Shown here: positions 1 to 34,319 of the stretch, one piece after another
Layout: every line of letters begins with the position of its first letter
Numbering within the stretch: the stretch's first letter is position 1
DNA from: Planctomycetota bacterium
GTDB lineage: Bacteria > Planctomycetota > Planctomycetia > Pirellulales > Pirellulaceae
DNA: 34,319 bases
Direction: 5' to 3'
Assembly (NCBI GenBank): GCA_026692905.1
Contig: JAPLNL010000055.1
Location: 1-34,319 of the forward strand
Notes under the pieces: model-generated
Told to the model about the DNA's origin: nothing
Database searches by the model: none
Seen by the model: the letters and a program-made list of their open reading frames with translations, nothing else
Program-made: the position numbers and the translations under genes

Positions 1-153
1 CATCTTCTGCCAGAACGGATGGCATGGGTGTAGAGGCTTGGTGATCCATACGACCTCGGCGTTCCATCGTGTCGCGGCAGCATGAAAGCTTGCACGGACG
101 TTAGGCAAGCTTCGGCGGGGTGGCAAGTCGAGTACTGCAATCACTCGCTTCAT
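1..153 (-). CDS. Unrecognised protein, N-terminal 51 residues only (runs off the left edge)
   Basis: The frame opens with MKRVIAVLDLPPRRSLPNV and stays open to the window edge, so only the N-terminus is present. The start is well supported: an AAGGAG ribosome-binding site (complement of 162-167) lies 8 bases upstream of the ATG. The stop codon of the preceding minus-strand frame lies two bases before this ATG, so the two were probably co-transcribed. The residues show a beta strand (RVIAVLDL), then a helix rich in Ala and Arg, then a second strand (AEVVWIT). This is the pattern of a Rossmann-like alpha/beta protein such as a glycosyltransferase, but no diagnostic motif is visible. Function is not assigned. 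Confidence is for the gene being real. Confidence 0.6.
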   Translation of the reverse strand, partial: MKRVIAVLDLPPRRSLPNVRASFHAAATRWNAEVVWITKPLHPCHPFWQKM

Positions 154-155
154 CT

Positions 156-426
156 TTATTGCTCCTTGTTGGTCGGATCCTGGTGATGAAACGGGATCTT
201 GCGTGCTGGACAAAGACCACACTGGGGAATCTCCCTTGTCGAAAAGAACTCTCGGACCTCGTGGTCGGATGCGGTTGGCGGACAAGCCTTGTAGTCACGA
301 AAGAGCTGCCACGCTGGGATCGCTTCCAGTCGAAGTTTTCGCTCCATAGTGGCGAAATACGCGAGAGCTGGGCATTTCCACAGATGCCCACAACGATGCG
401 AAGATAGTTGCAGTTGATTCGCAGGT
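156..426 (-). pseudogene. C-terminal remnant of a Cys-rich protein, possibly the SPASM-like end of a radical SAM protein
   Basis: On the minus strand the frame is open from 426 to the stop at 156. It contains two Cys clusters: RCGHLWKCPALAY and, further on, YKACPP...PQCGLCPARK. The spacing resembles C-terminal Cys-rich segments that bind an extra iron-sulfur cluster in radical SAM/SPASM proteins. That comparison is from memory and not tested. The only ATG (347) lies between the clusters and has no ribosome-binding site, so the first cluster would be untranslated from it. This suggests the 5' part of the gene is missing. The missing part would lie where the serine recombinase element now sits. 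The ribosome-binding site of the next gene is inside the end of this frame. Confidence 0.4.
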
Positions 427-739
427 TAAAATCGGCATAATTGGTCTTGACACACTTCGTGCCTTAACGCGTTGGCTAACGCACTTCGACGATCAATCAG
501 TTAAGGAAGCAGCATCATGCGACGGAACGCAGAATCTAACGGGGCTCCCCCCCGCGCCCATCGAATCTAAACCCGACCGACGCGACCAGCCCGCTGGCTT
601 CATCGAATCAACTGGTGACGATTCCTCTCTCTCAAGTTTGGGAGCAAGTTCTAAACCCAGACGCAAAGTTGCGCCTGCTAAACGCTTTGTCGCGCGTTTC
701 AGCCAACCCTCCAAGCAAAAGCGTGGAGGCCGATCATGA
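350..739 (+). other. Open frame coupled to the downstream serine recombinase, no canonical start codon
   Basis: The plus-strand frame is open from 350 to the stop TGA at 737-739, which overlaps the ATG of the recombinase as ATGA. Such overlap normally indicates translational coupling. The middle part reads as a helix-rich segment (GLDTLRALTRWLTHFDDQSV) and the C-terminus is very basic (KPRRKVAPAKRF...SKQKRGGRS), which would fit a small DNA-binding partner. No in-frame ATG or GTG exists, and the only TTG is late (near 636), which would give about 33 residues. Either the 5' end is lost, an unusual start is used, or only the basic tail is translated. The first 75 bases overlap the opposite-strand Cys-rich remnant and are probably not part of this gene. 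Confidence 0.4.
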
Positions 740-2859
740 GTAACGCTTTGCAAGTAGATGAACGTGATCTGGCTTCCGAGTCAAGTCTAGGTTCTCATTC
801 GATAACTCGTATAGCGACGCATCCGAAAGTCAGAGAGTCTCATCTCAAGCGACGTGGCAGCGTTTACGTTCGCCAGTCTACAATGACTCAGATTCGGGAC
901 CATCAAGAATCAACTGCTCGACAATATGCCATGAAGGATCGAGTTGTGAATCTCGGTTGGATGGCCAACGATGTTCTGGTAGTTGACGACGACCTAGGAG
1001 TAAGTGGAAGTGGCAATGCAACTCGAACTGGCTTCCGTCGATTATTGAAGCTCATTACCGATGGCGAAATTGGCATAGTAGCCGGTCTCGAAATGAGCCG
1101 GTTAGCCAGAAACTCCAAGGACTGGAGCGACCTATTCGAAGTCTGTGCTATTTTCGATACACTCATTGCTGACGAGGATGGAGTCTTCGATCCGCAGGAT
1201 CCCAACGATCGATTGGTCTTGGGACTCAAGGGGATCATCAGCGAATTGGAGTTGCATACGATGAAGGTCCGAATGGAACGAGGCAAATTGAACAAAGCGC
1301 AAAGGGGTGAGATGTTTCTCGATGTGCCTGTGGGCTATGTTCTCGACGAGCACGGTCTGCCACAATTTGATCCCGATGATTCAGCCAAGCGAGTGATGGC
1401 TCAGTTCTTTTCGCTCTTCGAACGCATGGGAACGGTCTATTCTGTTTGGCATTACATGTTTGAGCATGATATCAAACTCCCCTTCCGCGCACGCAAGAAT
1501 AAGCTTCATACGATCGACTGGAGGCATCCCAATGTCAACACGCTGCAAGAGATCATCAAGCACCCTTTGTACGCAGGAGCCTATGCATACGGACGCCGAA
1601 AGAAATACGGGAAAAACACTGCAAATACTGGCGATAACAAGCTATTGCCACCAGAACAGTGGAAAGTTCTGATTAAGGATCGACATCCAGCGTACATTAC
1701 TTGGGAGCAGTACCTTCGGAACCAAGAACGATTGAAACAGAACTACCAGAAAGCTGGTTTCAGCGGTCCAGCTCGCAATGGCGCGGCCCTACTGGGAGGG
1801 CTGGTTAAGTGTGGCAAGTGTGGAGGTCATATGAGCTTGGTCTACCCTCAGAATGCGAACGCATACTACTCCTGCAACTCACACACTCGGAAACTTGGTT
1901 CTCCAAGCTGTTGCGCATCGATTCGCACTTGTATTTTAGATGACCTGGTAACAGGCAAGGTTCTCGAAGTGCTCTCACCTGCAGGAGTCGAGCTGAGCCT
2001 TCGTGTGATCGAAGATGAACGACAACGTCGTCAAGAGCTTGAGCAACTATACGTCGACAAAGTTTCAAAGGCACAATACGCTGTTGACCTTTCGCAACGT
2101 CGGTATCAGCATGTCGATCCGGCCAATCGATTGGTTGCAGCAAAATTGGAAAAGGAATGGGAGTCTGCGTTGAGTGAAATGAAGACGGCCAAGGACTCGC
2201 TCGCTGAACTTCGTTCACGTCAATCAACCGTGATTGATGCGGAGGAGCGCCAACAACTAACGGCGTCTGCATCCAGTATTGTCCAACTGTGGAATACGCG
2301 CGCGACGAACAAAGACAAGAAGGAACTTTGTCGCCTGCTACTCGAATGCGTTGAAATGCGAGTGCAAGGCCAGAGCGAGTACGTTGACGTAAAACTACTG
2401 TGGCAAGGTGGATTCGAAAGTTGTCACCAGATTGTTCGAACGATCGGGACTATCAAACAATGGGATCGCTACGACGAGCTCATGGATAGAATCTTGAAAA
2501 TGCTTCTTGAGGGTATGCTTCCTCGTCAGATTGCGGCAACGCTTAACGAAGAGGGCATGTTGTCACCTCAACGTCGCGCACCAATTACATCTACGATGAT
2601 CCGCTCGATGGTTCTAAAACATCCGAAATGCCAAGAACAACTCTATGCACCGGAGCTACGAGAACATGAATGGCGAGCTGAAGATCTAGCCAAAGAATTG
2701 AAGATGCGTCTTGAACGACTACAGCAATGGGCGGTGAACGACCTGGTGAAGGTGATTCAGCGTCCGCATAGCCGTGTGTGGGTGATGTGGGCCGATCCCG
2801 CCGAGCTTGAGCGGCTGAGAGTGCTAGCATCCGAACGCGGTCACAAGGTTGAGAGCTAG
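736..2859 (+). CDS. Large serine recombinase (resolvase + recombinase + zinc ribbon + coiled coil)
   Basis: This 707-residue site-specific DNA recombinase of the large serine family probably mobilises the element it lies in. The resolvase domain starts near residue 40: VYVRQSTMTQ carries the catalytic serine (Ser48), followed by a GVSGSG loop and EMSRLARNSKDW with the conserved Arg pair. The recombinase domain follows (VPVGYV ... HPLYAGAYAYGRRKK). A zinc ribbon follows (KCGKCGGHMSL ... YYSCN), and then a long coiled-coil segment rich in Glu, Arg and Gln. The length is normal for the planctomycete and proteobacterial members of this family. The ATG overlaps the stop of the upstream frame (ATGA) and there is no strong separate ribosome-binding site, so coupling is likely. 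All catalytic-domain motifs look intact. Confidence 0.93.
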   Translation: MSNALQVDERDLASESSLGSHSITRIATHPKVRESHLKRRGSVYVRQSTMTQIRDHQESTARQYAMKDRVVNLGWMANDVLVVDDDLGVSGSGNATRTGFRRLLKLITDGEIGIVAGLEMSRLARNSKDWSDLFEVCAIFDTLIADEDGVFDPQDPNDRLVLGLKGIISELELHTMKVRMERGKLNKAQRGEMFLDVPVGYVLDEHGLPQFDPDDSAKRVMAQFFSLFERMGTVYSVWHYMFEHDIKLPFRARKNKLHTIDWRHPNVNTLQEIIKHPLYAGAYAYGRRKKYGKNTANTGDNKLLPPEQWKVLIKDRHPAYITWEQYLRNQERLKQNYQKAGFSGPARNGAALLGGLVKCGKCGGHMSLVYPQNANAYYSCNSHTRKLGSPSCCASIRTCILDDLVTGKVLEVLSPAGVELSLRVIEDERQRRQELEQLYVDKVSKAQYAVDLSQRRYQHVDPANRLVAAKLEKEWESALSEMKTAKDSLAELRSRQSTVIDAEERQQLTASASSIVQLWNTRATNKDKKELCRLLLECVEMRVQGQSEYVDVKLLWQGGFESCHQIVRTIGTIKQWDRYDELMDRILKMLLEGMLPRQIAATLNEEGMLSPQRRAPITSTMIRSMVLKHPKCQEQLYAPELREHEWRAEDLAKELKMRLERLQQWAVNDLVKVIQRPHSRVWVMWADPAELERLRVLASERGHKVES

Positions 2860-2899
2860 ACCGCAATCACTAAAGATAGCAAAGCCATTCTGTCGAATT

Positions 2900-3597
2900 C
2901 TATTGTAGATAGAGCGGTCGGCAACGTAGTCGACCGCGATTCCTCAACAGAACAAGTGGAGATAGATTGGTATGGTAAAGCGCATTTCCAGATTGGTATG
3001 GTAAAGCGCATTTCCAGAGGTGGCCTTTGAATAGTTGAGTGCATGATCTTTGGAGGCAGATTTTCCAAGCTGCTTTGGGGCCGCTGTCGAATGGCATTGG
3101 TTTGCTATCGATCATGCGATACTGCTGTCGCCAGCCCTTGTGCGATTCATGGCATCTAATCTCGGTGAGCCTTATTGTCGGGCTATCTATGGATGGTTTC
3201 TTTTGCTTCTTCTTGAAGTCCGAGATGACTACATTGTCGTGGGATTGATGCGGGCGTTCGATGTGATAGTGTTCCGAGAACTGTTCACAGATATGGTCGA
3301 AATGATTGCGACCGAAGACTACGAAGTGATCTAGGCATTCTTGCTTTATCGTTTGAATGAATCGTTCTACGAAAGCGCAGGTATTGGGTGAACGGAACGC
3401 CGATATCTTCACCTCGGATTTTTTGCCTGCAAACGTCTCGTCGAAGGATTTGGTGAACTTCGTATCGCGATCATGCATCAGCAATTTCAGAGGAATCTTC
3501 TCTTTCTTGACGTGCTGCTTGAATGCTTCTGCTTGCTCGAGAACCCATGCTTCATCCGGGTGATAATCCGCAACCGAAAAAAGATGCGCCTCTATCT
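2900..3597 (-). pseudogene. Decayed DDE transposase (rve/integrase core, IS3/IS481-like), C-terminal part
   Basis: On the minus strand the frame from about 3597 encodes the C-terminal half of an integrase-core transposase. Visible parts are HPDEAWVLEQAEAF, LLMHDRDTKFTKSFDE (with an Asp of the catalytic triad), RSPNTCAFVERFIQTIKQEC (with the catalytic Glu) and HYHIERPHQSHDN. The conserved tail IRLTEIRCHESHKG follows. A stop codon lies immediately upstream at about 3598, and the N-terminal helix-turn-helix region and first catalytic Asp are missing. Beyond the conserved tail the frame runs on into the 26-bp tandem repeat and unrelated sequence, so the C-terminus is also not original. It is an inactive remnant. 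Confidence 0.85.
2964..3015 (+). repeat. 26-bp perfect tandem duplication
   Basis: Two identical 26-base units lie head to tail (2964-2989 and 2990-3015), each starting AGATTGGTATGG and ending GCGCATTTCC. They lie between the recombinase gene and the DDE transposase remnant, so they may mark an element end or an insertion scar. Confidence 0.85.
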
Positions 3598-3831
3598 ATA
3601 GGGTTACACGCAAACTAAGCAGTCGGACGAACTCGCTTGTCGAAAAATCTAAGAATAGTTCTGACGCCCTTATTTTGTCGGCCTGAAGTTGGAAAAGGGT
3701 TTCTTCCTGTGTGATTCGATCGCGTGCTTTGTTGGTCGGGCCGATACAGTTCAATCTCATCCAATCACTGGTTTTGGTACAATACGGTCTTGGTTGAAAA
3801 ATACTTGCTCAATACTGCTCCGATCCAACTC

Positions 3832-4431
3832 ATGGATGAACCTTCGCAACCGACGATTTATATCCTTGCTGGGCCTAACGGCGCTGGCAAAACAACTTTT
3901 GCAAATTCTTTCTTGCCAACGTTCGCCAATTGCCGCGAGTTTCTCAACGCAGATCTGATCGCCGCTGGATTGGCTCCATTTGCTCCCGAAACGCAGGCCG
4001 TTCGGGCTTCAGAGCTGTTGCTAGGCCGGATCAGGGAATTGGTTGCGGCTCGCGCTACATTCTCGTTTGAGACCACCCTGGCAGCGAGGAGCTACCGTAC
4101 TTCGATAGTTGAATGGCGTAGCCTGGGATATCGCGTTGTCCTCTACTTTATCTGGCTTCGCTCGGCCGAGATGGCGATCGAGCGAGTCGCCAGTCGAGTG
4201 CAACAGGGCGGCCATGACATCCCCGAAGCTGTTGTGCGTCGCAGATATACCCGCGGACTGACGAATCTTTTCGAGTTGTATGCGCCTATTGTCTCCAACG
4301 CCTATGTTTTCGATGGAACAGCCTTCCCACCGATCTTGGTCACGGAAATTGACGGTGAAAATACACTCGTTCTCGACTATACTCGGTGGGAACTCATAGT
4401 ACGCCAAAGAACGGACGCTTCCCATGATTAG
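3832..4431 (+). CDS. Zeta-toxin-like P-loop kinase
   Basis: This is a 199-residue P-loop NTPase. The start chosen is the ATG at 3832 (MDEPSQPTIYILAGPNGAGKTTFA), because the Walker A motif GPNGAGKT then lies near residue 14, as in zeta-like kinases; the frame is open further upstream. Further matches are FLNADLIAAGLAPF after Walker A, FSFETTLAARSY (substrate loop), a VVLYFIWLRSAEMAIERVASRV strand-helix with conserved Arg, and GGHDIPEAVVRRRYTRGLTNLFELY in the lid. Zeta toxins phosphorylate UDP-N-acetylglucosamine; other members act on other small molecules, so the substrate here is inferred only. The gene overlaps the next one by 8 bases. No clear ribosome-binding site is seen at 3832. Confidence 0.85.
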   Translation: MDEPSQPTIYILAGPNGAGKTTFANSFLPTFANCREFLNADLIAAGLAPFAPETQAVRASELLLGRIRELVAARATFSFETTLAARSYRTSIVEWRSLGYRVVLYFIWLRSAEMAIERVASRVQQGGHDIPEAVVRRRYTRGLTNLFELYAPIVSNAYVFDGTAFPPILVTEIDGENTLVLDYTRWELIVRQRTDASHD

Positions 4432-4636
4432 ACACAACGATCCCACTTCCCTCGGTGCAAAAGCTGAACTCGCATTCGAAGACGCTTGTCGAAACGTCAT
4501 CGAACGAGCTCGATTGTCAAACACCAAAATCGTTATCTGTCGTGATGACAAGGTGGTAAAGTTGACGCCGGACGAAGCAGCCCAAGAATTGGAAGTGAAT
4601 CTTGCAAAGCGGCAAGATAAGCTCCTTGAAAGTTGA
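4424..4636 (+). CDS. Small partner of the zeta-like kinase (candidate antitoxin)
   Basis: This 70-residue acidic protein starts at an ATG inside the last codons of the kinase gene, so the two are translationally coupled. It is predicted to have an N-terminal helix (AELAFEDACRNVIERARL), a short beta hairpin (KIVICRDDKVVKLTP) and a C-terminal helix (DEAAQELEVNLAK). From memory, small proteins with this helix plus 'xxxRDGKVVxxxP' layout often accompany zeta-like kinases in other bacteria, which supports an antitoxin role. It is not related by eye to epsilon antitoxin. The role is inferred from coupling, size and context. Confidence 0.7.
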   Translation: MIRHNDPTSLGAKAELAFEDACRNVIERARLSNTKIVICRDDKVVKLTPDEAAQELEVNLAKRQDKLLES

Positions 4637-5150
4637 AAATTCGAAGTCAAAGGTGCTCTCTATCGCTGCACATTTTCTCACATTGGCCGGCACAGCTTTT
4701 TTGCTTTAGCCGTTTGTGTCTTGCAGTGGAAAGCCCCAGCTCGGGGACGTAAGCCGCTTGCTTTCGTTTTGCTAACAGTGATGGGAACGAGGTCGACAAG
4801 TTCGTGGACTGTCCTCAATTGTCGATTTGATTAACACCCGAGTTGCAATCGTGGGAAAAACAGCGGAACAAACGAATCTCTGCTTTACAAGCTGATAGCC
4901 ACGTTTCACGCACTATCTACAACTCGCCATGCTCCCGATGACGTTTTCGCACGGGGAGGGCCTAAGTTACTTCGATTTGAGTCTCGCGGTACTGGCGCAG
5001 TAATCCTCAATGGCTGCTCACGTCGTGGGTGGCGGACTGACGCTCCATAACCGGAACGAATTGGCTATTGATTACGACCAAAGTAATGACAACAGTTGCC
5101 AGATGCGGATAGTACTTTGTTTGCAAACGTGTCTGGAGCAATTCAACGCA
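4637..5150. other. Intergenic region without a clear gene
   Basis: No convincing coding sequence is seen. A short stem-loop (CCCC AGCT CGGGG) lies near 4734-4746 without a T-run. An upstream extension of the next gene's frame begins at 5010, but it has no coding character and is judged non-coding. Confidence 0.5.
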
Positions 5151-6068
5151 ATGAAACCTACGCTCATCCACCCGATACTCCGTCGTTTCACAGCAATTTA
5201 TGACGCTTGTAGTTCAGAGCATCAAAAGCGACGTATCGAAACGTGGACTCTCTGGTTAGCGGTTTCGGGCTTTTTGATTCATTTGACGCTGATCGCTTTG
5301 GTGAGTGCCGTGCCAAGTCTTCGGACGGGTGTGCTATCTGATTTGGATCGAAACTATCTTCACGCGGTCTACACTCCATTTAGCTTCATCTTGTTCTTTG
5401 AAGTTTTGCTTTTGGTTTTTGCGCTGCCGCGTTCACACACCAGTTCGATAGCCATGCAATACGAGATTCTTTCCTTGATTGTGATCCGTCGCGTGTTCAA
5501 GGACATCGGCGAGTTCCGCGACCCCGCAACATGGCTTGAGCAAACCGATGCCGCTTTGGTCGTGGTTTTGGATATGCTTGCGGCATTGGCTATGTTCGCA
5601 CTTATTGCCATTTTTCGACGAGTACGTCGCACCGTCCAGCATTCACCGGAACATGAACATTTAGCCCAGTTCGTTGCGATCAAGAAGTCCGTTGCCTTAG
5701 TACTCTACGGGACGCTGCTGTCACTAGCGGTTTACAATGTCGTACAGTGGCTCGTGGGTGTGTTTTTGCCGACGATCGGCTCAGGTCATAGCGAAAAGAA
5801 TCTTGACTATTTTTTCTTTCCCATGTTTTTTGAGTTCATGATCTTTACGGATATCTTCTTGTTGATCGTGTCGATTCCGTTTTTTGAGCGATATGACTAC
5901 GTCGTTCGCAATGCGGGCTTTGTCATTTCGACGGTCCTGCTGCGATTTTCGCTCTCGACGCCAAAACCCTATGATTTGCTGGTCGGTCTGACAGCCATCC
6001 TGTACGGGTTGGGTGTATTAAGCGTCTTTTCCTACAGCACCCAAATCCAAACTCACATTGATGACTAG
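5151..6068 (+). CDS. Multi-pass membrane protein of unknown function
   Basis: This 305-residue protein starts at the ATG at 5151 (MKPTLIHPILRRF), chosen because a GGAG lies about 12 bases upstream and the first hydrophobic helix then follows a short basic N-terminus. The frame is open from 5010, but the extra 47 residues have no coding character. About six membrane helices are visible: LWLAVSGFLIHLTLIALV, PFSFILFFEVLLLVFAL, LVVVLDMLAALAMFALIAIF, VALVLYGTLLSLAVYNVV, MFFEFMIFTDIFLLIVSI and LVGLTAILYGLGVLSVF. Basic loops (RRVRR, RRIE) suggest cytoplasmic faces. No transport or catalytic motif is recognised. It stands alone, with long gaps on both sides. Confidence 0.8.
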   Translation: MKPTLIHPILRRFTAIYDACSSEHQKRRIETWTLWLAVSGFLIHLTLIALVSAVPSLRTGVLSDLDRNYLHAVYTPFSFILFFEVLLLVFALPRSHTSSIAMQYEILSLIVIRRVFKDIGEFRDPATWLEQTDAALVVVLDMLAALAMFALIAIFRRVRRTVQHSPEHEHLAQFVAIKKSVALVLYGTLLSLAVYNVVQWLVGVFLPTIGSGHSEKNLDYFFFPMFFEFMIFTDIFLLIVSIPFFERYDYVVRNAGFVISTVLLRFSLSTPKPYDLLVGLTAILYGLGVLSVFSYSTQIQTHIDD

Positions 6069-6724
6069 GACTAGGTACGCGGAAAGCCCGCAATTGAAGC
6101 TATGGATTAAATTTCGTTTAATCCCTCCGTGAAATCGCCAATGCAAACAAATTGTCACATTCTTGCTCCAATACACCGCCTATGATCGTGCATCTCCATG
6201 CCGGGCGGTTGGAGGTTGCTTGCGATGCGATTGAGCTAGCCGAAACGTAGAGGCATAGCCGCAAAAATTAGACCGTATCCACAGCTTTGTCCCATCCAGG
6301 TAATGAGCTTGCTCCTTCCACAATCGTTGATTCACCAAGCATTTCGCCAACTAACGCCGCGAATGCACTCCTTAATCTCACTTCTCCAAAACCCATCGGA
6401 ATTCGTTCGCTACCACTCGTCAAACCGCACGAGACGGATTTGAACATCCTACCTCCAGGTTATGAGCTTTTTTCGTCTACGGAGTGGATTCCAGCCACTA
6501 GCGGATAAATTCTATCTAATAAGCGAGTCTCTAGCCTGAAAAGCTCATAACCCAGGGTCGGAAAACAGAGATCCGAGAGACTTTTGGACCAGTTTGGCGC
6601 TTTCCTGTCGAAATCGGGTTTTTATCAAGCAAGCAAGAAACTGTGCTGAGTTCAGGGCAAGCGTGTTAGCAACGTGAATCATATCCAATTCCATGCGTTA
6701 GTTGGGTCCGTGGAAATCCGGCCT
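6069..6724. other. Intergenic region with an inverted repeat and possible decayed coding sequence
   Basis: On the minus strand a short frame near 6107-6237 (...RCTIIGGVLEQECDNLF...) has coding-like composition but no start. A plus-strand frame at 6287-6508 ends in WIPATSG. It has no ribosome-binding site and is not called as a gene. The exact 14-base inverted repeat at 6458-6552 is listed separately. Confidence 0.4.
6458..6552. repeat. 14-bp perfect inverted repeat with 67-base spacer
   Basis: GGTTATGAGCTTTT at 6458-6471 is repeated in reverse complement as AAAAGCTCATAACC at 6539-6552. The flanks also agree partly (CCTCCA versus CCCTG). The spacing suggests the ends of a small non-autonomous element or dispersed repeat rather than a terminator. 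Confidence 0.75.
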
Positions 6725-7207
6725 CTATGCCGATCTTGGTTCGGCAGTTGTCGACGCGGTAGTCCAAAAGCGGAACATCAAGTAGTCGATGCTTATGCGT
6801 CCAGGGCCGGTCAAAGTAAGTCCCAACGTCGAGGCAAAAAACACGGTGCCGAGCAGAGCACTACCCGACACATCTCCCTTGTGGAAAATGAAGGCCGCAA
6901 CGAAGGTAGTAATTGCATTGAAGAACGTAGCTGGGCGAGCAAACAAACCCAGTGCGAGTAGAATCCCGCCGAAGAATTCTGAGAGCACGGCACACCACGC
7001 GAAGAAAATCGGGAAAGGAAAGCCCATCTTGGCAACATCAGCTATGAACCAGTCTTGCGGTCCCCATCGTCCGTCACGTGGCAAAAACTTCTCGAACACC
7101 GTGCAGAGAAAGATTCCCGTCGCAAGACGAATCAGCAAAAGTCCAAGGTCAATCGAGACGGAGCTCGGATAGGGGTAACCAAGACTAACGGAACGTATCA
7201 GTTTCAT
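6725..7207 (-). CDS. DoxX family membrane protein
   Basis: This 160-residue protein belongs to the DoxX/DoxD-like four-helix family. Helices are visible at LGLLLIRLATGIFLCTVFEKF, MGFPFPIFFAWCAVLSEFFGG (continuing ILLALGLFARPATFF), ITTFVAAFIFH and ALLGTVFFASTLGLTL. The family patterns are the R-x-A-x-G in helix 1, the SEFxGGxLLxLGLFxRPAxxxxA block and the terminal GPGRxSxDxLxF motif (GPGRISIDYLMF). All are present, so the protein is complete. Members are linked to redox balance or quinone metabolism, but the specific role cannot be inferred here. No strong ribosome-binding site precedes the ATG at 7207, and the gene appears monocistronic. Confidence 0.93.
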   Translation of the reverse strand: MKLIRSVSLGYPYPSSVSIDLGLLLIRLATGIFLCTVFEKFLPRDGRWGPQDWFIADVAKMGFPFPIFFAWCAVLSEFFGGILLALGLFARPATFFNAITTFVAAFIFHKGDVSGSALLGTVFFASTLGLTLTGPGRISIDYLMFRFWTTASTTAEPRSA

Positions 7208-7371
7208 TTCTTAGGATTTTACGTGGGAATACCGAACTAGTAATTCTCCGGCACGGTGCCGGTAGACAAGTCCTAAGTTTACCCCATCCGGCTGGTTGAA
7301 TGGACCGACTCGCTGCTTGGCGGTGAATGCTTGACGGTGAATGTTTGGGCGGTCGCCTAGGAAACACCGAA

Positions 7372-7404
7372 GCTCCGGCGTGTCAAACGCGTGTCAAACC
7401 GGAG
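7372..7404 (-). repeat. 33-bp palindromic repeat, copy 1 (inverted relative to copy 2 at 12677)
   Basis: Read on the minus strand, this 33-base element starts CTCCGGTTTGACACGCG and ends ACACGCCGGAGC. It is identical to 12677-12709 on the plus strand. The ends form a CTCCGG/CCGGAG stem, and the interior contains the tandem word TTTGACACG twice. It lies between the convergent end of the NPYA-type gene and the DoxX promoter region. Confidence 0.85.
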
Positions 7405-7444
7405 TGTGTTGAAGGTGCGGCCCTGCATGTACGTACAGTGGTGT

Positions 7445-7469
7445 AGGAGGGCCCGGCAACGGGCATCCT
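7445..7469 (-). terminator. Stem-loop just downstream of the NPYA-type gene
   Basis: On the minus strand the hairpin AGGA-T-GCCCG-TTGC-CGGGC-CC-TCCT begins nine bases after the stop of the gene at 7478. There is no T-run after it, so intrinsic termination is uncertain; it may instead protect the mRNA 3' end. Confidence 0.4.
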
Positions 7470-7477
7470 TACCCGAT

Positions 7478-7939
7478 TTACGCCGATTTACGTCGCTCCG
7501 CAGTCGTTTGAAAGGCCCGATTGATCTCCGGGTCGGAAAGTAGTCGAAGCGACCAAATACCGAATGGAATACCGATGAAAACGAACGGAGTCACAAACGG
7601 GATGCATGAAAGTATAGCAGCCATTCGCCCCATTGACGACGATTCCAAGAAACCCATCTTGGCCGCTCCAATTGCGATTAAGAGCAGCGCAGTAAACTGA
7701 GCCGCGGCTATGAATAGTGGTATCGATTTCGTTCCAGACAGTTGTCCGGAAAAGAAGTCAAACGTCCCAGAGACCAGAAGAATCGCGGGGAACACTGATT
7801 GTATGGAGGCCATGACGACGAGCGCAGTCGCCGGACGAGCGAGTCGCAGTTTTGCTTGCTCGACGATATCGAGAGTCCGTTCAACACTTGTTGTTGGTGC
7901 GGCGTATGGATTTGGGTCAATCAGAGAATGGTACTCCAA
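7478..7939 (-). CDS. Small 'NPYA'-type membrane protein
   Basis: This 153-residue protein has the N-terminal motif DPNPYAAP, a common start in small planctomycete membrane proteins of unknown function. It is followed by a soluble linker and four hydrophobic segments: LVVMASIQSVFPAILLVSG, IPLFIAAAQFTALLLIAIGA, MGRMAAILSCIPFVTPF and VFIGIPFGIWSLRLL. The ending, GIPFGIWSLRLLSDPEINRAF, matches the usual last helix pattern (PFGIWxLxxLxDPxVxxAF). The only start near the motif is a TTG at 7939. No good ribosome-binding site was found, so the start is tentative. No function can be assigned. Confidence 0.75.
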   Translation of the reverse strand: MEYHSLIDPNPYAAPTTSVERTLDIVEQAKLRLARPATALVVMASIQSVFPAILLVSGTFDFFSGQLSGTKSIPLFIAAAQFTALLLIAIGAAKMGFLESSSMGRMAAILSCIPFVTPFVFIGIPFGIWSLRLLSDPEINRAFQTTAERRKSA

Positions 7940-8024
7940 GGCGTAACTTGTTTTTATCCCGGTTTGGGGTTTTGATAATCGGATTCTCCAGCGTTATCGG
8001 CGGTTTGTCAAAGGAAATATTCAT

Positions 8025-8600
8025 GAACTGCGATCTGTTGTCCCATTTGGTACACAAGTCAAATCGCAAAGCCTTGTATCAGGGATCATTGGCCATTTGC
8101 GGAGTCTTTCCACATAACAACTGCAGCTCGTAGTAGGCCTTGGCTGGTTGGAAGCAGATCTGCGACGACGTTGAGCTTCAAATCGATGGCCAGGAAGAGT
8201 GTGTCGAGCAGGATTGAGAAAAAGATATTCTGATTGTTCCAGCTGAATGTTGATGTTTCCGCAAATGTCCATTTTCATGTGACCAAAGGTGTCAAATAGG
8301 TCGCGTTCAATACCCCCACTACATTAGTCACAAGCTAGCAATTCGTGGACGCTGGTCTTTAACGAGTCTCAAGGATGCGTTTCAACATGAGTGGAAGAGT
8401 GATCGCCTATGCCTACTTACAACCCCAAGCAACTCGGTGAACCAGAGGTCGAACCACATTCCGTGATAGCTCGGGTCGGACAACGGGCTCTGCAAGCAGT
8501 AATCGGCGGTAGGATCAATGATTGACTTGCCGGGGAAAACCAGTAGAGTCGATAGTGTTTTGCAGTGATCTACTTGATCGTCAGATCCATCTTATTTAGA
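8025..8600 (-). pseudogene. Decayed coding sequence of unknown family, several frames
   Basis: On the minus strand, three separate frames read like protein but none forms a complete gene. At 8382-8597 a frame contains VFPGKSIIDPTADYCLQSPL and then YHGMWFDLWFTELLGV. At about 8150-8310 the reading ERDLFDTFGHMKMDICGNIN continues with IQLEQSEYLF. At about 8090-8260, in another frame, the reading is NIFFSILLDTLFLAIDLKLN followed by VVADLLP. Stops and shifts separate them and no start codon with a ribosome-binding site is seen. This is best explained as one frameshifted gene or two remnants. The family is not recognised. Confidence 0.35.
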
Positions 8601-8755
8601 TGTGTTGCAAATGGCCGAAAGAATCGACCGGTTGATCGGTAGTGCATTGTTGCAAAGTCGCAGGTTAAAAAGTAATACTAACAGACCGCACTAAAACCAT
8701 CCAACGCGTCTGCGAACAAATTGCAGCAAAAGAAATTGCAATCGCAAAGCAAGTC

Positions 8756-9256
8756 TTGGCGTCTGAGTACCCGTTTGTTTCAATTCAGAAGACTTCCAGA
8801 AATTACACGCCTTTGCTGATGACTGAAATTTTTATTCGTGACGGATTCATTGATCGCTACCGTGGTACTCGACTTGTCTATCCACCAGTCCTCCGCCTCT
8901 TGTCCCATTATCTGGAAGGTGAGTTTCCATATCACAAAAACGGAAAGATGTCCGAGGGTCACATCGCATATTGGGAGCTCTTTCCAACTATCGATCATGT
9001 GGATCCTGTTGCACGTGGTGGCGCTGATACGAAGGAGAATTGGGTTTGTTGCTCCATGTTAACGAACAGCATCAAATCGAATTGGACGTTAGAGCAATTA
9101 CAGTGGAAGATGCACGATCGCGGTGATTTCAAAGTTTGGGATGGCATGACTGTTTGGTTTCTAGAGCAAATGTCTAAAGACCCTAATGCACCGAAAACTC
9201 CGTACCTGCAAAAATGGCACAACGCTGCTAAAAGTGCCATGGCCAAGAATGGTTGA
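8756..9256 (+). CDS. HNH endonuclease family protein
   Basis: The C-terminal half carries an HNH nuclease core: FPTIDHVDPVARGGAD (Asp80-His81 from the TTG start), then KENWVCCSMLTNSIKSNW with the Asn residues of the fold (about 95 and 104). Upstream, IFIRDGFIDRYRG fits the RDG...YxG entry of HNH domains. However, the zinc-binding Cys pairs are absent there, so this belongs to a Cys-less branch. The start is uncertain: TTG at 8756 gives 166 residues, but the frame continues open and coding-like to about 8673 (TIQRVCEQIAAKEIAIAKQV) without ATG or GTG, so the 5' end may be lost. The last codons overlap the start of the next gene. It may act on DNA or RNA as a defence nuclease or toxin. Confidence 0.8.
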   Translation: MASEYPFVSIQKTSRNYTPLLMTEIFIRDGFIDRYRGTRLVYPPVLRLLSHYLEGEFPYHKNGKMSEGHIAYWELFPTIDHVDPVARGGADTKENWVCCSMLTNSIKSNWTLEQLQWKMHDRGDFKVWDGMTVWFLEQMSKDPNAPKTPYLQKWHNAAKSAMAKNG

Positions 9257-9521
9257 CCAACCACGAAACTGTGCTGTCATTTCACTTCGGCAAATCGTTT
9301 TTGGTATCGCTCCGATTCTGCACGTAGTCCACGACGAAGATGACCACGGTTGGCAATTTCTGAACCTCGACGATGCACGAGAGGAGGACGCGTCTGTCGT
9401 TACGCTTGAGGAGATTGTTAAGCTTGATCCAACAGTCCTTGCGTTAGCTGATATCCCACCAGGCTGGCGAGCCTGGCGGAAATCCGTGACGCATGAGTGG
9501 AATCGTGAGCCGAAGGAATAA
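9249..9521 (+). CDS. Small acidic protein coupled to the HNH gene (candidate immunity or antitoxin protein)
   Basis: This 90-residue protein starts at the ATG at 9249 (MVDQPRNCAVISLRQIVFG), inside the last three codons of the HNH gene, which implies coupled translation. An in-frame alternative start at 9186 would lie fully inside the HNH gene and is not preferred. Recognisable patterns are VVHDEDDHGWQFL and DPTVLALADIPPGWRAWR, a compact motif pair that recurs in small hypothetical proteins. The acidic central part and the coupling to a nuclease gene suggest an inhibitor or immunity protein, but this is inference. It could also be a housekeeping hypothetical that moved with its neighbour. Confidence 0.75.
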   Translation: MVDQPRNCAVISLRQIVFGIAPILHVVHDEDDHGWQFLNLDDAREEDASVVTLEEIVKLDPTVLALADIPPGWRAWRKSVTHEWNREPKE

Positions 9522-9625
9522 TCAACCATATCCAATATTTGCCATATACCTTTCGACTCGTTACAACAGGAGTTCTACGTCGGTCAACGCTAGACCAATT
9601 TCGCCCTACCATCGAGAGATTTGAA

Positions 9626-10408
9626 ATGCGTTTTTTGCTGCTTTGCATCTTACTTGCATCTGGATGGATGGCGCCTGTCTACGCCCAACAACCAAAGGCG
9701 ATTACCAATAGCATTGGGATGAAGCTGGTACTGATTCCTCCTGGTACGTTTATGATGGGATCGCCTGTTGAGGAGGTCGGAAGGAAGGGCGACGAGAAGC
9801 AGCATGAAGTGACGATAAGCGAGTCCTATTATCTTGGTGTATACGAGGTGACCCAAGGTGAGTATGAAAAGGTGACAGGAGCAAACCCGAGCGGCTTCAA
9901 GGGAACGAAGAACCCTGTAGAAATGGTTAGTTGGGAAGAAGCGGTTTCATTTTGTAAAAAGCTATCCGAAATGCCGAACGAGAAAGCGGCTGGTCGGGAG
10001 TATCGATTACCAACAGAAGCTGAATGGGAGTACGCGTGCCGGGCTGGTAGCAGCAAAGCATATTCATTTGGTGACTCGCTGGACTCGCTTGGGTCGTATG
10101 GGTGGTTTAAAGGAAACCTTGACGGCCAGACACATCCTGTGGGCGAGAAGAAGGCGAACGCATGGGGCTTGTATGACATGCACGGTAATGTTTGGGAGTG
10201 GTGTCAGGATTGGTATGCTGCCTATCCACCAGATGCTTCGACCGATCCACAACAAGGTCCTAATGGGGGCTCGAATCCGGTGGGCCGGGGCGGCGGTTGG
10301 AACTACGATGCTGACCTCTGCCGGTCGGCGGTTCGGGGTAGGTTCGCTCCGAGGGCTCGCTTAAACTACTACGGCTTCCGTGTTGCTCTGACTCCGTCTG
10401 TCAAGTAG
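9626..10408 (+). CDS. Secreted FGE/SUMF1-fold protein
   Basis: This 260-residue protein has a signal peptide (MRFLLLCILLASGWMAPVYA, cleavage before QQ) followed by a full formylglycine-generating-enzyme fold. Family blocks in order are SIGMKLVLIPPGTFMMGS, YEVTQGEYEKVTG, VEMVSWEEAVSFCKKL, YRLPTEAEWEYACRAG, AWGLYDMHGNVWEWCQDWY and the end block GRGGGWNYDADLC...YYGFRVAL. Aligned by eye to sulfatase-activating FGE, the first of the two active-site Cys positions in the final block is Tyr (WNYDADLC), so only one Cys remains. It is therefore probably not a sulfatase activator but a binding or unrelated FGE-fold protein of the kind abundant in Planctomycetes. The start was chosen because the signal peptide begins there. 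The frame is open upstream from 9539. Confidence 0.9.
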   Translation: MRFLLLCILLASGWMAPVYAQQPKAITNSIGMKLVLIPPGTFMMGSPVEEVGRKGDEKQHEVTISESYYLGVYEVTQGEYEKVTGANPSGFKGTKNPVEMVSWEEAVSFCKKLSEMPNEKAAGREYRLPTEAEWEYACRAGSSKAYSFGDSLDSLGSYGWFKGNLDGQTHPVGEKKANAWGLYDMHGNVWEWCQDWYAAYPPDASTDPQQGPNGGSNPVGRGGGWNYDADLCRSAVRGRFAPRARLNYYGFRVALTPSVK

Positions 10409-10470
10409 CCAGAGGCGAAACAGTTACCCTTTCCGATTTCCACAGGTATGCGGCTGACTTAACGTACTGT

Positions 10471-11217
10471 TTACTGCAATGCAAGGAAACTACCCTGATC
10501 GATCATCAAGGGCTTTCCCTTCAAGTTTTGAAACGCCTCTCGTTGATCGGCGGTCAGTACTTTCAAAATTTTTGCCGAACGTTCGTCCTTTAGATTGAGG
10601 TAGTTAGGTCCATCGTAATTCTTCCCCATTTTTACTTTTGCGCCTTCAGCTCTAGTGATTGCCATATGAATTGATCTAATTTCTTGTCGCTGAGCATCAG
10701 TCAGTTCAAGTTCTTGGGCGACCGCGGAGTCGCTGAGGACGTCGGCGTCGTCATTCAATGAGGTGCGACCAAGACCAAAAAGGCGAGCGTTCGAAGAAAG
10801 GGTCCCATATTGCAAATGAATTTGGTGCAGACGCATTTGTTGCTCGGGCGTGAGCAAGCTGTTGATTTGTTCGGCGTACTTCTTCCGAATCGTATGCAGA
10901 ATCTCCGGATTTTTACCCACTAGCTCTTTTGGTAAAAAGATTCTCGCTCTAGGATCATCACTGGATCTAGCCTTACCGAGTGCTTCTTCAAATTCCGCTT
11001 GAACCTGACGTTGTAGGTCTTTTAACTTGCCTGCCGCTTCGTCATCGAGCCCAAGATCAGAAGCGACCGCTGCAAGTTGCATGAATTGGAGTGGCACACT
11101 TTTTCGCCAACCGAAATCGCCTGGCGGTCCATACACTTCAGCTTGTACAAGCGTCGTGTCGCTCAAGACAAATGCGACAAACGAAAATATCAGGGTGCGA
11201 ACGCAAATCTTAATCAT
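10471..11217 (-). CDS. Secreted helical protein, Spy/CpxP-like architecture
   Basis: This 248-residue protein has a signal peptide (RTLIFSFVAFVLSDTTLVQA) and a helical body. LQLNDEQ-type phrases recur: LGLDDEAAGKLKDLQRQ, INSLLTPEQQMRLHQIHLQ, ELELTDAQRQEIRSIH and KVLTADQREAFQNLKG. Repeated 'LTxxQxxxLxxI' helices are typical of a planctomycete family of secreted proteins with Spy/CpxP-like organisation. A periplasmic chaperone or sensor role is possible but unproven. The start at 11217 is preceded by GGAGGAG about 13 bases upstream, slightly distant. A related gene lies on the opposite strand at 11573, so the pair is divergently transcribed from the shared 11218-11572 region. Confidence 0.8.
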   Translation of the reverse strand: MIKICVRTLIFSFVAFVLSDTTLVQAEVYGPPGDFGWRKSVPLQFMQLAAVASDLGLDDEAAGKLKDLQRQVQAEFEEALGKARSSDDPRARIFLPKELVGKNPEILHTIRKKYAEQINSLLTPEQQMRLHQIHLQYGTLSSNARLFGLGRTSLNDDADVLSDSAVAQELELTDAQRQEIRSIHMAITRAEGAKVKMGKNYDGPNYLNLKDERSAKILKVLTADQREAFQNLKGKPLMIDQGSFLALQ

Positions 11218-11572
11218 CGTACTGAAACCGCTCCTCCCACGGCAGACTCAGCCCATGTAGTGCAAGGAACGAATCGCCAGCTTGATTTTCATTCCGAGAT
11301 GGAATTGGTACACCTAGATTTTGAAGAGAAGTCGTTGAATTGTCAATCTAGCTTATAAACCATGATTGAGACTGATAGATTCGGCAGGGAGGCCAACATT
11401 ATGGATTTGGAAGTTGCGCGCCTTGAGCTTGTTTCACCCGGCTGATCTCCAGAGTTGATGTGACACCACTTGCGTTTTGGAGCGAAACTGTCATTTGCTG
11501 CGAAACTTGGGGAAAGAGGTTAACATGTAAGGATAATTCAAGAAATGACATCGCAAAATAGGGAATTGAACA
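11218..11572. promoter_or_regulatory. Divergent intergenic region between two related secreted-protein genes
   Basis: The two Spy/CpxP-like genes are transcribed away from each other from this 355-base stretch, so it must contain both promoters. No confident -35/-10 pair or operator could be picked out by eye, and no gene is seen inside. Confidence 0.4.
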
Positions 11573-12172
11573 ATGGACCAGAAAAGTGCTTGGCTGGTAC
11601 TCTCTGTGTGTTTGGCAATTATGCTTTCAAGTGACACCGCCAATGGCCAACTTGATGGAGACGATCGATTGCCATCGCCCCCGTGGCGTCAAGGAATTCC
11701 CCTTCCCTTGGTATTAATCAAAGAAGTTCAAGTCGATATCGCGATGAACGACGAAAGCATCAAGAAAATAAAAGGCATGTTGGAAGAGAAGGGCATAGTT
11801 GGCAGAAACCGCGTTGAACACTCGAAAATATCTAGCGATGAACTGATTCAGAGAACTTTAAGTGAAGTACTTAGTCTCGAACAAATCGATCGCTTGCATC
11901 AAATCCATGTACAACAAATGGGTAAGCATGCAGTATTGGATGCGAACGTTGCAAAAACTATTGGTCTCAACGACGACGAGTTAAGGCAACTTCGCGTTGC
12001 ACAGAGAACATATTTCCAGGAGAGCAGAGCGAATGCTAAGAAGCGAGAAACTGCATCACTATCGAAGATCGAAGCAAAGCGGGACAGAGAATGGGACTCG
12101 ATTATGACAGCCGAAAGGAAAATTGCTCTCGCGAAACTTGGCGGAAAGAAGCTGAATCTGCGAAGTCTGTAG
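11573..12172 (+). CDS. Secreted helical protein related to the gene at 10471
   Basis: This 199-residue protein has a signal peptide (SAWLVLSVCLAIMLSSDTANG) and a charged helical body. It shares the design of the neighbour: PPWRQGIPLPLVLIKE near the start matches FGWRKSVPLQFMQLAA. EVLSLEQIDRLHQIHVQQMG matches SLLTPEQQMRLHQIHLQYG, and the phrase TIGLNDDELRQLR matches the ELTDAQRQEIR type. The two therefore look like diverged paralogues, and this one is shorter in the middle. The start has GGGA about 8 bases upstream. Basic residues dominate the C-terminus (AKKRETASLSKIEAKRDRE). The function is unknown; an extracytoplasmic chaperone-like role is only a suggestion from the fold type. Confidence 0.8.
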   Translation: MDQKSAWLVLSVCLAIMLSSDTANGQLDGDDRLPSPPWRQGIPLPLVLIKEVQVDIAMNDESIKKIKGMLEEKGIVGRNRVEHSKISSDELIQRTLSEVLSLEQIDRLHQIHVQQMGKHAVLDANVAKTIGLNDDELRQLRVAQRTYFQESRANAKKRETASLSKIEAKRDREWDSIMTAERKIALAKLGGKKLNLRSL

Positions 12173-12316
12173 CCGTCGGACTTCAGTTTCCGCATTTATG
12201 TGCTGCAAAAAACCTGCAGCAGCCAACTGGGGACATGAAGCTAGATCTAGACGCGAATCCAGCCTCAGTCCAATCTGTGGAAGTGTAAGTGGCAGACGCT
12301 GGTTGCTGGCTATATC

Positions 12317-12594
12317 GATCCAGCAGGAGTACGACGCTTTCCACAGTGGGTAATCGCTCTGGCTTACGAAACGAGCCATCCCTTGCCTTTTGATAGCAGC
12401 GAGAACCATAGCCAAACAACCGCCAATGTGATGACTACAGTTGGCATCACGGCACCGGTCGGCCCCATTACCCGCAAGCCCCCAGCAATCAACATCGTGT
12501 ACACCATCTGAATCAACACGGCCACTAAGGAAAGCGCCAGACGCTAGGAAACTGCTAGTCCGATCCTGCAGGAGTACGACGCTTTCCACAGTGG
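12317..12594 (+). repeat. 33-bp direct repeats flanking a gene fragment
   Basis: Positions 12317-12349 and 12562-12594 are 33-base direct repeats differing at one base (core GCAGGAGTACGACGCTTTCC). A second 25-base pair (GAATCCAGC...CTGTG) at 12255-12279 and 12608-12632 shows three mismatches. The 212 bases between the 33-base copies hold a membrane-protein fragment. Confidence 0.8.
12364..12543 (-). pseudogene. Fragment of a small membrane protein
   Basis: On the minus strand a frame of about 59 codons, closed by a stop at both ends, encodes two clear hydrophobic helices: LALSLVAVLIQMVYTMLIAG and VMPTVVITLAVVWLWFSLL. It ends LSKGKGWLVS. No start codon with a ribosome-binding site exists, and an in-frame stop lies immediately upstream. 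It looks like the C-terminal piece of a membrane protein. It fits exactly inside the 33-base direct repeats, which suggests an insertion or duplication scar. Confidence 0.5.
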
Positions 12595-12676
12595 ATACCG
12601 AAGTCGTGAATCCAGCTTCATTCCAACCTGTGAAAATCACGCTCGGTTTTGCCGGTGAATGGTTACTGCGAACTCG

Positions 12677-12709
12677 CTCCGGTTTGACACGCGTTTGACA
12701 CGCCGGAGC
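12677..12709 (+). repeat. 33-bp palindromic repeat, copy 2
   Basis: This is identical, base for base, to the minus-strand reading of 7372-7404. It has a CTCCGG/CCGGAG stem and two copies of TTTGACACG inside. It lies in non-coding sequence upstream of the tRNA-Arg gene's 3' side. Confidence 0.85.
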
Positions 12710-12903
12710 GAGGTGTTTACTCGGCTCCCGGCCAAACATCCACCTCCAAGCCGCTGGACTGTACATTCTGCCAGCCACATGGGTTACATTGAAGACGCTC
12801 GCAAGCGTCGAAGAAGCCCCCCCGATGGGTAGGAAATGTACCTAGGTCCATTTTTGGACTTGGGGGGCAGCAAGAATTGACGTAACTCGTTACGCAGTAA
12901 GAA

Positions 12904-12977
<74 letters not shown>

Positions 12978-13068
12978 GCTACACACTGTTCTACGGTCTA
13001 GTACGATTCTGAGCAAGGCCCATCGGATCAGAATTTCAAGGGATGTTCACCTTCCGCTCTAGAACATG

Positions 13069-13944
13069 TTAATTCCTAAATGGCGACTGGAAACCGTCGC
13101 TCGGCGGGTAGTACGTAGGTGCCTGTTGATAATATTCGTCCTGGCCTGCGGGCAACGCGTTCCCTGGGCCAACACCAAACCCAGTGCCAGTTCCATTACT
13201 TCGTCCCCATCCCGGATCTGGCGCGCCATTTCCACTCCAGCCTCCATTTCCACTCCAGCCATTACCATTGGGGGCTAATTGCGCGTTACCATCACCGTTA
13301 ACAATGCCAAGGCCAATTCCGCTTGCGTTGCCGTAAGGCATTGCCATTTGTCCAGCTTGTCCAAACCCTGGATTGGGCATGCCTGGATTGGGCATGCCTG
13401 GATTGGGCATGCCTGGATTGAAGCCTCGTGGAACCAACGCGTTCCATTGGTTGCCTCCCACAACGACTTGTGGTAATTGAGGACCCCATTGGCCATAGGG
13501 AACGCTAAACGGTCTGTTTGGGTAGCGCCACTCGCCATAAGGTCGGGACGGTTGTCCCCATTGTTCCGTCGTCTGATAGTGGTCCGCACTGAATCCTACT
13601 TGCAAGGAACTTCGACTGCTGCGAAAGCCGCTTTTCACGAAATCTGCACGCTCGTTCGATTGAGGTTCGACTGCCATGGCAAATTGATCGACGCGTTGCC
13701 CTTGCTGGTCGTGAGTGTAAGTTGATGCCATCGTCGTCCAGTCGGCGGCAGCTGGCTTTGCAGGCTTCTTCGCACGCTTGATGGGTAGAACTTCGCTCTC
13801 GCATGAAGCCTGTTCCGTCGCAATTTTGGTTGGTGAACTTTTCTCTGGCAGTGATTCGGTCTGCGCGTAAGCAATGTAGCTCGACCCAAAAGCTGCCAAG
13901 CCAAATGTAGCGATTCGTACGATTGAGTAAGATTGCGTGCTCAT
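13069..13944 (-). CDS. Secreted low-complexity Gly/Pro/Asn-rich protein
   Basis: The start at 13944 (MSTQSYSIVRIATFGLAAFG) gives 291 residues with a signal peptide ending near AYAQ, and AAGG lies just upstream. A longer frame to 14127 overlaps the next gene and is rejected; an ATG at 13974 is also possible. The middle of the protein has aromatic and proline-rich stretches. It also has a short tandem array NPGMPNPGMPNPGMPNPGF, encoded by 15-base DNA repeats at about 13366-13425, and WSGNGGWSGNG. The C-terminus ends YYPPSDGFQSPFRN. There is no recognisable domain. It is probably extracellular or part of the cell wall or protein envelope, and repeat number may vary between strains. Confidence 0.65.
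   Translation of the reverse strand: MSTQSYSIVRIATFGLAAFGSSYIAYAQTESLPEKSSPTKIATEQASCESEVLPIKRAKKPAKPAAADWTTMASTYTHDQQGQRVDQFAMAVEPQSNERADFVKSGFRSSRSSLQVGFSADHYQTTEQWGQPSRPYGEWRYPNRPFSVPYGQWGPQLPQVVVGGNQWNALVPRGFNPGMPNPGMPNPGMPNPGFGQAGQMAMPYGNASGIGLGIVNGDGNAQLAPNGNGWSGNGGWSGNGAPDPGWGRSNGTGTGFGVGPGNALPAGQDEYYQQAPTYYPPSDGFQSPFRN
13366..13425 (-). repeat. 15-bp in-frame tandem repeats inside the secreted protein gene
   Basis: The 15-base plus-strand unit GCCTGGATTGGGCAT occurs three times in a row at about 13366-13425, with a degenerate fourth copy. On the minus strand it encodes the repeating pentapeptide NPGMP. The unit length keeps the frame, so gain or loss of copies changes only protein length. 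Confidence 0.8.
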
Positions 13945-14062
13945 AGACCTTAGACTAGTCGCTTGCAAATCCATTCCAACAGTTTGTAGTCGGTCGATGA
14001 GGATTTTATGGCAAACGAATCCGATTGTATCGATTATGCAGACTACGCCTAAGCCCGTTTTC

Positions 14063-16174
14063 TCATCTTGATCGCAGAAAAAGAATTGCGACGGACGCCC
14101 AGTAGTAAGCCGAATAGCCCAAGCCAATTGTGGTCCATCGCCACATGCTCACCCACCGTTGGTTTGCAAACCAGTCCCTGCCTGCCAGATCAAATGGCAA
14201 GGCAGCAATGAAACCAGTAAGGAATACCCATTCGAAAACCAAACTAAGCCTGCGGCAGAGCAGGAAGTAAATCACACAGGTTGCGAGCAAGAACAACACA
14301 GCTAACCATGACTGGAAGCGCCGGGCCCTACTTAGTTTTACAGATCGTATGCTCAAGTTGTCTACTGCAACTTGCCATGCGACATAAAGGCATAGCTGCC
14401 AAGTGAAAATGAATTCCTCGGTCCATCGACTTAGTATGGTCGTTCCTAGCGCCCCGAATACGAACATCAGGCCCCACCCTAAAGTCGCTCCGATGCTGAA
14501 TCGCTGTCGCGATAGAGTTACCCCGTCGTTTTTATTTCCTGCCAAGGAAAACTGCCAAATTAGGCTTGAAGTTTCGACGCAAACGTACGATGCCCCGACC
14601 ATCAGCAGGCTTACCCAGTACCATCTCCAAAGCCATTTCACAGTTGGCAGGTCAAAAAGATACTCAGGTTCGATTCCGATTAGAATCCTCGCAAGGTCTT
14701 GAACTTGCCCTTGCTTGATTTGGCTTGCCGATACTGCTCTGGCTTTTAACTGTGGATCAAGTGATTCGGGGCGGCCCAAATAAACGCAAACAGCTCGACT
14801 ATGGTTGCGAACGAACAACCGCTTTTGAGATATCGCAGGCTGTGTCCAACAGATTTCACCACTGAGGAGCGTTGTTCGAGCAAGCTCGTCGTACTTTTCC
14901 CGACTCGCTTTCGCCAAGATCAACTCACCCAAATCATTCATCAAGACCAGTTTGTTATCCGCAACGAGTACCGTTGCATGTCCAATGTTCTTCTCGCCGG
15001 ACGGAGATTCAGAAATCATTCCAGCATCGCCTGAGGCATTGATCGAATTTCGCTGCAGTCGGCCTGTTCCGACAGACCATAGTTCCGCGCCTGAACGAAA
15101 GTCAACGCATCGAAAAATTCCTCGGCTCGTTCGGTGCGTCTTTGCCTGCGCCTCATGGAGGTCAAACCCGAAGAGGGCTCCTTCGTGCAATACACTCGAA
15201 AAAATGTCGTTCGACATCAACTTGCTTTGTCGAACGAGTCGGATTTGCTGCTCAGTACTCCCCGTTATTTCAAGCAAATCTGAGCCGCGTTGAAAGGCTC
15301 CAGATATCCAGAGAAAGGGTTCATCGTAGATCGGCCAAGCAGAATGCTCGTCATACCCGCTTGACAAGCTGTATCGCCAGAGTTGTTCGCCCGATTCGCT
15401 ATCGTGACCTACGATGGCATTTTGTAAGTAACATACAATGCAGCTTCGCCCATGAAACACGATTGGGTATGCTGAGCAATAGCTCGCTTCTGATTCCTTG
15501 CTTGTGGAATTAGACAATGGAACGATTGGCTTGTTATCAACGGCTTTCCATTTTGTTTCCCCGGTCCTTTTGTTCAGAGCAACAATACTCGCATCACGTG
15601 CGCCGACAGGCAAGACGACACTATCCCCGACCACAATTGGAGAACACGCGTAGCCGAAGCCCGGGGCTTTGACACCGAACCTCTGCTCCAGTTCCATCGA
15701 CCATACCTTGACGCCCGAATCAGCATTCAAACATGAGACAAGACCGGAGGGACTTGTGAAGTAAACGAAGCCGCCGGCAAACGATGGCGTAGATCGCGGT
15801 CCTGGATAGACGCCGGCTGGGTCGTAGGGCCAATCATAGCGGTATTCCCATTTTGTCTTTCCACTATCGGCCTCCATGCAGATGAGGTATTGGCCACTAA
15901 GATGTTGATATTGCGTCGCAACGCATTGGTCCCACGCGATAAATGCCGAGTAGCCTTGCCCGAGCTCTCGACTCCATAAAACAGGAGGGCCTTCGGCTGG
16001 CCATCGATCCGCGAGCTCCTTCTCGGATGAATGCCCGTCAAACGCAGCTCCGCGGATGGTTGGCCAATTAGTTGTACTGTTGCTGCGTACTTCCTGGCTG
16101 ATCCCGTTGGCGCAAAACAAAGTAAGGGCAAAGAGGCAAACAATCAGATGGGGGAATAAGACGTGAGCGATCAT
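14063..16174 (-). CDS. PQQ-type beta-propeller protein with C-terminal six-helix membrane domain
   Basis: This 703-residue protein has a signal peptide (LFPHLIVCLFALTLFCANGI) and an eight-bladed-like PQQ/BamB beta-propeller. Blade motifs of the G-x-x-x-W type are visible, for example GQYLICMEADSGKTKWEY, GLVSCLNADSGVKVWSM, DASIVALNKRTGETKWKA, NAIVGHDSESGEQLWRY and GIFRCVDFRSGAELWSVG. After residue about 500, membrane helices follow: WYWVSLLMVGASYVCV, LGWGLMFVFGALGTTIL, WQLCLYVAWQVAV, WLAVLFLLATCVIYFLLC, EWVFLTGFIAALPF and LGYSAYYWASVAILFL. The start is at the ATG at 16174. PQQ is not necessarily bound; many BamB-like propellers bind proteins. Fusion of a periplasmic propeller to a polytopic membrane domain is uncommon. 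The function is unknown. It is divergent from the moxR operon. Confidence 0.88.
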   Translation of the reverse strand: MIAHVLFPHLIVCLFALTLFCANGISQEVRSNSTTNWPTIRGAAFDGHSSEKELADRWPAEGPPVLWSRELGQGYSAFIAWDQCVATQYQHLSGQYLICMEADSGKTKWEYRYDWPYDPAGVYPGPRSTPSFAGGFVYFTSPSGLVSCLNADSGVKVWSMELEQRFGVKAPGFGYACSPIVVGDSVVLPVGARDASIVALNKRTGETKWKAVDNKPIVPLSNSTSKESEASYCSAYPIVFHGRSCIVCYLQNAIVGHDSESGEQLWRYSLSSGYDEHSAWPIYDEPFLWISGAFQRGSDLLEITGSTEQQIRLVRQSKLMSNDIFSSVLHEGALFGFDLHEAQAKTHRTSRGIFRCVDFRSGAELWSVGTGRLQRNSINASGDAGMISESPSGEKNIGHATVLVADNKLVLMNDLGELILAKASREKYDELARTTLLSGEICWTQPAISQKRLFVRNHSRAVCVYLGRPESLDPQLKARAVSASQIKQGQVQDLARILIGIEPEYLFDLPTVKWLWRWYWVSLLMVGASYVCVETSSLIWQFSLAGNKNDGVTLSRQRFSIGATLGWGLMFVFGALGTTILSRWTEEFIFTWQLCLYVAWQVAVDNLSIRSVKLSRARRFQSWLAVLFLLATCVIYFLLCRRLSLVFEWVFLTGFIAALPFDLAGRDWFANQRWVSMWRWTTIGLGYSAYYWASVAILFLRSR

Positions 16175-16743
16175 CCTTGAATTGTACCGAACAATGATCG
16201 AGTGTACGCAAAAAGCCCGAATACGCTACGCTCGTTCTCACAACATTTGACTTTGCCGTGCTCTGCATGCCCCCCACGGCCACTTTCCCTGAAAAAGGCA
16301 TCGCAGCGAAGCACTTTCCGCTGCTAAAAACAGTCGTTTCTGTAGCGAAAGTCGTCAAAACTTTCGGCTGCATTGCATAAACATGTTGTGCTGTTTTCGC
16401 TAAAAGATGTCCGATCTTGGAAATTTCTCACCTGCGTGGCGGATCGAGAGCAGGATGCAAAGCTAAAAGAGTACAATGCGCGAAGGCAAGGCTCTTTGTC
16501 GAGTGACGGGTGCGAGTTGTTCAGCACAACGTCAAGCTGGTGAGTTCACTCGCTTGTGCGTCGTATTGAACTAAGTTCAATCCGATAGCTTGCGCGTCGT
16601 GCTGTGATAATTCCAGTTCACTAGCTTGCGCGTCGTGCTAGAACAATTACAATTCACCGGCTTGCGCATTGTGGCAAAATGGCCCTCAGCCTGATGCCGC
16701 GTTAATCCAGAGGATTGATCCCACCTTTTTTAAGTTTGGCTAA
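16175..16743. promoter_or_regulatory. Divergent intergenic region upstream of the moxR operon, with hairpin and tandem repeats
   Basis: This 569-base region separates the propeller gene from the moxR operon and should carry both promoters. It holds a hairpin at 16346-16366 (CGAAAGT...ACTTTCG, 7-base stem, 7-base loop) and the 36-bp array at 16544-16687. No clear promoter hexamers were recognised. Confidence 0.5.
16544..16687 (+). repeat. 36-bp tandem array, four copies
   Basis: Four imperfect copies start at 16544, 16580, 16616 and 16652, with an exact 36-base period. The conserved core AGCTTGCGCGTCGTGCT is best in copies 2 and 3, and copies 1 and 4 are weaker. The core start (CTTG) falls at 16553, 16589, 16625 and 16661. 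The array lies 57 bases upstream of the moxR start. Confidence 0.8.
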
Positions 16744-17784
16744 ATGAACCCGCCTTTCCCACCCCCAAGTCAAGATGACTTGCTGCAAGCCAGAAAACTG
16801 CAGGAAACCTTTCAAAAAATTCGTTTTCAAATCGGCCAAGTGATCGTCGGTCAAGACAAAACGATCGAACAGCTCTTGATTGCGATCTTGGCCGGCGGAC
16901 ACTGTCTGCTCGAAGGGGTACCTGGATTAGCAAAGACCCTGATGGTTCGCTCTCTGGCTGAGTCCATGGATTTGCAGTTCCATCGTATCCAGTTCACTCC
17001 CGACTTGATGCCAGCCGATATCACTGGCACCGACATCATTCAACAGTCGGAAACCGGCAGCCGACAGCTTGCTTTTGCAAAGGGTCCCGTCTTCACCCAA
17101 ATCCTATTGGCGGACGAAATCAACCGAACTCCACCGAAAACGCAGGCCGCTTTGCTAGAAGCCATGCAAGAGCATTCCGTAACCGTCGGTGGCAAAACGT
17201 ACAAACTTTCAGAGCCCTTCTTCGTCCTAGCAACGCAAAACCCGATCGAACAGGAAGGAACTTATGCTCTTCCTGAAGCCCAACGCGACCGGTTTCTTTT
17301 TCAAACGATTGTTGACTATCCAACGAGAGATCAAGAAGGTGAAATCATAGAGCGCACGACCGGGGCAGGTGTGGGGAAAATTGCACCTGTTGTTTCTGGG
17401 CCTGAAATCGTTCGATTTCAGCAACTCGTCCGCTTGGTTCCATTGCCCGACCACGTGAAACAATTTGTGCTCGACGTGGTTCGTGCCCTCAGGCCGAAAG
17501 AATCGGATGCGTTGAAGTGGGTTCCGCAGCTGGTCCAATGGGGGCCAGGCCCCCGTGCTAGCCAACAAATTGTGATGGCCAGCAAGGCTAGGGCTCTGCT
17601 ACTGGGGCGATTGCATGTGACGATCGAAGACATTGAGGCGCTCGCCGCCCCAGTTCTTCGACATCGTATCGTACCCACCTTCAGCGCCCAAGCGGAAGGA
17701 ATCGATGCCGATACGATTATCGCTCGCCTGCTGAAAGAGCTTCCGCGAAGGAAAGCCAGCTCCCCTAAAACCGTCTCTGCATAG
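16744..17784 (+). CDS. MoxR-type AAA+ ATPase
   Basis: This 346-residue MoxR-family ATPase is a chaperone-like AAA+ protein that usually works with a VWA-domain partner encoded in the same operon. Walker A is [11 protein letters not shown], near residue 60. Walker B is ILLADEINR. The conserved blocks [34 protein letters not shown] and the sensor/lid region ([20 protein letters not shown]) are all present, so the protein is complete. The ATG is the first in frame and has no strong ribosome-binding site. The stop is 11 bases before the next gene. From family knowledge, MoxR-DUF58-VWA gene sets are linked to envelope stress, oxygen tolerance or metal insertion into enzymes; the substrate here is unknown. 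Confidence 0.95.
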
Positions 17785-17795
17785 ATCGCTTCAAA

Positions 17796-18704
17796 GTGAA
17801 AGCACCTTTACTGCGTTGGCTATCACCACCCGATCTGTCGCGCGTCTCCCATTTGCAATTGCTGGCTCGTGGAGTTGTCGAAGGAGTTAGTGGTGGGCTG
17901 CACCGATCGCATCACGTGGGCTCGAGTATCGAGTTCAAGGAACATCGACCGTACGTCCCCGGAGATGAAACGCGAACGATCGATTGGAAGCTTTTTGGAA
18001 AGACCGATCGCCTTTACATTCGCCAGTACGAAGACGAGACCAATCTTCGTTGCACCGTCGTAATCGATCAAAGCGGTTCGATGAAGTATTCCGGTTCGCG
18101 TTCCAACGGAATATCTAAGCATGAGTTTGCGATTCGTTTAGCCGCATGTCTCTCGTACATGCTCGTCAATCAGCAAGATGCAGTTGGATTAGCTATGTTC
18201 GACTCCAAAATTCGATCGTATATCCCGCCCCGAAGTCGACCGAACCACCTGCAGACCCTGCTCGAAGCCATGGCCGCCTCCAAGCCAGGCAGCGAAACCG
18301 ATCTTAGCATCGTGCTGCAAGGACTATTGAACCATTGCAAGCGTCGCGGTCTCGTCTTTATTCTTTCGGATTGTTTTGGAGATGCAGAAGCGATCGTCAA
18401 ATCCCTAGCCTTACTGCGAAGCAATCATCAGGAGATTGTCGTATTCCAAATATGGGACGACGACGAACTCGATTTTCCATTTCAGACTCGCACCATGTTC
18501 CAATCTTTGGAGCTAGAAACGCATCAAATGCTTGTCGATCCGACCGGGCTTCGATCGGTATATCTTGAAAACCTGAAGGCCTTTCGACAAGAACTAGAAC
18601 AAGGATGTATGCGAAATCGTGTCGATCTGATTTCCGTAAAGACATCGGATTCCTTCAGCATGGCGCTCTCCAATTACATCGCCTCGAGAAGGAGTCACGG
18701 ATGA
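17796..18704 (+). CDS. DUF58 domain protein (VWA-like, MoxR partner)
   Basis: This 302-residue DUF58-family protein starts at a GTG (17796). The hallmark blocks are FKEHRPYVPGDETRTIDWKL, the phrase RLYIRQYEDETNLRCTVVID, and DQSGSMKYSG, a MIDAS-type metal site (DxSxS) of the VWA fold. The fold continues with AACLSYMLVNQQDAVGLAMF, RGLVFILSDCFGD and EIVVFQIWDDDELDFPF. No signal peptide or membrane helix is present, as is usual for members working in the cytoplasm beside MoxR. The gene begins 11 bases after moxR, and its TGA overlaps the next ATG (ATGA), so all three are cotranslated. Confidence 0.95.
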   Translation: MKAPLLRWLSPPDLSRVSHLQLLARGVVEGVSGGLHRSHHVGSSIEFKEHRPYVPGDETRTIDWKLFGKTDRLYIRQYEDETNLRCTVVIDQSGSMKYSGSRSNGISKHEFAIRLAACLSYMLVNQQDAVGLAMFDSKIRSYIPPRSRPNHLQTLLEAMAASKPGSETDLSIVLQGLLNHCKRRGLVFILSDCFGDAEAIVKSLALLRSNHQEIVVFQIWDDDELDFPFQTRTMFQSLELETHQMLVDPTGLRSVYLENLKAFRQELEQGCMRNRVDLISVKTSDSFSMALSNYIASRRSHG

Positions 18705-20368
18705 CGCTACTGAACGGCTTATTAGCCTTTGGAGCAGCAGCCTTTACGGTTCCGCTCATCATTCACTTGCTCCACCGAAGTCGCTACCAGACGATCGAGT
18801 GGGGCGCCATGCATCTTCTCCAAGCGTCGAAGAACCTTAACTCACGGCGAATGCAATGGCAACAGTTGCTTTTGCTCTTAATGCGATGCGCACTTCCGGT
18901 CCTGCTCGCGTTAGCCATGTCCAGGCCACTCCTACAGTCCTTCGGGGGAGCAAATGGACAAGCGGCCGTTTCATTGGCCATCATCATCGACGATTCTATG
19001 TCGATGTTTGTAGCAAGTCATCTTGAGGAACCGAACGCAAAGACGCTTTTTTCGGTTGCCTGCAACTCGGCGGCTGAGATCTTAGACAAATTGCCAGCAG
19101 GGAGTAATTCTCTAGTATTACTCGGTGGCATCCACGCCGAGGCGTTGGAGGGTCAAATCCCAGATGACTTGTCAACCAAGCTCAAAGAGCTAGCGAGCAG
19201 AACTATTCCAGCCGGTGACCTCGGCCTGCAAGAGTCGATCCGCAATTCGCTCGCATGGCTAGCCTCTAGCCAAAACACTCGACGCCAGATTATTGTTCTT
19301 TCCGATTGCCAAAAGCATGAGTGGTCAACTTGGAACAGCGACCAAGCCTCCCAGCTAGCAAATGAAATTGCGGCACAATCCGTTCCTCCGCAAATCTCCT
19401 TCGTGCGCATTTCGGCCAAGGAAGTTGATGGCTCGTCGAAAGGTTCCAATCTGTCGGTTGATTCGCTGGATGTTTCCCCATCTCTGTTAGCCGTAGATCG
19501 GGATATCACCATCTCAACGACGGTAGGGAACCACGGTTCCGAAAAGTGCGACAACGTCATGGTATCCGTCATGGTAAACGATAAGGAGATTGAACGACAA
19601 GAGATCGCGCTCGCGCCGGCGACCTCCACCGTTATTCGTACCCGATGGTCGCCCCAGCAAACGGGCGATCACTTGATCCGAGCTCAGATTTTGCGAGAAG
19701 ACGATTTGTTCGCGGACAATGCGTTGACAAGTGCGTTCGTCGTCCAAGCTCCCATTGCAATCTTGCTGGTGGACGGTGACCAGCGTGGGGAAAAAATGCA
19801 AAGCGAAACGGACTTCTTGCGATTGGCTCTATCTCCGTTCTCCTTGCTGAATGGAGAGAAAGGGGACATTTTTTTGTCAAAGACCATTCAGGCAAACGAG
19901 TTAAATGAAACAATCCTTTCCAATTACCGAGCGGTTTGTCTTTGCAACGTTCGTGAAGTGAATGATGTTCAGCAGAAAGCCTTGTACAACTTTGTTGAGA
20001 AGGGGAACGGACTCATGGTGTTCTTGGGCGACAAAGTTCGAACGGAGCAATATCAATCATGGCCCACTTTGGCACAAAAGGGGTTGAAAATCGCGAACAT
20101 TTCGAAGCGAACCAAGAATGAGCCAGAGAAGAAGAATGAGCCAGAGAAGAAGAATGAGCCAGAGAAGAAGAACAATCTCGACAGAAACGGAGCTTGGACC
20201 AAGCGGTCGGATCAAGCTGCAGCAACTCGAATTCGCACCTGTTCGCGAGTTATCTTCCGTGAGTCTCAACTCGCTGGCGAGCGTCCGGTTCGAATATCGT
20301 TGTCCGATGGTTCTCGATCCCGCCGCGTTAGTCAATGCGACCGATGCTTCGACTGCGATGCGATTTGA
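18701..20368 (+). CDS. BatA-like membrane protein, N-terminal part (frameshifted)
   Basis: The start is the ATG at 18701, overlapping the DUF58 stop; the 556-residue frame includes an out-of-frame tail. The N-terminus has the BatA pattern: LLNGLLAFGAAAFTVPLIIH and then HLLHRSRYQTIEWGAMHLL. A membrane helix follows (LLLLLMRCALPVLLALAMSRP), then a VWA-like domain with IIIDDSMSMF as its MIDAS motif and QIIVLSDCQKHEW. A beta-sandwich segment and a GATase-like segment follow (ILLVDGDQRGEKMQSETDF). After the three KNEPEK repeats the sense switches to another frame at about 20168; the frame's own tail (NLDRNGAWTKRSD...) has no family character. The rest of the protein is encoded at 20118-21029. The gene needs a +1 shift to be whole, or it is a split gene. 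Confidence 0.85.
   Translation: MTLLNGLLAFGAAAFTVPLIIHLLHRSRYQTIEWGAMHLLQASKNLNSRRMQWQQLLLLLMRCALPVLLALAMSRPLLQSFGGANGQAAVSLAIIIDDSMSMFVASHLEEPNAKTLFSVACNSAAEILDKLPAGSNSLVLLGGIHAEALEGQIPDDLSTKLKELASRTIPAGDLGLQESIRNSLAWLASSQNTRRQIIVLSDCQKHEWSTWNSDQASQLANEIAAQSVPPQISFVRISAKEVDGSSKGSNLSVDSLDVSPSLLAVDRDITISTTVGNHGSEKCDNVMVSVMVNDKEIERQEIALAPATSTVIRTRWSPQQTGDHLIRAQILREDDLFADNALTSAFVVQAPIAILLVDGDQRGEKMQSETDFLRLALSPFSLLNGEKGDIFLSKTIQANELNETILSNYRAVCLCNVREVNDVQQKALYNFVEKGNGLMVFLGDKVRTEQYQSWPTLAQKGLKIANISKRTKNEPEKKNEPEKKNEPEKKNNLDRNGAWTKRSDQAAATRIRTCSRVIFRESQLAGERPVRISLSDGSRSRRVSQCDRCFDCDAI
20114..20167 (+). repeat. 18-bp tandem repeat, three copies, at the frameshift site
   Basis: The 18-base unit AAGAATGAGCCAGAGAAG is present three times (20114-20131, 20132-20149, 20150-20167), encoding KNEPEK each time in the first frame and MSQRRR in the second. 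The unit is a multiple of three, so copy number does not change the reading frame; the frame change lies just after the array. Confidence 0.95.
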
Positions 20369-21029
20369 GGATGATCAAGCTTGGATTTTGGAATCACGCA
20401 TAGGAAAAGGGCGATGCATTTGGGTTAGCAGTGCGTGCGATGACGATGATTCCAATTTGCCGACGCGAACCATTTACGTTCCTCTCATGCAAAAGCTTGC
20501 CGCCTTTGTTTGCAATGCCGAGCCACCGAAGACGCATCTGAATGCGAGCGAGACTTGGTCACGGGCAATGGGCAGCGCAGCGACTAAGTCCGACTCAAGC
20601 ATTGAAGTCCTAATAACCAAACCGGATGGTAAAGTGGTGAAGTCGCAAGGGAACAGCGAGGGGCAATTCAGCTTCTCCGAGACGCGACTCCTGGGTACTT
20701 ATACAGGAAAAATGGTCGGAGCCAAGGAGACGATGTTGGCATGCGTTACGAGCCAAGAGTACCGATCGGCTAAAGAATCGACGCTGGCGTACCTGACTGC
20801 CGACGAGCTGACCAAGCTTGCTGGTTCCTGCAAAGCCTCAGTAGCCACGAGCGCCTCAGATTTGCTTGCCAACACGGTGTCGGAGTGGAATGGTCGCGAA
20901 GTGTGGACATGGATTTGGACGGCCTTGCTTTTCTGCTTCTTGGCTGAAATTGCTTTAGAACAACGTCTTTCCCCGAGGGTGAAGTCGAAGGTAGCTGCAT
21001 CATCGTCACTCCGCGGGACAACAGCATGA
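20118..21029 (+). CDS. BatA-like membrane protein, C-terminal part in the +1 frame
   Basis: This 303-codon frame continues the BatA-like gene after the frame switch. Coding sense begins at TISTETELGPSGRIKLQQLE; the preceding MSQRRR repeats are the 18-bp array read in the other frame. Later blocks are ALVNATDASTAMRFEDDQAW, ESRIGKGRCIWVSSACDDD, FSFSETRLLGTYTGKMVG and the closing membrane helix VWTWIWTALLFCFLAEIALE, typical of the C-terminus of BatA-like proteins with 'RxLAxxE' ends. The ATG at 20118 has no evident ribosome-binding site. Its TGA overlaps the ATG of the next gene. Independent translation of this half would give a protein lacking the VWA part. Confidence 0.7.
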   Translation: MSQRRRMSQRRRMSQRRRTISTETELGPSGRIKLQQLEFAPVRELSSVSLNSLASVRFEYRCPMVLDPAALVNATDASTAMRFEDDQAWILESRIGKGRCIWVSSACDDDDSNLPTRTIYVPLMQKLAAFVCNAEPPKTHLNASETWSRAMGSAATKSDSSIEVLITKPDGKVVKSQGNSEGQFSFSETRLLGTYTGKMVGAKETMLACVTSQEYRSAKESTLAYLTADELTKLAGSCKASVATSASDLLANTVSEWNGREVWTWIWTALLFCFLAEIALEQRLSPRVKSKVAASSSLRGTTA

Positions 21030-23371
21030 CAGCTATTCGATTTTCTGGCGTGTGGCCATGGTGGCTTGTCCTGGTCCTCGGCATCTTGGGGGCAATTTGG
21101 ATTGCACGTTGGGTTTGGCGAGAATCGCGACATGTTAGTAACCCGACGCGTTGGTTATTGCCATCGCTTCGGGCAGCTGCCTTTTTCCTGATCTTATTTA
21201 TGCTCGCGGGCCCCACGCTGTACCACCAGCGGATCGAGGGCCAACTCAGTCGGGTTCGAATCCTGCTCGATACTTCGACTAGTATGGGGACTGTGGATGA
21301 TGGCGATACAAAGGCTGGCTCCGAATCGAGATTGGCTCGCGCTGCGAATTGGCTTATCGGTGATGAGAAGCAAGCCGGTTCGAAACGAGGTTGGCTACAA
21401 GCGTTGAGCCAGCACCATCGAGTGGAACTGAGATCCTCCTCTAGCGAATTAGGCGAGCCGGTACTCTGGGATTCGCGGATGAACGTCCCGCTACCCAAAA
21501 GCGATAGTATTGTTGAACGGGGGGGAAATTCGCCGCTTGGAGAATTTTTGATGACCTCTTTACCGACGAGAGAATCATCGTCAAATGCTGACCCAGAAGT
21601 GTTTACTTCTTCCGCGCAGGGCAGTGAGGTGATTGCTGCTGTCGTCTTGATCTCGGATGGGCAGAGCAACTCTGGAGTGAGTATTGGTGACGCCGCACAA
21701 AAATATGCAATTGAGAAAACACCCATTTTCGCAATTGGAGTTGGTAACGAGAGAGAACCTGCAGATCTTGGAATTGTCACCGTCGAACATTCGCAGCGCG
21801 TCTATCGTTCAGATCGTTTACGCGGCAAGGTGACGATAAAAGAGCGAATGCCCGCGGGGGTTCAGTACCGAATTTCAATTACGCACCTCGACAAGCTCAT
21901 ATTCTCCAAGGCCTTGTTTTCTTTGGATTCGGGTACACGTAGCGTTGAGTTTGACATTCCAGGCGAACCGCTTGTCGACCGTGCAAAAGAGAACTTGCCA
22001 GCTGGCTCCGAGTATTCGACGGTACCGATTGATCTGCGATTTGAGATTGAGGGAGGGGAACCCGAGATCACTCTTGAAAACAATGCGTTCAGCTCATCTC
22101 TTTGGGGTGTTAATCGCAAAAACAAGGTCCTTGTTATGGATCGAAGAGGCGGCTGGGAGCTGCGGTACATTAAAAACGCGATGGAAAGAGATGCCGCGTG
22201 GGAATCCACGGTTGCCATAGGTCGAAGCACAGGATCGCAAGAGTCCTTCCCCAAAACGCGGGTGGAGTTATTTGAGCACGACTTGATCGTGACAACGTTG
22301 GATACGGCTCGCGAGCTTTCGGAGGAGCAGCAAGTTTGGCTTACGGATTTCGTTAGCGTAAGTGGCGGCGGCTTGGTCATTCTTGACAGCAAGCGAGAAC
22401 GAGGCGCTTCAGCGGATCATTCTCAACTCTCCAGCCTTTTACCTGTAACAATGCTGGACCAGCCGATGGACACATCCAGTTCATCACTGAAACTTACGCC
22501 GGCCGCAAAGAATCAGGCTGCCTTTCAATTGGCGGCGGGCGACTCGCAAAACGATTCAACTTGGTCGCAGATGCCGGCTCCTAAATCGATTCGAGCCGTC
22601 GCGCTTGCTCCAGGTGCGGAAGCCATGGTCGAGTTATCAAATACGGTAAGCAACAAAACCACGCAACCGCTGGTCGCAACGAAACTGTTCGGGCAGGGAC
22701 GAGTCATTTACTTCGCTGCCGATGAATCTTGGCGGTGGCGAATGAACGTGGCCGACCTGTACCATCAGCGTTTTTGGAATCAAATTGCAACTTGGTGCAT
22801 GCGTGCCCCATTTGCGATGAGCGATGCCTTCGCATCGTTGGATTCGGGCGCGAGGCTTTACAATCCATCAAGCACCATCACGGTGCGCGCTAAACTCAAG
22901 CAAAACGATGCACAACCTCTTGAGAATGCGACCGTGCAAGCGATCTTGGAGCGAGACGGCGAGCGCTACGCTTCCTTTCCTCTTGCATCCGAGGTTGACG
23001 CAAGAGGTTTTTATCGGACCACGTTTGGACCGCTGCCCCAAGGGGATTATCGCGTACGTTTGGAGGTAGCTGGTGTGCCGAGCGATGCCTTGAGTTTATC
23101 GACACAATTTGTCGTCCAACCACCAGTCAATTTAGAGATGCAAATGTTAGCGTCCAATGGTGAGGCGCTTCGGCAAGCTGCAACGCTGACCGGTGGTGAA
23201 TTTGCCTATCTTGATTCAGCCGATGCAATCACAGACAAATTGAAGCAGTTTCGGCAGGGCAAAATGATCGAAACCCAGACGCTGCTGTGGCAAAGTTTTC
23301 CATGGTTTGCAACAATAATCGGACTTCTCGCGGCAGAGTGGTATCTAAGGAAACGAGCAGGACTAATCTGA
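21026..23371 (+). CDS. VWA-domain membrane protein with GATase-like region
   Basis: This 781-residue protein has two N-terminal helices (WWLVLVLGILGAIWIARWVW and AAAFFLILFMLAGPTLY), then a VWA domain whose MIDAS motif is RILLDTSTSMGT (DxSxS). VVLISDGQSNSGVSIGDAA and TPIFAIGVGNEREPADLGIV are further VWA blocks. A beta-sandwich, a GATase1-like segment (NKVLVMDRRGGWELRYIKNA and VWLTDFVSVSGGGLVILDS) and RVIYFAADESWRWRMNVADL follow. The C-terminal helix is WFATIIGLLAAEWYLRKR, so the bulk lies outside the membrane. Such architecture is standard in planctomycete MoxR/Bat-like operons. The ATG overlaps the preceding stop (ATGA) and the TGA overlaps the next ATG (TGATG). Confidence 0.92.
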   Translation: MTAIRFSGVWPWWLVLVLGILGAIWIARWVWRESRHVSNPTRWLLPSLRAAAFFLILFMLAGPTLYHQRIEGQLSRVRILLDTSTSMGTVDDGDTKAGSESRLARAANWLIGDEKQAGSKRGWLQALSQHHRVELRSSSSELGEPVLWDSRMNVPLPKSDSIVERGGNSPLGEFLMTSLPTRESSSNADPEVFTSSAQGSEVIAAVVLISDGQSNSGVSIGDAAQKYAIEKTPIFAIGVGNEREPADLGIVTVEHSQRVYRSDRLRGKVTIKERMPAGVQYRISITHLDKLIFSKALFSLDSGTRSVEFDIPGEPLVDRAKENLPAGSEYSTVPIDLRFEIEGGEPEITLENNAFSSSLWGVNRKNKVLVMDRRGGWELRYIKNAMERDAAWESTVAIGRSTGSQESFPKTRVELFEHDLIVTTLDTARELSEEQQVWLTDFVSVSGGGLVILDSKRERGASADHSQLSSLLPVTMLDQPMDTSSSSLKLTPAAKNQAAFQLAAGDSQNDSTWSQMPAPKSIRAVALAPGAEAMVELSNTVSNKTTQPLVATKLFGQGRVIYFAADESWRWRMNVADLYHQRFWNQIATWCMRAPFAMSDAFASLDSGARLYNPSSTITVRAKLKQNDAQPLENATVQAILERDGERYASFPLASEVDARGFYRTTFGPLPQGDYRVRLEVAGVPSDALSLSTQFVVQPPVNLEMQMLASNGEALRQAATLTGGEFAYLDSADAITDKLKQFRQGKMIETQTLLWQSFPWFATIIGLLAAEWYLRKRAGLI

Positions 23372-26300
23372 TGAGCCAGTCTTTACCAACGCCCCTTTCA
23401 AGTTTAGATTCACAGAGTCAATCACATAGCCACGCGATTTCGCAATTCCTGGCTAGCTTCTCAAGTCGACAATCGCTGATGCAGGCTATTCGCGGATGCG
23501 CTATTACCGTGGTGGCATTGGTGTGCGGCGTGGGCGTCATCATCGCAATCGATTGGGTGATCAATGTTCGTGAATCTTTACGGTGGTCGGCTAGTTGTAT
23601 CGTCTATGGAGTTTCGTTCTTGGCCGGCTGGTTTTTCGGACTGAAGCGATTTTTTCAGCCACCTACGGCTGAGGCGATAGCTTGGTCGGTCGAAGAATCC
23701 ACCAATGCTTTTCATGAAAGCCTTGTCGCATCCGTTGGTCTGCAACGCCCCAATAGAGCGATCAACTTGGACTCCCAAGCGTTCGTGGCCGCGATTGAAC
23801 AAAACGTTGCACGCGAGATCAATGGAATTGCAATGGATTCGATCTTGCCCTGGGGGGCAATCACGAAGCAAGTATTGTCTGCGATTTCGGCGATTGCGTT
23901 GATTTTGCTAGCTTGTTGCATTCCTAGTGCAAAGTTTCCTGAACGTTTAGCCAGGGCGATGCTACCGTTTGTTTCCATTGCGCGTCCCTCGACGGTTCAG
24001 ATAGCGATTCTCGAGCCTCACCTCACAGCTCTTTCTGTACCCTCCGACCAAGTCCTTGCTTTCGCAATCGAGATTACCGGTGGCTCACCGGCCGACGCGT
24101 TTCTTGAGATCATTGAATCTGGTCCGAATCTCAACTCGAGCCATAACTCCAATGCGGCTGACAAGCGGCAGGCAGTGAAAATGAGTCGAGCCAGCGAAGT
24201 TCCGTTACGGTTTGCTGCGACATCACCCATTTCCGACCGAAGGATGAGTTTTCGATTTCAGTCCGGAGACGCCGAGACTGGTTGGAGAACGATCACCCCT
24301 ATGCCACGGCCGAGAGCGATCGCGTTTCACAGCGAGGTCGAGCCACCAGCCTACACACAAATGCCAAAGGAGACTGCGTCCAATCCTCGTGGCGACCTGC
24401 GTGTACTGAAAGGTAGTCGTGTCAAAGTAGATATCGATGTCAACCAGCCTCTGTCCGATGCTAGTCTAGAACTAGAGTTTACCGATTCCGGTAAACGCGA
24501 AACTGTCTTGCTACGGACGGAGGCAGTTACAGCCCCCATTGCATTAGTGCCAGGAGCAAAACAGCGATACACTGCGGAATTCGATATTGAAAGAAGCGCA
24601 ACCTATCAAGTCCGATTGGTTTCCGAGTTCGAGTACCAAGGCAAACACATTGAGAACACCTATAGCCCTCGCTATCGAATTGACTCGCTCGAAGATGACT
24701 CGCCAAACGTAGGCTGGAACGCAAACAAAAAGGCGATCTGGGGCGAGCAGTCGCCAAAAGCAAATCAAGTGTTTATTGTTGCCCCGGACGAGTTGGTAGG
24801 GCTCTCTGCGGTGGTGTCAGACAATCTACCTGTCGAGTCCTTCTACCACGAGGCGTCGGTCAATCGCGGCCCTTGGGTCACCGTCCACGAAAAACTTACT
24901 CGCTCGAGCGTTTTCGCGAACGAGATAGCTGACAATCGCTCCGATTCAAGTCTTTCAAAAGCGATACCGGAGCAGTCGAATTGGACTTGGGATCTTAGTA
25001 GCCTTGCAGCAAGCAGTGGTGACTCAGTCACGACTCGAGTCTCGGCGGTTGACCGAAAAGGGAACAAAGCTTCTTCGCCGGTTCTTCAATTTAGTCTTGC
25101 TGCGGTTGGCTTCGATCGCGACCGGCACAGAGCCATGTTGAAGCGAAGCGAGTTGGTGCCGTTATTAGAAGCGCTCTCAAACACTCTGAGCAAACCTAGA
25201 GAGCAATTGAGACCACGCATTGAAAAACTTCGGGATATCAATTCACCTATCGAGGAACGTCGACAGACGATTGCCGACCTGCGGTTGCTGGTTGAGACCA
25301 GTGCCAGCGCTGCACGAGGAGTATTATCCGCGTCGGAGGTTGTGATCAAAGAGATTGGGCGTTGCGTCGATCAAGGTGAGGTGGAACTCACTGTTCGAGT
25401 CGTGTCACGCATCGAGAAAGAGTGGTTGGCATCGATGAGCTACGGAGCCGACCAAGTTGAGTTGGCCTTCGATACTGCAATTCATACAGACGCCAAGTCA
25501 GCCGCGTGGCACAAAAGAGAGCTAGAGCAAAGTGCGGTTCGATTGCTGCAGGCTTATGACTCGTCCTTTGACAATGCGAGACGGACGATGGACATCTATC
25601 GCCAGTTCATCGGTCTCGAACTTCAATCGGCATTGACTTCTGACCTGACCTATTTGCGGGACCATCAGAGAAGCTCGTTGGACCGCAACTCCACGGATGA
25701 GTTCACTAGTTTGTGTCGGTCCCAGCAAATTGCCGAACATTACATGGACTCGATCGCGAATCTCGCTTTCCAAATGGGCCCTAAGCTTAATCAAGATTTC
25801 AGGAATCGGCTGCCGGAGCTTTACCGTTGGCTCGACCAGACGCGAACCGAAATGCAGGACTTAGCCCAGCAAGCGCAAAGCGAACAGGCGACGAAGGGCT
25901 TGAGAGCCCGCATCGAAAGAAGCGTCTCGGAATTGCAGAATGTCCGTTGGGTATTCAATCTCCAAGGGAACTTGATTTCCGATGTTGTAAACTGTCGCAA
26001 AGAGTTGCTGAATCGAAGCGGCTCGCTTTGGCAAAGCATCGAACGCTTTAACGACCGACACACTCGCCGAGTCGAAGCTGGTAATGACAAGTCAATCGAT
26101 ACGCTGGAGCTGCTGGCTCGCAACGAGAAATTGGCGCAAGAAGCGACTGGCCCGATTCTTTCGGCAATCAGTCAAATGCTGGAGCGCCGCGACATTCATC
26201 AGCGAAGAGCCTTGTCGGATCCGTTGTATGCCAGCGATATGGGAATGGCATATCGAGCCTGGACGAGTGTTCTCGAACGCTGGGTACTGGAGCCCGCACA

Positions 26301-29300
26301 ATTGACCGAATCATTCGCAGATATCCAGTCCATCGCGAAAGCGTTCCGAATTTTGGAGGCGTTTCACGAAACGGTAGAAGCGAGACTTGTCGTTCAGTCG
26401 CTTTTACCCATCGAGCAGTACGGGTGGAAAACTCAGGAGGGGCGTCTTTACAATCCAAAGCAGTGGGATAGCGTTCCTTTTCGATTGGAGGTTGCTCAGC
26501 AATGGATGCGAGAAGCAGGTTTTCCAGGCGGGGTAGCCGATAAGTTCAATGGGTTGCGTTGGACTGAGCCCGCTCAAAACATCAATAAAAAATTGAATCC
26601 GCGTCGGGACGCAAATCACGAAAACCTTGTTTCGAGCTCGGAGGAGTTTCGTGCACTACTGGTTCTTTGGGCGGAAGCTGACTTGGCTGCGAAACCGACT
26701 TTGGATCAAGCACGAGCAACCTTGGTCAAGTTCTCCCCGTCGGTCACCGAGCTAGCAAAACAAGCATCGAAAGCGACGCAAAAGCTAGAGGAATTGACAA
26801 AGCAGATGAATCCAACGAAGTCGGGGGAACAGAACGAGCGACGAAAAGAAAATAGTAATAAGGCGGACACTCCAGTCGACGAATTGCAAGCCAATAATAC
26901 GACGAAAAAAAACGAGGAGTCAAATTCAGCGGCGATTCCGACACAAAAACAAATCCAGCGAGAGCGTGAAGTGAGTGAGAGCAAGATATCGCAACTGCAG
27001 GATGCGTTGATCGAAATGGCGAACAAACAAGACTTGTTGGACAAAGCGGATCTCGATGTAGCCCGCGACAGCGATCATTCGCTTAAGCTGCTGGATGCCG
27101 TCGTTCCTTTGATGAATGAAGCGCTGAACGAGGCCATTGAAGCGACGACCGATAGCGCGACAGACAAGGAGGAGAAAGTAACTGAAGCTGTCAAACTAGA
27201 GTCGAGAGCGGTTGCAGCGATGAACAAGATCGCAGACCACTTCGCATTGCTTGCGACGCAGTCAGAGGACCGTGCGACAAATCCTGAGCTTGAAAAATCG
27301 AGGGCGGAGCTGAACCAATTGATGGAGGAATCGATTCGCGAATATGCGATGACACCCGAAATGATGCCACTCGCGGACCAATCCGAAAACTACAAGCGGG
27401 CTGAGCAACTTGAGGATCTAGCGAACAGTGATCCTGATACGCTACTTAAAAGATTGGAGAGTGAGCTGACGAAGAACCCGACAATGCAGCAGGAGCTGTC
27501 TCAGATTTCCAAAGAGAACGCACAGTCGCTTTCCAACGAGTTGAAAAGTGCTTCGCAGACAGAGGACTCGCTTGCAAAGCAACTCGAGAACGCCGATGCG
27601 AAACTAGTGGGCGAAAAGCGATTGAAGCTGGATGAACTCCAATCGGCCGCTGAACAGGTGGATCGATTTGCAGCACGGTTGTTAGACAATTCCGAGCGAG
27701 CGGCCCAACGATCTGGTATGAAAACTCAGACTCCCACTGTGCAGAAGGCAGCAGCCGATTTGAGGGCAGCTGCCCAAGCGGCACGATATCTAAACGAACA
27801 AACACCTCGCAACGACTTGGAGTCCGCATCGCAGAAATTGCTGGAAAGAACCGAAGAGGCAATCAAACAAGTGGAAGCGGCAAGCCAAGCCATTGAGCCA
27901 GCCTTAAATCAGGTCGTCGAGAAAGATGAAGGTCGCAGGGTAAACGTGCGAAACGAAACTCAGAAAATTCAAACCCAAAGCCGCAACGAACTCCTTCATC
28001 AGGCTAAAGAACATTTGGCACAGACACAACGCTTGAGCGACCAAGCTAAAAAGCGAGTCCAACAAAGCCAAGCAGAACTCGACAATCTCAACAAGCAGCG
28101 TCAAGCCGCCAAGGGCAATCTTGATAAGCAGCCAGCTAGCGAGCCCGCGATGGATGCACTCCGGCAAGCGACAAACAGAGCGGAACAAGCCTTGGCAAAG
28201 AAGCTTGGAGAGGAAAAGATCGCGGTACAAGCGGAAGCTTTTCACGGGAAAGCCAAGGAAAAACTGGATGCGTTTGAACGCGATGGCAATGCGAACATGG
28301 ACAAGCCAAATCCGCAAGCCGCTTTAGCATTGGAACAACTCGAAAAGGCCAAGGCTCAGTTGGACCAAATTGAGGAGCAGGTGAAGTCGACACTGAAGTC
28401 GTTGGGGCAATTGCAGCAGCCGCAGCCGACTGCAACGACGTTGGCGGCTGAAGAACGGGAGCAAGGTAAGACACAGGAGAAGGTATTCGATGTTGCAAGG
28501 CAACTAGAGCGAAGTAGCCGGCACGAAGAGCGGCTCCAAAACGCGCAAGGAGCCAAGAAACTTGCCGCTCAAGCACAGAGTGTGGCGGAGACAGCTAAGG
28601 GATCGGTAGATCAAGCCCGCGAGCAGTTGAGCGCGAACGCAAAAGAAACAGAGAAGTCCGAACGCGATCAGTACGCTGCGTCCCTGAACGAAGAATTGAA
28701 AGCCACCTTCAACCGACCAGAATCAAGTTCAGCTCAGGCGGGCTTGAATAAGTCTTCGCAAGAACTTGCTGCTCAATCAAATAAGATTGGACAATTGCTT
28801 GGTGAGATGAAAGGGAGTTCGCAGCCAAGTTCATCCCTAGATTCGGTTCCCAATTCTACGAAGCCGTCCGACTCCGATACTGGACCATCGGTTCTGCGTG
28901 AATTAAAGCAAACGCAGGCACGCGAGATGGCGAGGATGCTGGATGTTTTGGACCGCCAGATGAATTCCGGGGATAACAACTCAGAGAAGTCGGCGGTTGC
29001 TAGCTCGAGTGACAAGGAACCGAATGCGGACGGTTCGAAACCCCAGGCCGAGTCCAAGGGAAACGATACCAAGCCGGAGGGAGCTTCAGAGGATCGAAAC
29101 GGTGCCCGAAGTTCGTTCAAAGATTCGGTGAAAAACTCCGCTGAAAAACTATCGAGTTCGATGGGCCAGGAGCGTTTGGCCCAGAGAGCGGAGAGTCAGT
29201 TGCAATCGACTTCGCGAAATCAATCGAGAGGCAGCAGGCCTCAGGGCAACCAGACCAGAAGCGGTCGATTTCCGACTGAGAAAAGTGCTGATTTTACATT

Positions 29301-29448
29301 ACCAGGAGTGAGTCAAGCGCCGAATCGCGATTGGGGCAAATTGAGGGATCAGCGAGCCGAAGACGCAGTCGAGGGGCAACGGGATGATTTTGACCCTGAG
29401 TTCAATCGTGCGATCCAAGCGTACTACAAAGCGTTGGGCAAGCCGTAG
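23371..29448 (+). CDS. Giant DUF4175-like coiled-coil membrane protein (2025 residues)
   Basis: The start at 23371 overlaps the previous stop (TGATG). The 5' frame extension inside the upstream gene is rejected. Membrane helices lie at residues 43-62, 73-91 and about 167-184; between them is EAIAWSVEESTNAFHESLVA, the DUF4175-like cytoplasmic segment. A beta-sandwich region (residues about 210-480) precedes a very long, charged, Gln/Ala/Glu/Lys-rich coiled coil (roughly residues 590-1700). A polar disordered tail follows (many Ser, Asn, Lys), and then a conserved end: DWGKLRDQRAEDAVEGQRDD and FNRAIQAYYKALGK. That C-terminal pattern is typical of related planctomycete proteins. The length is much above the usual roughly 800-1200 residues. 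It is probably an extracytoplasmic scaffold of the MoxR/VWA system. Confidence 0.88.
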   Translation: MSQSLPTPLSSLDSQSQSHSHAISQFLASFSSRQSLMQAIRGCAITVVALVCGVGVIIAIDWVINVRESLRWSASCIVYGVSFLAGWFFGLKRFFQPPTAEAIAWSVEESTNAFHESLVASVGLQRPNRAINLDSQAFVAAIEQNVAREINGIAMDSILPWGAITKQVLSAISAIALILLACCIPSAKFPERLARAMLPFVSIARPSTVQIAILEPHLTALSVPSDQVLAFAIEITGGSPADAFLEIIESGPNLNSSHNSNAADKRQAVKMSRASEVPLRFAATSPISDRRMSFRFQSGDAETGWRTITPMPRPRAIAFHSEVEPPAYTQMPKETASNPRGDLRVLKGSRVKVDIDVNQPLSDASLELEFTDSGKRETVLLRTEAVTAPIALVPGAKQRYTAEFDIERSATYQVRLVSEFEYQGKHIENTYSPRYRIDSLEDDSPNVGWNANKKAIWGEQSPKANQVFIVAPDELVGLSAVVSDNLPVESFYHEASVNRGPWVTVHEKLTRSSVFANEIADNRSDSSLSKAIPEQSNWTWDLSSLAASSGDSVTTRVSAVDRKGNKASSPVLQFSLAAVGFDRDRHRAMLKRSELVPLLEALSNTLSKPREQLRPRIEKLRDINSPIEERRQTIADLRLLVETSASAARGVLSASEVVIKEIGRCVDQGEVELTVRVVSRIEKEWLASMSYGADQVELAFDTAIHTDAKSAAWHKRELEQSAVRLLQAYDSSFDNARRTMDIYRQFIGLELQSALTSDLTYLRDHQRSSLDRNSTDEFTSLCRSQQIAEHYMDSIANLAFQMGPKLNQDFRNRLPELYRWLDQTRTEMQDLAQQAQSEQATKGLRARIERSVSELQNVRWVFNLQGNLISDVVNCRKELLNRSGSLWQSIERFNDRHTRRVEAGNDKSIDTLELLARNEKLAQEATGPILSAISQMLERRDIHQRRALSDPLYASDMGMAYRAWTSVLERWVLEPAQLTESFADIQSIAKAFRILEAFHETVEARLVVQSLLPIEQYGWKTQEGRLYNPKQWDSVPFRLEVAQQWMREAGFPGGVADKFNGLRWTEPAQNINKKLNPRRDANHENLVSSSEEFRALLVLWAEADLAAKPTLDQARATLVKFSPSVTELAKQASKATQKLEELTKQMNPTKSGEQNERRKENSNKADTPVDELQANNTTKKNEESNSAAIPTQKQIQREREVSESKISQLQDALIEMANKQDLLDKADLDVARDSDHSLKLLDAVVPLMNEALNEAIEATTDSATDKEEKVTEAVKLESRAVAAMNKIADHFALLATQSEDRATNPELEKSRAELNQLMEESIREYAMTPEMMPLADQSENYKRAEQLEDLANSDPDTLLKRLESELTKNPTMQQELSQISKENAQSLSNELKSASQTEDSLAKQLENADAKLVGEKRLKLDELQSAAEQVDRFAARLLDNSERAAQRSGMKTQTPTVQKAAADLRAAAQAARYLNEQTPRNDLESASQKLLERTEEAIKQVEAASQAIEPALNQVVEKDEGRRVNVRNETQKIQTQSRNELLHQAKEHLAQTQRLSDQAKKRVQQSQAELDNLNKQRQAAKGNLDKQPASEPAMDALRQATNRAEQALAKKLGEEKIAVQAEAFHGKAKEKLDAFERDGNANMDKPNPQAALALEQLEKAKAQLDQIEEQVKSTLKSLGQLQQPQPTATTLAAEEREQGKTQEKVFDVARQLERSSRHEERLQNAQGAKKLAAQAQSVAETAKGSVDQAREQLSANAKETEKSERDQYAASLNEELKATFNRPESSSAQAGLNKSSQELAAQSNKIGQLLGEMKGSSQPSSSLDSVPNSTKPSDSDTGPSVLRELKQTQAREMARMLDVLDRQMNSGDNNSEKSAVASSSDKEPNADGSKPQAESKGNDTKPEGASEDRNGARSSFKDSVKNSAEKLSSSMGQERLAQRAESQLQSTSRNQSRGSRPQGNQTRSGRFPTEKSADFTLPGVSQAPNRDWGKLRDQRAEDAVEGQRDDFDPEFNRAIQAYYKALGKP

Positions 29449-29516
29449 TGTCGGATAGCCGAAAAAACGAACCAGTTCGAAAAGGGAATCTAGTCCTCAA
29501 ACCAAGAATAGCGAAT

Positions 29517-29572
29517 CATGCGTAGCGAAACATGCGTAGCGAAACATGCGTAGCGAAACATGCGTAGCGAAA
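29517..29572 (+). repeat. 14-bp tandem array, four copies
   Basis: CATGCGTAGCGAAA is repeated four times head to tail (starts 29517, 29531, 29545, 29559). A degenerate copy precedes it (AGCGAAT) and AACC follows. It is non-coding and lies 68 bases after the operon's last stop. Confidence 0.9.
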
Positions 29573-29757
29573 CCAAGGAAATTTGTCGAAAGTCCTAACG
29601 GCTGTCGCTACATTCCAAACCAAAACACCCCACTATAAGTTTTAACGCAGTAACAGCCATAAATTTTAGCGGTGTCGTCAATCGTTTTTTGCAGGATGGC
29701 CTGAACATTTCAAGCATTGGGGATGTCGTTTGAGTAAGCGAATTACGTTGCAGTCCT

Positions 29758-29782
29758 AAAAACCGAAAGAATCGGTTTTTTT
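29758..29782 (+). terminator. Terminator-like hairpin, possibly bidirectional
   Basis: AAAAACCGA (29758-29766), loop AAGAA, TCGGTTTTT (29772-29780) followed by TT. The A-rich 5' arm and T-rich 3' arm make it readable in both directions. It lies about 310 bases after the operon and before tRNA-Pro. Confidence 0.6.
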
Positions 29783-29899
29783 GGGGTGGGACGGGCCGAA
29801 ATTGGAGCAAAGTGATCTAGCGAACAACGATCGCGTAGAGTAAAAACTCGTTCATGAATGGCAAAGTCGAACTCGTCGAGAGTGAGATAGTCATGAGAT

Positions 29900-29974
29900 C
29901 GGGGTGTAGCGCAGCCTGGCTAGCGCATCTGGTTTGGGACCAGAGGGTCGGAGGTTCGAATCCTCTCACCCCGA
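29900..29974 (+). tRNA. tRNA-Pro (anticodon TGG)
   Basis: This is a 75-nt cloverleaf with acceptor CGGGGTG/CACCCCG and D arm GCGC...GCGC. The anticodon arm TCTGG-TTTGGGA-CCAGA gives TGG, and the T arm is GGAGG-TTCGAAT-CCTCT. The discriminator base is A and CCA is not encoded. A serine recombinase gene reads into its antisense strand, which marks it as the attachment site of an element to its right. Confidence 0.97.
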
Positions 29975-31470
29975 CTTGAGGAGACAAAAAGCCCTTCGGC
30001 AAGCATGTCGAAGGGCTTTCTCATTGTGGGGACTAGAGTTACGTCATCGAGAACGAAGTTCAAAAAGACTATTTCCAGATACCGACGCTTCACAGCGTAG
30101 TCCGCTCTAAACCATTGCCCGCTAAGGTTTTGCGAAAGTTCAAAAGCCTTCACCGCAATTTCGCCGTTTTCGTGGCGACCAAGATCGCAGGCATCCAGTT
30201 GTAACTTCAATTTTGACTCCCGATCTCGGAGTTCTGTGGCTTTTGAGGCCATAGTCTTTTCATCAATTTCGCCCATTAGTCGCAGGTTCAGCAGTCGGTC
30301 CTGTTGCTGCCGCAACAGCGATAATTGCCGCTGGACTTCTTCCGCATTTCGGCGTCCGTCTTCTTGTTCAATTTTTGTCCGCAATTGCAATTGCGCTGTG
30401 AACCACTCTCGAACGTCATCATTCTCGACCTGCATTTTGTTGAAAATCGACATCATCTGTCGGTCGATTTTCTCTTCACTAAGGCGAATTCTTGGGTGTC
30501 CCTGAGCGGTGTACTGCGAACAGCGGTAGTAGACGTACTCTTTGCCGGTTGCCTTTTTCACGACCGACTCACCCGTGATAACGGAATTACAGTGATTGCA
30601 TAGAATTAGACCACTTGCGTAAGTGAGTTCGTGTGAGCGGTAAACTTTGTCTCCCAACAGAACTTGCACTATGTCCCAAGTAACTCGATCCACAAGTGGT
30701 TTGTGTGTACCGGGATGCCATTCGCCTTGGTACATCACGTCGCCGATGTAGGATCGATCCCGAAGGATTGCGTGCAACTTGCTTCGAGTAAATCGAGGTT
30801 GGGAATCTGAGTAGTAAATACCTTCTTCGTAGAGACGCTCCAGAAGGCTATCCAGAGTCAACTGATGGTATGCGTATAGATCAAAAATCCTGGTTACTTT
30901 CGCACCGTTCATAGGATGTATCTCCACAAGACCACGTTTTTCAACTCGGATATTTCGATAACCGTAAGGAGCTTTTTGAGGGAACAGACCTTCTTCGACT
31001 CGCCGTTTTACGCCACTTTTTACGTCAAGCGATTGTTGCTCGGTAAAAAAGCTCGCCATGCTTGCCAACATTCGGCGTTGCATTCTTCCTGCGGGCGTAT
31101 TTTCTGTGGGCTGAGTAACCGAAAAAAATGGCACGTCAAATTCGGATTCAAGCCGTTCAAGTTCAACATAGTCGAACAGGTTTCGAGCCGCCCGGTCAAC
31201 CTTGTAGAACAGGATACCGTCAAGCTCGATGGCGTGCTTCTTGGCATAGGCAATTAGTTCTTTGAAGGTTTTTCGTTCATCTGTCTTGCTAGCCGTTTCA
31301 GCAATTCTCCAGAGCTTGACAATCGTTCCGCCTTGCCTGTCGGCATATGCTTTTAGTGCATCAACCTGGATGTCTAGTGAAAACCCCTCACGCTCTTGTT
31401 CTCGACTGCTGACTCGTGCCAATGCGATGTATCGATTGGTTCTTCGTTTGTTCGACGTAGGCTTCTTCAT
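29920..31470 (-). CDS. Large serine recombinase at tRNA-Pro
   Basis: The start at about 31470 (MKKPTSNKRRTNRYIALARV) gives 516 residues. The frame is open further upstream, but that part lies inside the preceding gene. Motifs are ALARVSSREQEREGFSLDIQ with the catalytic Ser, YKVDRAARN with the conserved Arg, and AGRMQRRMLASMASFFTEQQ. The recombinase domain contains KAPYGYRNIRVEKRGLVE and SYIGDVMYQGEWHPGTHK, and the zinc ribbon LILCNHCNSVITG plus YYRCSQ. A long coiled coil follows. The natural family tail (KPFDMLAEGLFVSSSRGE) is followed by residues read from the tRNA-Pro antisense strand (RIRTSDPLVPNQMR). The gene starts at a TAATG overlap with the preceding gene. It probably integrates and excises this element at the tRNA. 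Confidence 0.93.
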   Translation of the reverse strand: MKKPTSNKRRTNRYIALARVSSREQEREGFSLDIQVDALKAYADRQGGTIVKLWRIAETASKTDERKTFKELIAYAKKHAIELDGILFYKVDRAARNLFDYVELERLESEFDVPFFSVTQPTENTPAGRMQRRMLASMASFFTEQQSLDVKSGVKRRVEEGLFPQKAPYGYRNIRVEKRGLVEIHPMNGAKVTRIFDLYAYHQLTLDSLLERLYEEGIYYSDSQPRFTRSKLHAILRDRSYIGDVMYQGEWHPGTHKPLVDRVTWDIVQVLLGDKVYRSHELTYASGLILCNHCNSVITGESVVKKATGKEYVYYRCSQYTAQGHPRIRLSEEKIDRQMMSIFNKMQVENDDVREWFTAQLQLRTKIEQEDGRRNAEEVQRQLSLLRQQQDRLLNLRLMGEIDEKTMASKATELRDRESKLKLQLDACDLGRHENGEIAVKAFELSQNLSGQWFRADYAVKRRYLEIVFLNFVLDDVTLVPTMRKPFDMLAEGLFVSSSRGERIRTSDPLVPNQMR

Positions 31471-32081
31471 TACAAAATATCCTTTCGTTCGCAACCATTC
31501 GGGTACATCACATCCAAAAGATTGTGGACGTTTATCAGAATCTCCATTGCGTCTTCCGCTGTCAGGAGTTGTGGATAGTATCGCTGCCAGACCCGGAGTG
31601 TGTCCTCGATCTCTTTGCCTGTGATCCACTTCGGTGCGCCCGGTGGTACAGCCGAGAACCACTCTTTCACCGACTCACGTTGATGGCGAGTTTCTTGGCC
31701 CTTTGCTCGGATAGATGGAAGCCCTTGTTGAAGAAGTTGCTCATACTGTTCGGCGGTAAGTCCTCGCCAAGACATCAACTCTTGCGCTGACATAGGCTCA
31801 TCGCTGCCTTTGAACCCAAACGGAAAAACGAACTCAACGGTGTCGCCCGAACGAACTCGGTGTTGGCGTCCAACTCGCTCACCGTTCACAGTCGCTATGC
31901 ACCAGCGGGGCATATTCAAAATGTCTTGAAGCAACATATGGATGTTAGCGACTGATTGCCCCAAACATTTAGGCAGTATCAGTTCACCAAACCCATAGAT
32001 GACCGTAACTGGACCGGCAGATGCCAATTCAGGTCCACCGATTTGATTCGGACGATCAAAAGCATTCTTCAAAATAACCAT
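31470..32081 (-). CDS. Beta-grasp (MoaD/ThiS-like) plus Xis-like helix-turn-helix protein
   Basis: This 203-residue protein is coupled to the recombinase (its TAA overlaps the next ATG as TAATG). The N-terminal half contains MPRWCIATVNGERVGRQH and RVRSGDTVEFVFPFGFKG, the beta-grasp pattern of MoaD/ThiS-like domains but without the usual C-terminal GG. The C-terminal half, LTAEQYEQLLQQGLPSIRAK then ETRHQRESVKEWFSAVPPGA, resembles a winged-helix excisionase (Xis-like) motif of the form 'GLPxIRxG...R...VxEWL'. Such a pairing next to a serine integrase suggests a recombination directionality or control role, which is inference. The start at 32081 has GGAGA about 11 bases upstream. Confidence 0.75.
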   Translation of the reverse strand: MVILKNAFDRPNQIGGPELASAGPVTVIYGFGELILPKCLGQSVANIHMLLQDILNMPRWCIATVNGERVGRQHRVRSGDTVEFVFPFGFKGSDEPMSAQELMSWRGLTAEQYEQLLQQGLPSIRAKGQETRHQRESVKEWFSAVPPGAPKWITGKEIEDTLRVWQRYYPQLLTAEDAMEILINVHNLLDVMYPNGCERKDIL

Positions 32082-32361
32082 AAACAGACAATCTCCATTT
32101 CACGCTAAAAATGCGCAGTTCGAGATCACCTGTTTCGGTTTCTGGCCGTAGTCCGAAGCAAGCAGGCTGGGAGCAAGCAAAGCGGCCACAAAAAATTAGC
32201 CCCAGCACCGATCTCATTATGTTACCACGCTGAAATTTGGTTGTAAATTACATTTGATCCAACGGCGTTTTGGGACCAGCGGCTTTCGATGCCCCATCAC
32301 AGTCCTACAAATTTCTCCCGGATTGGCTCAGGCGAACCCGAACGTAAAATCGGATTTGCGA
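32082..32361. other. Intergenic region of the tRNA-Pro element
   Basis: This 280-base stretch between the beta-grasp gene and the split recombinase shows no coding sequence and no recognised regulatory motif. Confidence 0.5.
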
Positions 32362-32694
32362 TCACTTGCGACTGATGCGAGCCTGAACTCGCTCGAATTG
32401 CTCAACCGACACCAATGCTGGTTGGCTTGAGAAACCACTGTAGGCACGATTCCGTAGAATCGTGATTACATCGAACAATCGCCATTTCGTCCCGCTGGGG
32501 CTTGGCGTTCCCTTTGTGTTCAAGTGCGAGACAAGTTGACGGCAAGTTAGATCAGAACCGTCGAATGCCCAGTAAAGCCATCGAACGACCTCGATCTCTT
32601 CCGGCTTTCCAAGAACGATGTGCCATACGCCATCATGCTCGCTGATGGAGTAACCAAACGGTGGCTTCCGGGGATTGAAAAAACGTCTCTGCAT
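32362..32694 (-). CDS. Recombinase-domain protein, gene B of a split serine recombinase
   Basis: The start at 32694 (MQRRFFNPRKPPFGYSISEH) follows an AGAGGAG ribosome-binding site, so the gene looks expressed. It encodes 110 residues of the recombinase DNA-binding domain: FGYSISEHDGVWHIVLGKPE and EIEVVRWLYWAFDG, then LTCRQLVSHLNTKGTPSPSG and TILRNRAYSGF. It has no catalytic domain of its own, and no zinc ribbon or coiled coil follows. It begins 13 bases after the stop of gene A, whose stop overlaps this ribosome-binding site. It may be a decayed remnant or a separate accessory DNA-binding protein. Confidence 0.75.
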   Translation of the reverse strand: MQRRFFNPRKPPFGYSISEHDGVWHIVLGKPEEIEVVRWLYWAFDGSDLTCRQLVSHLNTKGTPSPSGTKWRLFDVITILRNRAYSGFSSQPALVSVEQFERVQARISRK

Positions 32695-32707
32695 ATTCTG
32701 TTCTCCT

Positions 32708-32911
32708 CTAAAACTGTTTTCGTAGTTGGTTCGTTTTGTTATCGTCATTTGCTGGGCGGTCCTGAATTTCCTGGGTGCCGCTGGCAACGTCACGGACCTC
32801 GCCAACGATCTCGTACTCCTCGCCAAATCTGGCACGGACTTTTTTACGCTGGCCGTCGTGGTCCAGTCCTAGTTTGCCGCTAATTCTGGTGTAGATCATT
32901 GCTTTCTTCAT
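32708..32911 (-). CDS. Truncated resolvase N-terminal domain, gene A of a split serine recombinase
   Basis: The start at 32911 (MKKAMIYTRISGKLGLDHDG) has AGGAA about 8 bases upstream. The 67 residues contain the first strand with the conserved YTRIS catalytic-serine motif and QRKKVRARFGEEYEIVGEVR, which fits the start of a resolvase domain. The catalytic domain stops after about 50 residues (RPANDDN...), so its later helices and catalytic Arg residues are missing. A complete enzyme would need at least 90 more residues. It is followed by gene B, so the two halves of a recombinase are present but do not join. Confidence 0.65.
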   Translation of the reverse strand: MKKAMIYTRISGKLGLDHDGQRKKVRARFGEEYEIVGEVRDVASGTQEIQDRPANDDNKTNQLRKQF

Positions 32912-33109
32912 GGTCTTGTTCCTTAGTTGTTTGTGGGTCTTCGCTTCAACAATACCACTTGCTGAAGCTCTCAAGTATCCAGAGAATCGAATTGGCATTT
33001 CAGTTCGTCTGGACTTCCGAAAACATCTTCAACATGGACAACGACGAGGAAACGATGAATTCCTTGTGCTGGCCGTGGCGGTGACTGCTATCGGAGATTG
33101 TGTTTTCGT

Positions 33110-33844
33110 TCATTCAGGTGTTCCTAAGTCACGGAGCGGTTCTTCAGGCGTCTTCAAGGAGTGCAGATAGTCGAATGGCTCTTTGAACAACAGCTTCTCG
33201 AACTCAGACTTCGCACGAAGATACGATTCTTCGATCTCTACCTGCCGATCCTCAGACAGTTCGGCGGCAATAACGTCACTCCACAGCAATCTGAGAAACG
33301 CTTCTTCATTTTCAGACGACAAAGTGGCCAAAAACTTCTTCGCCTGCTTCGCAACGAAAACATCTACATGGTATTCCTCATCGTCAGCACGAAGGAAAGC
33401 ATCTACATAGCCCTCGTATTGAGTAACGACGTTATTTTCTTGTTCTTTTTTTCGATTGTGGTAATCTTCCATAAGCCCAAGCACATAGGGACTCGGATTC
33501 TCGTATCGCCAGTCCCAGTCGTCTGGATTCACAAGTGGTTCGTCAAACCAAATGTCAATCTGAATCCTGCCTCCATCCCGAAATTCGTTAAGCAGGTTTT
33601 CGATCGAGTCGTTCCATACTCCTGCGGATGAAAAGTAGCCGCAATCGAAATCAGTAGTATGTGGTATCTCAGATACATCCTCTCCCTCACAGTACAACCC
33701 GCTATCCTTGGTCAATTCAAACCCGTGCAAGATCGACTGCGGACCAATCCACGTCTCTGGATCGTCATCACTATTCGTAAACTTCTCATGCCAACGTCGA
33801 AGGTCATCTTCACTATCAAATACTTTTGTGATTATATTTTGCAT
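33110..33844 (-). CDS. Acidic protein of unknown function
   Basis: This 244-residue hydrophilic protein is strongly acidic. The start at 33844 (MQNIITKVFDSEDDLRRWHE) has AGGAAC about 9 bases upstream. The first half holds Trp- and Asp-rich stretches (DDPETWIGPQSILHGFEL, IQIDIWFDEPLVNPDDWDWR). The second half is helical and charged (FVAKQAKKFLATLSSENEEA, LSEDRQVEIEESYLRAKSEF). There is no signal peptide or membrane helix and no recognisable domain. It lies inside the region thought to be the tRNA-Pro element, upstream of the split recombinase on the same strand, about 200 bases away. A cargo, immunity or defence role is possible but not shown. Confidence 0.75.
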   Translation of the reverse strand: MQNIITKVFDSEDDLRRWHEKFTNSDDDPETWIGPQSILHGFELTKDSGLYCEGEDVSEIPHTTDFDCGYFSSAGVWNDSIENLLNEFRDGGRIQIDIWFDEPLVNPDDWDWRYENPSPYVLGLMEDYHNRKKEQENNVVTQYEGYVDAFLRADDEEYHVDVFVAKQAKKFLATLSSENEEAFLRLLWSDVIAAELSEDRQVEIEESYLRAKSEFEKLLFKEPFDYLHSLKTPEEPLRDLGTPE

Positions 33845-34319
33845 TGTGGACGGTTCCTGGGTTTAGGTCGTTGGTTCAAAATACCCCGCAAGGAAAAGCT
33901 CCTGGCGGGAACTTATAAACTGCTGCCATATTGTGGGCGGCAATCGCTCGCCATCTCACCTTTGGCAACAGACCAACTTTAAGTGTCATGGAAGACTTTG
34001 ATTGGATTTCCTTGCTGGTCGTGTCGTATCCGTTCAGCGCCAGCAAAGTGCAAGGACTTCCCTGAGCAGCACATTGCTTTCAGTTAATGACTGGAGTTTT
34101 CATTTTCTTTTTGGTTGTAAATGCTACGATGGTCAGGAATGGGCCGATGCTTATGACCAACTTGTGAAAGAGAAAGTCTTTCTTAGGAGTTCAAATCTTG
34201 CGGACATTCTGCAAAATTAGCTCCCCCTGAATTTCGGTCCATCCGGGAATGGAGTGGGTTTGGTAAAATCTCCGATTACGGAGACAGCGAATTGCAAGAC
34301 AAAGAACTATATCAGCACA
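33845..34319. other. Right edge: non-coding, with possible gene remnant
   Basis: No confident gene is seen. A plus-strand frame ending at 34220 (TTG at 34002) has coding-like composition near its end (GQEWADAYDQLVKEKVFLRS) but no ribosome-binding site. A short frame from 33988 (MEDFDWISLLVVSYPF) is also protein-like. Together they suggest a decayed gene. A small hairpin, TCTCCG-ATTA-CGGAGA, lies near 34270-34285. Confidence 0.35.

Follow-up and report, generated by a model that had tools for sequence, protein, structure and literature searches.

A frame-broken BatA-like gene beside an in-frame 18-bp tandem array in a planctomycete MoxR operon, probably a recent indel in a variable linker

Ordinary frameshift pseudogene alleles occur in bacterial genomes, and tandem-repeat phase-variable genes are likewise a known kind of gene. 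Bat (Bacteroides aerotolerance)-like operons, which encode a MoxR ATPase, a DUF58 protein and BatA/VWA membrane proteins, have been described from Borrelia and others, and the metal site motif of VWA domains is given as DxSxS (PMC5700661, in the excerpt considered). For lake Planctomycetota, structural variants are reported to be unusually numerous and often located at tandem repeats, with slippage named as a possible cause of such changes (excerpt of PMC9426551); in the same excerpt, the repeats in question are intergenic, unlike the coding array described below, and the Planctomycetota share of coding deletions is below average. A keyword search for literature on MoxR together with BatA in a planctomycete returned no report.

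The window analysed here, i.e. the whole stretch of 34,319 nucleotides from a Planctomycetota bacterium, contains genes for a MoxR-type ATPase, a DUF58 protein, a BatA-like protein and a VWA protein (Table 1) as well as one more long ORF. That the N-terminal part is BatA-like and lies in a MoxR operon had been proposed in an initial annotation, and both points were confirmed by profile matches: the N-terminal double-transmembrane BatA domain is present (PF07584 and TIGR02226), and the adjoining MoxR ATPase and DUF58 genes were recognised by Pfam, the former with an omega of 0.029 in comparison to the nearest relative, G021. The stop codon of the DUF58 gene and the start codon of the BatA-like gene overlap in the sequence ATGA. 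The N-terminal part is composed of a two-anchor membrane domain, a VWA-like region with the motif DDSMS (unchanged in six aligned relatives), a CARDB domain and a weakly ThuA-like stretch, in this order. The VWA-like and ThuA-like regions of the G021 orthologue gave sub-cut-off matches to VWA_2 (E 0.0024) and ThuA (E 0.025, residues 398-444), respectively, and the window's own part was without a VWA match at E 0.001.

The BatA-like gene is divided over two overlapping ORFs, the second shifted by +1, and the overlap of the two open frames extends over about 280 nt. At the frame switch lies a perfect 18-bp array, whose units are translated as KNEPEK in the first frame and as RMSQRR in the +1 frame, while the third frame contains a stop in each unit. 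Past the array, the first frame runs through 64 non-homologous residues before ending at a TGA (20366-20368), and the C-terminal part comprises 303 aa when counted from the first ATG of the array. A homology-free model of codon composition, with other regions of this genome as training data, placed the frame switch at approximately 20184, i.e. 182 nt upstream of the first-frame stop. The +1 switch just past the array, as originally suggested, is thus agreed upon by the ORFs, the G021 orthologue and the codon-composition model, and changes in unit number are indeed unable to restore the frame since 18 nt correspond to six codons. The doubled array unit had 0 matches in IMG/VR.

Table 1 Features of the MoxR operon and of the frame change in the BatA-like gene (positions in the window).
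Feature	Position	Strand	Evidence
MoxR-type AAA+ ATPase gene, intact	16744..17784	+	PF07726 E 1.2e-64, PF17863
DUF58 protein gene, intact	17796..18704	+	PF01882 E 7.6e-44
BatA-like gene, N-terminal part	18701..20368	+	PF07584 E 2.9e-12, PF07705 E 6.5e-9, TIGR02226 E 4.7e-20
Perfect 18-bp tandem array	20114..20172	+	Unit AAGAATGAGCCAGAGAAG, 3.3 copies, 100% match, TRF score 118
BatA-like gene, C-terminal part, +1 frame	20118..21029	+	85% identity to G021 orthologue residues 475-770
Frame-change site	20173..20184	+	Homology restarts in +1 frame at STETELG, 20178
Downstream VWA protein gene, intact	21026..23371	+	PF00092 E 1e-4, just below curated cut-off

Related genomes were compared in a search of 40 genomes that included the window's own genome (G000). 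Loci were aligned from 23 of the 24 other genomes of the same genus (L002-L024; G023 was left out because its match was weak) and from one distant record, the L024 locus being cut at its beginning by a contig end. A single frame continues across the linker in all 23 aligned same-genus orthologues, in contrast to the two frames of the window, and the proposed comparison with related planctomycetes therefore points to a single continuous gene. In a second search of 27 genomes of the genus, 23 were matched at E 1e-60, and a match in two pieces was obtained in the window's genome only. In G021 (89% protein identity in the N-terminal part, 87% DNA identity over the gene), a single frame of 770 aa spans both halves, and the genome is identical over the BatA-like protein to a Planctomycetaceae metagenome assembly record (CANHVO010000413.1). 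The G021 gene contains one KNEPEK unit followed by KNVAPPANPTSTETELG, and the distance between fixed anchors is 76 nt as compared to 92 nt in the window, a net difference of +16 nt that changes the frame by +1. Judged by eye, this difference consists of two additional 18-bp units (+36) and the loss of about 20 nt past the array; the break noted at the outset is present in the sequence, but it does not amount to one base gained or lost in otherwise matching sequence. A scan of GTDB genomes, which may omit records of the window's own genome or very near ones, listed seven named relatives with 32-89% identity, all of them metagenome assemblies.

The break lies in the most variable part of the protein. 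Between an arginine (residue 470 of G021) and a conserved serine (residue 513), the linker measures 17-42 residues in the 23 orthologues, and conservation across windows of 30 residues is lowest at residues 471-500 of the BatA-like protein (conservation score calculated without the contig-cut L024). Given the weak ThuA match just before it, the break may have hit a loop within a glutamine-amidotransferase-like domain. The AlphaFold model of the G021 protein, based on a 6-row alignment, was too poor for the placement of such a loop (mean pLDDT 56, pTM 0.34), and values below 50 for residues 444-556 hint at a disordered linker. A fold search of this model against the PDB gave credible local matches to the solved CARDB domain (2kl6, 3idu), with TM-scores by target length of about 0.8 in two of three chains and 0.67 in the third, while the many matches to large enzymes, with TM-scores of about 0.1, were given no weight.

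Both halves of the gene evolve under similar constraint, the omega in comparison to G021 being 0.126 for the N-terminal and 0.117 for the C-terminal part. With G022 as outgroup, 15 of 471 residues in the N-terminal part and 8 of 278 in the C-terminal part were unique to the window, compared to 18 and 7, respectively, that were unique to G021. Under a simple Poisson model, the time during which the C-terminal part has been unconstrained was bounded (95%) to less than about 17% of the branch since G021. The relaxed constraint past the break that is expected of a pseudogene was thus not observed, while the intact orthologues and an indel of a length not divisible by three are as expected of one. 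Since both halves are equally constrained, the break would be very recent, or present in the assembly only, or the C-terminal part would still be produced.

The frequency of frame breaks in this genome was assessed by scanning coding segments of at least 300 nt with a frame-aware codon model in a sample of 61 pieces, the window among them (1,137,727 bases, of which 2,546 are N), roughly a fifth of the 5,955,990-base assembly. The sampled contigs contained three short N gaps (43, 70 and 15 nt), and one piece (L108, 2418 bases) consisted entirely of N. Strict settings, which recovered 65 of 200 planted breaks, gave a single call among 820 coding segments, namely the BatA-like site. Looser settings gave 16 calls (95 of 150 planted breaks recovered) and the loosest settings 84 calls in the real sequence (134 of 150 recovered). 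Four of the 16 looser calls fell in the window, at the BatA-like site and at three gene boundaries (18684, 20973, 14088). Five of the 12 calls outside the window were checked by Pfam and comprised two true breaks, two pairs of adjacent different genes and one site without a match; for the other seven, judged on stop and start positions alone, stop and start overlapped by 4 nt in four cases, and in three a potential start was located no more than 25 nt from the stop, a weak criterion as one of the true breaks (L162) has such an overlap too. The two broken genes encode a Kup-type K+ transporter (L118 near 2474; profile positions 4-180 and 190-440) and a 4-alpha-glucanotransferase (L162 near 9273; profile positions 9-93 and 88-463). 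Both are long single frames in G021, G022 and G009, and the indels in comparison to G021 were net -53 nt and +2 nt, respectively, the former being hard to attribute to a base-calling error. Overall, frame breaks are uncommon but not unique in this genome, and three is a lower bound. The initial annotation considered the loss of the BatA-like gene unexpected, a view that is weakened by these two other conserved broken genes in 1.14 Mb and by the presence of four or more additional BatA-like paralogues, with open frames, in the same genome.

Among 21 tandem arrays in coding sequence of the sample, 20 had a period divisible by three, as compared to 20 of 71 intergenic arrays (10 edge arrays left out); the remaining coding array (L125, 53 bp), located where a short ORF ends, was set aside. 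With margins of 12 nt, the coding arrays account for 0.2% of the sampled coding bases, and the chance that at least one of three breaks falls on an array is P ~0.006, a post hoc value from three events, one of which was picked for its array. The coincidence of break and array beyond chance is only suggestive.

We consider it probable, with some reservation, that an ancestral BatA-like gene in one piece acquired a recent out-of-frame indel in its fast-evolving linker. The 18-bp unit would have been multiplied, in frame and harmlessly, when replication slipped between short direct repeats (AAGAATG ... AAGAATG), and the frame would have been lost through a deletion or repair event close by, at this same unstable place, that took out bases in a number not divisible by three. 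The predicted product would be an N-terminal membrane/VWA/CARDB fragment that ends in the 64 wrong residues and lacks everything past the linker, including the predicted C-terminal helix. Translational coupling of the VWA gene downstream, which has its ATG in overlap with the missing stop codon, would be lost as well. We infer that the break would represent a young loss-of-function allele or strain variant and no regulatory device. Among the options initially put forward, a recent indel or a sequencing error fits best, while little support was found for programmed +1 frameshifting or for a split into functional halves, given the single frame of the aligned relatives and the pairing of the array ATGs at chance level (see below).

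An alternative explanation is that the assembly collapsed or misjoined a short tandem array whose copy number varied in the source population, the real gene being continuous. This is the main rival, possible but in our judgement doubtful. Tandem arrays are classic assembly trouble spots and the break is located exactly at one, but the array spans only 59 nt, which is shorter than a usual short read, the window contains no N, and no second copy of the site (20060-20400) was found in the assembly. The equal and undiminished constraint of both halves is also predicted by an assembly error, and the indel may be absent from the organism itself. Points in the same direction are the metagenome origin of all seven named relatives from the GTDB scan, the three short N gaps of the sample, and the treatment of ORF interruptions as indicative of indel error (PMC9426551, in the excerpt considered). 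On the other hand, frame breaks look uncommon in the sample, with one strict call and three homology-supported looser calls at limited sensitivity, and the difference from G021 is made of several multi-base changes rather than of one base. Because the length of the linker is unconstrained, the comparison with relatives may also be compatible with a one-base error within it.

Two cooperating proteins could also be produced from the split gene, with the C-terminal part translated from an array ATG, from a later in-frame start or by reinitiation. Every array unit offers an ATG in the C-terminal frame after a purine-rich stretch, the C-terminal part is still constrained, and its stop overlaps the start of the next gene. 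Anti-Shine-Dalgarno pairing was calculated for the array ATGs (20118, 20136 and 20154) and for potential in-frame starts from 20178 to 20700. The array ATGs reached -1.9 to -2.9 kcal/mol, which is near the random median of -2.2 and far from the -8.3 of the BatA-like start, although the starts of the MoxR (-2.0 kcal/mol) and DUF58 (+0.4) genes pair with the ribosome no better. Good pairing is reached by two later GTGs in the C-terminal frame, at 20634 (-6.3 kcal/mol) and 20637 (-7.0), but they lie so deep in the C-terminal part that starting there skips about half of it. Internal initiation is therefore unlikely, the split lies in a variable linker without a clear domain border, and no aligned relative is split, which also led us to reject an old split with two functional pieces. 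Taken together, a functional split is very improbable, and it is scarcely credible that the in-frame minisatellite, with its three starts in the C-terminal frame, and a small indel created a two-protein module divided at a loop.

Programmed +1 ribosomal frameshifting that joins the two parts can be given almost no probability and was rejected: the frames do overlap openly and every unit carries a stop in the third frame, but inspection of the junction by eye revealed no recognised slip site together with a slow or a stop codon, the first-frame stop lies well past the modelled switch, and the shift is unneeded, and thus not conserved, in the 23 aligned relatives.

Compared to known systems, the locus resembles Bat operons in the tight order of its MoxR gene, DUF58 gene, gene for a BatA-domain two-anchor protein and VWA gene, but it differs in that the BatA-like orthologue is longer, with a CARDB domain and the weak ThuA-like stretch, and in that the window's copy is frame-broken. 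It shares with tandem-repeat phase-variable genes a short perfect repeat within a coding region; however, phase variation calls for a unit in the reading frame that is not a multiple of three, whereas the 18-bp unit leaves the frame unswitched whatever its copy number. It also resembles ordinary frameshift pseudogene alleles, since relatives are intact, the indel is small, both halves are recognisable and two other such genes were found in the sample; unlike in these, the break falls together with an in-frame 18-bp minisatellite that has newly expanded, a modest case of repeat instability that extends into coding sequence. Caution is advised when a gene of a compact operon is conspicuously split next to a repeat, as a recent everyday indel or a slip of the assembly may lie behind it, and the frame-broken BatA-like gene looks like an ordinary event of this sort and not like a novel mechanism.

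Two genes of the window's own genome (G000) other than the BatA-like gene were also found to be frame-broken, a Kup-type K+ transporter gene and a 4-alpha-glucanotransferase gene, with net differences of -53 nt and +2 nt, respectively, compared to the nearest relative of the same genus (G021). Both genes are present as long single frames in three relatives.

Positions of frame-broken genes and repeats (L118, L162 and L125, sampled sequence pieces of G000)
Feature	Position	Unit	Copies
Kup-type gene	L118 near 2474 (G000:C11)		
4-alpha-glucanotransferase gene	L162 near 9273 (G000:C35)		
Near-perfect tandem array	window 29509-29573	14 bp	4.6
tRNA	window 29900-29974		
Repeat upstream of MoxR gene	window about 16295-16383	up to about 90 bp	
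Degenerate tandem array	window 16545-16667	36 bp	3.4
Imperfect repeat	window 7231-7411 and 12665-12791		
Duplicated unit	L125 1683-1784	53 bp	

Directly upstream of the MoxR gene lies the degenerate array, and the longer repeat upstream of this gene matched 33 places in G021 among those listed (75-93% identity). The near-perfect array is flanked by a 2053-aa ORF on one side and the tRNA on the other. The duplicated unit contains AAAGTGGAGTGTCCCCTGACCT, parts of it were found again a short way upstream, and it is possibly a member of a dispersed intergenic repeat family.

The two places of the imperfect repeat are in opposite orientation, with further copies on contigs C116, C63 and C40 of G000 and C528, C33 and C198 of G021, spaced roughly 0.3-1.8 kb apart. 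The repeats resemble arrayed recombination sites of a cassette system; a search for an integron integrase gave no match at the curated cut-off.
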